Shown here: positions 1 through 64,000 of the stretch, piece by piece | Layout of the letters: each line of letters starts with the position of its first letter | How positions within the stretch are numbered: position 1 is the stretch's first letter | NCBI RefSeq assembly: GCF_018739865.1 | Contig: NZ_JADOER010000016.1 | Coordinates: forward strand, 56,923-120,922 | Direction of reading: 5' to 3' | DNA from: Leptothoe kymatousa TAU-MAC 1615 | GTDB taxonomy: Bacteria; Cyanobacteriota; Cyanobacteriia; Phormidesmidales; Phormidesmidaceae | DNA length: 64,000 bases | Translations under genes and position numbers: made by a program | Notes under the pieces: model-generated | Told to the model about the DNA's origin: nothing | The model's input: only the letters and a program-made list of their open reading frames with translations | Database searches by the model: none

Positions 1-1500
1 GCGCTGCTAGTCGTGGATGCCTCCCAGGGTGTAGAAGCACAAACCCTAGCCAATGTTTACTTGGCACTGGAAAACGATTTAGAAATTATCCCGGTTTTAA
101 ATAAGGTGGATTTGCCCGGTGCCGATCCAGAACGGGTAAAGCAGGAAATCGAAACTATTGTGGGCCTCGATTGCAGCAACGCCATTGAGGCATCTGCCAA
201 AGCCGGTATTGGCATTGAGGACATCCTCGAATCTATTGTCGAGACAGTGCCCGAACCGGAAGACAATACGAAAAAACCGCTACGTGCCCTGATTTTTGAT
301 AGCTATTACGACAGCTATCGTGGAGTGATTGTCTATTTCCGAGTGGTAGATGGCACCTTAAGCCGCCGCGATCGCATTCGGCTGATGGCCTCCGGCAAAG
401 AATATGAAATCGATGAACTTGGCGTCCTATCCCCCCACCAGGTAGAAGTCGACGAACTCCACGCTGGCGAAGTGGGGTATATTTCTGCATCCATCAAAGC
501 CGTAGCCGATGCCCGAGTGGGGGACACCATCACCCTAGTGAAACGAAAAGCCGAAGAGCCTCTGCCCGGCTACGTAGAAGCAAATCCCATGGTGTTTTGC
601 GGTCTTTTCCCCACCGACTCCGACCGGTACGAAGACCTGCGGGAGGCTCTCGAAAAACTAAAGCTCAACGATGCCGCCCTACAATACGAACCCGAAACCT
701 CCAGCGCGATGGGGTTTGGCTTTCGCTGCGGCTTTTTAGGACTGCTGCATATGGAAATCGTGCAGGAACGCCTAGAACGAGAGTACAACTTGGATTTAAT
801 TACCACGGCACCCTCCGTGGTATATCGCGTCACCACCATTGACGGCGAAGTTCTGAACATCGACAACCCCTGCGAGCTACCCGATCCCCAAGCACGGGAA
901 AAAATCGAAGAGCCCTACGTCAAGGTGGAAATGTTAACCCCCGAGGAGTTTGTCGGGACATTGATGGATTTGTGCCAGACCCGACGGGGAGACTTCAAGG
1001 ACATGAAGTACTTAACCGAAGGCCGCACCACACTCGTCTACGAACTCCCCCTAGCCGAGGTAGTCACCGACTTTTTTGACCAGATGAAGTCCAGATCTCG
1101 TGGCTACGCCAGTATGGAATATCAGCTGATCGATTACCGCGTCAATCACCTGGTGAAGCTAGATGTGATGATAAACGGCGATAAAGTTGATCCCCTAGCC
1201 GCCATCGTCCATAGGGACCAAGCCTATTATGTGGGCAAAGCCCTGGCCGAAAAGCTCAAGGAGCTGATTCCCAGACACCAGTTCAAAATTCCCATCCAGG
1301 CGGCCATTGGTAGTCGTATCATTGCCAGCGCTAGTATTCCAGCGCTGCGAAAGGATGTACTGTCCAAGTGCTATGGCGGTGATATTTCTCGTAAGAAAAA
1401 ATTGCTGAAAAAACAAGCTAAAGGTAAAAAGCGTTTGAAAGCCATTGGCACGGTGGATGTTCCCCAGGAAGCATTCATGGCTGTATTGAAATTAAATTAA
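1..1500 (+). CDS. lepA: Elongation factor 4 (LepA), 5'-truncated by window edge
   Basis: Frame open from base 1 ([43 protein letters not shown]: GTPase G3/G4 region with NKVD) through LepA C-terminal domain [41 protein letters not shown]. Confidence 0.97.
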
Positions 1501-1529
1501 CAGCCAGTGCTTAATTGCAGCTTTTCAAG

Positions 1530-1573
1530 AAAATAGGAGCTATAGCATTTATCAGCTATGGCTCCTATTTTTT
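1530..1573 (+). terminator. Rho-independent-type terminator after lepA
   Basis: Inverted repeat aaaataggagctatag...ctatggctcctatttt followed by T-rich tract, 30 bp after the lepA stop. Confidence 0.8.
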
Positions 1574-1688
1574 AGTTCTTGCCTGGCCCTACACCACTGG
1601 AACTGCTCTGCTGACCAGAGGCAGTGACTGCTTCTGGTCAGCGCAATACAAACACTTCAGTTTGCTTAAGACTTAAGCCTGTGTGAGA

Positions 1689-1732
1689 CGCTTACGCTTG
1701 CTTAAGGCGCTTATGCTTGCTTAAGGCGCTTA
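1689..1732. repeat. 19-bp tandem duplication over the 3' end of the PEP-CTERM gene
   Basis: cgcttacgcttgcttaagg / cgcttatgcttgcttaagg / cgctta, about 2.3 copies. Confidence 0.85.
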
Positions 1733-2553
1733 GCTGCGATCGCACCGACAGCCAAGAGACCCAGCATTGCAGAAGGCTCAGGTACACTTTCAGGATTAGG
1801 CTGGTTTTCTGCAACCGAACCCAAAATCTTCCAGTCAGGACCACGGTAAGCTCTACCACGGCTGAAGACTCGTACACCAGCGATGGGAGCCTCAACCCCC
1901 AGATCCGCCATGCTCACACCCAGAGAACTAACCTTCTGAGTACCGCCAATTTCCTGAGTGTTTAAGTTGAAACCAGCGTAGTCCCAACTACTAGAGCTGC
2001 TTAAAGCAAACAGACTACCAACGGCATTTCCTGCATTATCAATGGCTTGAAGATCCATCTTGCTGTTCATTCCCCGTTCCCAAACGAAGAGGTTATCAAC
2101 AGCCTGATCGAAATACAGATCCATGGCGAAGTTACCGGAGTCTTCTGTATCAATAATATTGTTGAGGTTGTTATTGCTCAGGACAGCACTGAGTTGAGCA
2201 CTATCAGGTGCCTCCACACCCCGGGTCAAAATAGTGCCATTGCCCATGTCGAGGGTTGCCTTGTCACCTAGGTCAACACTGGCAGCACCCGAATTACCAC
2301 CAGTCCAAAGGTCATTAGTCACATTGTCCACATAGTTGACCAATGTAAAGTCGCTAATGGATTTGAATTCACCAGTCACCTCATCATTGAACTCAACAGA
2401 ATCTAGCCAAATATTGTTGACCCAGCGATCATTGCCGGAAAAATCAGTACTATAGTTCGTCTTAAAATTAAATGCATTTGCAGGTGCTTGCATTGCGACG
2501 ACTAGCGTACTTGCTGCCATTCCAATACCAACTGCCAAGTGACGAAATTTCAT
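1711..2553 (-). CDS. PEP-CTERM / exosortase-dependent surface protein (XDP2-like)
   Basis: Signal peptide (MKFRHLAVGIGMAASTLVVAMQAPANA), C-terminal VPEPSAMLGLLAVGAIAAKRLKQA (PEP motif, TM helix, basic tail); WERGMNS and GPDWK motifs resemble the XDP2 family from memory. Confidence 0.75.
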   Translation of the reverse strand: MKFRHLAVGIGMAASTLVVAMQAPANAFNFKTNYSTDFSGNDRWVNNIWLDSVEFNDEVTGEFKSISDFTLVNYVDNVTNDLWTGGNSGAASVDLGDKATLDMGNGTILTRGVEAPDSAQLSAVLSNNNLNNIIDTEDSGNFAMDLYFDQAVDNLFVWERGMNSKMDLQAIDNAGNAVGSLFALSSSSSWDYAGFNLNTQEIGGTQKVSSLGVSMADLGVEAPIAGVRVFSRGRAYRGPDWKILGSVAENQPNPESVPEPSAMLGLLAVGAIAAKRLKQA

Positions 2554-2928
2554 GGGCTTTCCCTATACCAATGTGTTTATGTGCGGTGCTTGACGGCCGA
2601 GTATCAAATATCACTGCGGCTCACAAACATCTTGTTCGAGGCTTAGGGTGTTTGAGAAGTCTCTAGAAAAAGCTTTATGGCACATTTGAAAACAACTGAA
2701 AAATCAGTATTTTCACTGATTCAAGCCATCTTGATTGGTTAATTCAGCAGTCAGCAGTTTGGACTGCACCATGGCACTAACCCGTATATTCTTGGCACGA
2801 CACCGCGCACGGCTACGACAAACCTACGACTTCTGCCGTAGCCCAAACTTACAGCGCCAGCGATGAGGCACAGCGATTTTACTGATTCAGCCCATAGGGC
2901 AAGTCACTAAATTGAGGCAAAGGCAATG

Positions 2929-5814
2929 TTATTTCGCCTCCATCCAATTATTACCAGCGTTAATTTCAACCTTTAAAGGCACAGATAACTTCACAACAGA
3001 TTCCATGGTTGTGGCAATTTTGGCTTCCAATGCTGGCCACTCGCCTGGGGGAATTTCAAAAATCAATTCATCATGCACCTGTAGCAATAGCCTGGCTTCG
3101 TATTCTTTGAGGGTCTCATGGAGCTGGATCATGGCAATTTTGATGATGTCAGCACTAGAGCCTTGAATCGGTGCATTCGCTGCAGCCCTTAATAAACCAG
3201 CATCATAACCACCAGGGCGGAGATGACTGAGATCAATTTCATCCGGTGATTTGCCTTTGAGGGGCGTCAGGCTATTACTGGAAAAATTGAAATAACGTCG
3301 TCGACCCAAAATGGTTTCCACATAGCCCTGGGCAATGGCTTCGCGCTGCATTTGTTGCAAGTAGTCAAATACGCGAGCATAGCGCTCGTTAAATTTATCG
3401 ATAAAGGATTTTGCTTCGGTGCGACTGACGCCCATTTCACGGGCAAAACGCACAGCTCCCATGCCATAAATCACGCCAAAGTTAATGATTTTGCCCATGC
3501 GCCGTTCTTCTGTCGAAATATCCTCCTTATCTAGCAGCAATTGGGCAGTCAAACTGTGGACATCATCGCCATTGCGATAGGCATCTATTAAGACCGATTC
3601 TCCACTGAGGTGTGTGAGAATTCGCAGCTCGATTTGAGAGTAGTCTGCAGCGGCTAATAGCCAACCCTCCTGGGGCAAAAATGCCTGACGAATCTGACGG
3701 CTAAAGGCTGTGCGTACTGGAATATTTTGTAGGTTGGGATTAGAGGAGGATAAACGACCGGTTGCCGTAACGGCCTGGTTAAAGTCGGTATGGACACGGC
3801 GTGTATCGGCTCGCACCAGCCTAGGCAAGGCATCTACGTAGGTAGATTTCAGTTTCGACAGGGTGCGATGACTGACAATGCAGTCCACCACTGGATGATC
3901 ACCCTGCAATTTTTCTAGGGTGGCTGCGTTCGTGGAGTACCCCGTTTTGGTTTTACGGGTTTTCTTTTTGTCTAACCCCAGGGTTTCAAATAGCAATACA
4001 CTAAGCTGCTTGGGTGAGCTGAGGTTAAATTCTTCTCCCGCATAGTCGTAGGCTTTGATTTGCAACTCATACAAATCAGCCTCTAGCTGCTCGGAGAATT
4101 CTTTTAGATAGGCTTCGTTGATACGGATGCCGGTAGCCTCCATGTCTTCTAGCACCGGTTCTAGGGGAATTTCGACATCTCGGAACAGGGTTGCGATCGC
4201 ATCTACCTGCCGCAGTTCAGCCTGCAATATCGGCACCAGACGATAGGTTGCATGCACATCTCCCCCGCAATAAAGCGCCACCTGATCAATTGCAATATTC
4301 GCAATCGTTTTACCCTTAGGCACCAGATCTGAAAAGCTTTGAGCGGCCAAATTCAAATGGCGTAGCGATAAGTCCGTTAAATTATGACTGTTCTCAGGGT
4401 TAATCAAATAGCTCGCCAGCATGGTGTCAAACACCACCCCCACCAGCTGAATGCCTTGACGCCTCAATACCGCCCGGTCATACTTCGCATTTTGCAGCGC
4501 CTTAGGATAGTCAGCACTTTCCAAAATCGGCTTCAATGCAACCAATACGTCTGCTAACGGCAGCTGCTCACCCTGATCATGACCGACAGGAATATAGGCT
4601 AGCTCGCTTGGTCCCTCCCCCCAGCAACAGCCAATGCCCACCAAATCCGCATCCAAGGGATCAATAGCCGTCGTTTCCGTATCCCACGCCACAGGTGTTT
4701 CCCCCTGGGACTCCAACGTAGCAATGAGTTCCTGCAGCTGGGAGACAGTTGTCACCACTAACGGTTGAATATTAGCGTCCTCTACATCACTGGCAGCATC
4801 CGTCTCATCTGCAGAGAAAAACGACGTTTCCTCATCATCGATGGCTGTGGCTGCCCGACTCGATGAGGCCGTAGCGTCTCCCCCAAAGGCTTCCTGTAAT
4901 TTCTTGAGGCGATTAATGAAATGTTGAAACTCTAGATTTTTCAATAAAGGCACAACTGTACCTTCATCAAACCCCTCTAACTTACAATCAGCAAGCTCTA
5001 CATCCAGATCAATATCCCGAACAATAGTCGCTAAATACTTAGACTTTTCCGCATCTTCCTTGCCTGTTTCCAGTTTTTTCTTAACGGCCCCCTTCATTTC
5101 CGAAACCGCAGCATAGACACCGTCCAAACTCTGATGCTCCATCAATAGCTTGACCGCTGTTTTCTTACCTATACCCCGCACGCCAGGAATATTGTCCGAA
5201 GTATCGCCGCACAGAGCCTTATAGTCGATCACCTGATTTGGCTTAATACCAAGTTTTTCCTCAACTTCTTTAATGCCATATTCCTTAGCCAAACCATTAG
5301 TGCGTCCAAAGGTACTGCCCAAATGCAGCACCTTAATATGCTCATTGCTATCAATCAGCTGAAACAAATCTTGATCACCACTAAGGATACGGACCGCATA
5401 GCCTTCCTTCTCCGCTTTGGTCGCCAGAGTCCCGATCACGTCATCCGCTTCAAACCCAGGAGCCGTTAAAATCGGCAACTGAAACCCTGCCAACAAGTGC
5501 TTCAGGTTCTCTACATCCTCAAGAAAGTCTTCTGGCGCTTCAGGGCGTCCTTCTTTATAACTTTCAGCCGCTTCATGGCGGAATGTTGGCTGGGCCAAAT
5601 CAAAAGCCACCGCTGCATAGTCAGGCTTTTCCACTACCATCATGTCGCTCATGGATTTCAGAAAACCAAAACAGACACTAGTCGGGATCCCTTTGGAAGT
5701 GCGCAACCCTCCGTCACGACTTTTGGCATGGGCATAGTAGGAGCGAAATGCCAAGGAATGACCGTCAATGATTAGAAGCGTGGGTCTGTCAGAACTCAAA
5801 ACACATGTCGTCAA
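2929..5814 (-). CDS. polA: DNA polymerase I (5' nuclease, 3'-5' exonuclease and polymerase domains)
   Basis: Motifs DGHSLAFRSYYA, GFEADDVIGTLA, exo DTETTAIDP, polymerase A DYSQIELRILTHLSGE, motif C LLLQVHDELIFEIP. Confidence 0.97.
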   Translation of the reverse strand: MTTCVLSSDRPTLLIIDGHSLAFRSYYAHAKSRDGGLRTSKGIPTSVCFGFLKSMSDMMVVEKPDYAAVAFDLAQPTFRHEAAESYKEGRPEAPEDFLEDVENLKHLLAGFQLPILTAPGFEADDVIGTLATKAEKEGYAVRILSGDQDLFQLIDSNEHIKVLHLGSTFGRTNGLAKEYGIKEVEEKLGIKPNQVIDYKALCGDTSDNIPGVRGIGKKTAVKLLMEHQSLDGVYAAVSEMKGAVKKKLETGKEDAEKSKYLATIVRDIDLDVELADCKLEGFDEGTVVPLLKNLEFQHFINRLKKLQEAFGGDATASSSRAATAIDDEETSFFSADETDAASDVEDANIQPLVVTTVSQLQELIATLESQGETPVAWDTETTAIDPLDADLVGIGCCWGEGPSELAYIPVGHDQGEQLPLADVLVALKPILESADYPKALQNAKYDRAVLRRQGIQLVGVVFDTMLASYLINPENSHNLTDLSLRHLNLAAQSFSDLVPKGKTIANIAIDQVALYCGGDVHATYRLVPILQAELRQVDAIATLFRDVEIPLEPVLEDMEATGIRINEAYLKEFSEQLEADLYELQIKAYDYAGEEFNLSSPKQLSVLLFETLGLDKKKTRKTKTGYSTNAATLEKLQGDHPVVDCIVSHRTLSKLKSTYVDALPRLVRADTRRVHTDFNQAVTATGRLSSSNPNLQNIPVRTAFSRQIRQAFLPQEGWLLAAADYSQIELRILTHLSGESVLIDAYRNGDDVHSLTAQLLLDKEDISTEERRMGKIINFGVIYGMGAVRFAREMGVSRTEAKSFIDKFNERYARVFDYLQQMQREAIAQGYVETILGRRRYFNFSSNSLTPLKGKSPDEIDLSHLRPGGYDAGLLRAAANAPIQGSSADIIKIAMIQLHETLKEYEARLLLQVHDELIFEIPPGEWPALEAKIATTMESVVKLSVPLKVEINAGNNWMEAK

Positions 5815-6117
5815 AGCAGCTTTTTAATTAAAGCGTGTCCATGGCCAGAACTGTAGCTTTTTGGTGAAGACCTTCAGGTTTAAACGGTGAATGACTAGAT
5901 CCTGAATGGGCACAGATAGTCAAAGAAGCTGCGGGGAACTATCTAAGCAGTATGTGGAGTTGACGAGGACAGTCAGTTCGGAGATGACATACCCATCAAA
6001 TCAACCCCAATTGATACGACTACGTCGACACATATATATGAGACATCAACACACCCTCCGGACTGCAACCCACTTCACCAGAACCTTTAAAGACCGTAAG
6101 CCAGCTTCTCACACACC

Positions 6118-8787
6118 ATGCCGCTGTCATTAGATGCACTTTGGGTGGTTATCAGTGCCTGCTTAGTGTTCATCATGCAGGCAGGTTTTTTATGCATAGA
6201 GGCCGGCTCTACCCGACGAAAAAATAACATTAACGTTGCCATCAAAAACCTGGCTGATGCAGGCATATCCATCATCATCTTCTGGGCTTGTGGTTATGGC
6301 ATAATGTTTGGCCCTTCCGTCCACGGACTGTGGGGCAGTCAGCAGTTTTTTCCAGAGTTCCACCAAGACGGTTGGTCGATAATTTTCTTTGTCTTCCAAA
6401 CCATGTTCTGCAGCACCGCCGTCACAATTATGTCTGGTGCTGTCGCAGAAAGAATGACGTTTCGAGGCTATTTGTGCGGCGCTTTATTGATATCTGGCCT
6501 CATTTATCCCCTATACGGTCATTGGGTATGGAATGGTCTCAACGAGTCCTTAACCACAGGCTGGTTAGGCCAAAAAGGATTCGTAGACTTCGCCGGTTCT
6601 ACCGTCGTGCACAGTCTAGGCGGATGGGTGGCCCTGGCCGCATTAATCATCATTGGACCGCGACTCGGTAGATTTTCCCGACATAACTTTTCCCAACAAA
6701 CACCTAGCGCAGATTTACCCTTGGCCTTTCTGGGCACCCTACTGCTCTGGTTTGGCTGGTTTGGCTTTAACGGTGGCAGCACCCTAGCCTTTAATGAACA
6801 AGTACCCAGGATTTTAGGCAATACCTTGTTGGCTGGTGCAGCAGGACTGGTTACCCCTTTAGTCTGGTCGATAGGCATTAACAAACGCCAAGTCCATTTT
6901 CGAACCGTAATGAATGGGACTCTGGCTGGCCTAGTCGCCATTACGGCCAACTGCCACGCAGTATCTTTTAGAAGTGCCATTGTCATTGGTGCCGTGGGCA
7001 GCATCGTCATGATGCTAAGTGAGGTCCTGCTAGACAAGTGGAGGATTGATGATGCCATTGGAGCCGTCTCAGTGCACCTCGCCCCTGGCATATGGGGAAC
7101 TTTGGCCGTCGCATTACTGGGTGATTTAGAAGCAATAGGTACTGGCCTTTCCCGGCAACAACAGTTTGCGACGCAACTATCGGGCGTCCTAACCTGTGGA
7201 CTATGGTCCTTTACGCTAGCTCTTTTCGCATTCGCCTTGCTGAATCGATATGTCGCCCTACGAGTCTCCCGCAAGCATGAGTATTTGGGCTTAAATGTGT
7301 CGGAACATGGGGCTCAAAACGAATTGCAAGAGTTATTCAGAACGATGCAATCCCATGCGAAGACAGGTAACCTACAGCAGCGAGTTAGCAGTAGCACACT
7401 CACGGAAGTCGGACAAATTAGCCGATGGTACAACCAGGTTGTTGACGCCTTGGAACGATCAACAATTAAAACGAATGCCATCGTTATGACTGCCGCCGAT
7501 GGCATTTTGACGGTGGATGCAACCACCCTAGAAATTCAAAGTGCCAACCCAGCGATTGGCAAGATTTTTGGTCGCGATTGGCTCAACATCACAGGTAAGA
7601 CTCTGAACACAATCATTGCCACCGATTTTCCTCAAGGCCATGAGTATGCGCTACAAGCACTCCATCCTTTCTTATTACAAGCTGTTGAAACCGGCAACGT
7701 CTACGACGCCATTGGATTACATAAAGGTGGGCGCCATTTCCCCATAGAAATGGCAGCAACGCACTCAGAACTCAGAACTGATACGTTCTTGACGATTATG
7801 GTGCGAGACATTACCGATCGCAAAAAGGCGGAAGCTGCTCTGCTTAAATCAGAGTTAGACGCACGCCAGGCTGCCCAACAATTGCAGCAAGCCTTAGATG
7901 AATTAAAGCGCACCCAAATTCAGTTGCTGCAACGAGAAAAAATGGCCGGGTTAGGGCATCTGGTTGCAGGAATTGCCCATGAAATCAATAACCCTGTGGG
8001 GTTTATTTATAGCAATTTAAAGCATGCTGTCAGCTATGTTGACGTAATGATGGGGGCGATTGAGCACTACCAAGCAGAAAGATCCCCATCGACCAACGCT
8101 CAAACAGCCATTGACGACGACGAATTAGCGTTTATTAAAACGGATTTTCCTAAACTACTCAGTGCAATGCACTCAGGGACTGAACGCATTCGCAATATTG
8201 TGCAATCGTTGCGGAACTTCTCCCGCCACGATGAAGCTGCTCTCAAGAAGGTGGACGTTCATGAGGGTCTGAATAACACTCTGATGCTCTTGACCCATCG
8301 CCTGAATGCACAGGCCAAACGGCCAGCGATTAACATCTGTAAAAAATATGAGGAATCACTGCCTAAAATTGAATGTTTTGCAGGGGCCCTGAATCAGGTG
8401 TTTTTCCATATTTTTAGCAACGCCATTGATGCCCTCGAGCATCATCCATCAGGCACAATAACGGTTACGACAGCAAATGAAGGGGACTGGATTACCATCA
8501 CAATTGCGGACAATGGCAAAGGTATTCCCAAAGCCCTCCAACAACAAATTTTTGAACCATTTTTTACCACTAAACCGGTGGGCACTGGCACTGGCATGGG
8601 GTTAGCTATTAGCTATCAAATTATTACCAATCAACATGGTGGTAAGCTGCTGTGCCAGTCATTCTTGAACCATGGCACAGAGTTTCAACTAGTTTTGCCA
8701 GCCAAGCATCGACCTCAGGTTACGCACTCGAAAAATACGCCAGCACCAGAGCGGGCAACTGACTCGATGCTACCGCCATCGCCTTAA
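6118..8787 (+). CDS. Ammonium transporter (Amt) domain fused to HAMP-like/PAS and histidine kinase
   Basis: N-terminal Amt fold ([79 protein letters not shown]), then PAS-like segment ([28 protein letters not shown]), His[16 protein letters not shown], HATPase FSNAIDAL / IADNGKGIP / GTGMGLAIS. Confidence 0.93.
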
Positions 8788-8952
8788 CCGTAGACATAGT
8801 CCTTCAACTTTCCATCCTCGAAGGCAATCCAGATGAAGCCCTGGCTTGGTTTGGGGGTGCCCCATAGTGCAACCAGAATCGCGAAAGGGACTGTTTGCCC
8901 ACACACTACTGGGAAATTATGAGACAATAATGAAAAATGAAACGATTATGAA

Positions 8953-9897
8953 ATGACACGACAGGCATCCCCACATCAGGGCAAACCAAAAATCTGGCTA
9001 GCAGGCATGATTTTACTGATGGGCCTAACCAACTGTGGGCAAGCCACACCGACATTAGAGGACTCCACTGGCAATGAGCGTAAGGTGGTATTAACCAGCT
9101 TTACAATTTTGGCAGACATGGCCCAGAACGTTGCTGGAGATGAGCTTCGGGTTGAATCCATTACCCGCATCGGCGCAGAAATTCATGGCTATGAACCCAC
9201 ACCCAGCGATTTAGTAAAGGCCCAGGATGCAGACTTGATTCTCTACAATGGCATGAACCTGGAGCGCTGGTTTGAGCAGTTTCTAGGGAATGTGCAGGAT
9301 GTCCCATCCGTGATTTTGACAACAGGGATCGAGCCGATTGCGATCGCAGCAGGCCCCTACACCGACAAACCAAATCCCCACGCCTGGATGTCGCCGCAAA
9401 ATGCGCTCACGTATGTTGAGAATATTCGCCAGGCATTTGTGGAACTCGACCCCGCCAATGCCAACATTTACAACACCAATGCCGCTACCTATAGCGAACA
9501 ACTAAAAGCCATTGACGAAAAGCTCAAGGCCAATCTTGCCCAGGTACCCGAGAATGAGCGTTTTCTCGTGAGCTGTGAAGGCGCATTTTCATACCTTGCC
9601 CAGGATTACGATCTACAGGAAGTCTATCTATGGCCTATCAACGCTGAGCAACAATCCACACCAAAACAGATTCAAGGTGTCATTGACGCCGTTAACGCTA
9701 ACAACATTCCGACGGTTTTTTGCGAAAGTACCGTCAGCGACGAAGGCCAACAGGAAGTTGCCCGAGCCACCGGCGCAAACTTTGGGGGCAGCTTATATGT
9801 CGATTCCCTATCCACAGAGGATGGCCCTGTCCCCACATTTCTAGACCTTTTGCAATACGACACCCAAGTCATTAGCGAAGGACTATTATCGCCATGA
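8953..9897 (+). CDS. mntC: Manganese ABC transporter substrate-binding lipoprotein (MntC-type)
   Basis: Cluster A-1 SBP; lipobox MGLTNC; His/Glu/Asp ligand contexts (EIHGYEPTPSD, PNPHAWMSP, SCEGAFSYLA, YVDSLS) and the CEGAF...VFCEST cysteine pair typical of cyanobacterial MntC. Confidence 0.85.
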   Translation: MTRQASPHQGKPKIWLAGMILLMGLTNCGQATPTLEDSTGNERKVVLTSFTILADMAQNVAGDELRVESITRIGAEIHGYEPTPSDLVKAQDADLILYNGMNLERWFEQFLGNVQDVPSVILTTGIEPIAIAAGPYTDKPNPHAWMSPQNALTYVENIRQAFVELDPANANIYNTNAATYSEQLKAIDEKLKANLAQVPENERFLVSCEGAFSYLAQDYDLQEVYLWPINAEQQSTPKQIQGVIDAVNANNIPTVFCESTVSDEGQQEVARATGANFGGSLYVDSLSTEDGPVPTFLDLLQYDTQVISEGLLSP

Positions 9898-10038
9898 TTA
9901 TTCGCAACTCAAAGCTTTTATCGTCGCCCATAAGGTGCTGCGGGCTGTAGACCATGCCATCGATTTTAAGCACCCCCGCCGCTCTCAGTTTCTTACCGTT
10001 CTGATTTTCCTGTTATTTCTCACCCCACCCTATTCCTA

Positions 10039-10830
10039 ATGCGATCAGACACCTTTGGCATCACCGTTGAGAACATTAGCGTCACCTATAGCAATGCCCA
10101 TTTGGCGCTCTATAACGCTAGCTGCTATGTGCAACCGGGCACCATCACAGGCTTAGTTGGCCCCAACGGCGGTGGAAAATCCACCCTGTTCAAAACCATT
10201 ATGGGGTTTATTAGCCCCAACCAGGGCCGAGTTCACATCGATGGACTCTCGATCAAAATGGCCCAAAAACGGCAGCTGATGGCCTATGTCCCCCAAGCAG
10301 ACGATGTGGACTGGAACTTTCCGGTAAGCGTCGGGGATGTGGTGATGATGGGCCGCTATGGCTATATGAACATGCTGCGGATTCCCGGACGTGAGGACAG
10401 AAAACAGGTGGCGGAAAGTTTAGATCGTGTAGGCATGGCTGACTTTCGCCATCGCCAAATTGGAGAACTATCAGGGGGTCAGAAAAAGCGGGCGTTTTTA
10501 GCTCGGGCTATGGCCCAAAATAGTCGAGTCATTTTGCTCGATGAGCCCTTTACCGGGGTAGACGTTAAAACAGAAAAGCGGATTGTGAATCTGCTGCTAC
10601 AGCTGCGGGATGAAGGACACACCATTTTGGTGTCCACCCATGATCTGGCATCAATTTCTACATTTTGCGATCGCACCGTTCTACTCAATCGCACCGTGCT
10701 CGCCGAAGGCCAAACAGCAGATACTTTCACCGACGAGAATCTATCCATGACCTTTGGCGGCATGCCCCTCAAGGGTTTATCCAGTCATGCCTCCACCCTT
10801 AGCTCTCCCGTAAAACCTAGTTATGAATAG
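10039..10830 (+). CDS. mntA: Manganese/zinc ABC transporter ATP-binding protein
   Basis: Walker A GPNGGGKST, signature LSGGQKKRAFLARAMAQ, Walker B VILLDEP; between mntC and permease. Confidence 0.88.
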   Translation: MRSDTFGITVENISVTYSNAHLALYNASCYVQPGTITGLVGPNGGGKSTLFKTIMGFISPNQGRVHIDGLSIKMAQKRQLMAYVPQADDVDWNFPVSVGDVVMMGRYGYMNMLRIPGREDRKQVAESLDRVGMADFRHRQIGELSGGQKKRAFLARAMAQNSRVILLDEPFTGVDVKTEKRIVNLLLQLRDEGHTILVSTHDLASISTFCDRTVLLNRTVLAEGQTADTFTDENLSMTFGGMPLKGLSSHASTLSSPVKPSYE

Positions 10831-11728
10831 CCCCATGGCCCAACTACCCCTCCTGGACCCCATGGTGCAGTGGCTGTTAGAACCCTTACAGGCAGGCTTT
10901 ATGGTCAAAGCCCTATGGGTTAGCGCTTTTGTGGGCACCGTTTGCGCCGTCCTCTCCTGTTACATCACCCTCAAAGGTTGGTCCTTAATGGGCGATGCTG
11001 TTTCCCACGCGGTCGTACCGGGCGTCGTGGTCGCCTATGCCCTAGGCCTACCATTTGCCTTGGGCGCCTTTGTCTTCGGCTTTGGGGCAACGGTCATCAT
11101 TGGCTATGTCAAATCCCAAACCCGCTTAAAAGAAGATGCAGTGATTGGAGTCATCTTTACGGGCTTCTTCGCATTCGGCCTCGTCTTAGCCACAAAAATA
11201 CCGAGCAACGTGGATTTGTTTCACATCCTTTTTGGCAACGTCTTAGGGATTTCCCCATCAGATATTATCCAAACCCTGATCGCGGGTACTACGACGCTAG
11301 TGGTTATCCTATTGAGACGCAAAGACCTGCTCTTATTTTGCTTTGACCCCAACCATGCCAAAGCCATTGGGCTCAATACCCAGCTGATGTACTACACCTT
11401 GCTCTCAGTGCTGGCCTTAACCATCGTCACCGCCTTGCAAACGGCAGGCATTGTGCTTGTGGTCGCCATGTTAGTAACGCCAGGAGCTACGGCCTATTTG
11501 CTCACCGATCGCTTTGACCATATGCTAGCCATTTCGGTTGCCACTAGCGTTGTTTCCTGTATTCTCGGCACCTACCTTAGCTATCACCTGGACATGCCCA
11601 CCGGGGGCACCATCGTTGTTCTCATGACTATTCTTTTTGCCGTAGCCATGATTTTCGCACCCAAATATGGGATTCTTTCACAAAAATTGAACCGGCATCT
11701 GCCCGGTGCCGAGACCCGCTCCACATAG
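10823..11728 (+). CDS. mntB: Manganese/zinc ABC transporter permease (ABC-3 family)
   Basis: Multi-TM ABC-3 family signatures (WSLMGDAVSHAVVPGVVVAY, TAGIVLVVAMLVTPGATAYLLTDR); overlaps mntA by 8 bp. Confidence 0.88.
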   Translation: MNSPMAQLPLLDPMVQWLLEPLQAGFMVKALWVSAFVGTVCAVLSCYITLKGWSLMGDAVSHAVVPGVVVAYALGLPFALGAFVFGFGATVIIGYVKSQTRLKEDAVIGVIFTGFFAFGLVLATKIPSNVDLFHILFGNVLGISPSDIIQTLIAGTTTLVVILLRRKDLLLFCFDPNHAKAIGLNTQLMYYTLLSVLALTIVTALQTAGIVLVVAMLVTPGATAYLLTDRFDHMLAISVATSVVSCILGTYLSYHLDMPTGGTIVVLMTILFAVAMIFAPKYGILSQKLNRHLPGAETRST

Positions 11729-11752
11729 CTGGGTCTGCGCCACCGCATCACC

Positions 11753-14287
11753 CTAACCTGGCGAAAACGATTCCTTCGGATAGGCAATGCGTTTGTGATT
11801 AAACTGTTGCCAAACTTGGACAAATACATTGGCAATCACATCCATATCTTTCCGTGTCAAACACGAATCTATTAGCTGTTTATCCTTCCAGCGCGCCCGC
11901 AAAATCTTATTTACCATGGCATAGGCTTCTTCAGCACAGGCTTCCTTATGCAACGAGCGCAGTGCCGCTTCACAGGAATCAGCTAGCATGACAATCCCAG
12001 TCTCCGGCGATTGAGGTATGGGACCGGCATAGCGAAAGTCTTCTTCTAGAATATCTCGCTCGGGATCGGCACTGATGATTGTTTGGGCCTGATGATAAAA
12101 GTAGCTAATTAACATATCCCCTTGATGTTCAGGAATAAAGGCTTGAATCGCCTTAGGTAGACGATGTTTTTTAGCCATCACCAAGCCTTCAGTCACGTGC
12201 TTTTTAATAATGTCGGCACTCACCCAGGGATCATTAATCAAGTCATGTTTATTGGGACCTCCCATTTGATTTTCAATAAATCCTAGGGGGTCGTGCATCT
12301 TACCAATGTCGTGGTACAGGGTACCAGCACGCACGAGCTCAACATTATGTCCTAGAGTGCGAGCGGCGGCTTCTGCCAGGTTCGCCACAAACATGGTGTG
12401 CTGAAAGGTGCCTGGGGCATCTGCGGCCAACCGCTTAAGCAAGGGTCGGTTCGGATTCGACAGTTCCGCTAACCGAATCGGCGTAATCACGTCAAAAAAT
12501 GATTCTAGGTAAGGACTCACCCCCAGAGCGACGATACTCCAGGCAATCCCATATACCCCAAACAGAGCTGAATCTCGTAGAACGGTATACCAAACAGAGG
12601 AAGCTACGCTGTTAAACATCAGCGTAAGCACCAAATGCAGCAAGCCTTGGGTTAAACCGACCACGCCGCCCAACAGGGCAAATTCTTCGCGCGATCGCAA
12701 ACGCGGTGCAATCCAAGCTCCCACTGATGCAGCACAGGCTGCAGCAAACAGCGGCAACACAGCCACCGAGCCACCAATGGGCAACAAAATCACCAGCAAG
12801 GCAATGATCACCGCCGCTAAAATATAGCCATAAAAACTCCCTAGCAAAAGCCCCACCGCAGGTAAGCCTAACCCCGGAATCTTCAGGGCCATCAGAGCCG
12901 CCACACTAAAAATCAAACACAGTACTAATAAATGATCTCGCTGACGCAATCCCCCCTTCTGCCAGTGATCAAGCCACAGTAATACACCGATACCCGCACT
13001 CACCAATGTGCCAAAGCCAATAAAACCGAGCCAATTAAATCGGCGCTGCGTCAAATTAAAATGATCTAAGAGAACGAAATCCCCCTGAGTAATGGCCTCT
13101 CCCTTATTCACAATGGGTGCCCCTTGCTCAATGGAAACCGTTACCGTTTTCACTTCATTTTCGACCTGCTCTGCTCGCAGGCGGGTTTGCTCAAAATCTT
13201 CAACTAAATTTGGACGCAAGACAGAGCTGATAATCTTAGAAGCAATTTCTTTCGCCGCGGTTTCTTGCTCCAGCAAATCATCACGATTCAACCCCAAGGG
13301 GACATCTAAAATCAACGTGCCTTGCAATTGGGAGTCAATGGCTTGCTGCCACAAATTGGGGGGCATGCCTTCATGAATTCCCTGACTCAGCATGCGGTCC
13401 AGCACCAAGCGGCTTGTGGATTGCACAGATTGCCAGTCCGCATCACTTAATTCCAGCAGCTTTACATCCAAAGGCTGTAGCCCATCACGGGTGGTTAAGT
13501 TGGCCAGCTCTGGTTTGACCTTGTTATACTGCTGACGTTTGGCTTCAATTTGGCTGCGCAGTGACGCCATAGACTGCGACGATGGCCGCTCCCGAAAACG
13601 CAACAGTTCCCCAATCGCAATCAACTGATTAGCATCCAAATTATTTAGACGCATTTGTAGCTTGCCGCTAGACCCTTTCGCCAGCAAAGCGTTCGTTAAT
13701 TGAGGCATCTGGGCCAACGACCAAACCTCTTCCCAGTCATCGGTTGGCATCTGACGCAGATATCGCTGGGTTCGACTCGATAGCTGACCTGTAGAAATAT
13801 AAGGAATATTGCCCGCTTTTTGGCGGAGAATACTGCCTTGAGCCAAAATACTATTGGCATCTTCCAAAATCGCTTTGCTAATGGCAGGATCAATTTGCAA
13901 TATCACAATTGAACCACTGCGGGCAGCCTGACGATTTTCCTCCGTGGTGATCATGTCAGGCAACGTTGCATTGTAGGGCGCCGTAAAACTATCCGCAGCT
14001 ATACTCCCTACGGTTAAAGCTGGCTGATTGTAAAAGCGCTGCCCTAAAATTGCTGTCAGGAGCAAAACCGTTAGACAAATTGCAATCCGGGTTTGATTAA
14101 ACGGCGTCTTTTTCGCAACGCCATATCGCCCACTGGACTGGTTACTTGACCGAGTCGATTGACGAATGGAAGTATTAGACCTTTGGCGCAGCGACTTAGA
14201 AAAGATTGGTAACTGCGATTTAAACCAACTAACCCAACTACGCAAACGCTGCCAAATTGCTTTGACCATGAATGTCACCAACTGCAT
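11753..14287 (-). CDS. 7TM-HD family (PgpH-like) HD phosphohydrolase, putative c-di-AMP phosphodiesterase
   Basis: N-terminal TM plus extracellular region, multi-TM core, C-terminal HD domain: APGTFQHTMFVANLAEAAA, GTLYHDIGKMHDP, IPEHQGDMLISYFYHQA, MLADSCEAALRSL. Confidence 0.88.
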   Translation of the reverse strand: MQLVTFMVKAIWQRLRSWVSWFKSQLPIFSKSLRQRSNTSIRQSTRSSNQSSGRYGVAKKTPFNQTRIAICLTVLLLTAILGQRFYNQPALTVGSIAADSFTAPYNATLPDMITTEENRQAARSGSIVILQIDPAISKAILEDANSILAQGSILRQKAGNIPYISTGQLSSRTQRYLRQMPTDDWEEVWSLAQMPQLTNALLAKGSSGKLQMRLNNLDANQLIAIGELLRFRERPSSQSMASLRSQIEAKRQQYNKVKPELANLTTRDGLQPLDVKLLELSDADWQSVQSTSRLVLDRMLSQGIHEGMPPNLWQQAIDSQLQGTLILDVPLGLNRDDLLEQETAAKEIASKIISSVLRPNLVEDFEQTRLRAEQVENEVKTVTVSIEQGAPIVNKGEAITQGDFVLLDHFNLTQRRFNWLGFIGFGTLVSAGIGVLLWLDHWQKGGLRQRDHLLVLCLIFSVAALMALKIPGLGLPAVGLLLGSFYGYILAAVIIALLVILLPIGGSVAVLPLFAAACAASVGAWIAPRLRSREEFALLGGVVGLTQGLLHLVLTLMFNSVASSVWYTVLRDSALFGVYGIAWSIVALGVSPYLESFFDVITPIRLAELSNPNRPLLKRLAADAPGTFQHTMFVANLAEAAARTLGHNVELVRAGTLYHDIGKMHDPLGFIENQMGGPNKHDLINDPWVSADIIKKHVTEGLVMAKKHRLPKAIQAFIPEHQGDMLISYFYHQAQTIISADPERDILEEDFRYAGPIPQSPETGIVMLADSCEAALRSLHKEACAEEAYAMVNKILRARWKDKQLIDSCLTRKDMDVIANVFVQVWQQFNHKRIAYPKESFSPG

Positions 14288-14726
14288 GAAAGGCCTTAAT
14301 CACCAAGGTTGCCGTTGTTGAGATCAACCGAAACATAACGCGTAAGTCCAGCAGATGATTAGCATTAGAAACCTGGCTGAGGCTAGAGGGAGACATTGTA
14401 TTGCCTCCGTGAATACCCTGGATGTCGTAGACAATTGAAAATCAACGTCCGAGGTTACTAGGGCTAATTGACTGGAAGGTTGGCCGTATCGTTAGACTAC
14501 TGGCAGATGAGTACTCAAAAATGAATCTGATGTCAAAAATGAACCTTCGGTAGTTAGAGTACAAAATCGCTACACCATACGACTGTAAATTCAATACGGA
14601 GAAAAGATACAACCACCGTGCAAACTTATCCCATAGGTAACCTCAATAGGTAAAACAGTATTTTCAGATGCAGAGTGTAATTAACCCTTATTATAGCCAG
14701 CTACTTTTAAGTAATCTGTCTGCAGC

Positions 14727-15647
14727 CTAGAAATCTAGGGCAAATGCCCCAAAACAGTCAGCGTTATTGGCAACCCCCGCCCAGGCTCGATATAAGTTAT
14801 CAGCTTCAGCAACCAAGTTCTGCATCGTATGAGAGGGCAAGGCCAACAGCCATGGATGCGGCAGCACCTGTGGGCCGCCCCAAGCCCCAAGCAAAGCACC
14901 CACTAGTGAAGGTGTCAGCGGCGTTAAGGGTTGCGTGGATAATGCCAAAGCTAAATTTTCTCGATAGCGCAAACAGTGCTGAGCGGCTAACATCACAGAC
15001 GACAAAGGGCCACTCTGCAACGAATTGTCGCCATTATCCATACTGGGCAATGGATCGCATAAATAGGCAAGCAATTGAGACATCTGCTGATTGATGAGTT
15101 CGGCAGGATAGGTAGCACATTGCTGCTGAAGATATTCATAGAGCCGACTATTGGCCCTAGAAACGTCAGGCGAAGATTGCATAAACCACTCCAAACAATC
15201 GCCCAATATATATAGTGCTTGGATGCTATGTAAGGCATCTGACGTTAGGGCATCGTCCGTGACCTGTTGATAAACCGCCGCTATCGCCTGATGGCGCTGT
15301 TGATGATTATCGTGGCTAGATAGAAGCCAGCGTAGGACTGACCCAAATTCTTTATTCCACCCTTGTGAAACCATCGCAGTGGTTAGCTGGGCTACGCCAC
15401 AACGCACAGGATAGTGAGCTGATGGAGCAATGCCCCCCTGTGCTTCGGCAGCTTGCTGACAAGGATTGGGTTGCGGATGTGGGGGATGATTGGATCGTTC
15501 AAGCTGATTGGATACCTGATTTAGAGCGATCGCAACATTCTGAGGATCAGTAAAATCAGGATTACGATTGGCCAGATGAGCGCCTAAGAGGCTACCCAAA
15601 AACTTGTCTGCTGTGGAAAGCATCAGCATGATTGAACGGGTTTTCAA
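14727..15647 (-). CDS. ADP-ribosylglycohydrolase-fold-like protein (divergent)
   Basis: FLGSLLGAHLANR near the N-terminus and PSLVGALLGAWGG...W near the C-terminus resemble the ARH family; canonical metal-ligand motifs not obvious. Confidence 0.45.
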   Translation of the reverse strand: MKTRSIMLMLSTADKFLGSLLGAHLANRNPDFTDPQNVAIALNQVSNQLERSNHPPHPQPNPCQQAAEAQGGIAPSAHYPVRCGVAQLTTAMVSQGWNKEFGSVLRWLLSSHDNHQQRHQAIAAVYQQVTDDALTSDALHSIQALYILGDCLEWFMQSSPDVSRANSRLYEYLQQQCATYPAELINQQMSQLLAYLCDPLPSMDNGDNSLQSGPLSSVMLAAQHCLRYRENLALALSTQPLTPLTPSLVGALLGAWGGPQVLPHPWLLALPSHTMQNLVAEADNLYRAWAGVANNADCFGAFALDF

Positions 15648-15789
15648 TATCAGCGGTCATAAACTTACATTGATAATGGCTACAAATATCAATTTATATG
15701 GACGCATCAGACAGGCTGTGCCATCTTTATGATTGACTTTGGTGAGATTTAAATGTGCTCACACAACGTACATATGGTGACTTGATCAC

Positions 15790-16437
15790 ATGAAACATTG
15801 GGGCTTGTATAGGATTGCGATCGCAACATTAATAGCGGCTATGGGACTCCCAGGGCTACAGCAACATGCTGTAGCGTTATCCCTCAAACAAACCCAAGCC
15901 GTCAATTCAGAAGACAAACTACAGACAACCTTGCGACCGGGTGCTGTAGGCTCTAGCGTCAAAGACATACAAGCCATACTGTCCCTAATGGGCTACTACA
16001 CTGGGCCCATAAATGGCACCTATGATCAATCGACGATAGCAGCCGTGCAACAATTGCAAACCGAAATAGGCCTCACGGCCGATGGCATCGTTGGCCCCGT
16101 CACATGGCAACGGATTTTACCGAGTCCGACTATCTTAAATCAACCGATTCAACCAGCTACCCAACCAGAAACCGAAAATACGGCTGAACCAGCACCCAAT
16201 ATAGAGACCACGCCGATCGAAACAGCCGGCAACCCACCAATGCTTCGACTGGAAGACAGGGGCACAGATGTTCAGCGCCTACAAAATAAGCTAAAAGGAC
16301 TTAACTTCTACTCTGGCCCAATAGATGGCGTTTTTGGGGAACAGACAGAAGCAGCAGTTGCCGATTTTCAGCGACAATTTGGGTTAGAAGTGGATGGCAT
16401 TGTGGGCGCAGCAACCTGGCAAAGACTACTGCAATAA
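15790..16437 (+). CDS. Secreted protein with two peptidoglycan-binding (PG_binding_1) domains
   Basis: Signal-like N-terminus; two repeats: GSSVKDIQAILSLMGYYTGPINGTYDQSTIAAVQQLQTEIGLTADGIVGPVTWQ and GTDVQRLQNKLKGLNFYSGPIDGVFGEQTEAAVADFQRQFGLEVDGIVGAATWQ. Confidence 0.9.
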   Translation: MKHWGLYRIAIATLIAAMGLPGLQQHAVALSLKQTQAVNSEDKLQTTLRPGAVGSSVKDIQAILSLMGYYTGPINGTYDQSTIAAVQQLQTEIGLTADGIVGPVTWQRILPSPTILNQPIQPATQPETENTAEPAPNIETTPIETAGNPPMLRLEDRGTDVQRLQNKLKGLNFYSGPIDGVFGEQTEAAVADFQRQFGLEVDGIVGAATWQRLLQ

Positions 16438-16524
16438 GCAAAGGAAATGTCCAATGAAATTGCAAACCTCGTACCCTACCCAAAGGAATCGAGGGCAGCA
16501 TCTAAGCAAACATTGACGCCACCA

Positions 16525-16824
16525 CTAGTCATCAAGCAATAAGGTAGCCATATCGACAGACATCAACCCAGACTCAGTCGACGCAATATCGTCTAACACT
16601 AGAAACTCTGAAAAATTTTGATCCTGGAATAAGAGCTCACTTTGATGAACGTAGAACATATAATCACTCATCAAAAAGTAGACACCTACCATAGCAGCGG
16701 CGGCCGAGGCCACCAGAAACCCTGCAAGCATTAAAGAAAATTCTTGGCTAGCAAGAGCCCTATCCATAAGACGAAGGGCCCAGACAACTAAACCAGTTAC
16801 GATGGCTATAATTAGGAGCGTCAT
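16525..16824 (-). CDS. Hypothetical membrane protein (2 predicted TM)
   Basis: 99-aa ORF with two hydrophobic segments and an acidic C-terminus. Confidence 0.55.
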   Translation of the reverse strand: MTLLIIAIVTGLVVWALRLMDRALASQEFSLMLAGFLVASAAAAMVGVYFLMSDYMFYVHQSELLFQDQNFSEFLVLDDIASTESGLMSVDMATLLLDD

Positions 16825-16990
16825 CGATAGATTAAAAGGTAGGCCTTAATATATTGCGACTATACTTTTACATATTGTAACAGCGCTCTCATGAAAGCGC
16901 TTGTTATTTGGAAATATTTTATAGCGGGTGAATTATGGAATGCCCTGCACCGTCTGAAATCCGACAATGAAACGTATCATTGCCCTAAAA

Positions 16991-17752
16991 TCAAGGCCTA
17001 ATGGGAATATGATGCTGGGTGAGATGGGCTTTAATTTCTGCAACTGTTAGTTGCCCATAGTGCAGCAATGATGCTAATAAGGCTGCTTCTGCTTGACCAT
17101 CCGTCAAAGCCTCACGAATATGATCGCAGGTGCCCGCACCTCCCGATGCAATCACAGGAACATCCACAGCCCCAGCGATGGCTCGAGTCAGTTGTAGGTC
17201 ATATCCCGCTTGAGTCCCATCCGCATCCATGCTTGTGATCAGTAACTCCCCTGCACCACGAGCAACGACATCTTTAGCCCACGTCACCGCATCTAAGCCG
17301 GTATTTTCACGACCGCCGCGGACAAATACATCCCATCCAGATTCATCAGCGCGCCGCTTAGCATCAATTGCCACCACAATGCATTGACTGCCAAACCGAG
17401 AGCTTGCAGATTGAATAAATTCAGGGTTACGCACCGCGCCTGAATTGATGCTCACCTTATCGGCCCCAGCCCGCAGCAACTGCTTGATTGTGTCTAGGGA
17501 ATTCACACCACCACCAACAGTCAGTGGAATAAAGACTTGCTCTGCTGTGCGATACACCACATCAAAAATGATATTGCGGTCTTCGTGAGTGGCAGTGATA
17601 TCTAAAAATACAAGTTCATCGGCACCTGCCTCGTTATAGGCCTGGGCCAGTTCTACTGGATCCCCAGCATCCTTGAGCTCTACAAAATTCACCCCTTTTA
17701 CAACACGACCCGCTTTAACATCCAAACAGGGCAAAATTCGCTTAGCCAACAT
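16991..17752 (-). CDS. hisF: Imidazole glycerol phosphate synthase cyclase subunit
   Basis: [79 protein letters not shown]. Confidence 0.97.
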
Positions 17753-17908
17753 GGGGGGATTTCTTTATAGGAGGAGGGATGACTGACATAGTGCCAGCAA
17801 TAGTTTTGCAGGATAGCTTACAAAGGGCAAGACACTGATAAACTGAGGGTTAGTTTTAATTCTTAAATATTCGTCAAGCTTAATATTCGGAGAGGAGGGT
17901 CTTAGAGC

Positions 17909-18109
17909 ATGGCTTTGGATATCGGACAAAAGGTGAAGGTGGTAAGAGTCAAGGATCGGGTGTCTGATAGTGTTGCCAAGCGTCTAGGACAGCAAGGCAC
18001 CGTTACGCAGTTCAAGATGGTAGACGGCAGCGGTGTTGGTGTTGTTGTAGAATTTCCAGATCAATTCTCTAGCTGGTTTTTTGAAGATGAGCTCAAGGTA
18101 ACTGCATAG
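17909..18109 (+). CDS. DUF2862-type small cyanobacterial protein (SH3-barrel-like)
   Basis: 66-aa MALDIGQKVKVVRVKDRVSDSVAKRLGQQGTVTQFKMVDGSGVGVVVEFPDQFSSWFFEDELKVTA; upstream ggagagg RBS-like sequence. Confidence 0.7.
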   Translation: MALDIGQKVKVVRVKDRVSDSVAKRLGQQGTVTQFKMVDGSGVGVVVEFPDQFSSWFFEDELKVTA

Positions 18110-18222
18110 TTACGAGTTCAATCTGTTCAATCATTTGATATGGTTTGGGGCACCTCATCTGGGTGCCCTTTGTTTAGATAGATGTTCGTCATAGACGGCA
18201 CATAAGTTTTTAAGAGTGACTG

Positions 18223-19311
18223 ATGGCGTTGATTCTTACATTCCTTGGCAAGGGGGGCAGTGGACGCTCTACCTGCGCGATCGCAACGGCTAAAAAGCTA
18301 GCGAACCAGGGGCAGCGAGTACTTTTAGTGACAGAGGATGCCGGTCCTGGCTTTGGCCTCCTGTTGGGCAATGAGCTATCCAATACGCCAACAGCCATCG
18401 ACGCAAATCTATGGGCGATGCAGCTGCAGTTCACACAACTGTTAGAGCAAAACTGGGACCAGCTGAAGCAATTTGAAGCCCAATATCTTAGGGACCCATT
18501 TTTTAAAGATATGTATGGCCAAGAGCTGAGTGTATTACCCGGCATGGACCAAGCTCTTACCCTAAATGCCTTGAGAGAATTTGATGCCAGCGGTGACTAT
18601 GATGTGATTGTGCATGATGGCCCCGGCGATCAGGCTAGCTTACGGATGTGGGGCATGCCAGCCGGCATTGACTGGTATTTTCGCCGGTTTAAACAAGTCT
18701 TCCAATCGTCACAGTTTTCCAAGGCAATCATGCCGTTCGTCCAACCGGTGGCGGGAGCTATTTTAAGCGGTGGTCTATCCGGAGATATGTTTGACCATCC
18801 TGAAATAAAGCAAAGTACAAATGTCATTACCCAAGGAATTGCCGCTGTTAAAGAACCCATGAGGGTTAGGGCTTATTTGGTGACCAACGACGATACTATT
18901 GCGATCGCTACCGCGCGTTACCTTTGGGGTGCTGCCCAGCAAATTGAAATGACGGTCGCCGGCGTCCTCTTCAATCGAGGCACCAATCCCCCCGCAGAAT
19001 TTGAACCGTTACCCATATATAACCTGCCAACGGCAGAGGGTTGGACATCTCTGGTGGAGGCCATGCCCGCCGACTACATGGCGACACCCTCAGCACCAGC
19101 CCCAGTTGATGTGGACGTCAGCACTGGCACCGTGCGCTTGTTTTTACCCAGTTTTGACAAAAAACAAATCCAGCTCACCCAATATGGCCCAGAGGTTACC
19201 ATCGAAGCTGGCGACCAACGTCGCAATTTAACACTACCTGCACCCCTAAAAGGGCGTTCAGTCACGGGTGCCAAATTTCAATCAGGGTATTTGATCCTGT
19301 CCTTCAATTAG
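18223..19311 (+). CDS. ArsA/Get3-like ATPase
   Basis: MALILTFLGKGGSGRSTCAIATAKKLANQGQRVLLVTEDAGPGFGLLLG; C-terminal beta-rich domain ending SVTGAKFQSGYLILSF. Confidence 0.85.
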   Translation: MALILTFLGKGGSGRSTCAIATAKKLANQGQRVLLVTEDAGPGFGLLLGNELSNTPTAIDANLWAMQLQFTQLLEQNWDQLKQFEAQYLRDPFFKDMYGQELSVLPGMDQALTLNALREFDASGDYDVIVHDGPGDQASLRMWGMPAGIDWYFRRFKQVFQSSQFSKAIMPFVQPVAGAILSGGLSGDMFDHPEIKQSTNVITQGIAAVKEPMRVRAYLVTNDDTIAIATARYLWGAAQQIEMTVAGVLFNRGTNPPAEFEPLPIYNLPTAEGWTSLVEAMPADYMATPSAPAPVDVDVSTGTVRLFLPSFDKKQIQLTQYGPEVTIEAGDQRRNLTLPAPLKGRSVTGAKFQSGYLILSFN

Positions 19312-19434
19312 GATTCGTCACCTTACGATTCAGAATTATGATCTGATCTGAAAAACCATAATGCAGCTTTTACCAAGCGTTTCATTCTCGCAGGCAACAG
19401 AACATTTTCGTCAGCTACCCTACTGTTCAAATTC

Positions 19435-20448
19435 ATGACTGCCAATCCCGAGCCAGTTAAACCTAACCCCACCGATACCCAGGGTCAATCGGAGGGCTCT
19501 AAAGCACGCCAACTGCTAGGCATGAAAGGGGCTGCCGATGGCGAAACATCCATCTGGAAAATTCGCCTCCAGCTGATGAAGCCCATCACCTGGATTCCTC
19601 TCATATGGGGAGTTCTGTGTGGTGCCGCATCATCTGGACACTTTGAATGGACTCTAGAACATGTCATGGCGTCCTTAGCCTGCATGCTAATGGCGGGGCC
19701 GCTGCTCACAGGCTATACCCAAACCATTAATGATTACTACGATCGAGAACTCGATGCCATTAATGAGCCCTATCGACCGATTCCATCTGGCGCTATCAGT
19801 CTAGGCCAGGTGCAGGTACAGATTTGGGTGCTACTCCTCGGTGGGATTGCCGTCTCCTACGGTCTCGATCAGTGGGCCAACCACGCTTTCCCCATACTGA
19901 CTGCCCTAGCTCTAGGCGGCTCATTTGTTTCCTATATCTATTCCGCACCTCCGTTGAAACTGAAACAAAATGGATGGCTCGGAAATTATGCCTTGGGTGC
20001 CAGCTACATTGCCCTACCTTGGTGGGCGGGTCATGCCCTGTTTGGCGAACTGAATGCAACGGTTATTTTCCTCACCCTGCTCTACAGCATGGCGGGGTTA
20101 GGCATTGCAGTTGTGAATGACTTCAAGAGTGTTGAAGGGGATAAGGCCTTGGGCCTGAAATCGTTGCCCGTGATGTTTGGCATTGGTACCGCAGCCTGGA
20201 TTTGCGTATTAATGATTGACATTTTTCAGGCTGGTATGGCTGGTTATTTGATCGCCATACACAAAAATATCTACGCTGTTCTGCTGATCCTGATGATCAT
20301 TCCACAAATTACATTTCAAGACATGTACTTTTTACGTGACCCATTAGCTAACGACGTCAAGTATCAGGCAAGTGCCCAGCCATTTTTGGTTCTGGGTATG
20401 TTGATCTTGGGTCTGGCCCTGGGACATACCGAGTATTTGGTGGGTTAG
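19435..20448 (+). CDS. chlG: Chlorophyll synthase (UbiA prenyltransferase family)
   Basis: NDYYDRELDAINEPYRPIPSGAIS and NDFKSVEGDKALGLKSLPVMFG, diagnostic for ChlG. Confidence 0.96.
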   Translation: MTANPEPVKPNPTDTQGQSEGSKARQLLGMKGAADGETSIWKIRLQLMKPITWIPLIWGVLCGAASSGHFEWTLEHVMASLACMLMAGPLLTGYTQTINDYYDRELDAINEPYRPIPSGAISLGQVQVQIWVLLLGGIAVSYGLDQWANHAFPILTALALGGSFVSYIYSAPPLKLKQNGWLGNYALGASYIALPWWAGHALFGELNATVIFLTLLYSMAGLGIAVVNDFKSVEGDKALGLKSLPVMFGIGTAAWICVLMIDIFQAGMAGYLIAIHKNIYAVLLILMIIPQITFQDMYFLRDPLANDVKYQASAQPFLVLGMLILGLALGHTEYLVG

Positions 20449-20603
20449 GGCAGATTCTGCTAGCCTTTTTTAAGGCATACCAGGATATGTAAAGCCTGAC
20501 GTTGGACAACATTAGGTGCAGGTGCTGAGCAACAAAGCAAATTAATGCGTGCTGATTAAGTCAACCATTTCAAGAAAAATGGGTTAGATAGGGTTTCTTT
20601 AAC

Positions 20604-23009
20604 GTGGCTAATTGGATTGGTAAAATCAAAAACGATGGTGCTGATAAGCGGTTAACTGCAGCTATTGCGGAACTGAAACAGCAGAAAACACCGAAACCAC
20701 TTTACAGAAGCATTTTATTTTGGCTCACTCTGCTGGTGGGGGCTGGCATTGCAGGTAGCGCAACCCGTGGCTATCGCTTTTGGCAAGAAGCCAATGCCAA
20801 TCTGCCGGATGTTTCCAATGCATTAACGTTTGAGCGCACAGGCACCATCACCATCAAGGCAGACGATGGCAGCGTTCTGCAAAAAATTGGCCCAGCGACC
20901 CAAGAATATTTGGAATACGATGACATTCCAGATACCTTAGTCCAGGGATTTATCGCCTCAGAAGATCGACGCTTCTACGATCACGGAGGCATTGACTATA
21001 AAGGGATTGCCCGAGCGGTTTATTCCAACGTAAGAAATCGCGATTTGGTAGAAGGTGCCAGTACCATCACCCAGCAGGTTGCTCGCATCATCTTTTTAGA
21101 TCAAGATCGCAGCTTTCAGCGGAAGTTTCGAGAAGCTCTGCTGGCACAAAAATTAGAAAAAGAGCTTGGCAAGGAAAAAATCCTGGAGCGCTATCTAAAC
21201 CTTGTGTATCTTGGCGCAGGAGCCTATGGCGTTGCTGATGCGGCCTGGATTTATTTTGGCAAAGCGGTTGAAGAGTTAACGGTTGCGGAAATAGCCCTGA
21301 TTGCGGGCATGGCTCCAGCACCCAGTGTTTATTCTCCGTTAGTGGATGAAGATGCGGCGAGAGAGCAACGAGATAAGGTCGTTAGCCGCATGTTGGAGAA
21401 TGGGGTCATTTCCCAAGCCCAGGCAACAACGGCATATCGAAGTGATGTTGCCACCACCCCCAACGAACCTAAGTTTCTCTATAGTGAGTTCCCTTACTTC
21501 ACTATCTATGTGCAGAAAAAGCTGCCTGAGCTAATTTCTCAGGATGCGATTGAAGCGGGGGGCCTAATTGTAGAAACGAGTCTCGAACCAAAATGGCAAC
21601 GATCTGCTGAAACAACTCTAGAGGAAGTTTTAGAAGAGTATGGTCGCTGGCAACGATTTGAACAGGGCTCTATTGTGGCTCTGAATCCAAAAACCGGCCA
21701 AATTCATGCCATGGTAGGGGGCACTGACTTTGAAGAAAGTCAGTTTAATCGGGTCACCCAGGCACAACGACAACCAGGGTCCACTTTCAAAGCATTTGTA
21801 TACAGTGCAGCGATCGCAAGTGGCCTATCTCCCTACAAAGGCTATGTCGACGCTCGCTATGTGGTCGATGGCTATGAACCAAAAAACTATGGTGGCAAGT
21901 TCAGTGGCAATGTTGAACTGAGGCGGGCACTGTCCTCTTCCATCAATATTGTGGCCGTCAAGGTGCTGGTGGAAGTTGGTTTTGAACCCGTTATTGAACT
22001 AGCGAAACGCATGGGCATCAAATCAGATTTGCTGCCCGCCTACTCCTTAGCTCTGGGTTCTTCCGAAGTAAACCTGCTAGAAATCACCAATGCCTATGGT
22101 GCGATCGCAGCGGAAGGCAAACATGTAGACGCCCATGGGATTACGCGCATCACTAATCGCAGCGGCAAAGTGCTCTACGAATTTAGCGATGAACCAGAAC
22201 AAGCAATCGATCAAGATTCAGCCGCTATTATGGCCTGGATGATGCGCAGTGTTGTAGAAGGCGGCACCGGCAGCAATGCTTATATCAGCGGCCGACAAAT
22301 TGCGGGCAAAACAGGCACCTCCGAAAAAAATAGGGACCTTTGGTTTATTGGCTTTACCCCCGATTTAGTCGTCGGTGTGTGGTTTGGTAACGACGATAGT
22401 AGCCCTACCCGTGGAGCCAGCAGCACCGCAGCCTATGCTTGGCGCAAGTTTGTAGAACAATTTATTGAAGATTTACCGGTGGAAAAATTCCCTGAACTCC
22501 CTCGCCTATCAGGGAGAGAGGGCTCCATCGAAGCCAAACCAGTCAAACCAGGTAAAGTCATTGCCGAAAAAGCTGGCAGCAGCCGACGTTCTTCCGACAG
22601 CGCCCCACGACAATCAGCCCCCGAACCAGCGCCTCAGCCTCGACGGGCAGAAGAGCCAGCCCCCCAACCGCGTGCAGATCCAGCGCCTCGCAGAAGTACG
22701 CCACCGCCCGTTAGGCAAGAACCCGTAACCCCCGCTCCGGCTCCGACTCCCACCTCCCCCGCTCCGGCTCCCATACCGGCAGAACCGGCGCCGGAGCCTA
22801 TATTTGCCGATCCTCCAGCGCCAGCCGCTCCGAGCGAACCGGTGGCTCCGGCTCCCCCCGTCGCGGCACCAGCACCCATCGAGCCGGCTCCCGTATTCGA
22901 ACCCGCCCCGGCACCACCGGCACCCGCGCCCGCACCACCCGCGCCCATCGCACCGGCACCCGCGCCGGCCGCACCCGCACCGGTAGATGCAGATGTCTCG
23001 GCAGAGTGA
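20604..23009 (+). CDS. Class A penicillin-binding protein (transglycosylase/transpeptidase) with Pro/Ala-rich C-terminal tail
   Basis: GT51: SEDRRFYDHGGIDYKGIARA, EGASTITQQVAR; transpeptidase: RQPGSTFKAFVY, SSSINIVAV, GKTGTSEK; tail PAPAPAPPAPIAPAPAPAAPAP. Confidence 0.95.
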   Translation: MANWIGKIKNDGADKRLTAAIAELKQQKTPKPLYRSILFWLTLLVGAGIAGSATRGYRFWQEANANLPDVSNALTFERTGTITIKADDGSVLQKIGPATQEYLEYDDIPDTLVQGFIASEDRRFYDHGGIDYKGIARAVYSNVRNRDLVEGASTITQQVARIIFLDQDRSFQRKFREALLAQKLEKELGKEKILERYLNLVYLGAGAYGVADAAWIYFGKAVEELTVAEIALIAGMAPAPSVYSPLVDEDAAREQRDKVVSRMLENGVISQAQATTAYRSDVATTPNEPKFLYSEFPYFTIYVQKKLPELISQDAIEAGGLIVETSLEPKWQRSAETTLEEVLEEYGRWQRFEQGSIVALNPKTGQIHAMVGGTDFEESQFNRVTQAQRQPGSTFKAFVYSAAIASGLSPYKGYVDARYVVDGYEPKNYGGKFSGNVELRRALSSSINIVAVKVLVEVGFEPVIELAKRMGIKSDLLPAYSLALGSSEVNLLEITNAYGAIAAEGKHVDAHGITRITNRSGKVLYEFSDEPEQAIDQDSAAIMAWMMRSVVEGGTGSNAYISGRQIAGKTGTSEKNRDLWFIGFTPDLVVGVWFGNDDSSPTRGASSTAAYAWRKFVEQFIEDLPVEKFPELPRLSGREGSIEAKPVKPGKVIAEKAGSSRRSSDSAPRQSAPEPAPQPRRAEEPAPQPRADPAPRRSTPPPVRQEPVTPAPAPTPTSPAPAPIPAEPAPEPIFADPPAPAAPSEPVAPAPPVAAPAPIEPAPVFEPAPAPPAPAPAPPAPIAPAPAPAAPAPVDADVSAE

Positions 23010-23171
23010 TAGGTAGACCACTAAAATAAATAAAGCGCTGTTGCCGATTGGACTGATGATGTAGCGTAACGACTGTGCCATCCGGCAACTGCTCGAACTC
23101 AGCATCAGCCCTTAGCTTGGCAACGGTCAAACTCAGGAGCGTATTGGAATTAGAAAGGGATAAGCCTCTTT

Positions 23172-23387
23172 ATGGCAATTGTTTTAGGTGAAGTGGGTGC
23201 ATCAGGCATTCCCATGTACTACTTTCAGTTAGTGTACGTGGTGGGATTTATTGCAGCAGTCGTAATTGGGTCATTGGCCTGGTACAACTCAAAAAGACCG
23301 CCGGGCTGGGAAGATGTAGCGCGCCCTGATATGGTGCCTGATGTCAAAACCGAAGACGAAGAACAACAATCTACTGATCAGGAATAG
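23172..23387 (+). CDS. Single-TM small thylakoid-type protein, Psb35-like
   Basis: 71-aa: YYFQLVYVVGFIAAVVIGSLAWYNSKRPPGWEDVARPDMVPDV; TM then WYNSKRPPGWE motif recalled from the Psb35 family. Confidence 0.6.
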   Translation: MAIVLGEVGASGIPMYYFQLVYVVGFIAAVVIGSLAWYNSKRPPGWEDVARPDMVPDVKTEDEEQQSTDQE

Positions 23388-23389
23388 CG

Positions 23390-23590
23390 TTAGTCCACGA
23401 CTCTGAGGCGACCATGGGTGATCGCCTCAAAAATTTTATTGACCTGCGCCTGCTCATCACTATTCAGCTGAGCTTTATTGAGCAAAGATGCCATCAGCAT
23501 GCGTTGGTTTGCCCGAGTAATACGACGACATCTCAAAATATTACTCATCAGACTCTCTAAGGATTGAGTCTTTGGGGTGGGATTTAGCAT
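23390..23590 (-). CDS. Conserved small cyanobacterial hypothetical protein
   Basis: 66-aa MLNPTPKTQSLESLMSNILRCRRITRANQRMLMASLLNKAQLNSDEQAQVNKIFEAITHGRLRVVD; C-terminal hGRLRVVD motif recalled from cyanobacterial homologues. Confidence 0.6.
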   Translation of the reverse strand: MLNPTPKTQSLESLMSNILRCRRITRANQRMLMASLLNKAQLNSDEQAQVNKIFEAITHGRLRVVD

Positions 23591-23794
23591 GACATTTACT
23601 CCAGGACTACAGGAAACTTAGTGGTCAGCCATAAAGTTCATTGAAGAGATCTTTTATGTCTACTCTTACTATGCGTTGTATATCAAGCGTTCACCGTGAT
23701 TACCAGGCTAAAAAAATGTGATCAGCCGCACGTTCAACCGTGATTTCACTAGTTTTCTCAGAAAGAATATTTGTCAGGGTTGAAATCAAGCAAT

Positions 23795-24592
23795 TCACAC
23801 CCGCTCGCTTTTATGGCGAAAGTATTCAGCAAATGCCGCAATCAGCCCTGAACCCAAGATCAGCAGCACACTTAACGCATTGATATCAGGTTTAATTCCA
23901 GTTTTAACGCGACTAAAAATTTCAATGGGCAACGGATTCGCACCACCCGCCGTAAAGCTCGAAATCAATAGATCGTCCATACTCAAAACAAACGCCAACA
24001 AGCACCCTGAAACAATGGCAGGGGCCAGTTGAGGAATTAATACTTTGAGCAGTGCCTGGGTGGGTGTAGCCCCTAAATCTAGGGCCGCTTCTTCTAAATT
24101 TGGATCTAATCCTTGGAGGCGACTAGACACAACGATGGCAATGTAAGCCAAACAAAACACCATATGGGCCGCAATTGCAGTCCATAAACTCAAGGGAATA
24201 GCAACGGAAGCCAGGAAAACAAGGGTAGCTACTGCGATCGCAATATCTGGAATAATCAGCGGTAGATAAGAAATGCCCACATACAAAGATTTACCCAGAA
24301 ACCGGTATTTAGAAAGTCCCACCGCCATCAAAGTACCTAGCACAGAGGAGATGGCCACCGCACAAATGGCGATTTTAAGACTATCTCCCAAGGCCAAAAA
24401 TAAACGTTCATCCCCCATCAGCTTCTGATACCAGGTGAGGCTAAAACCTTTCCAAATCGCACCGTACCGAGACTGATTAAAGCTGTATATTCCCAAAATC
24501 AAAATCGGGATATACATAAACCCATACATCAGCAGGGTAAATATGCCTTGCCACGAAAAACGCAGGTTACCTTTAGACGCCACAGGTTTCAT
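23795..24592 (-). CDS. potC: Spermidine/putrescine ABC transporter permease
   Basis: Binding-protein-dependent permease loop EEAALDLGATPTQALLKVLIPQLAPAI; last gene of pot operon. Confidence 0.9.
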   Translation of the reverse strand: MKPVASKGNLRFSWQGIFTLLMYGFMYIPILILGIYSFNQSRYGAIWKGFSLTWYQKLMGDERLFLALGDSLKIAICAVAISSVLGTLMAVGLSKYRFLGKSLYVGISYLPLIIPDIAIAVATLVFLASVAIPLSLWTAIAAHMVFCLAYIAIVVSSRLQGLDPNLEEAALDLGATPTQALLKVLIPQLAPAIVSGCLLAFVLSMDDLLISSFTAGGANPLPIEIFSRVKTGIKPDINALSVLLILGSGLIAAFAEYFRHKSERV

Positions 24593-25497
24593 GAATACAT
24601 CTCAGGGTTGCGGTCTCCATATTTGAGTAACAGTGAGATCGCAGCACTCACCATCAAAATCAACACCATACTCAACGCTGAACCAAACCCCCAATTACGA
24701 GCTACACCCAAAAATTGGTTATAAATTAATCGCGAAATAGTCATACTGCTCGGGCCACCTAGCAATGTGGGCACCACAAAATCTCCCAAGCTGGTCACAA
24801 ACACCAGAAGACCACCCGCCGCAATCCCCGGAAACGTTTGAGGCACCGTCACTCGCCAAAAAGCAACACGGGGGTTTGCCCCCAAATCCGCCGCAGCTTC
24901 CAGCAAACTCAGATCCAATCGCTCTAGGGAAGCGTATAGAATCAGCACCATATAGGGCAAGAAACTATAGGTCATGCCGATATACACCGCCCAGGGAGTA
25001 TTCATCAAAGACTGCGTGGGTAGCCCCAAGGTACTTAAAACCAGGTTAATCACCCCAGACGGACGCAACAGCGTAATCCACGCATAGGTACGCAATAAGG
25101 ACGATGTCCACAGGGGGAGAATAAACAGAACTAACAGCAAGTTACGCCAACGCTTAGGAGCCATGAGTGCTAGCCAATAGGCCACTGGAAACCCAAGCAA
25201 CAGACACAACAATGTAGTGCCTGTTGCAAATGTGGCGGAGCGCTTAAGTACCTGTAAATATGTGGGCTCTAAAATTCTGAGATAGTTGAGCAAGCCATAG
25301 CCCAGGATAGGCTGCCCTGGTTTTAGACCCGGGACAAAACTCAATTCCCCAATCAATATCGTGGGCAAGACCATTAACAAAAATAGCCATAACCCTGCTG
25401 GCCCTAATAGACCCAATGGCCTCAGACTGGACTTAAATCCCTGATAAATGGTCGATAGATTGATAGCGCGGCCCTCTGGTCTCAGTCCTCCCTCCAT
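24589..25497 (-). CDS. potB: Spermidine/putrescine ABC transporter permease
   Basis: Permease loop LEAAADLGANPRVAFWRVTVPQTFPGI; 4-bp ATGA overlap with potC. Confidence 0.9.
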   Translation of the reverse strand: MEGGLRPEGRAINLSTIYQGFKSSLRPLGLLGPAGLWLFLLMVLPTILIGELSFVPGLKPGQPILGYGLLNYLRILEPTYLQVLKRSATFATGTTLLCLLLGFPVAYWLALMAPKRWRNLLLVLFILPLWTSSLLRTYAWITLLRPSGVINLVLSTLGLPTQSLMNTPWAVYIGMTYSFLPYMVLILYASLERLDLSLLEAAADLGANPRVAFWRVTVPQTFPGIAAGGLLVFVTSLGDFVVPTLLGGPSSMTISRLIYNQFLGVARNWGFGSALSMVLILMVSAAISLLLKYGDRNPEMYS

Positions 25498-25503
25498 GAT
25501 GTT

Positions 25504-26658
25504 TTAGGCACTGGTTACCTTGGTCCAATACTCGTCATACAGAGCGTTGGCATCCCCCACGGGCGCAATGCCCTCACACTTAGCCAGCAAGTCTTCAGGG
25601 GGGAAGAGATTTTTGTTATCTAACAGTTCTTTAGACAGCATGGACATCGCTTCACCATTGGGCGTTGCAAAGAACAACCGCTCAACTGTTTCCTGAGAAA
25701 CCTTAGGCTGCAAGTTAAAATTCATCCACTCATAGGCCGCATCCACATTGGGTGCCGAGGTAGGAATCACCATGGTGTCAGTCCAAACCGAGGACCCACT
25801 CGCTGGAATGACATACTTAAACTTAGGATTTTCGAGACTAACTGGAATGCCCTCTACGGAATAGACCATGGACATCAGCAGATCTCCACTCAACAATTCA
25901 TCTTGCCAACCAAAGGACTTAAAGGATGCCAGTGCGGGTTTCAGGTCTAACAGTTTTTTATACGCTTCTTCTAACTGCGCAGGTTCAGTAGCATTGTACG
26001 AATAGCCTAGGGAGCTGAGCACCGCCCCCATAGTCTCTCGAACATCATCCAGCATGGTCAATTTGCGCGACAATACATCCCGATTTTCCCAAAGATAGTT
26101 CCAATCCTCAGGGGGAGTAGTCAGCACCTCAGAATTGTAGAGAAGCCCCGTGGTGCCCCAACTAAACGCAACGCTATGGCTACTATCCGGATCGTAGACG
26201 GGACTTTGCCACTTCTCAAGAATCTTGTCTAAACCAACGAGGCGAGACTTATCCAGCTCGGTCAACATCCCAAGACCAATCATCTCAGTGACCATGTAGT
26301 CCGAAGGATAAATCAGACTGTAGTTGGCACCACCACCGGCCTGCATTTTAGCCAGCATGGTTTCGTTCGAATCATAAACGTCAATTTTGACATCTATGCC
26401 GGTAGCTTCTGTAAACTGTGCCGCCAGTTCATCGTCTGTATAGTCGGCCCAGGTGTAAATGTGTAGCACACCATCTCCCGCAGCTCCAGATGAGGGTGCT
26501 GCAGCTGTCGTTTCTGATGCTGCTGTATCAACGTTGCCAACGGTACGTCGACAGTTGGATAAACCCACACCAGCTAGCACAGCAGCAGATCCCTGCAAAA
26601 AGCGACGGCGGGAAGTACGTGAAAGCAAAGATGAATTATGGGATAGTCGGCGGGGCAC
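25504..26658 (-). CDS. potD: Spermidine/putrescine ABC transporter substrate-binding protein (Tat-type lipoprotein signal)
   Basis: SRRRFLQGSAAVLAGVGLSNC; YTWADYTDDELAAQFTEATGIDVKIDVYDSNETMLAKMQAGG. Confidence 0.92.
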   Translation of the reverse strand: MPRRLSHNSSLLSRTSRRRFLQGSAAVLAGVGLSNCRRTVGNVDTAASETTAAAPSSGAAGDGVLHIYTWADYTDDELAAQFTEATGIDVKIDVYDSNETMLAKMQAGGGANYSLIYPSDYMVTEMIGLGMLTELDKSRLVGLDKILEKWQSPVYDPDSSHSVAFSWGTTGLLYNSEVLTTPPEDWNYLWENRDVLSRKLTMLDDVRETMGAVLSSLGYSYNATEPAQLEEAYKKLLDLKPALASFKSFGWQDELLSGDLLMSMVYSVEGIPVSLENPKFKYVIPASGSSVWTDTMVIPTSAPNVDAAYEWMNFNLQPKVSQETVERLFFATPNGEAMSMLSKELLDNKNLFPPEDLLAKCEGIAPVGDANALYDEYWTKVTSA

Positions 26659-26785
26659 AGTCTTTCTCCTCTAGGCAGACACCATTGATAGTTTGAAACC
26701 ACTCTTTGACCTTAGGTCATTGGGTAATTGCAATTTGTTCATGTAGACCCATATTTGCCGTGATCAGACAAAATATGGATTTTCT

Positions 26786-27970
26786 CTAATGTGGAGCTAG
26801 GACCTGACAATCGGATGCTGCCCAAGCGACATACACAGCAGATCCAGCTTTATATGGCATGTGGTTGGGCTGTAAAACACGCAACCGCTCACCTGTGGTT
26901 AATTCAATAATGCACTGAATGTGGGGGCCTGTATACAATGTGTGCTGGACTTTTCCGACATAACAGTTCTCATAGCGAGACGTTAGGCCATGCTCTGTTT
27001 GAGGGCTCAGATAAATTTTCTCAGGGCGAATACTGACATTTAGCCCATGGGCATCAATGGCTGAGGGTTCCTGCACTGGCAGCATCACCTCTAGCCCACT
27101 GGCAGTGGTCAGGAGAGACGCAGTATCAGTACTTTTGCAGTGGCCGGAGAGTAAATTGGTATCGCCAATAAAATCTGCAACAAACGCCGTGGTGGGACGC
27201 TCATAGATCTCACTGGGGGTGCCCACCTGCTCAATCCGACCATCCTTCATCACCGCAATACGATCCGACAGGGAAAGGGCTTCTTCTTGATCGTGGGTGA
27301 CCATGATGAAGGTAATGCCCAAGCGCTGATGTAGATTGGATAGCTCCACTTGCATCTGCTTGCGCAACTTTAAGTCCAAAGCGCCTAAAGGTTCGTCTAG
27401 TAACATCACCGCCGGACGATTTACCAAGGCACGGGCTAGGGCCACCCGCTGCTTTTGTCCCCCCGATAGCTGGCTCGGATAGCGCTTGGCAAAGCTTTCC
27501 ATTTGTACCAATTTCAAAGCTTCTCCCACACGCTGGCGCAGGTCCAGCTTGGAAACTTTTTTGATTTTCAGGCCAAAGGCTACGTTATCCCACACGCTCA
27601 TGTGATTAAACAGGGCATAGCTTTGAAAAACGGTATTGACGGAGCGATGGTGAGCTGGAACACCGCCCATGGACTGCTGTTGAATGTGCAATTCCCCAGA
27701 CGTGGGCGTCTCGAACCCGGCTATCATCCTCAGAGTCGTGGTTTTACCGCAACCAGAGGGGCCCAAAATACTAAAAAATTCCCCTTGGCGGATTTGGAGA
27801 TTCAGCCCTTGAACAACTGTTTCTTCCCCAAAGGTTTTGACCACATCTTTAAGTTCCACATCCAATGTCGTGGTGACATTTGCAGGCGGAGAAATGGTTG
27901 GAGCCATAGGATGCAACCCCTGTGCATGGTTCATTGGCACTATTTTACGGTTAGCAGTTGCAAATCCCAA
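26786..27970 (-). CDS. potA: Spermidine/putrescine ABC transporter ATP-binding protein
   Basis: [51 protein letters not shown]-terminal TOBE-like domain. Confidence 0.93.
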
Positions 27971-28218
27971 TCAATTGGATTGGAACTTGTAGCCTCCATG
28001 GGCATAAGGAGAGACTAACGGGTCCGGAATGACTATAAAGTGCCCATTTTGTCAGGATGGGTAGATTTTTCCAGGGAAAAGGTTAGCCGAAGACCAGGGG
28101 ACAGAACGCTGCTGGAATTGAGCTGGAAGGGCTAAACTGGTCACAGCTCAGGGCAACACATGGCCCAGTCTACAGTTTTAGTTATCTTCAAGTTCTAGAT
28201 TTTCGCTCACCGTCACCT

Positions 28219-30048
28219 ATGGCCTTTCTTCAGTATTCTTCATCGGCAAAGGTTGAAAAAAAAGGCGGACGAACTGTTGGCCGACAGTATCAATCGGTGA
28301 TCATGATGATTTTTCTCTCGCTAATTATGCTGGGGGGCATCGGTAGCCGATTGTTTTACTTGCAGTTGGTTGAGGGCGATCGCAACCGCAAGCTAGCTGA
28401 GGAAAATCGCATCCTATTGCTGCCCCGCAGACCCGCACGCGGCACAGTGTTTGATCGCAATGGCAAAATTCTGGCCGGTAGTCGCCTCTCCCACTCGGTA
28501 TCGATTTGGCCCATTGCCTTACCCGAAGACAAACGGGGTGCCGTGGTGCAACGTTTATCCCAACTGCTGGAAATACCGGAAGCTGAAATTCAACAGCGGA
28601 TTGAATCGGCTGGCTATGAATCTACCCAGTCTATTGCGATCGCACGGGGTCTAAGCCCAGCCCAAACCACGGCCCTAGCAGAATATGCCTCCGTGCTGCC
28701 GGGGGTACGGGTGGAAGCAGAAGCGATTCGCAACTATCCCAACGGTGATTTGGCCGCCCACGTCATCGGCTACACCGGCGAAATCAACGAAGAAGAATTT
28801 GATCGCTTTTCGGAAGAGGGCCAAGACTATCGCCTAGGGGACATTATCGGCAAAATGGGAGCCGAAAAATCCTTTGAATCGTTACTCCGAGGCGCATGGG
28901 GCGGCCAGCAAGTTGAAGTGGACAGCGCCGGCAATGTCCTGAGGATTATGGGGGAAAAAACACCCGAATCCGGCCAAAACATTCGGCTTACGTTGGATCT
29001 AGAACTGCAAAAAGTTGCAGAAAAAGCCCTAGGGGACAAAATTGGTGCCATTGTCGCCATGGACCCCAACGATGGGGCAATTCTCGCCATGGTCAGCCGC
29101 CCCACCTTTGACCCGAACCTTTTCTCCACTCGCATTACCCAGGCCCAGTGGGAGCAGCTCAACAGCCGGGGCAATCCCTTTTTGAACCGCGCCCTCCAGG
29201 CCTATCCTCCCGCCAGCACCTTCAAGATCATCACCACCACCGCTGGCATCGAATCAGGCACCTTTGCCGCCAATACAGTCTTACAGACGTTTCCCAACAT
29301 TAACGCTGGCGGCATTTTATTCTGGGATTGGAATAATGCTGGCTTTGGCCCATTGGGCTTTGATGGCGCTTTGCAATGGAGTAGCGACACATTTTTCTAC
29401 CAGGTGGGGATGCGCATGGGCCATGAGCCCTTAATTCACTGGATGCGCAAATATGGCCTGGGCAAAAAAACCGGCATTGAATTAGTCACCGAAGAATCTC
29501 CTGGGCTAGTCCCCGATGAAGCCTGGAAACAAAAAATCTTTGAAGAAGAATGGTATCTGGGGGACACCATCAACATGACCATTGGCCAGGGATACATGCA
29601 GGTGACCCCACTACAAACAGCCGTGATGTTTGCTGTTGCTGCCAATGATGGCTATCGAGTTACCCCCCATCTGTTGTTGGATAATGCTGAATCCAAACAA
29701 TGGAAGACGCCCATAGACATGCAGCCACGCACCCTGGAAATCATTCAACGGGGGCTGCGCAAGGTGGTAACCAGCGGTACTGGTACCCGGCTGAACGTGC
29801 CCACCATTCCAACGCCGGCTGGCAAAAGTGGCACTGCCGAGGCGCCTCCCTACGAAAACCACACCTGGTTTGGAGCCTATGCGCCGTTTGAGAAACCCGA
29901 AATTTTAGTGGTGGCTTTTGGCGAACATTCTGGCGGTGGCGGCGGCTCCTTTGCCGCCCCCATGGTGCAACAGGTGCTAGAAGCCTACTTTAAGGAAAAC
30001 AAACGTCAAAAAGGTCCCAAACTGCCCGCTAAGCAGTCGGCTGGTTAA
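28219..30048 (+). CDS. mrdA: Penicillin-binding protein 2 (class B)
   Basis: RPARGTVFDRNGKILA dimerisation motif; YPPASTFKIITTTAGIESG (SxxK), SSDTFFYQVG (SxN), GKSGTAE (KSG). Confidence 0.94.
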   Translation: MAFLQYSSSAKVEKKGGRTVGRQYQSVIMMIFLSLIMLGGIGSRLFYLQLVEGDRNRKLAEENRILLLPRRPARGTVFDRNGKILAGSRLSHSVSIWPIALPEDKRGAVVQRLSQLLEIPEAEIQQRIESAGYESTQSIAIARGLSPAQTTALAEYASVLPGVRVEAEAIRNYPNGDLAAHVIGYTGEINEEEFDRFSEEGQDYRLGDIIGKMGAEKSFESLLRGAWGGQQVEVDSAGNVLRIMGEKTPESGQNIRLTLDLELQKVAEKALGDKIGAIVAMDPNDGAILAMVSRPTFDPNLFSTRITQAQWEQLNSRGNPFLNRALQAYPPASTFKIITTTAGIESGTFAANTVLQTFPNINAGGILFWDWNNAGFGPLGFDGALQWSSDTFFYQVGMRMGHEPLIHWMRKYGLGKKTGIELVTEESPGLVPDEAWKQKIFEEEWYLGDTINMTIGQGYMQVTPLQTAVMFAVAANDGYRVTPHLLLDNAESKQWKTPIDMQPRTLEIIQRGLRKVVTSGTGTRLNVPTIPTPAGKSGTAEAPPYENHTWFGAYAPFEKPEILVVAFGEHSGGGGGSFAAPMVQQVLEAYFKENKRQKGPKLPAKQSAG

Positions 30049-30092
30049 ACCGGTTACGTTTAGGGGCCTAGCAGGCTGGGCCCTTAAAAAAT

Positions 30093-32516
30093 TTAGCTAC
30101 GTAGGCTAACTTTGAACTTTTTCTCGAGGGCTGCGCGAATTTTGTCTTGCAGCGGATCAATGTCTTGATCGGTTAGGGTGCGATCGCTAGCTCGGTAGAA
30201 CATGCGAAAGGCGAGGCTGCGCTGACCGTCGGGCACCCCCTTCCCTTTATATTCATCAAACAGGGTGACCGTTTCTAGCAACTGCCCCCCGGTGCGGGCG
30301 ATCAGCTTTTCGAGATCGGCAACCGACACCTCAACCGGGGCATAGAACGCAATGTCACGATCGGAGCCTGGATAGGTGGAATAGCCCTTGAATTTGGGAG
30401 CGCGGAAACGATCGCTCACCAAACAGGTTGCGATCGCGTCCCAGTTCAACTCAAAAACATAGACCTCGTCGGGTAAATCCCGCTCTTGGCGCAGTCGGGG
30501 ATGGAGCTGCCCAAAGGTTCCTAAACGAGTGCGGCCACGTACCCATAAAGACGCCGTCCGCCCTGGATGCAAACGCTCATCCTCACTATCGGGGCGGTAA
30601 TCTACCTCTAACCCCACCTGCCGCAGCACGGTTTCTAAAATGCCCTTGGCCTCGTACCAGGTCATGGGCGCCGTGGTGCCACTCCATTGGCCTTGGGCCG
30701 CATTGCCACCCAAAATTCCACCCACACGCTCGTACTCCTTCAGGGCACCATCTTCATTGGCAAACACATGGCCCATTTCAAACGCATTCAGAGCTCCATT
30801 ACCTTGCTCCAAGTTGAACTGAAACGCGTCGATCAGCCCTGACAACAAATCAGAACGCAGCGCCGAATACTCAGTAAAGAGTGGATTTTCTAACACCACG
30901 CGCTGGGGAGCTGGGTTTGTGAGGGAGTAGTGTAAGGCCTCAGTTAACCCGGCTCCGCGAAAAGCCGCTCGCAGCTGCCGCACCAAAGCCGCTTCGGGCG
31001 ATAAACGACCGCGCGATGTCTGCTGGGGCAGGGTACTGGTGAAGCGGTTGTAGCCAAACAGCCGCGCAACTTCTTCGATCAAATCGATTTCCCGCTCTAG
31101 GTCACGATACCGATAGGCCGGCACCGTGACCGTCCACGTATCCTCACCCTCAGGCTTTAAATGACAGCCCAAACGAGTCAGCGTATCTTCTACATCAGCG
31201 GCACTCAGCGCCCGCACCGCAACATCTTCGGCAATATAGCCCCCTAAAATCTGCTGGACTTTTGCAAGGCGCAAACTGACATTGCGAGTGGGCGTAATCT
31301 TACCAATATCAGTCCGCTCATCTTGCTGATGCATCACCTTGGCATCCGCCAACTCCACCATCAGTTGAATGGCACGATTGGACGCCAACTCCAGCTCAGC
31401 TGGATTCACACCGCGTTCGTAACGGGCCGAAGCCTCTGTGCGCAATCCCTGACTGCGCGCCGAACGACGAATCGCCGCCGCATCAAAGAAAGCCGCTTCT
31501 AAAAAGACATTTTGGGTGGCGCTATGCACCTCAGACTCTTCCCCACCCATCACACCCGCCAAGGCGACCGGAGCATCATTGGCCGTAATCACCAAGGTTT
31601 GATCCTTGAGCTTACGTTCTTGGGAATCAAGCGTTTTTAAGGTTTCGTTGGCTTGGCCAAAGCGCACACCGACGGTGGTGTCCTTGCCCTGGGTCAGGCG
31701 GTCGAGATCAAACGCGTGCAGCGGCTGGCCCCATTCCAACAAAACATAGTTAGTAATGTCCACCACATTATTAATAGACCGCGTCCCCGCAGCATCGAGT
31801 CGTTGCTGCAGCCAATCAGGAGACGGACCAATTTTGACATCCTTCAGCACCGTACCGATGTAAATGGGACAGGCCTTAGGCTCTGACAGCGCGATCTCAA
31901 CTTGCGATTGAGAACTAGTAGGAGCCTTCAGATCTTCGATGGGCAACTTTAGCTCAGCCCCTGTAATCGCCGCCAGTTCACGGGCAATCCCCACCATACT
32001 TAAAGCATCGGCGCGGTTCGCCGTAGATGATAGGTCTAGCACCGTATCATCCAAACCCAGCAGCGGTCGTACATCTTGACCCACGGTCAAATTTGGCTGC
32101 TCAAAAATATGAATTCCGTCCGACTCTTTGGCTAAGCCTAGCTCCGAAAGGGAGCAGATCATACCCGCAGATGGCACCCCACGAAGCTTACGGGGTTTTA
32201 TTTTTAAGTCCACCTGGGGCAAATAGGTATTCACCTTCGCCACCGCGACGTAAATGTCCGCACGCACATTGGCCGCACCACAGACAATTGTGGAAGCGTC
32301 AGCTTCGCCAATATCTACCGTACAAACACTCAGCTTGTCAGCGTCCGGATGGGGTTGGCGATCCGTTACCTTCCCAACGACCACACCATCCGCCCAAGTC
32401 TGGCGGTCTTCAATATCTTCAACTTCAAACCCCGCCATGGTGAGGGCATCGCCAATGGCCTCAGGTGTTAACTGTGGATCAACAAATTCTTTTAGCCAGC
32501 TGACAGAAATGCGCAT
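30093..32516 (-). CDS. pheT: Phenylalanyl-tRNA synthetase beta subunit
   Basis: [37 protein letters not shown] at internal Met (ATG at 32516); tRNA-bind, B3/B4, B5 and FDX-ACB domains ([19 protein letters not shown]). Confidence 0.96.
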
Positions 32517-33053
32517 GGAGCTTGAAGTAAGTGAGGACGTGGGCTGTAATAAACCCAAATATTCTACCGTTGAAGTCCCGTTTTACACGGACCGTTTCAG
32601 GGCACATTGATGCCCATGGCGTTCCCCTAAATTATCCTGAACTCACTTCCGAGATCTTTAAAGAAAATCAGTTCACAATTGCGCCTAGCCACTTGAAGGA
32701 TTGGATAAGATAATAGGAATAATAAAATCAAGGGCGTGTCTACCACGACAGTTGGCCTAGCCAAGTACCATAGCAATCACTTAATAAGTTTCCATATAGG
32801 CTTAAATGAAAGGATTTATTAAGGATAGAAGTGCATAAAATTAAGCTACTGGAAGAAACGTACCCATTCCATTACTCATGACTGATGAATAGAAATTGCT
32901 GTGTAATTAGAAATTACTGGAGCAAGTCTCAAGCAATTTCATATTTATGGGTTGGTATTAAAGGGTTAATTCCTTGCCCAGCTTTTTGAGATGTCGTGCC
33001 ATAGTTAATCGTAGCCCCAGCCATAGAGATATGGGCATGGTGGCTAAAGCTAG

Positions 33054-34664
33054 ATGACCTACTGCATCAATTCAGAGTGTCCTAATCCAAAAAATCCAGC
33101 CGCAGCCAGGGAATGTCTTGCCTGTGGCTCTGAGCTGTTGTTGCGCGATCGGTATCGTGTTAGCGGTACCTTGGGCCAAGGTGGCTTTGGAACTACATTT
33201 CTAGCCCATGATGAAGGGTTACCTGGCTGTCCCCCCTGCGTTATTAAACAGCTGCGGCCAACGGCGGAAGCGCCCCACATCATGCAAATGGCCCGAGATT
33301 TATTTGCTCGGGAAGCAAAAATTCTAGGCAAAATTGGCAATCACCCTCAACTCCCCAGGCTGTTAGATTATTTCGAAGCTCGCACAGATTTCTTTCTCGT
33401 CCAAGAGTATATTCACGGCGCTACCTTACAAAAAGAAGTAAAAACCCGTGGCGCCTTTAGTGAAGCTGGAGTCAAACAGTTTTTAAGTGAAATACTGCCA
33501 GTGATGCAGTACATTCATCGCAATCAAGTCATCCACCGAGATATTAAGCCGGCCAACCTGATTCGTCGCGATGCCGACAAGCAGCTGGTGCTGATTGACT
33601 TCGGAGCCGTTAAAGACAAAGTTAATCCCGTAAAAGCCAGTGAAGAATCTGGCCATACGGCCTTAACCGCCTATGCGGTGGGCACCCCCGGCTATGCGCC
33701 CCCCGAACAAATGGCTATGCGGCCAGTGTATGCCAGTGACATCTATGCCATCGGCGTGACGTGCCTATACTTGCTCACAGCCAAGTCCCCGAAGGAAATG
33801 TCCTACGATCCTCAAACAGGTGAAATCCTCTGGCAAGAGCATGTGCAAGTCAGCGAGCACTTTGCCGGGGTACTCAGCCAAATGCTCGAAATTTCGGTAC
33901 GCCATCGCTATAGCTCAGCCGATGCGATCCTAAGGGATCTGGACCTGGAGCCATATCTAGATAGCCTGGCTCAAAATATGGCCATTCCGACGGCGACCCC
34001 AAAAGACAATGACCCCATTAGTCAACCGAACCTAAACAGCGACGAAGCCGCGACCATCCTCGGCCTCGATGATTCCCAAGCTGGGGGATCGCCTTCCGCT
34101 CGCATGGCTGCAGCTATTCGGGCCCGTCGCGAGCGTCAAAACACAAAACCGTCTCCCGTCTCCCCTCGACGATCCTCTAGCAATTTGCTGTCGAGCAACT
34201 CCAGCCAATCTGGTCCCTTCTCTGGACAGGGGAAAAAGATTACCCCAGAAGCTGTGCAACGCGCTTATGAGCGAGGCCACCGGGACTTTTCCTTACAGCC
34301 CCTGGCCAAACTGAATTTACAGAAAATTAATTTAAGCGGTGCCAGCTTTGCCAGTGCCCAGCTTAACGATTGCAACTTACAATCCGCTGATTTAAGCAAC
34401 GTTAACCTGACCAAAGCAGACCTACGCCAGTGCAATTTGAAAAATGCCAAGCTATCTAACGCTTACATGGGTGAGGCGAACCTCGAAAATAGTGATTTGC
34501 GCGGTGCCAATTTAAATCGAAGCAACCTCGTAGGGGCTAATTTACGCGGTGCCAATCTGTGTGGAGCAGATCTAACGGGAGCAAACCTAACCGAAGCCCA
34601 GCTATCTACCACCAAAACCAACTGGTCTACCATCTATCCCAATGGTCGCCGTGGCCTACGCTAA
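33054..34664 (+). CDS. Ser/Thr protein kinase with N-terminal Cys motif and C-terminal pentapeptide repeats (SpkB-like)
   Basis: MTYCINSECPNPKNPAAARECLACGS; LGQGGFGTTFLAHD; VIHRDIKPANLI; IDFGAVKD; A(N/D)LxxA pentapeptide repeats. Confidence 0.92.
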   Translation: MTYCINSECPNPKNPAAARECLACGSELLLRDRYRVSGTLGQGGFGTTFLAHDEGLPGCPPCVIKQLRPTAEAPHIMQMARDLFAREAKILGKIGNHPQLPRLLDYFEARTDFFLVQEYIHGATLQKEVKTRGAFSEAGVKQFLSEILPVMQYIHRNQVIHRDIKPANLIRRDADKQLVLIDFGAVKDKVNPVKASEESGHTALTAYAVGTPGYAPPEQMAMRPVYASDIYAIGVTCLYLLTAKSPKEMSYDPQTGEILWQEHVQVSEHFAGVLSQMLEISVRHRYSSADAILRDLDLEPYLDSLAQNMAIPTATPKDNDPISQPNLNSDEAATILGLDDSQAGGSPSARMAAAIRARRERQNTKPSPVSPRRSSSNLLSSNSSQSGPFSGQGKKITPEAVQRAYERGHRDFSLQPLAKLNLQKINLSGASFASAQLNDCNLQSADLSNVNLTKADLRQCNLKNAKLSNAYMGEANLENSDLRGANLNRSNLVGANLRGANLCGADLTGANLTEAQLSTTKTNWSTIYPNGRRGLR

Positions 34665-34755
34665 AGATCTCTCGGATTTCGCCCTGGACAGCACCGATTT
34701 TTCCTGAGCCGCGTTAGTATAGCAAAGGTGTTTTTTGTGACAGTCTGTAAATTTT

Positions 34756-34965
34756 ATGTTTCTCGATGAACTAACACCCATTGTGCAAGAAATTTTAGGT
34801 CAGCCAGGCGCATTCCTCGGTGGATTTACATCGGCTTTGTTAAAGCTCAACCTTGGTGACGACCCAGTAAAAAGCTGGTTGGAAAACCAAGGGGCTAGTG
34901 CTCCTAACCAGGACGACAGTGATGATAGTTCGGGCAAAGGGCCCCAGACTATTTCGATTGACTAG
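34756..34965 (+). CDS. Conserved small hypothetical protein
   Basis: 69-aa ORF MFLDELTPIVQEILGQPGAFLGGFTSALLKLNLGDDPVKSWLENQG. Confidence 0.6.
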   Translation: MFLDELTPIVQEILGQPGAFLGGFTSALLKLNLGDDPVKSWLENQGASAPNQDDSDDSSGKGPQTISID

Positions 34966-35008
34966 TGGTCTAGAAAGACTAATCCGATTTTTTAGCGTTG
35001 TCGCCGCA

Positions 35009-35644
35009 CTACCCTAGAAGTTCATGCATCCAAACTTCCAGCTTGGCTGCAAGGGCTGAATTAGGGGATTGGGTCAGTAATGCTAACGAACGTTCGTAAT
35101 CACCAATGGCACAGTTCCAATGGCCGTCTAGGTGATAAGTTCGCCCACGTTCTGCATATACATGGGCCTTTAAACTCCCAAAAAATAGAGCTAGGTCAAA
35201 GCACGTAATCGCGTCGTCATAGAGTTTGAGATTTCTCAGCAGAATCCCTTGCTCCAGACGGGCCATTAGGTTGCATGGGTTTAAATTAATCGCACAGTCG
35301 TAGTCAGAGATCGCGGCATGCCAATACCCCATGATTGCGTTGCACTTGGCTCGACTACTATAAATTTCATCTCCACTGGGATTGAGCCGTAGAGCTTGGC
35401 TGTAATCGCCCAGCGCTTGGGACCATTGATGACAATGGTAATAAATTAATCCTCGATGGCTGTAATAGTCTGCATTACTAGGTTCTTGCGCAATGAGGTA
35501 GTTGAGCAAGCGTAGCCCTTGACCATAGTTTTTGGCTTTAATAGCTATGTGAACGTTTTGATGTAAACGTTTCTTAGTTGCCAGGGTCATCTGCTGTCCT
35601 GAATGATTTACCTGGTCTGTTTTAATCGTGGATAAGATTGACAT
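35009..35644 (-). CDS. TPR-repeat protein
   Basis: Tandem TPR units: ADYYSHRGLIYYHCHQWSQALGDYSQALRLNPSGDEIYSSRAKCNAIMGYWHAAISDYDCAINLNP. Confidence 0.85.
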   Translation of the reverse strand: MSILSTIKTDQVNHSGQQMTLATKKRLHQNVHIAIKAKNYGQGLRLLNYLIAQEPSNADYYSHRGLIYYHCHQWSQALGDYSQALRLNPSGDEIYSSRAKCNAIMGYWHAAISDYDCAINLNPCNLMARLEQGILLRNLKLYDDAITCFDLALFFGSLKAHVYAERGRTYHLDGHWNCAIGDYERSLALLTQSPNSALAAKLEVWMHELLG

Positions 35645-36215
35645 CGGAAGGGTTACTCCCTACAACAGGTCAAAGAAATTTATTAAGAAGGGTCAACTAT
35701 TTGGATAGGGTTTTGTAGATTGTGACGATGTTGGGCAAAACCATGGGGGTGCAAATTATGCTGAGAATTGAAAATTCCCCATATTCATCAGCACACCTCC
35801 GGCGTAGAGCCCTCAATAAGCGCAGTTACAACAACACTATTAGTAGAATGGTTGCATAGCGGTTATTTTTATCTCAACCGCAAAAGAACGGAGTTCAGAC
35901 TGGACAGACTTTGATACAGCCAGTTTTGACCGTAAATTTACCCAGATAAGCTCCCAATCGATACAATCTCTAATTTTTTGGAGAATAGATAGCTTTTTCT
36001 AATCAGCAAGCGTCAGCATTTTGAACTCTGCAATTCCAAAAGCAGCGGCCATTGCTATAGCTATCAATACTTCTCCACCATGTGGAACCACCATAGGTTG
36101 CTGAAAGTTAACACTCGTGGGGTTTTATAACGTATTTGTTGATGTTGCTGTGGGTCTAGCGGAAGAGGGTTAGGATGATGGGCGATACAGTACGCAATTT
36201 TCTTGCGGGACGTCC

Positions 36216-36680
36216 ATGAGTTTATCTTCTATGCCAACTGCACTTTCAGATAACGACTATGTCATTGTTGGTTTAGCCCACTGCTTTACAAAGCAAGACG
36301 GAAATGTCGTACCAGTTAAGATTTTGGAACCCATTCCTTCAGCCTACTTTGAAGCACTGCTTAAGGGAGTACCGACGTCCTACAAAGCACTATATGGCCT
36401 GAAGTTGGGAGAGATCGTACAGGATGCTCAACCGATCAAGCCATCTTCAAATATCGCCACTGACGATGATGTAGCATTCTGTGAAAGTTTTGCGGAGCGG
36501 GCAAAAGCCGCTGCGAGAACTTATCAAAGTCGAGAAGATTTACAAAAGTCGGTTCCTTACGGCCAAAGCTATGAAGGAGTAAATTTTTCCACTGAAAAGA
36601 AACGGATCTTGAATTCTACTCATCAGGTAACGGCAGAAGATAATGTCAAGCAGCATAAATATACCCATATGACGCTTTGA
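36216..36680 (+). CDS. Hypothetical protein
   Basis: 154-aa ORF with coding-like composition, followed directly by a strong palindromic terminator. Confidence 0.6.
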   Translation: MSLSSMPTALSDNDYVIVGLAHCFTKQDGNVVPVKILEPIPSAYFEALLKGVPTSYKALYGLKLGEIVQDAQPIKPSSNIATDDDVAFCESFAERAKAAARTYQSREDLQKSVPYGQSYEGVNFSTEKKRILNSTHQVTAEDNVKQHKYTHMTL

Positions 36681-36729
36681 CCCATGGGGCAGTATCTTCG
36701 AGGCCAAACACAGCTACTGCGTTGAAAAG

Positions 36730-36773
36730 AATAAAGAAGCGCGGCAATTATATAATTGCCGCGCTTCTTTATT
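36730..36773. terminator. 44-bp perfect palindrome, probable bidirectional terminator
   Basis: aataaagaagcgcggcaattat|ataattgccgcgcttctttatt: 22+22 exact palindrome with A/T-rich ends, between convergent genes. Confidence 0.85.
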
Positions 36774-36888
36774 AATTGATGAAATTGATAACTCTGGAAA
36801 AACTTGCAGGCTCATTATGTTTTTGGTGCGATCGCAGGCAACCGACCAAAACCAATGAGCTAACAACTAAACCCTTGAACAATGAACT

Positions 36889-37026
36889 CTAACGGAAGCC
36901 AACAGAGGCCTGCCAAACAAATGCGAGCAACAAAAAGAAGACAGGCAAAATAGGCAAAATATCTACCAAGGGCGCAAATGCTTGGTAAGCTTCGGGGAGT
37001 TTAGCTAACAGTAGGACCGCGTCCAT
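36889..37026 (-). CDS. psbK: Photosystem II reaction centre protein K
   Basis: Absent from the ORF track (45 aa). Reverse-strand translation [45 protein letters not shown], matching PsbK ([37 protein letters not shown]). Confidence 0.97.
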
Positions 37027-37117
37027 GAAAACCTCTCTACGTTGGCGACAGTTTGCTTAATAATTGACTCACATCCTAACATGCCGTGGTAACAGGCCAG
37101 CTTTATTAACAATTGGC

Positions 37118-38242
37118 TTAGGCGTCTGTTGTAGAGGGTTCCAGCCATTTTTCAAACTGAGTCACAAACTGATTTTGTAAAATTGCTTTACGAATAGCCT
37201 GGGTAAATCTAATTAACTCCGTGATGTTGTGAATAGACAACAGCGTATATGCCAGCAGCTCATGGGCATGGATGAGATGGCACAAATAAGCACGGGTAAA
37301 GGTTTGACACGTATAACAGGGACAGGTTTCATCCAGGGGCGTCAGATCTCGTCGAAACTTTTGATTTTTTAAATTCCAGCGTTCGCCCTGCACCAAAGCC
37401 GCACCATGGCGGGCTAGGCGGGTCGGAATAACACAATCAAACAGATCCATGCCAGCTGCGATCGCTTGGGCCATTTCCCGATAGGTGCCCACCCCCATCA
37501 GATAACGGGGTTTATCCAGGGGCAATAGCGGTGTTGTCGCTTGCACAATTTTTTCAATCAGTTCCGGTGGTTCGCCCACACTCACCCCGCCAATGGCATA
37601 GCCAGGTAAATCAAGTTGCACTAATTGCTCGGCCGCTTGCCGACGCAGATCTAAATGCACCCCACCTTGAACAATGCCAAATAACGCCTGATCACTACGC
37701 TGATGGGCGTCAATACACCGCTTGAGCCAACGATAGGTACGATCGGTTGCCGCTTCCACAGCCTCTCGGTCAGCTGGATAGGGGGGGCATTCATCAAAGG
37801 CCATGATCACATCTGCCCCCAGATGATTTTGAATACGAATAGAATCCTCTGGCCCCATGTTAATCACCCGGCCATCCCGGGGAGAACGGAAGGTAACCCC
37901 CGATTCTGCGATGGTCCGAATTTTACTGAGGCTAAATACCTGAAACCCACCAGAATCAGTCAAGATGGGGCCATCCCATCCCATAAATCGATGCAAACCA
38001 CCGGCGGCGGCCACCAGATCTTCGCCAGGTTGCAAATGTAAATGATAGGTATTCGCTAAAACCATTTGGGCACCAGCATCATGCAGCTGGGCTGGTGTCA
38101 CGGTTTTAACATTGGCCAGGGTGCCCACGGGCATAAATCGTGGCGTATGCACAGGACCATGGGGCGTATGAAAGGTCCCGGCCCTTGCTTGCGTATGGGA
38201 ACAGGACGCCTGACATTCAAAGGAAAATTGGGGGGTAGCCAA
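37118..38242 (-). CDS. tgt: tRNA-guanine transglycosylase (queuine tRNA-ribosyltransferase)
   Basis: [46 protein letters not shown], zinc ligands [22 protein letters not shown]. Confidence 0.97.
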
Positions 38243-38312
38243 CGGTTAGCGCAATCCTATGTAGCTGTTGTCTAGCAACCGTACTAGATTAAATAGGACA
38301 GACACAAGCGGA

Positions 38313-38768
38313 CTAGCTACCAAAGTTATTACCATCATCGTCGAGACACGCGTCTAAGCGGGCCGTTAACGCTTCGGCCAACATCGCCTCTAGGGTGGCG
38401 TCGTTGAGACTACAGGTCGTGCGCTCGGTTAAAGGATTAGACGACGGCAAAATTCGCAAGCAGCGATTATCTTGCATTAAATCAAAATAAGTCTGATTAT
38501 CATCCAGTTGACCCATTTCCATGTAGTCAAAACTCGTGACATTGAGATACAGGCTACTGTTTGCCACTAGGGTTGCCTGCTGGGGGTCACTAAACACTTC
38601 CACCACATAGCCTTCGCCCTGTTTAAGAACCTGTTCTTCTTGGGTATGGATATATCGCACACGACCTAGATGCTGCAAAATACGCACCATGTCTTTTTTA
38701 TTGATCACAGTGCCCGTATCAACAAGACAGGGAGCTGGCAAAGAAGTTGTTGAAGGTTGGTAGCTCAT
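38313..38768 (-). CDS. Conserved cyanobacterial hypothetical protein
   Basis: Internal Met MSYQPSTTSLPAPCLVDTGTVINKKDMVRILQHLGRVRYIHTQEEQ is the more likely start than the annotated ORF start. Confidence 0.6.
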   Translation of the reverse strand: MSYQPSTTSLPAPCLVDTGTVINKKDMVRILQHLGRVRYIHTQEEQVLKQGEGYVVEVFSDPQQATLVANSSLYLNVTSFDYMEMGQLDDNQTYFDLMQDNRCLRILPSSNPLTERTTCSLNDATLEAMLAEALTARLDACLDDDGNNFGS

Positions 38769-39034
38769 AATGGAGTCGGTAGATGGGTTCTTGTAGCAGT
38801 CAGACCCGTGAAACACCGAGGCTAATAACAATCTATACTCAAGATAGATTAAATCTGAGTATTTGGAACACCCACGGCGAAAATAATCTTGTTCCAGGCA
38901 GTTCACCTTTGGTCCCTATAGTATTCGGCAAATTCTCGCACTGCCTTCAGCCAGAGTACTGAATAACTAAATTTTCAGAAACTATTTATTGGCTTTTTAT
39001 CCGCCGATTGGGGAAAGATTAATGATTTGGCATT

Positions 39035-39853
39035 GTGACCCTAGCTGAAAGGATAACGAAAACACTTGCTGAGCAAATGAGGACACTTGCCCACAAGGTC
39101 TCTGGCATATGGGCCACCGTCAATGGGGCCATTTTGTTTTACACCCGCATACCACTACCGCACCGTTGGCCTGCCAAGTTTGCCCGCATCGCCCTGATTG
39201 TCCCGTGGGTTGGGGTCGGCTTAGGCGTCCTCTTAAGCGGCCTGGATAGGCTGATGGGGACCTTAGGACTATCCCTTGAGCTAGGTAGTGCCCTGGTCGT
39301 TTTGACCGGTGTGTGGCTCACTGGGGGCCTGCACCTAGATGGGGCGATGGATACGGGCGATGGTCTAGCGGTGCAGGATGATCAACAGCGGCTGGTGGCC
39401 ATGGCCGATAGCCGCACAGGGGCATTTGGCGTCATGGTCGGGGTTGCGATTTTATTGCTCAAAACCATCGCTTTTGCTGGCATTACCCACCATCGATGGT
39501 TTGCCTTAATCTCAGCTACTGCCTGGGGCCGCTGGGGTCAACAGTGGGCCATTGGCAGATATGCCTACCTTAAACCTGAGGGAAAGGGAGCTTTTCACAA
39601 ACAAGCGATTCCGTCCTGTTGGCAGGCTCTACCTGCGGCCCTGGGCTTAGTGGGCTTGACCGGCATAGCCATGACATTGGGATGGATCCGGTGGCCCTCT
39701 GGTCTAATGGCCGTCGGGCTCGGCCTGGGCCATGCTTATGTCCTGGCAGGCTGGCTAAATCGCAGAATTGGGGGCCATACGGGGGACACCTATGGGGCCA
39801 TGGTGGAATGGGGAGAAGTGGCTGTACTCGTTGGCCTAGCGGCTGTTAACTAA
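39035..39853 (+). CDS. cobS: Adenosylcobinamide-GDP ribazoletransferase (cobalamin synthase)
   Basis: [62 protein letters not shown]. Confidence 0.95.
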
Positions 39854-40810
39854 AGGCGCGTTAGATGAGGTTAGGGCAGCGTCTTGAAATAGGGGCGTAC
39901 TGAGGTAACGCTCACCAAAGCTGGGCTGAATTACAACGATTAGCTTGTCTGCATTGTCTGCTCGCCGACCGATTTCAATGGCCGCACATAGGGCTGCACC
40001 GCTGGAAATGCCCGATAAAATTCCTTCTTCTTTAGCCAGACGCCGACCAAATGCGATCGCATCTTCATCGGGGACAGCAATCACCTCATCAATCAGATCC
40101 ACCTGCAGCACATCGGGCACAAACCCGGCTCCAATCCCCTGGATTTTGTGGGGGCCGGGCTTTCCCCCCGTCAGCACTTGGCTATTGGCCGGTTCCACAG
40201 CTATCGTCTGGAAACTCGGCTTGCGACGTTTCAATATTTCACTCACACCCGTAATGGTGCCGCCGGTGCCCACACCGGCCACCAAAAAATCTACTTTTCC
40301 TTCCGTATCCTGCCAAATCTCCTCAGCCGTAGTCCGGCGATGCATATCTGGATTCGCCGGGTTTCTAAACTGTTGCAGCATATAGGCATTGGGTGTGGCT
40401 GCCACAATTTGTTGCGCCCGTTGAATACAGCCCGCCATCCCCTCATTACCAGGAGTGAGCTCCAATTCAGCGCCATAGGCACGCAACATCGCCCGCCGCT
40501 CCGCACTCATGGTTTCCGGCATCGTCAAAATCAAACGATAGCCCTTAGCCGCAGAGACCATCGCTAGGGCAATGCCAGTATTGCCAGAGGTGGGCTCTAC
40601 CAACGTGGTTTTCCCAGGTTGAATCGTCCCCGCAGCCTCTGCGGCCGCAATCATATTGACACCGATGCGATCCTTCACCGAAGCAGACGGATTCATCCCC
40701 TCTAACTTCAAGACAATTTGAGCCACACAGCCCTCGGCCTGAGGAATACGATTGAGTTGTACCAGCGGTGTACGACCTACCAGTTCTGTAATATTTTGGG
40801 CGATCCGCAT
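39836..40810 (-). CDS. cysK: Cysteine synthase A (O-acetylserine sulfhydrylase)
   Basis: [19 protein letters not shown] (PLP Lys), [42 protein letters not shown]. Confidence 0.96.
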
Positions 40811-40827
40811 AGCCAGTTTCCGATGCG

Positions 40828-41307
40828 CTAGATGTAATACATTAAATCGACTTGATGTTTGGCGTTACGCTGCTCAACCAAGTCTTGGAGTGTGTGGGCA
40901 GAGAGCACTTCACGAGCAGCCGTTTGTACGTCGGTCCAAAAGGAGCGAACAACTTGGCGCTCAGTTGTCAGTACAGCATCGCTTGCATCGTCCTTATTTT
41001 CCAAGCCTTCGATACAATTCACAACGTCTAGCAACCTCACATTCCAGGGAGCTTGAGACAATAAATAGCCCCCCTTAGCGCCCCGCTGACTTTTGACAAA
41101 GCCCGCTCGGCGGAGGGTGGCCAAAAGCTGCTCCAAATAGCGATCGGGAATATTCTGTTGAGATGCGATTTGACGGATTTGTAGGGGGTCCCCTTGGTCG
41201 TAGTGCAAACTGAGCTCCAATAGAGCCAGCAGAGCATATTCACTTTTGCAGGAAAGTTCCACAGGGCGGCATAGCTGCAACCCCTTTAGTATACTCCGGT
41301 TCTCCAC
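40828..41307 (-). CDS. Rrf2-family transcriptional regulator
   Basis: [70 protein letters not shown]. Confidence 0.92.
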
Positions 41308-41327
41308 TGGGGAATAGATATTTACAT

Positions 41328-41705
41328 TTATGGACTATGGGTTGGGGGCACAGCATCGGAGGCATCGCTGGCCTGCAAACGCTCCATCAAACGACTATAG
41401 TTTGGATGCATCCGAGGATGGAGCAAACGCTTGACCGGTTTGTCTTGCTGAATATGCTGCTCTAGAATTTCATCCACATCCTGGGCACGCACCCGGCAGT
41501 ACCAAATATTGTCAGGTGCCACTCGCACCATGGGCCCCGAACCACATTGCCCCAGGCAAGAGCTGGCCGACACCATCAGGTCGCTGGTGGCATGTTGTTT
41601 CAGGGCCGCCAACACCTCCGCCGATTGAAAACGCTGACAGCTGCGATATTGACAAACCTGAATAAACCGGCGGTTGGGGTCGGACGAAGCGGGACCAGGA
41701 TTCAC
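41328..41705 (-). CDS. Thioredoxin-like [2Fe-2S] ferredoxin
   Basis: VCQYRSCQ...SSCLGQCGSGPMVRVAPDNIWYCRVRAQDVDEILEQHI: CxxxxC...CxxxC pattern of Trx-fold ferredoxins. Confidence 0.85.
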   Translation of the reverse strand: MNPGPASSDPNRRFIQVCQYRSCQRFQSAEVLAALKQHATSDLMVSASSCLGQCGSGPMVRVAPDNIWYCRVRAQDVDEILEQHIQQDKPVKRLLHPRMHPNYSRLMERLQASDASDAVPPTHSP

Positions 41706-41855
41706 TATACGAATTTCCTTAGTTAAATAGCTGTTAAATAGCCATGCAGCTTAGCCTGCTGACCGGTAGCGCTTGGAGCTGAAGCGATCTATGGCACATA
41801 CCCTCGGCCAGATCGTCCAGATGGCGGGCCCAGCAATAGTTTCGCTTTAAAGCCA

Positions 41856-41907
41856 AATAGCTGCAGGTTTAGTATGCCTCCGTAATTGGAGAAAACCCGC
41901 AGCTATT
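41856..41907. other. Intergenic imperfect stem-loop
   Basis: aatagctgcaggttt ... aaacccgcagctatt (one non-complementary pair) with nested ctcc-gtaatt-ggag. Confidence 0.6.
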
Positions 41908-42181
41908 GAATGAAATCAAGGAACAAGGAACACACAACCAACCTTGTGCCTCGTATCATTGCAGGATTGACCAGAAAGTGCAAGTAATTCTGCGATCTAC
42001 AAGCAAATTTCATCAAAATCGGTCAGACTACCGGCGTTGCTAGGGTCCACCCCACCCGTCGCTAAATTAGTTTTTTGCTTGATGGGCATTGGTTGCCAGC
42101 TTTGTAACAGTTTATGTTGATACGAGGTACGTACAACACCGTTTATTAAGTCCTTTACACCAACTTTAAATAGCAGGATCG

Positions 42182-42691
42182 CTATGCTGAGCCGAGGAAT
42201 CGATTGACCACGCCATTGATGGTTTGGCGGACACTGCGCTTACGGCGCCAGCTATCTAGATCGCGTTCATAGCGTTCTCCCGACGTTTGTAAGGTCCGCC
42301 ATGCTTTGAGGGACAGCCCTAAGCCCCAGAACAAAGCGACATAGAGGGAAAACCCGAGGTGGCCTAAAATTGAACCGCCTGGCGCAACAAAATCAAGAAT
42401 TACCAAAAAGCTAATAACGATGGCATAGCGGCCGAACTGCCCTTTCAACCGCTGGCGACGGTGGGATTGAAACAGGCGATGATCCTCTGCTTGGCCTTTC
42501 ATGATGTGCCACTCTTGTTCAGCGGATTTGAGGGTGGCAGGGCTGATGTTTAATTCTTCTGCAATCTCTAGCAGTTGTTGTTGGGTAAGCTCTCCCGACT
42601 CGGTTTCTTGCGCGATCGCAATCTGCAAAATCCGCTGGGCGTCTTCCATTGCGTAGAGCTTATCCATGGTGCTGCTCACTAAAATTGGCAA
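42182..42691 (-). CDS. 2TM-domain protein with N-terminal SHOCT-like helical segment
   Basis: MEDAQRILQIAIAQETESGELTQQQLLEIAEELNISPATLKSAEQEW then two TM segments; start may be the Met at about 42667. Confidence 0.7.
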   Translation of the reverse strand: MPILVSSTMDKLYAMEDAQRILQIAIAQETESGELTQQQLLEIAEELNISPATLKSAEQEWHIMKGQAEDHRLFQSHRRQRLKGQFGRYAIVISFLVILDFVAPGGSILGHLGFSLYVALFWGLGLSLKAWRTLQTSGERYERDLDSWRRKRSVRQTINGVVNRFLGSA

Positions 42692-42790
42692 TGGCCACTT
42701 TTTGGGGGCCTATTCTAATGTTATAGATAATTTTGCAACAGTTAAGCCAGGTGAGTCTTTGGTTGGATAACCGCCCTGGGAGAAAAATGC

Positions 42791-43579
42791 ATGACTAAAA
42801 TCACACTGAGCGGCTTGCACACCTATCCCATTAAATCTGCGGCGGGTATTTCCTTAGCACACGCCAAGGTGACCCTGCGCGGTTTGCAACACGATCGACG
42901 GTGGATGGTGTGCGATCGCAGTGGCAAATTTCTCACCCAGCGCAAGCTACCCAAAATGGCCTTGCTTCAAGTATCGGTGGCGGCAGACACCTTAACCCTC
43001 CGCAGCACCCACACCGCCCTAGAGCTACCCACCCCAACCACAGCCCAGCCCATGGCAGTGGACGTTTGGGGTGATCGTTGCCCAGCCTGGTCCATGGGTG
43101 ATGCCGCCGCCCAGTGGCTCAGCGATTTTTTAGGCACCGACGCCCAGCTAGTCTATATGCCAGATAGCACCCATCGCCCCGCGGACCACGGCGCATTTGA
43201 CACCCCCAACAGCTTTGCCGATGCCTATCCGTTTTTGCTCATTTCCGAAGCATCGCTAGCCGATTTAAATGGTCGATTAGACCAGCCTGTGCCCATGGAT
43301 CGGTTTCGGCCCAACCTAGTAATTTCAGGCTGTGCCCCCTTTGCCGAAGACACCTGGAAGCAAATCAAAATTGGGGACATGGTATTTGATGTGGCCAAAG
43401 CCTGCTCCCGATGTTCTGTGCCAGGGGTGAATCAGGCCACTGGAGAACAGGGGAAAGAACCCCTCAAAACATTGGCCACCTACCGACGATGGGACCATGC
43501 CATTTGGTTTGGCCAGAATTTACTGGCCCATGCAGCGGGCACTTTACAGGTGGGTGACGAGGTGGAAATTCTGGCCTAG
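42791..43579 (+). CDS. MOSC domain-containing protein (MOSC N-terminal beta-barrel)
   Basis: LSGLHTYPIKSAAGISLAHAKVTLRGLQHDRRWMVCDRSGKFLTQR...RFRPNLVISGCAPFAEDTW...CSRCSVPGVNQATGE. Confidence 0.92.
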   Translation: MTKITLSGLHTYPIKSAAGISLAHAKVTLRGLQHDRRWMVCDRSGKFLTQRKLPKMALLQVSVAADTLTLRSTHTALELPTPTTAQPMAVDVWGDRCPAWSMGDAAAQWLSDFLGTDAQLVYMPDSTHRPADHGAFDTPNSFADAYPFLLISEASLADLNGRLDQPVPMDRFRPNLVISGCAPFAEDTWKQIKIGDMVFDVAKACSRCSVPGVNQATGEQGKEPLKTLATYRRWDHAIWFGQNLLAHAAGTLQVGDEVEILA

Positions 43580-43607
43580 ACCTTAGCCATGGTGAGCCGT
43601 GCCCACC

Positions 43608-44735
43608 CTAGCGGTGCATGTCTTTGTTAATGGTGGATTTGTCTAGGCTGGGGCTTTTCCGAGAGGTGCGATATTGCTGATTTTGACGAGGATTGTATCG
43701 TTCGCGTCTGACCAATGGCATACGTGGATTGTGGGCCATCCTTTCCCCCACAATCACATTGAGCTGGTCGCCAATCAGCATGACCAGGGAGGTTAAAAAG
43801 AGCCATAGCAGCAAAATAATCACCACCCCCAGCGTGCCGTAGACCTTGTTGTAGTTACCAAAGTGAGACAGATAGATTTTGTAGGAAGCGGAAATGACCG
43901 CCCAGGACAACGCCGCTAGCACCGCCCCTGGAATCAAAGGTTTGCCACGGGTCCAGCGACTGGGGCCAAACCGATAGACAAAGGCAAATGCTGACGACAC
44001 AATGCCCAGGGCTAAGGGCCAGGTTAATAGGCCCCAAATGCGCAGCACCCACTCGGCCACAAACTGATCGCTTTGCTGGGCCAACAGGTCGATCACACCG
44101 GCGCTAATAAATACGAGGTAGCAGGCGATCAACAGCAGCATGATCGTCCCCAGGGTAATGCCGATGGAGATAATGCGCGCCTTCCAAAACGGGCGACGCT
44201 CTTGGGGAGGGATCTGATGAATTTCGTCCAGGGCCCGCATGGCGGCACTAATGGCCCCTGAAGAGGCCCAGAGGGCAATCAAAAAACTTAAGGAAAATAG
44301 CCCCTTGTTTCCCCCTTCGGTCACCTCATTGGCAAACCCCTGAATCAGCTCATTCACTGCTTCTGGAGCGATTTCACTCAGGCTCAGCGCCAACCGCTGA
44401 AACGTCGCTTCAATCGAATTGACCAGGCCAATTGCCGTAATCATGGCCAGGATACCTGGGAACAGACCCAGCATGGCGTTATAGGCCATTTCTGAAGCTA
44501 AACTAGGCAGTCGCCGTTGCAGGGTGGCACGCACCACCGCCCGCACGGTCTGCAAATTGATATAGCTGAGGAAGCGAATAAATTCGAGGGGTGAAAAGGT
44601 GCGCGACAGCCGTCGCAAGGGTTGCTGCTCACGATAGGTGGAATATATTGTCTGACGCAGTGCAGAATGCAGCGGCCCAGAATCTGGTGGGGGAAGTTTT
44701 GGCAAAACGTCTAGCAGGTTAACACACTTTTTCAC
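43608..44735 (-). CDS. YihY/virulence factor BrkB family membrane protein
   Basis: LASEMAYNAMLGLFPGILAMITAIG; FRFGPSRWTRGKPLIPGAVLAALSWAVISASYKIYLSHFGNYNKVYGTLGVVIILLLWLF. Confidence 0.9.
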   Translation of the reverse strand: MKKCVNLLDVLPKLPPPDSGPLHSALRQTIYSTYREQQPLRRLSRTFSPLEFIRFLSYINLQTVRAVVRATLQRRLPSLASEMAYNAMLGLFPGILAMITAIGLVNSIEATFQRLALSLSEIAPEAVNELIQGFANEVTEGGNKGLFSLSFLIALWASSGAISAAMRALDEIHQIPPQERRPFWKARIISIGITLGTIMLLLIACYLVFISAGVIDLLAQQSDQFVAEWVLRIWGLLTWPLALGIVSSAFAFVYRFGPSRWTRGKPLIPGAVLAALSWAVISASYKIYLSHFGNYNKVYGTLGVVIILLLWLFLTSLVMLIGDQLNVIVGERMAHNPRMPLVRRERYNPRQNQQYRTSRKSPSLDKSTINKDMHR

Positions 44736-45050
44736 CGTTGCTGATATTGATAACGATAGGACTATCTGCTGATTTGAACATCATTCAAATACAAACAGAC
44801 ATAAGTCATAGCAGGGATCAGTAACGCTTTCTTCAAAATACAGATTTCCCTTGAGATATCAAGTCAGCAAATATGCGCTTTTATCTCAGCACATATGTAA
44901 ACATACCCGCTTTACCTCAGCGGTTTCGGATAGAAGACGCCGTTTTAAATGCCCCAGTGCGGCAATACCTACCTAATTTCTGGGGGAACACCGATCATCG
45001 GATGGTGGAGTCTTTGCCTAGAATGCAGACATGCGACAGGAGGTTTGGCG

Positions 45051-47657
45051 ATGCAACCATCAAATCCGAATCAATTTACCGAACGGGCCTATGGCGCGAT
45101 CGCAACCACGACCGATCTAGCCAAACAATGGCAGCATCAACAAATCGAAACCGAGCATTTGATGCTAGCCCTACTAGACGAAGAGGGGTTAGCCAGCAGT
45201 ATTTTTCAAAAAGCTGGGGCTTCGGTTGAAAAATTACGTAGCGCCACCGAAGCCTTTCTACGGCAGCAGCCCCAGCTCAAAGGCCAGAGCGACAACATAT
45301 ATTTAGGACGGGCGCTGAATACGCTGCTGGATCGGGCTGAAACCTATCGCAAAGAGTTTGAAGACGATTACATCTCGGTTGAGCATTTATTACTGGGCTA
45401 TCCAGAGGATGCTCGCTTTGGGAAAACCCTGCTGCGGGAGGCGGGCATCAATGCCAAGCAGCTAAAAGATGCAGTTAAACAAGTACGAGGCCATCAAAAG
45501 GTGACGGATCAAAACCCCGAAGGTAAATACGAAGCGCTAGAAAAGTATGGCCGCGACTTGACGGAATATGCCAGCGAAGGTCGGCTAGATCCGGTAATCG
45601 GTCGGGATGACGAAATTCGTCGCACCATTCAGATTTTGTCCCGCCGCACCAAAAATAATCCGGTGCTCATCGGCGAGCCCGGTGTGGGTAAAACCGCGAT
45701 CGCAGAGGGTATGGCCCAGCGCATTATTAATAATGATGTGCCCCAGTCGCTGCGCGATCGCAAACTGATCGCATTGGACATGGGTGCCCTAATTGCCGGG
45801 GCTAAATATCGCGGCGAATTTGAGGAACGCTTGAAAGCCGTCCTCAAAGAAGTGACCGACTCCAAGGGACAAATTGTCTTATTTATCGACGAAATTCACA
45901 CCGTTGTGGGTGCCGGGGCTACCCAAGGTGCCATGGATGCGGGTAACCTGCTCAAACCCATGCTGGCGCGGGGGGAACTGCGCTGCATTGGGGCCACTAC
46001 CCTGGATGAATATCGCCAGTACATCGAAAAGGATGCCGCCCTGGAGCGCCGATTCCAGCAGGTCTATATTGATCAACCCTCGGTGCCCGATACCATTTCC
46101 ATCCTGCGGGGTTTAAAGGAACGGTACGAACTGCACCATGGTGTCACCATTGCGGACAATGCATTAGTTGCAGCAGCAACGTTGTCAACCCGGTACATTA
46201 GCGATCGCTTTTTGCCCGACAAGGCCATCGACCTGGTGGACGAAGCGGCAGCCAAGCTAAAAATGGAGATTACCTCCAAGCCAGAGGAACTGGATGAGTG
46301 CGATCGCAAAATCCTGCAGCTAGAGATGGAACGTCTCTCGCTAAAAAACGAAACCGATGCAGGCTCCATAGAAAGGCTCGATCGGCTAGAGAGAGAACTG
46401 GCCAACCTCAAGGAAGAACAAAGCACCCTCAATGCCCAGTGGCAGTCCGAAAAAGACGGCATCGATCAGATTCAGGTAATTAAAGAAGAGATCGAAAAAG
46501 TCAATATCGAGATCGCCCAGGCAGAGCGAGACTATGACCATGAACGGGCAGCAAAACTAAAGTATGGCAAGCTTCCAGAGCTACAGGGAAAAGTCTCGCA
46601 AGCAGAAGACATGTTAGCCACATCCCAAGCAAGTGGAAAAACTCTTTTAAGAGAAGAGGTAACAGAAGAAGACATTGCCGAGATTATCTCCAAATGGACC
46701 GGCATCCCCATCAGCAAGCTAGTGCAGTCCGAGATGCAAAAGCTGTTGTTGTTAGAAGATGAACTACACCAGCGCGTCATCGGCCAGGACGAAGCGGTAA
46801 CCGCCGTAGCCGACGCCATCCAACGGTCTCGGGCGGGTTTGGCCGACCCCAACCGGCCCACCGCCAGCTTTATTTTCCTCGGTCCCACGGGGGTGGGTAA
46901 AACAGAACTAGCCAAGGCCCTCGCCAGCTATTTGTTTGATACAGAAGAAGCCATTGTCCGCATTGACATGTCGGAATATATGGAAAAGCATTCGGTCTCT
47001 CGCCTGATTGGTGCACCTCCCGGCTATGTGGGCTACGACGAAGGCGGACAGCTAACGGAAGCCCTGCGCCGTCGGCCCTATTCTGTGATTCTGTTTGACG
47101 AAATCGAAAAGGCCCACCCCGATGTGTTTAACATCATGTTGCAGATTCTCGATGATGGTCGGGTCACCGATTCCCAAGGTCGCACGGTGGACTTTAAGAA
47201 CTCCGTGATCATTATGACCAGCAACATCGGCTCCCAGTTTATTTTGGATGTAGCCGGTGATGACAGCCGCTATGAAGAGATGCGTGGCCGGGTGATGGAG
47301 GCATTGCAGTCTAACTTCCGACCAGAGTTTCTCAACCGTGTGGATGAGATGATTATTTTCCACAGCTTGCAGAAAGAACAACTGCGGAAAATTGTGAAGC
47401 TGCAGGTGCAGGCATTGGAGAAACGGCTAGCCCAGCAGAAGATTGGCCTAGACCTGTCGGAAGCGGCGTTGGACTTCCTTGCAGACGTGGGTTACGACCC
47501 GGTGTATGGGGCGAGGCCGCTGAAGCGGGCGATTCAAAAGGAGCTGGAAACTTCTATTGCCAAGGGGATTTTGCGCGGAGACTATAAGGGTGGCAACACC
47601 GTTGTGGTTGATGTGGAAAATGAACGACTGGCGTTTAAGGGCACAGTGGCGGTTTAG
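45051..47657 (+). CDS. clpB: ATP-dependent chaperone ClpB
   Basis: Start chosen at atgcaaccatc ([26 protein letters not shown]) behind an aggagg RBS, not the longer ORF; Walker A GEPGVGKT and GPTGVGKT, coiled-coil M domain. Confidence 0.96.
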
Positions 47658-47706
47658 CCAAGGTGGTGCGTTACGCTATCGCTAACAGCACCCTACATAA
47701 TCTAGG

Positions 47707-47740
47707 CCCCCTAAATTCCCCAATATTGGGGGGATTTTGA
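47707..47740. repeat. REP-like palindromic element after clpB (CCCCCTAAATTCCCC..GGGGGGATTTTGA)
   Basis: ccccctaaattccccaatattggggggattttga; resembles a dispersed extragenic palindrome recalled from cyanobacterial genomes. Confidence 0.6.
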
Positions 47741-47752
47741 GTGCCCCTGGAA

Positions 47753-47916
47753 CTGTAGGTTGGGTTAAACCATGCCGAATGTATGGTTATTGATCCAGGT
47801 CGCTATCAACCCAACAAGTCTGCAACACAAGATGGGCTGGCGCGGTGGGTTTTGCTGGGTTTGCCGATATCCAGACGAACCCAACAATTATAGGATTGGT
47901 GCAACCCAACCTACAG
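47753..47916. repeat. Dispersed-repeat-like segment with 14-bp inverted termini
   Basis: ctgtaggttgggtt at 47753-47766 and its exact reverse complement aacccaacctacag at 47903-47916. Confidence 0.65.
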
Positions 47917-48185
47917 GCGATGATTTGGAGCGGGTGTTGTCTATTTTGTCTGGGATTATGTTGGCGGGTGAGGATTGATGGGGGTGTTGGGTTTGCCAGC
48001 ATTTCGGCAAACCCCGGTGGCTATGGGCCAGGTGCAACCCAACCTACAGGCGATGATTTGGAGCGGGTGTTGTCTATTTTGTCTGGGATTATGTTGGCGG
48101 GTGAGGATTGATGGGGGTGTTGGGTTTGCCAGCATTTCGGCAAACCCCGGTAGCTATGGGCCAGGTGCAACCCAACCTACAGGCG
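47901..48185. repeat. 133-bp tandem repeat, two full copies plus 19-bp third
   Basis: gcaacccaacctacaggcg... starts at 47901, 48034 and 48167 (exact 133-bp period); near identity between copies 1 and 2. Confidence 0.9.
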
Positions 48186-48418
48186 TTTCATCAGGATGCT
48201 GATGACGTCGCCTTGGTTGGGGGTGAGGATAAGCTGGTTGTCGGGGATTTCGATTAGCGGGCTCCATTGGCTGGGTTCGACATACTTGAGGTTGTGGAGC
48301 AGGTGGATGGTTTGGCGAATGCCGCCGGGGCTGCCGAGCAGGATGTGGCGGATGGTTTCGCCAGTGGGCAGGGTGATGGATAGGTCGGCGGGTAGGGTGT
48401 TTAGTGGGGTGATCATGG
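48177..48418 (-). CDS. Small conserved-type cyanobacterial hypothetical protein
   Basis: MITPLNTLPADLSITLPTGETIRHILLGSPGGIRQTIHLLHNLKYVEPSQWSPLIEIPDNQLILTPNQGDVISILMKRL; stop codon lies inside the repeat copy. Confidence 0.65.
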
Positions 48419-48677
48419 GGCGTTTTCCTTTGGTTGAATTGGGTGAGGAAAGCGCCCAAAAAGTTAGCCACCCTGCAACGATACTCAGGGTGGCTGTAAA
48501 ATGCTCACAGCTCACCAACTGGATCCGCAGTTGGAGGGGTCAGCGGGGTGGTGGTGTTGGTAGCACTACCATCTCGCGCAGCTAAATTTTTGGGTGCGAA
48601 AGTAGCGAGCGGCAATGTGCCGTCGCTGTTGTGTAGGCTATCAGGACTGAGCTAATTGAGTCAATATGCGGATTAGG

Positions 48678-48732
48678 GCTTGTTAAAAATTAAAATCATG
48701 GCCTCGACCATTTAAATCTTGGCTTAACAAGC
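48678..48732. other. Inverted repeat upstream of the NACHT gene
   Basis: gcttgttaa (48678-48686) / ttaacaagc (48724-48732), with nested atgg-cctcga-ccat. Confidence 0.6.
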
Positions 48733-48830
48733 TTTGCAAAATTAACCCGTGAAGTAGTTTCTTAACAACTCCCTAGCATCGATAAATAGTGTTGACTATA
48801 GTGAACTAACCCCTTAGACGTATCTGCCCT

Positions 48831-51008
48831 ATGGACACAACAGCTGTAATTGTCTTGACAGCATTGATTACGGCGGCAAGTGGATATTTATTAAACCAAT
48901 TACCGGAGGTGCGGCAGTTTAAGGGGCGCAACTGGCTGATTATTCGCCTATTTGTGTGGATTACGCTGCTGTCGGTGACCTATGCCCTTCTGATCGATCA
49001 GAAGGTAACAGAAAACGTAAAAACAGTTACGAAATTTAGTATTGCGCCCCTAGTGCTGTTGCTGATGCTAGATGTGTGGAAACTCGTGACGGTGATGCGA
49101 GGGCAGACAGCAGAGACAGCCGCACCCCAGGATTTGCGAACGCGATTGCTCACAGCCGTTCAAACGGAGGTGGCGGAACGGTTGGAAGATTCGCTCAATC
49201 AACAGGTGGTGATTAATCTGTTGATGCAGCAGCAGCTGAGCCAGGTGAATCGACCGGATAAACAGAAACGTATATCACTGGAGGAGATTGAGCAAAAGCA
49301 GGCGGAGTCTAACTTGATTTTGCTGCCGGAGCGATCGCTACAACGAGATCATCACACCAGTAAGCTAGATCCCCAAGAGTCAATTTTAGAGACCTTTAAC
49401 CGTCGGGATGTGGGCCGAAAGCTACTGATCTTGGGCGCACCGGGAGCGGGAAAAACAACAACCTTGCTTAAGTTGGCTGAGGCGCTGGTGGAAGAAGCCT
49501 TGGAGGACGGACAGCGGCAGATACCGATTATTTTTGAGCTGTCCACGTGGAAAGACAACAATCAGTCGATCCATGACTGGCTGCTTGAGCAGCTCAAGCT
49601 CAATTACAACATTGATTCTAAAACGGGGGCACAGTGGCTGAAATCTACCCACTTGCTGCCGCTGTTGGATGGTTTAGACGAATTGGGGCTGAAACGCCAG
49701 GCGCAGTGTGTGGAAAAAATTAATCAATTTATCAAAGGCCTGGCCTATCCCCATGTGGTGGTGTGCTGCCGCAGTGAAGAATATGGGGAAGGCCGAGTGC
49801 AGCTAGGCGCACTCAAAGGGGCCGTGTGTCTAGAGCCGCTGAGTGATACCCAGATTCAGCAATATTTTTGTGAACAGCTGGAACAGCCTCAGATTTGGCA
49901 AGCCCTACGGCAGCAGCCGGGGCTCAACGCATTATTAGCCCCTTCACCGGAGCGGCAGGTGGGCATTTTACGAATCCCGTTATTTTTAACGATTTTGTCC
50001 GTGGCCTACGGTGATAACACCCTAATTGAATCAGAGATCGATCTGTTGAATGCCTATATTCATCAGCGGCTGATGCTGAATACCCGCAAGACAGAGCGGG
50101 AACAGTTTAGACGCAAGTGGGCTTACCCAAATATTCGGCAGGAGCCTGACGAGACCACTACACGGCACTATCTGAGCTGGCTGGCAAGAACGCTGAATAG
50201 TGAAAATTTAGTAGAGCTGCTGATTGAGAGGATGCAGCCTTGGTGGTTATCGACAAAACGACAAAAATGGATGTACCGTCTGATAGTTGGTCTGATAGTT
50301 GGTCTGATAGTTGGTCTGATAGTTGGTCTGATAGTTGGTCTGATAGGTGGTCTGATAGTTGGTCTGATAGGTGGTCTGATAGTTGGTCTGATATTTGGTC
50401 TGATAGGTGGTCCAGACAATACGATTTGGCCAGTAGAAAGCTTTAAATTTTCGATGTCGCGCGAAGCGCGACGAGAACTTAAAAATGGTCTGATAGTTGG
50501 TCTGATAGGTGGTCTGATAGTTGGTCTGATAGGTGGTCTGATAGTTGGTCTGATATTTGGTCTGATAGGTGGTCTGATAGTTGGTCTGATATTTGGTCTG
50601 ATAGGTGGTCTGATAGGTGGTCTACAAGCTGACTTTCAAATTCGAGAAAAGCCCAATCAGGGTATGTGGGCCGCTGTTTTTAATATTCCATTAATTGCTT
50701 TGTTTAGTTATCCCGGTGCCGTTGGCATCCTATATCTGCCAGCCCTGATTCAGGGCAACAATCCATCCCTGCCTGAAAATATGGTTTCTGGATTGTTATA
50801 CACTTTCATATTTGGAATTTTTCTGGGGGGAGGCAGCGAACTGATTCAGCATGTAACCCTACGTGCTCTCCTTACCCATGCGGGCAACACCCCTTGGAAC
50901 TACGCCCGCTTTTTGAATTACTGCACCGAACGTCGCCTACTCCAACGCATCGGCGGACGCTACCGCTTTATCCACCGCGAACTGCTGGACCACTTCGCTG
51001 AGATGTAG
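48831..51008 (+). CDS. Membrane-anchored NACHT-family NTPase with C-terminal glycine-zipper repeat membrane domain
   Basis: Two N-terminal TM helices; Walker A LGAPGAGKTTTLLKLAEAL; Walker B LLPLLDGLDEL; CCRSEEY sensor region; (LI[V/G/F]G)n arrays; C-terminal PWNYARFLNYCTERRLLQRIGGRYRFIHRELLDHFAEM. Confidence 0.9.
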   Translation: MDTTAVIVLTALITAASGYLLNQLPEVRQFKGRNWLIIRLFVWITLLSVTYALLIDQKVTENVKTVTKFSIAPLVLLLMLDVWKLVTVMRGQTAETAAPQDLRTRLLTAVQTEVAERLEDSLNQQVVINLLMQQQLSQVNRPDKQKRISLEEIEQKQAESNLILLPERSLQRDHHTSKLDPQESILETFNRRDVGRKLLILGAPGAGKTTTLLKLAEALVEEALEDGQRQIPIIFELSTWKDNNQSIHDWLLEQLKLNYNIDSKTGAQWLKSTHLLPLLDGLDELGLKRQAQCVEKINQFIKGLAYPHVVVCCRSEEYGEGRVQLGALKGAVCLEPLSDTQIQQYFCEQLEQPQIWQALRQQPGLNALLAPSPERQVGILRIPLFLTILSVAYGDNTLIESEIDLLNAYIHQRLMLNTRKTEREQFRRKWAYPNIRQEPDETTTRHYLSWLARTLNSENLVELLIERMQPWWLSTKRQKWMYRLIVGLIVGLIVGLIVGLIVGLIGGLIVGLIGGLIVGLIFGLIGGPDNTIWPVESFKFSMSREARRELKNGLIVGLIGGLIVGLIGGLIVGLIFGLIGGLIVGLIFGLIGGLIGGLQADFQIREKPNQGMWAAVFNIPLIALFSYPGAVGILYLPALIQGNNPSLPENMVSGLLYTFIFGIFLGGGSELIQHVTLRALLTHAGNTPWNYARFLNYCTERRLLQRIGGRYRFIHRELLDHFAEM
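50280..50411 (+). repeat. 12-bp coding minisatellite, block 1 (11 units)
   Basis: CTGATA(GTT/GGT/TTT)GGT x11, encoding LIVGx5-LIGG-LIVG-LIGG-LIVG-LIFG-LIGG. Confidence 0.97.
50490..50621 (+). repeat. 12-bp coding minisatellite, block 2 (11 units)
   Basis: CTGATA(GTT/GGT/TTT)GGT x11, encoding LIVG-LIGG-LIVG-LIGG-LIVG-LIFG-LIGG-LIVG-LIFG-LIGG-LIGG. Confidence 0.97.
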
Positions 51009-51215
51009 ATAATCAACATCAATCTTGTTGCTAACAGATCAACAATTATGTTTAGAGACAAGGAACAGCGAGCAAATAAAATCCAATTTAGCCGGACTTC
51101 GACTCCGCTCAGTCCTCCAATACCAACTTTGAGAACTATGGGTTTTATTGATTCTCCTATCCCAAGCCTTCAGGGGCAACCGCAAAAGATTACCCCGAAA
51201 CCGATTACCAAACCT

Positions 51216-52460
51216 CTAGTTCGACAAAGCCACCGACTGACTCACGGTTAGCGCCAAATCAGTAGAAGGATTCACTGAAATCACCTCCACCCGTTCGCGG
51301 CCCAACACCAGACCACCCAGCGCACCAGCCACGGTGCCCGTCAGTACTTCCCAGGTTTGCAGCTCCTCATCGCCCGTTACCGAGCCAATGGCAGCGGAAG
51401 CGCCAGAACCTAACACTGCACCGGCAAAGATTTCACCAATGCTGGCACCACGACGGATCGTTTCAGTGGTCGTAATCACCCCCGACTGGGCTTGAATATT
51501 CACCCGGCGACCATTTTCCAGAACCAACGTTTGGGCAACAAACTGAGAACCAGCCCCGCTGCTAGAGGTGGCCGGACGCAGCTCACCGACAACCTCGCTA
51601 TTGCGGGGAATTAGCACCTGCCCGCGACTATCGGTAACCGCGTCTGCCACCTGCAAGGTCAGAGGCAACGTTTCGTCGGGCAACAGAACAATGCGATCGC
51701 CATCTGCATAGGTCACTGGAATGCGCGTACCAGAAGAAAGCGTAGACTGGGCCGTGGTAGCAGTTTGCACCTGCACAATGTAGGGGGAAGGCACCGCCGC
51801 CACCTGATTGCGGCTGGCCAATGCCTGATAAATAAACGCAGCCACATCCGCCCGGGTCGCCGTTTGGTTGGGGCGCAATACCTCAAGGTTGGGATAATTT
51901 ACCACCAGTCGCTGTTCGGTGGCGGCCGCAATGCTGCGCACAGCATAGTTGGGGATAGCACCAGCATCGCTATAGAAATTAGCACTGGTGACGGTGCTTG
52001 CCTGATAGTCTAGACCGTTGGCGAGGGAAACAAGCACCTGGGCACGGGGAATATTTTGATTGGGCTGAAACACGTTGTTGGGATAGCCGGACAAAAAGCC
52101 CATGCGGTAGGCTTCGTCGATGGCGCTGGTGGCCCAGAAATTAGCGGGCACATCGACAAAGGAAGTGCCACTGCGGATGCTGCTTTGATTAAAAGCTTTG
52201 CGCACCATGGCCGCATACTGGGCACGGGTTACGGGCTCGTCGGGGCGAAAGGAGCCGTCGGGAAAGCCGGCGATGACGTTGCGCTGGGCTAGGCTAGCAA
52301 TAAACTGACTGGCCCAGTGGCTAGAAGACACATCAGTAAACTGAATTTGGGTTTGAGCCACAACGGGTGTGGGTGTAGCGAGGGGTGCGATCGCACCGGC
52401 CCCCATGCCCAGGGTGAGCAACAAAGCCGTTGTTGTCTGAAACCGTCGAATATTTAGCAT
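51216..52460 (-). CDS. S-layer homology (SLH) domain protein with glycine-zipper-like C-terminus
   Basis: Signal peptide; SLH repeats (SSSHWASQFIASLAQRNVIAGFPDGSFRPDEPVTRAQYAAMVRKAF etc.); GEIFAGAVLGSGASAAIGS...GTVAGALGGLVLG. Start moved to internal Met MLNIRRFQ. Confidence 0.88.
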   Translation of the reverse strand: MLNIRRFQTTTALLLTLGMGAGAIAPLATPTPVVAQTQIQFTDVSSSHWASQFIASLAQRNVIAGFPDGSFRPDEPVTRAQYAAMVRKAFNQSSIRSGTSFVDVPANFWATSAIDEAYRMGFLSGYPNNVFQPNQNIPRAQVLVSLANGLDYQASTVTSANFYSDAGAIPNYAVRSIAAATEQRLVVNYPNLEVLRPNQTATRADVAAFIYQALASRNQVAAVPSPYIVQVQTATTAQSTLSSGTRIPVTYADGDRIVLLPDETLPLTLQVADAVTDSRGQVLIPRNSEVVGELRPATSSSGAGSQFVAQTLVLENGRRVNIQAQSGVITTTETIRRGASIGEIFAGAVLGSGASAAIGSVTGDEELQTWEVLTGTVAGALGGLVLGRERVEVISVNPSTDLALTVSQSVALSN

Positions 52461-53122
52461 CGGTAAGATCCTCAAGAACAAAACAAAAATAAATATGGGC
52501 GCTGCTGCCCCAGGTCAAAACAACGGGTGACACCACAGGCGCAATGCCCCGAGGCAACGTTATGGCCTAACGCCCCATGGGCCGACTCTGGCAACCAGAG
52601 AGAATGCAACGTACAGAAAGCTCTCAACCAGGAATGACGGGTCAACTAGCCTAAACGCAAAGGGTGAGCGGATGAGAGAACATTTCCAAAGAGGTTTAAT
52701 TCTGCACAACAGACAAACGATAAGTACTCAAGTGCACCATCACAAAACTCTTGCGATGGATTGAATCTAACAAACCTTTTTTTTCAATTTCGGTTGATGC
52801 CGTTACGCCTTTTCAAGTGGCACAGCCATAGGAACTGCCTAAGCCACTCCTTTACCGAACAGAAGGGTATCTTTTTGTCGGTCCTGCTCAAAAAAGCCTT
52901 GCCCCCCATGGCCCAAGCCTTGCCATGGGAGAGGTTATGAGAAATTTGTAGAAAACTACAACCGCTGTCGGTGTTATTGACAATCCACTTTCACGGCAGG
53001 AACTGGCACAGGCAAACAGGAGATTACAGCCGCCGCTTTCACCGCTACCACAACGCCCAGCCTGAAAACTCAGGGATGGGCCATCCAAAACCCTATCTCC
53101 CCGTACCATGGCTGGTATCGCC

Positions 53123-55060
53123 TCACGCGGCGGCGATGGGGATTTGAATCATAAATCGAGTGCCTTGCCCCAGTTCAGATTCGCACCAGATCTTGCCCCG
53201 GTGCTTTTCAGTAATCACCTGATAGCTAATGGATAAGCCTAAACCGGTGCCTTGACCGACGCTCTTGGTGGTGAAGAAGGGATGAAAGATTTGCGATCGC
53301 ACATGTTCCGGCATCCCCGGGCCATTATCTGCGATCGTAATTTGCACCTGGTTGTGCTCTACCTTAGTAGATACGACAATTTGAGGAAATACGGTAATTC
53401 GACTCTCTTGCTGCTGACGCCGCACATAGGCTTCCAACGCATCAATGGCATTGGATAACAAGTTCATAAAGACCTGATTTAGCTGACCAGGGTAACAATT
53501 CACCATGGGTAAATTACCATACTGGGTCAGCACCTCAATTTTGCCTAAATTATCTTGCAGAGTCAGACGATGACGCAGAATCAACAGCGTGTTATCGAGG
53601 CCCGTATGGATATCGGCTAGCTTACAGTCGGATTCATCGAGTCGAGAAAAATTGCGCAATGATAAAACAATGTTGCGGATGCGATCGCTGCCGAGCTTCA
53701 TCGATGTCATCACTTTCTCCAGGTCCGATTGCAGAAAGTCGAGTTCCACCTCACTCAGTTTCTGACTAATGGCTGCAGTAGGTTGAGGATATGCCCTTTG
53801 ATACTCGTCCACTAAAGCCAATAGATCCTGGGTATAGCCATTCACATGCTCAATGTTGCCATGTACAAACGTAATCGGGTTGTTGATTTCATGGGCAACG
53901 CCAGCCACCATGCTGCCCAGGGCAGACATTTTTTCACTTTGCACCATTTGTAGCTGAGTTTTCTGCAGCGTTTTTAATGTGTCTTGCAGGGCAACATTTT
54001 TACTATTCAACTCCTCCGTACGCTGTTCCACACGCTGTTCTAAATGACTGTTGGTGGACGCCAGTTCGGATAGGGCCAGCTGCATATTCGCTTCTGCTTT
54101 GCGCCGTTCTGTAATGGCCGCAATGAGAATCAGCACCGTGACCGTAATCACACTCACAAATAGCTGTAGATTGATCAGGGAATCATTTAAATTTTCGCTC
54201 GCCAAACTCCCCTGACCATTGACCGTAGCGATGATGGCAAACCCAGCACTGATTAAGGTAAACAGTGTGACCCATCGTTTCTCTAGCCGAAAAGCACACC
54301 ACAATAAGACCGGCAGCAACATATATTCCAGGTTATAGCCCAGATCAAAAGAGATTTCGCTAATCAACACTAGCAACAACAGGAGAATACAGGGCTCACC
54401 CTTAGTCCAAAGTTGAAGCCCCCGCTGCTTTAATTTATTTTTGGAAGGACGATAGCTAGGGGGCAACTGAGTCTTGGCGGTGCCCTGGCGCACCCACTGG
54501 GCCCAGCTAAACAAGGTGGGAGCGATAATTAAAATCCCTGCCACGTTGGAGATCCACCACATGAACCAAACTGAGCCGTAGATAGACCAGGGGATAGTGC
54601 CGTTAAACGCCAGGGAGCTAACCCCAAAGGTGGCATTGATGGTGGGGCCGACCATGGCGGTTAAAATTAAAAACTTAAACACCCCGGATACTTGGGTTAA
54701 GGGATAGCGACGGGATGTAAAGCGGCGCAGTAAATTGGTTCCTAACCAAGTTCCTAATGTGGTGCCAACGGCAATGCCCAGCACTGGCAATGCTGATAGA
54801 CAGGCCGCCATCAAACTGCTGTCATCTCGGAAGGCCCAAAAATTCGCCAAAAAGGAACCGAGAAAAACGCCATAGCCCATCCAGTTTCCAAATAGGAAAA
54901 CACCCCCCACCGCTAAGCCATCCGGAGGCCAGACGGGGGTGACATCCTGAGGTGTGGAAGCAACATGGCGGGATAGTTCCGCGAGGACGTAATAGCCAAT
55001 AGCTAAACCCACAATGCCTAGACTGCGCATCCAGGCGGAGGAAAATCTAGTTTTAACCAT
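53123..55060 (-). CDS. MASE1-domain sensor histidine kinase
   Basis: MASE1-like N-terminus (DVTPVWPPDGLAVGGVFLFGNWMGYGVFLGSFLANF), coiled coil, HisKA VAGVAHEINNPITFVHGN, HATPase [12 protein letters not shown] / IADNGPGMP / GTGLGLSISYQ. Start at internal MVKTRFSSAW likely. Confidence 0.88.
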   Translation of the reverse strand: MVKTRFSSAWMRSLGIVGLAIGYYVLAELSRHVASTPQDVTPVWPPDGLAVGGVFLFGNWMGYGVFLGSFLANFWAFRDDSSLMAACLSALPVLGIAVGTTLGTWLGTNLLRRFTSRRYPLTQVSGVFKFLILTAMVGPTINATFGVSSLAFNGTIPWSIYGSVWFMWWISNVAGILIIAPTLFSWAQWVRQGTAKTQLPPSYRPSKNKLKQRGLQLWTKGEPCILLLLLVLISEISFDLGYNLEYMLLPVLLWCAFRLEKRWVTLFTLISAGFAIIATVNGQGSLASENLNDSLINLQLFVSVITVTVLILIAAITERRKAEANMQLALSELASTNSHLEQRVEQRTEELNSKNVALQDTLKTLQKTQLQMVQSEKMSALGSMVAGVAHEINNPITFVHGNIEHVNGYTQDLLALVDEYQRAYPQPTAAISQKLSEVELDFLQSDLEKVMTSMKLGSDRIRNIVLSLRNFSRLDESDCKLADIHTGLDNTLLILRHRLTLQDNLGKIEVLTQYGNLPMVNCYPGQLNQVFMNLLSNAIDALEAYVRRQQQESRITVFPQIVVSTKVEHNQVQITIADNGPGMPEHVRSQIFHPFFTTKSVGQGTGLGLSISYQVITEKHRGKIWCESELGQGTRFMIQIPIAAA

Positions 55061-55256
55061 TGAAATAGAGGTGACAAACGGGCACAAGCTTGCAGCAGCC
55101 ACTCCCCACAAGAGGCATGCAACAATGTACCAGAAATGCCAGATATCGACATTTCTTGGTCAAAATCATAGTTTTTGCAAGCAACTCCAACATAGCCTGG
55201 AGCTTTATATAGCGTTCCCGCTTCCTGCGACCAGGATGGCAAAAATTGGGCTGGCT

Positions 55257-55466
55257 TTATTGGCCTATGTTGCTAGCCTGTTGGCCCACGAAATCACGAA
55301 TGGTCTCCCAAATGGCAGCGGGACCAATGCCAAAAAATAATTGCAACCCTAGCAAGATCAAGGCCGCTAGAAAGGCTGTCTTAAGGGTGGCCTTTACTAC
55401 CTTGATTAACCAGGTAAAGACCAAGATTGAAATAGCGATCGCACCAATGACAACCACAATTTCCAT
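55257..55466 (-). CDS. Small hypothetical membrane protein
   Basis: 69-aa MEIVVVIGAIAISILVFTWLIKVVKATLKTAFLAALILLGLQLFFGIGPAAIWETIRDFV. Confidence 0.6.
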   Translation of the reverse strand: MEIVVVIGAIAISILVFTWLIKVVKATLKTAFLAALILLGLQLFFGIGPAAIWETIRDFVGQQASNIGQ

Positions 55467-55503
55467 GGGCCAAGCTTCCGTTTAGAGTACGCCTAATCTT
55501 ACC

Positions 55504-56700
55504 CTATGAGCCCAGGGCAACGACCTGACGCTCGTTGAGGCTACCACTCACATTGATGACTTCCTGGCGGGCCCACTGGTCGGCATCGAGAATGTCTTGG
55601 AGGGAGGGGGTGGCGGTTAAGTGGTCGCGGTTGCGATCGCACACCTTCTCAATCACCTTCGGAATATCTAGATAGTGGATTTTCTCATCCAAGAACAGGG
55701 CCACCGCCTGCTCATTGGCCGCATTTAGCACCGCCGTCATCGAACCACCGGCCCGGCCCGCTTCGTAGGCCAAATTAATGCAAGGATACTTAGCGTGGTC
55801 TGGCTGCTTAAAGGTGAGGGTGGCTAGCTGCGCCAGGTCCAAAGGCTTCCAATCGGTGAAGATGCGCTCGGGCCAGGAAATGGCATAGAGCAGTGGCAGA
55901 CGCATATCGGGCCAACCGAGCTGGGCCAGCATGGACGTATCCTGGGTTTCGATCAAGGAATGGATAATGCTCTGGGGATGGATCAGAGTATCAATGTGGT
56001 CGTAATCCATGCCAAACAAATAATGGGCTTCAATCACCTCCAACCCCTTATTCATCATGGTGGCAGAATCAACCGTAATCTTGCGCCCCATGGACCAGTT
56101 GGGGTGCTTAATGGCATCCGCAACGGTGACATCCTTCAGTTTTTCCACCGGCCAATCGCGGAAGGCACCGCCGGATGCGGTCAAAATAATCCGGCGCAGG
56201 CCCCCTGCGGGCAGCCCCTGCATGCACTGGAAAATGGCAGAGTGCTCAGAGTCGGCGGGAAGTAGCTTTACCCCATGCTTTTCTATGAGGGGCAGCACCA
56301 CCGGACCACCGGCAATTAGGGTTTCCTTATTGGCCAGGGCAATATCTTTCCCCGCTTCGATGGCCGCAATGGTCGGCAACAGCCCAGCACAGCCGACAAT
56401 GCCGGTGACCACCGCTTCAGCGTCGCCGTAGCGCGCCACTTCCACAATGCCTTCAGGTCCTGCCACAATCTGGGGCTGGGGGTCCACATCAGCGATGGCT
56501 TCCTTTAGTTCCGCTAGCTTACTGACATCGTTGATGGCAACAATTTCAGGTTTGAACTGACGCACTTGCTCGGCTAGCAGGGTAACGTTGCGACCTGCGG
56601 CAATGCCCACCAAACGAAACTTATCGGGATTGTGTTCAAGAATATCGAGGGTTTGGGTGCCGATGGAGCCAGTTGAACCAAGCAGAGTGATTGCCTTCAC
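55504..56700 (-). CDS. dxr: 1-deoxy-D-xylulose 5-phosphate reductoisomerase
   Basis: [60 protein letters not shown]. Confidence 0.97.
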
Positions 56701-57049
56701 GGGAATTGCCTATTGCTAAAGGTTGACAGCTGGCCGTGCTGGCCCGCCCTGATTCAACTATAAATTCTTAATGTCTTTTCACAAAATTTTAGATATTCGA
56801 CCATTGGCGGAAGCTAACGGCATACAGGGCCATAGGATTAACTTCCGAGGAACGAAATAAAGCTAATCTGCCATCTCTAGTCCCCACTCGCCAGCAGAAA
56901 CGATTCGCTTTTGAAGATCGAGACCATAATGAAACTAAGCAGCCTTGCTGAACTGCGAGTTTACCCAGCTACGGTGTCGCCCCATGGGCAAGACCTGCGG
57001 CTGAGTCAGCAATGGCCCTTAAAACAATAGCTAGCCGCCCCAACCGATC

Positions 57050-57379
57050 ATGGAAGCCTTTTCACCAATTCCACCCGACTGGGTTGAGTCTGCCACCCAT
57101 GCCTTGACGTTTTGCTGCCCCTCCTGTCACGAGCCAGCTGGCGTGGCCACCCATGTTTGGATTAACCGCCGCGCCCCGGTCTACACCCACAACCACAAGC
57201 GCAAATGGCAAGAATTCTACAACTGTGAATGTGGTAAAGCCTGGTGGGCCTGGAGTAGCGATCGCCCCCCAAACCCATGGCAGGACAAAGAAGCCATTAA
57301 TAACCAACCGGAAGAATCAGCACCGGGGCTAGATCCGCTGACGGGGCTGGGGGATAGTTGGGAAAGCTTTGAACCTTAG
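57050..57379 (+). CDS. Cys-rich (zinc-ribbon-like) conserved hypothetical protein
   Basis: CCPSCHEPAG...YNCECGKAWWAW. Confidence 0.65.
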   Translation: MEAFSPIPPDWVESATHALTFCCPSCHEPAGVATHVWINRRAPVYTHNHKRKWQEFYNCECGKAWWAWSSDRPPNPWQDKEAINNQPEESAPGLDPLTGLGDSWESFEP

Positions 57380-57388
57380 TGGCGTCCC

Positions 57389-58348
57389 ATGGCCATCGTC
57401 GTATTTGGCAGTCTAAATATGGACCTGGTGGTCCAAGTGCCCCGTTTACCCCAGACTGGCGAAACACTATTAGGAACTAACTTTGATACGGTCCCAGGGG
57501 GCAAAGGGGCCAACCAAGCCGTAGCGGCGGCTCGTTTGGGGGCACCCACCACCATGGTCGGTCGCGTGGGCGATGACGGTTTTGGCCAGCTGCTATGTAC
57601 CAGCCTTGGGGCCACGGGCGTTCGCACGGAATGGGTGCTCGCAACGCCGGGCCCCTCTGGAGTCGCGTTGATCAACGTCGATGATCTGGGGGAAAACCAG
57701 ATTGTGGTGGCCCCCGGCGCCAACGGCAACGTGGATTCCACAGATGTGGAACGTCTGCCCCTAGAAGAGGATGGCGCGTCGATTTTGCTGATGCAATTTG
57801 AGATTCCGCTGATGGCCGTGCAGGCAGCGGCCAAACGGGCCAAAGCAGCGGGGGAAGGGCATTGTGTCATTGTCGATCCGGCCCCGGCCCGGGCAGATTT
57901 ACCACCCGATTTTTATCGGTGGGTGGATATTTTAACCCCCAATCAAACGGAAGCGGCCCAGCTGACCGGGGTGCGGGTCAAAAACGTGGCCACCGCCATG
58001 GAGGCGGCCCAAACCCTGCGGCAGCGGGGCACCCCCACGGTAATTGTGAAACTGGGACCCCAGGGAGCTGTGGTGGCCACGGACATGGAGGTGTTCCATG
58101 TGCCCGCTTTTGCGGTGGATGCGGTGGATACAGTGGCCGCCGGGGATGCGTTTAATGGGGGGCTAGCGGTTGCCCTATGGGAAAAAAAGCCGCTTTGGGA
58201 TGCGGTGGTGTGGGCCAGTGCGGTAGCCGCCCTATCGGTGACTCAAGCTGGGGCACAGCCCTCCATGCCCACCAGAAGGGCAGTGGAATCTTTTTTGCTC
58301 AGCCATGGGGATCTGGCAGTTTATCGACCAGATGGACAACGGCTATAG
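57389..58348 (+). CDS. rbsK: Ribokinase / PfkB-family carbohydrate kinase
   Basis: FGSLNMDLVVQVPRLPQTGETLLG; GGKGANQAVAAARLG; DTVAAGDAFNGGLAVAL. Confidence 0.92.
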   Translation: MAIVVFGSLNMDLVVQVPRLPQTGETLLGTNFDTVPGGKGANQAVAAARLGAPTTMVGRVGDDGFGQLLCTSLGATGVRTEWVLATPGPSGVALINVDDLGENQIVVAPGANGNVDSTDVERLPLEEDGASILLMQFEIPLMAVQAAAKRAKAAGEGHCVIVDPAPARADLPPDFYRWVDILTPNQTEAAQLTGVRVKNVATAMEAAQTLRQRGTPTVIVKLGPQGAVVATDMEVFHVPAFAVDAVDTVAAGDAFNGGLAVALWEKKPLWDAVVWASAVAALSVTQAGAQPSMPTRRAVESFLLSHGDLAVYRPDGQRL

Positions 58349-58690
58349 TCTTGATGCTCTAGACTGGTCTAGTACTGCGTCAGCTGGAGATTTTTTGGGG
58401 ACGATATGGGTGCCAATGGAACATGTCGCAATGTCTATGGCACATGGCTTGCACCCTAGACAATAGGGGTAAAGACAAGGTCCTCCAGGATTGCACCCTG
58501 CATCCAAACTTTTCTCTCTAACGTAGTAAAGATAGCGGCGTTGCTGCCGAGCAGTAGCGGCGAGATTGTTTCCGTTGCTGATTTAGGGGATACAACGATC
58601 CGCACAGCTAGCTCCTAGGCTGGATGTAACAGATATAGTTATTTCGAGGATCGGCAACGCCAGATTTTTAGTACGCTTTCCTGCGCTTCA

Positions 58691-60259
58691 ATGCCTTCAA
58701 ATCAACCGGATGTCATTTTTTTAGTGCTCGACACTCAGCGGGTGGACCGGCTGTCGTGCTATGGCTACGAGAAACCAACGTCGCCCAATATTGATGCCTT
58801 TGCCAAAACCGCCACACGGTTTAAGGTTGCGATCGCACCCGGTCAGTGGACCATTCCCTCCCACGCCTCCATGTTCACCGGGCTGTATCCGTCACAACAC
58901 CAAATGCAGCAGTCCTATTCCGTCATGCCCCCCCACCTCAAGACCCTGGCAGAACGGCTCCAGGACGGCGGCTACTATACCGCCGCCTTTTGCAACAATC
59001 CCCTAGTTGGCGTCATCAACAACGGCCTACGGCGAGGGTTTTACAGCTTTCTCAACTACAGTGGCCTGCTGAGCTCCAAACCAAATCAGGCCGGGATTCC
59101 ATCCAGCTTTTTAGACAAATATCGCCAGCTATTTAAGCGCATCGTCGCTAAAGGCCTCAACACGGTGCAAGACGCCTTTGCCCGCTCCGACTGGCTGCTG
59201 TCGCTTTCCTTTACGCCACTCATGGTGCCCCTGTGGCAAACGGCCCTGAGCTTCAAAGGCAATACTCGCAAATCCTTAGATGATGCCGCCAAGCTATTAA
59301 TTGAGCGCAAAGACGTTCAACCCGATCAGCCCATTTTCACCTTTATCAATTTGATGGGCACCCACATGCCCTACCATCCGCCTCGAGAATATATCGAAAA
59401 ATTCGCCCCCAACGTGCTTAAAAATCGAGCCGCCCAAACCTATCTACGGCGTTTTAATAGCGATGTGTACGGTTGGCTAGCCCCCCTCGTGGGTGCCTTA
59501 GAACATCAACAAAAGGACACCCTAGACGGCATGTACGATGCTGAGGTCGCGGCCCAGGACGAACAGGTGGGCCAGTTTCTACAGCAGCTAAAACAATCGG
59601 GGCGATTAGACAACACTTATATTGTTATCTGCGCCGACCATGGTGAGCACCTAGGAGAAAAACAGCTCATCGGCCACAGCCTCTCCATCTACAACGAACT
59701 CGTCCAGGTGCCGCTGATTATTCATGATCCAACCGATGGCATTCAGCGGAGCACCCTGCGAGACGATGTCGTCTCCACCCGGTGTTTATTCCATACGGTG
59801 CTCTCGGCCACCCATTTGGCCACCCCCGAAGAAGCGGAATTTAGTTTTGAACATATTGCGGATGGCGATGCGATCGCAGACATCGAACCCGACCGCTACG
59901 TCTATGCGGAGGCCATCCCCCCCCAAAACGTCCTCAATCTGATTCAAAAGCGCCAGCCCGAATTAATCTCTCAGCATGCCTGCGACCAAACCCGACGGGC
60001 CGTGTGGGTGGGCAACCACAAACTAATTGAGACCAACGAAAATCCCCCGGAACTCTACGATGTCCAAGATGACCCCGGCGAGAGTTTAGACCTCAGCGAG
60101 ATTTTTCCCGAAATGGTGGAATCACTGCAGGATTCTCTCTCCGTCTTTAGCCAAGATGCGGACGAACACCAATCCCTTTACTCCCAGGCCCGCGCCACCG
60201 GATTTGACGACCCCGAAGTGCGCCGCCGCCTCAAAGACCTTGGATATTTAGAAGAATAA
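58691..60259 (+). CDS. Sulfatase-family (alkaline phosphatase superfamily) hydrolase/transferase
   Basis: PDVIFLVLDTQRVDRLSCYGYEKPTSPNIDAFA; WTIPSHASMFTGLYPSQH; IVICADHGEHLGEK. Confidence 0.88.
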   Translation: MPSNQPDVIFLVLDTQRVDRLSCYGYEKPTSPNIDAFAKTATRFKVAIAPGQWTIPSHASMFTGLYPSQHQMQQSYSVMPPHLKTLAERLQDGGYYTAAFCNNPLVGVINNGLRRGFYSFLNYSGLLSSKPNQAGIPSSFLDKYRQLFKRIVAKGLNTVQDAFARSDWLLSLSFTPLMVPLWQTALSFKGNTRKSLDDAAKLLIERKDVQPDQPIFTFINLMGTHMPYHPPREYIEKFAPNVLKNRAAQTYLRRFNSDVYGWLAPLVGALEHQQKDTLDGMYDAEVAAQDEQVGQFLQQLKQSGRLDNTYIVICADHGEHLGEKQLIGHSLSIYNELVQVPLIIHDPTDGIQRSTLRDDVVSTRCLFHTVLSATHLATPEEAEFSFEHIADGDAIADIEPDRYVYAEAIPPQNVLNLIQKRQPELISQHACDQTRRAVWVGNHKLIETNENPPELYDVQDDPGESLDLSEIFPEMVESLQDSLSVFSQDADEHQSLYSQARATGFDDPEVRRRLKDLGYLEE

Positions 60260-60268
60260 GCTATCAGT

Positions 60269-61093
60269 ATGTATCCCCCCGTAGACCCCACAATTGTAGA
60301 ATTTGGCCCCTTCGCCCTACGCTGGTACGGCCTCTTGATGGCCACCGCTGTGATTGTCGGTTCCTGGTTTGCCACCCAGGAAATTGAGCGCCGTGGCAAA
60401 AACCCCGAAGACTTTTGGGACATGTTGATTTGGGTACTGATTCCGGCCTTTATCGGGGCTCGGCTGTACTATGTCTTGGTGCAAACCAGCAATCGCGAGT
60501 TTTACCTGCAAAATCCCGGTCAAATTCTCCAAATTTGGGGTGGTGGCATTCACATCTTTGGCGCTTTTATCTTTGGTGGCATTGCCCTCTGGCTCTTTAC
60601 CAAACTGCGTCGCCTGCCCACCCTGATGTATCTAGACGCCGCTGCCATTGGTCTACCCATTGCCCAAGCCATTGGTCGCTGGGGTAATTTCATTAACCAA
60701 GAACTCTATGGCCCCCCCACGGACTGGCCCTTTGGGTTACGCATCGACCCGCAACATCGTTTGGCCCCCTACAACGATTTAACCGCCTATCCTGATACCA
60801 CTCGCTTCCATGCCCTCTTCCTGTACGAATCCGCCTGGAACTTTGCCGGTTTCCTCGTGCTTTATTGGATATCCAAACGCTTTGGCCAACAGCTCAGACC
60901 GGGCGATTTATCGCTGTTGTATCTAGTTTGGTATCCCTTTGGCCGTTTCTTTATCGAGTTTCTCAGAACAGATTCCTGGTTCTTCCCTGGCACACCGTTT
61001 AACGTCGTCCACATTCTCTCGCTGGTGGCGATTGTCGGTGCCGTAGCCACCCTGGTATTACGACGACGGTTTAACAAGGCCATGCCCACTTAG
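60269..61093 (+). CDS. lgt: Prolipoprotein diacylglyceryl transferase
   Basis: FALRWYGLLMATAVIVGSW; GRWGNFINQELYGPPTDWPFG; RFFIEFLRTDSWF. Confidence 0.95.
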   Translation: MYPPVDPTIVEFGPFALRWYGLLMATAVIVGSWFATQEIERRGKNPEDFWDMLIWVLIPAFIGARLYYVLVQTSNREFYLQNPGQILQIWGGGIHIFGAFIFGGIALWLFTKLRRLPTLMYLDAAAIGLPIAQAIGRWGNFINQELYGPPTDWPFGLRIDPQHRLAPYNDLTAYPDTTRFHALFLYESAWNFAGFLVLYWISKRFGQQLRPGDLSLLYLVWYPFGRFFIEFLRTDSWFFPGTPFNVVHILSLVAIVGAVATLVLRRRFNKAMPT

Positions 61094-61113
61094 CCCCCAT
61101 GCCCTGATTAACT

Positions 61114-62505
61114 ATGCCTGCTTCTCCACGCCTGATCATCATTGGCCTTGATTGCATGGAGCCCTCGCTTGTGTTTGAGCAATGGCGAGGGGATCTGCCT
61201 AACCTTTCTCGGCTGATGCAACAGGGGAGCTATGGTCGCTTAGAAAGCTCAATTCCTGCCATTACGGTGCCCGCCTGGAGCTGTATGATGACTGGCCGCG
61301 ATCCAGGGGAGTTAGGCATCTATGGTTTTCGCAATCGGGCCACGCGGGCCTATCAGGATATGACCATTGCCGATGGCCGCGCCGTACGATTTCCCAGGCT
61401 GTGGGACTACCTGGGCCGAGACGGTTGGAACGTGGCCGCCCTGAGCGTACCCGGCACCTCCCCCCCCTATGAAGTCAACGGTTCCATGGTGTCCTGTTTC
61501 TTGACACCCAACCCCCAGGTCACCTTTACCCATCCACCGGAACTGGGGGAACAGATTCGCAACTGGATGCCCGACTTTATGATGGATGTGCCTGAGTTTC
61601 GCTCAGAGGACAAGGCGGAGATTTTAGCCAACATCCATATGCTCTGCGACCAGCGGTTTACCCTGGCAGAAAAGCTGATTGCCCAGGACCAGCCAGACTT
61701 TTTGATGCTGGTGGATATGGGGGTGGATCGCATCCACCATGCCTTTTGGAAACCCATGGACCCCCGCCATCCGGACTATGCGCCGGACATGCCCTTTGCG
61801 ACGGCGATCCACGATTATTATTGCCATGTGGATAAACGTGTGGGGCAGCTGTTGGAGCAGTGCGATCGCGACACCGCCGTGCTCGTAGTCTCGGACCATG
61901 GCGCCCAGCCATTGATGGGGGGAATCTGCATCAATGAATGGCTAATCGATAAGGGCTATCTCACCCTCAAAGAAAACCCCAGTACCCCCACCGCCCTAGA
62001 TAAAATAGATGTCGATTGGACACAAACCAAAGTCTGGGGTGCCGGGGGCTATTACGCCAGAATCTTTCTCAATGTGGAGGGACGAGAACCCCAGGGAACA
62101 ATCCCCCTCCGAGAATTTAAAGCCTTCCGTGAGCGGCTAATTAGTGAGCTAGAAGCCATCACCTATCCCGATGGGACACCGATGGAGGTCAAAGCCTACA
62201 TCCCCCAAGAAACCTATCAAAAAGTGCGGGGCATGGCGCCCGATTTGCTCGTATATTTTGATTGGCTGGCGTGGCGTTCCGTGGGCAGTGTGGGCACTGG
62301 CGAACTCTATGCCAAAGGCAACGATACCGGACCAGACGATGCCAACCACGCCCAATATGGGCTAATGATTTTCCATGACCCGCAAAATCCAAAGGGTGGA
62401 CAAGTTTTAGATAACGCCCAGCTCTATGACATTGTGCCAACAATGTTGAATCGTTACAGTGTGACGTATCCCCAGGATTTACGCGGTAAGGTATTGCCGA
62501 TATAA
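61114..62505 (+). CDS. Alkaline phosphatase superfamily / type I phosphodiesterase-nucleotide pyrophosphatase-like protein
   Basis: LIIIGLDCMEPSLVFEQW; ITVPAWSCMMTGRDPGELGIYGFRNR; LVVSDHGAQPLMGGICINEWL. Confidence 0.88.
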   Translation: MPASPRLIIIGLDCMEPSLVFEQWRGDLPNLSRLMQQGSYGRLESSIPAITVPAWSCMMTGRDPGELGIYGFRNRATRAYQDMTIADGRAVRFPRLWDYLGRDGWNVAALSVPGTSPPYEVNGSMVSCFLTPNPQVTFTHPPELGEQIRNWMPDFMMDVPEFRSEDKAEILANIHMLCDQRFTLAEKLIAQDQPDFLMLVDMGVDRIHHAFWKPMDPRHPDYAPDMPFATAIHDYYCHVDKRVGQLLEQCDRDTAVLVVSDHGAQPLMGGICINEWLIDKGYLTLKENPSTPTALDKIDVDWTQTKVWGAGGYYARIFLNVEGREPQGTIPLREFKAFRERLISELEAITYPDGTPMEVKAYIPQETYQKVRGMAPDLLVYFDWLAWRSVGSVGTGELYAKGNDTGPDDANHAQYGLMIFHDPQNPKGGQVLDNAQLYDIVPTMLNRYSVTYPQDLRGKVLPI

Positions 62506-62629
62506 ACCCAGGGACTGCCCGACTCCTTGGGGCAAATGCGACAAACCTGTATAGGCTTGCAGCTTGGCGCGCCAAGTTTATATCCCTAGTGTGACAAACG
62601 GTCTTCAAATTTTGCTATCCACAAATGCT

Positions 62630-63292
62630 ATGCCTAAGCACCCCATATATCTAAAAACACTATTTCCCTTAAGTTTATTCGTAGCCTTAGCGGTGACCGC
62701 CTGCGGAGGTGCTTTGCCAGAGCCAGATACTACTACCCCCACGGATACGGTGCAGACACCAGATGCTGACCCCATTGAAGCCCCCGTCGAAATCGACGAT
62801 CCAGACGCATTGCCCGCAGACGATTTAACCGGTATCGTCCTTGGCCTTTCTGGAGAAGGGGTACTAGTGATCGATCAGCAATCGGGCAAAAGTCGAAATA
62901 TTCCCTTTAACACCGATATTGCCACCGCCCAAACCTCGATTTCAGCAGCCCTAGGCGACCCCACCGACACTGCCCAAAATGATGAATGTGGTGCCGGACC
63001 CATGACGTTTGTTACTTGGGCAAATGGGTTTACGATCAATGGCATAGACGATCAGTTCGTGGGTTGGACGGTGCGCCCCGATACGGAGAGTGCCGACTTA
63101 ACCACCCTGGATGGCGTGGGTTTGGGCTCAACGCTCACCGAATTAGAAGAGAACTATGATGTGGGCGTGATCGAGAGTTCCCTGGGCACAGAGTTTAATG
63201 CGTCCAATGTTTTGTTTGGCCTATTAGATGCGAACGAAGCAGATGGCATTGTGACAAATTTGTGGGCTGGGGCAGCCTGTAATTTCCGTTAA
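62630..63292 (+). CDS. Putative lipoprotein
   Basis: Internal start MPKHPIYLKTLFPLSLFVALAVTACGG (lipobox VTAC). Confidence 0.75.
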   Translation: MPKHPIYLKTLFPLSLFVALAVTACGGALPEPDTTTPTDTVQTPDADPIEAPVEIDDPDALPADDLTGIVLGLSGEGVLVIDQQSGKSRNIPFNTDIATAQTSISAALGDPTDTAQNDECGAGPMTFVTWANGFTINGIDDQFVGWTVRPDTESADLTTLDGVGLGSTLTELEENYDVGVIESSLGTEFNASNVLFGLLDANEADGIVTNLWAGAACNFR

Positions 63293-63647
63293 CTCAAATC
63301 TTGCACCTGGTGATGATGCATGGCCCACCTTGGACTGAAAGTTCCAAGGCTAATTGAATCAAAAACCACTAAAGGGGTTAAAGGATCTCTGAAAGCTCCA
63401 ATTACAGAGCCATTAAGCGCATCTTGTCCCTTTAGTGGACAGATCTGAGTTAGCGTTGGGTTTTGAACCTAACGTGGGGTGTAGGCTCAAAACCGATGTG
63501 GTGCAAGATCCCAGTTAACCATCGTTCTTAAGCGTTGCTGATGAAAGGCATACAGACCTCCAGATAGCTTGCAGGAAACCTGCATCTGGCAAATGGAGTC
63601 ATTGCTAACATCAGTAACGAAAAAACGCATATCCCTAGGCGAATACA

Positions 63648-63971
63648 GTGGTCGAAAAACGTTTCCATGGCTGGAAAATTGATGTCGACATTGACGCAAC
63701 GCAACGACTCTACCCACAAGATTGTGTAGGAGAGTCAGATGCTTGTGGCTGTGATGAATGTGCTAATTTTGCGGCACAGAAGCTCGCCATATTTCCAGCT
63801 GATGTATATCAATTGTTGAGGAATATGGGCATAAATCCTGGATGTGAAACGCATATCGGTTGCTATGGAGAGATGCAGCCAGGACAGTTTCTATACCAAG
63901 GAGACTATGAGTTTAGGCGTGTGCACATAAATAAACACCCGTCACCCAATGATGACTGCCCATTTGGGTAA
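63648..63971 (+). CDS. Hypothetical Cys-rich protein (GTG start)
   Basis: 107-aa ORF with 6 Cys (CVGESDACGCDEC, CETHIGC, CPFG); structured, non-low-complexity composition. Confidence 0.5.
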   Translation: MVEKRFHGWKIDVDIDATQRLYPQDCVGESDACGCDECANFAAQKLAIFPADVYQLLRNMGINPGCETHIGCYGEMQPGQFLYQGDYEFRRVHINKHPSPNDDCPFG

Positions 63972-63986
63972 GGTGGGTGACGGGTG
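63936..63986. terminator. 13-bp inverted repeat spanning a stop codon
   Basis: cacccgtcaccca (63936-63948) / tgggtgacgggtg (63974-63986), exact complement; ORF stop at 63969-63971 lies in the loop. Confidence 0.65.
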
Positions 63987-64000
63987 CCAATCAACTCGGT

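Follow-up and report, generated by a model that had tools for sequence, protein, structure and literature searches.

A complete gene at positions 48831-51008 of the window (the whole 64,000-nucleotide stretch of Leptothoe kymatousa TAU-MAC 1615 DNA analyzed here) encodes a NACHT protein in which a hydrophobic domain lies between two segments that together resemble one winged helix. The open reading frame is intact on the forward strand and translates to 725 residues: a three-helix hydrophobic module, pre-NACHT helices, a NACHT-HD1 core, and the split winged helix. (All coordinates below are forward strand unless stated otherwise.) On balance, we favor reading this protein as a membrane-integrated, NLR-like STAND ATPase with membrane helices apparently built into the winged helix of its switch, likely acting in immunity or cell death.

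The NACHT core and its fold

Residues 198-351 (49422-49883) score 44 bits with the Pfam NACHT model PF05729, whose cut-off is 26.7 (E 2.7e-11), and bear out the NACHT NTPase assignment of an earlier note on this DNA. The same model matches every aligned relative in two sets (39/39 and 53/53). Walker A (GAPGAGKTTT, residues 202-211; 49434-49463) and Walker B (LLPLLDGLDEL, residues 275-285; 49653-49685) are both intact in the translation, as the note had also reported, and residues G202, G205, G207, K208, D280, and D283 are invariant in the family alignment. Upstream of the core, the pre-NACHT segment LLxAVxxEVxxRLxxSLH (residues 99-190; 49125-49400) is conserved in three family alignments; residues 99-219 give a weak match to the PADLOC IetA profile.

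An AlphaFold model of the full protein, built from a 53-sequence alignment, has a mean pLDDT of 83.5, and the top PDB matches in fold searches are NOD2, NLRC4, and NLRP3. The predicted fold most resembles NLR NACHT modules. For a relative from Chlorobaculum (L133), alignment to the NLRP3 NACHT structure 7alv (472 residues) spans 500 columns, consistent with the skipping of a long stretch. The earlier reading as a single-gene membrane NACHT protein is supported, and the fold is NLR-like.

A membrane domain apparently within the winged helix

The winged helix follows HD1 but is apparently split by a membrane insert. In the AlphaFold model, its first half (residues 441-475; 50151-50255) comprises helix H1 (441-457), a strand (462-463), and helix H2, at pLDDT values of about 93-98. 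The insert (residues 476-665; 50256-50825), supported also by a hydropathy census of relatives, is predicted to form six helices (476-502, 506-525, 544-572, 576-598, 610-640, and 647-665), and includes a conserved PNQG loop at residues 608-611. The second half (50832-51005; pLDDT 91-97) comprises helices 668-683 and 691-700, strands 704-707 and 710-713, and a last helix, 716-724. It ends YRFIHRELLDHFAEM, a motif found also in insert-free NACHT proteins; residues 711-722 read YRFIHRELLDHF, and this C-terminal tail contains residues invariant across the family.

The Chlorobaculum relative, which is array-free, was modeled as well: six membrane helices are followed by a helix, a wing hairpin, and a helix. 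(The input alignments of the two models overlap, so they are not fully independent.) Motif order provides further evidence. In insert-free NACHT proteins, the equivalent of YRFIHRELLDHFA lies about 40 to 110 residues past the core-profile match (for example, GDRYQFAHLTLQEFFAA); in the 725-residue protein, YRFIHRELLDHFA starts about 230 residues beyond residue 475, where the core profile ends. A profile of residues 664-725, with the membrane columns removed, matched five of nine insert-free NACHT proteins in the right order, versus none of the nine after column shuffling, and the single motif matches to such proteins were weak (-1.7 to 6.1 bits). Together, the two predicted models and the order of motifs argue strongly for a membrane domain inside the NACHT winged helix. 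The C-terminal YRFIHRELLDHFA, which the earlier note set apart as a motif of its own, most likely marks where that winged helix ends, because the same motif ends the winged helix in insert-free NACHT proteins. The Leptothoe genome itself encodes two NACHT proteins without the membrane insert (L167 and L168, on contigs C14 and C3).

Part of the insert is built from repeats. Two 44-residue LIxG arrays, already recognized in the earlier note, occupy residues 484-527 (50280-50411) and 553-596 (50487-50618) in the translation, and TRF reports a 12-bp period at 50278-50623. The repeated GxxxG pattern (GLIxGLIx) lies in predicted membrane helices; GxxxG-rich, glycine-patterned helices pack tightly. 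The family alignment does contain relatives with GLIxGLI stretches, as the note had surmised: many have hydrophobic stretches made of GLIx units, and others have ordinary membrane helices at the same positions. The arrays are therefore one means of building a membrane domain that the family conserves, and the special effector module that had been proposed is not supported.

The N-terminal slot

All of the family shares the membrane domain, whereas the effectors vary and occupy an N-terminal slot. In the Leptothoe protein this slot holds a hydrophobic module (residues 2-90; 48834-49100) with three helices, at about 2-23, 34-59, and 72-90 by hydropathy scan and by AlphaFold at low pLDDT, where two transmembrane helices had been counted before. 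About eight relatives have a homologous module. Others have a TIR, kinase, CHAT, cyclase, or EAD10 domain upstream of the core: kinase (6/39), CHAT (2/39), and EAD10 (1/39) in the first relative set; TIR (2/53) and kinase (2/53) in the second; and a cyclase in L128. N-terminal TIR sequences were noted in L112, L124, and L130, comprising two Ktedonobacteraceae-type records (by Pfam) and a Methylococcaceae bacterium (by eye only).

Additions at the C-terminus include WD40 (L089), TPR (L142), and a zinc ribbon (L122), and Peptidase_S26 is fused in two members and ClpS in one. The TIR, CHAT, kinase, and WD40/TPR parts are typical of immune STAND proteins. A signal-peptidase-I-like C-terminal domain was seen in L051, L154, and L063, and a C-terminal TPR with ClpS-like sequence in L073.

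Family distribution and gene turnover

Relatives share a common order. The pre-NACHT segment leads into the NACHT core, a run of hydrophobic segments (mostly four to seven) comes next, and the conserved ending is PWNYARFLxYxxERxxLQRVGGxYRFxHxLLxEHFA. The protein is not solitary, as had been claimed, since three more full-length membrane-NACHT members are encoded elsewhere in its own genome (contigs C4, C10, and C11). Among related genomes, 50 of 59 have a match, and eight of the nine match-free genomes are smaller than 5 Mb. An even draw across the phylum gave matches in 45 of 194 genomes at E <= 1e-20, the weaker ones often covering the NACHT part only, which makes for a patchy distribution. 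Genome contigs scanned with the single protein gave no relative; a profile from a tighter alignment of relatives, run on one genome for each species, further found members in Chloroflexi (Anaerolineales, Ktedonobacteraceae), Chlorobi, Acidobacteria, Methylococcales, and Streptosporangium. The family that has this membrane domain of roughly six helices is large, and extends over cyanobacteria, Chloroflexi, Chlorobi, Acidobacteria, Methylococcales, and an actinobacterium. Plasmids of Nostoc, Tolypothrix, Acaryochloris, and others also bear relatives, mostly annotated as NACHT domain-containing or hypothetical proteins. No phage-borne relative was found in the phage collection.

The neighbors of the gene are clpB, a gene for an SLH protein, and dxr, the housekeeping setting that the earlier note had described. 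The order clpB, NACHT gene, SLH protein gene, dxr is preserved within the genus. In one congener (G004) only a frame-shifted remnant of about residues 1-202 is left, and in another (G007) only about the last 55 codons; other short C-terminal remnants occur among related genomes. (In G003 the contig starts inside the gene.) Remnants at a shared site imply that the NACHT gene predates the species split and was lost at least twice. Decay at the same site in two congeners, together with the plasmid relatives, fits accessory conflict genes.

In G004, several kilobases of other ORFs, among them a putative ATPase and a transposase-like ORF, separate clpB from the NACHT remnant (L158, 3400-9600). In the window, a 133-bp unit at 47898-48185 is present in 2.2 near-identical copies and includes GCAACCCAACCTACAGG; in L158 and L159 a comparable sequence, GCAACCCAACCTACG, comes after the end of the NACHT gene or its remnant. 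A small reverse-strand ORF (48177-48416; about 79 residues, MITPLNTLPADLSITLPTGETIRHILLGSPGG...) adjoins the site and is conserved there in L158 and L161, also where the NACHT gene itself is in decay. A promoter-like site precedes the NACHT gene (48762-48790), of a kind that is at least as common in shuffled sequences. A short GC-rich tandem repeat of ACCCGCCCCCGCACC-like units occupies 22901-22983.

Array codons are shared between distant genera

The GLIx repeat goes far past what chance would give. Every one of the 21 GLI units in the gene is encoded by GGTCTGATA, and the 63 codons contain not a single synonymous change; the codon that follows varies (GTT, GGT, or TTT). Across family genes the array unit is mostly GGGCTGATT, regardless of host codon use. 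In a Trichodesmium array gene, for instance, CTG specifies 16 of 20 leucines within the array versus 7 of 78 outside it. Array codons hardly vary inside any one gene, and the GGG-CTG-ATT core is shared by arrays from distant genera, against host codon bias (for example, L119, L116, L043, and L049).

Codon agreement was scored at aligned identical residues among 36 array genes, whose mean identity outside the arrays is 37%. Outside, agreement is close to that of random codon bias (Gly, 0.267 versus 0.257; Leu, 0.236 versus 0.192), and inside it is higher (Gly, 0.471; Leu, 0.512). Synonymous sites are saturated outside the arrays, yet array codons are shared between distant genera. Moreover, the fourth-codon variants GTC, TTC, and GGA turn up again in genomes of different families. 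Local homogenization accounts for the uniformity within a gene, but not for a unit common to distant genera; cross-species exchange, or constraint at the nucleic-acid level, would explain the latter.

The GGGCTGATT unit was found in 12 of 117 related genomes. Nine of these 12 were also searched for the family, and the unit there lies within or directly adjoining family genes; the match in G096 was confirmed by the phylum-wide search, and the other two matches are in G066 and G075. A genome-wide repeat was considered and rejected, since within its own genome the array unit of the Leptothoe gene occurs only in that gene. So too was the idea that arrays act as recombination points at which C-terminal halves are exchanged: divergence upstream of the arrays correlates with divergence downstream at 0.33 in array genes versus 0.62 in array-free genes, but the value is also lower in a control with two parts that both precede the arrays (0.40 versus 0.63). 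Contigs that end at arrays, as in G032, indicate that short-read assemblies fragment array genes, so the number of units in 48831-51008 is possibly uncertain.

Searches for known defense systems

No phage-defense family matched the protein above its cut-off. The NCBIfam antiphage NACHT model EruA gave 29.5 bits, below its cut-off of 1000, and the Pfam and NCBIfam searches report neither SNaCT nor NCH1, for which those libraries may lack models. No Avs model is among the PADLOC matches, and the protein ends at the winged helix, without a large C-terminal sensor. The PADLOC identities IetA and PDC-S60 were rejected, since these matches cover only the ATPase and the adjoining part. The association of homologs with defense islands that the earlier note proposed to look for did not emerge: among the 142 nearest neighbors of about 40 relatives there was no enrichment, PADLOC matches being rare and chiefly to generic kinases, and Pfam giving a mixture of general functions.

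Proposed mechanism and alternatives

Known NLRs change state when the winged helix moves with respect to the nucleotide-binding core. By analogy, in a resting ADP state the winged helix would lock the NACHT core. A change in the membrane, or a ligand at the membrane or cytosolic face, would move the winged helix, permitting ATP exchange and oligomerization. Six membrane helices built into the winged helix would couple membrane events to the switch, and glycine-patterned arrays would allow the helices to pack tightly. Oligomerization would in turn cluster the N-terminal part, the presumed output: TIR, kinase, CHAT, or cyclase in relatives and, given the three-helix membrane module of the Leptothoe protein, most likely local membrane disturbance or partner recruitment. 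Partner domains and gene turnover make immunity or programmed death the most likely role.

The earlier note placed the output elsewhere: the glycine-array membrane domain would be the effector, oligomerizing upon NACHT activation into a pore or leak. Tight packing of GxxxG-rich helices and the lack of an enzymatic N-terminal domain in this protein are consistent with that idea, but relatives with TIR, kinase, CHAT, or cyclase effectors still keep the membrane domain, which in relatives is often array-free, and we consider it unlikely. Stress signaling is a real alternative as to role. In its specific form, a regulator of membrane or envelope stress and proteostasis would sense membrane state through NACHT and signal via kinase, cyclase, SPase I, or ClpS-like partners. 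The adjacent clpB gene and the lack of defense-island context point this way, as do the cyclases and the Peptidase_S26 and ClpS fusions (an SPase I or ClpS-like fusion, present in a few relatives, would suit a role in envelope stress or proteostasis just as well). Against it stand the TIR, CHAT, EAD10, and WD40 fusions, the patchy distribution, and the gene decay, so that we hold this form, too, to be improbable.

Two further alternatives concern architecture. The membrane domain could be plainly C-terminal, followed by a short cytosolic tail with an incidental likeness to a winged helix. The weak single motif matches would suit such a tail; high-confidence helix-wing-helix arrangements in two distant models, invariant residues in the tail, and a motif order as in other NACHT proteins make it distinctly improbable. 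Alternatively, the protein could be a KAP-type P-loop NTPase with membrane segments inserted in the NTPase, an arrangement similar in principle. However, Pfam gives no KAP match, the stretch from Walker A to Walker B is continuous and soluble, and the insert comes after HD1 (beyond residue 475), so that this identity is highly implausible.

The NLR-like, membrane-integrated switch that we favor has a broader and more tentative corollary: the family may constitute an undescribed, multi-phylum NLR-like class, in which a membrane-split winged helix couples membrane state to the switch and the arrays are conserved at the nucleic-acid level, through DNA or RNA constraint or through exchange. Animal and bacterial NLRs are mainly read as cytosolic switches. 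If the proposal is true, a membrane protein serves as the conformational lever, which would be a new wiring for an immune or stress switch whose outputs (TIR, kinase, CHAT, and cyclase) are at hand and interchangeable; membrane sensing by an NLR-like protein could then be put to the test. Apart from this, the codons common to the arrays pose the question of how repetitive coding DNA is preserved or passed on between genomes.

Comparison with known systems

A search of the open literature, whose partial coverage makes it weak evidence of novelty, returned related papers on STAND conflict systems and bNACHT proteins, and no description of this architecture. Multicellular bacteria have STAND conflict systems (PMC7159879, PMC8195603, PMC10907252) that overlap with this family in taxa and in partners (TIR, CHAT, kinase, cyclase, EADs, WD40, and TPR); the text searched in those papers showed no membrane-split winged helix. 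The bNACHT antiphage proteins, such as bNACHT25, share the single gene and the central NACHT; bNACHT25 is described as having an N-terminal nuclease and an NCH1 C-terminal domain, and the word "transmembrane" is absent from the main text of that report (PMC12169576).

Animal NLRs (NOD2, NLRC4, and NLRP3) have the same order of NACHT, HD1, and winged helix. Their winged helix, however, is uninterrupted and is followed by a C-terminal LRR, whereas six predicted helices interrupt that of the Leptothoe protein, which has no sensor repeat. In KAP P-loop NTPases, as here, membrane helices interrupt the NTPase module: the KAP segments are inserted in the P-loop core, whereas here the insert apparently lies in the winged helix.
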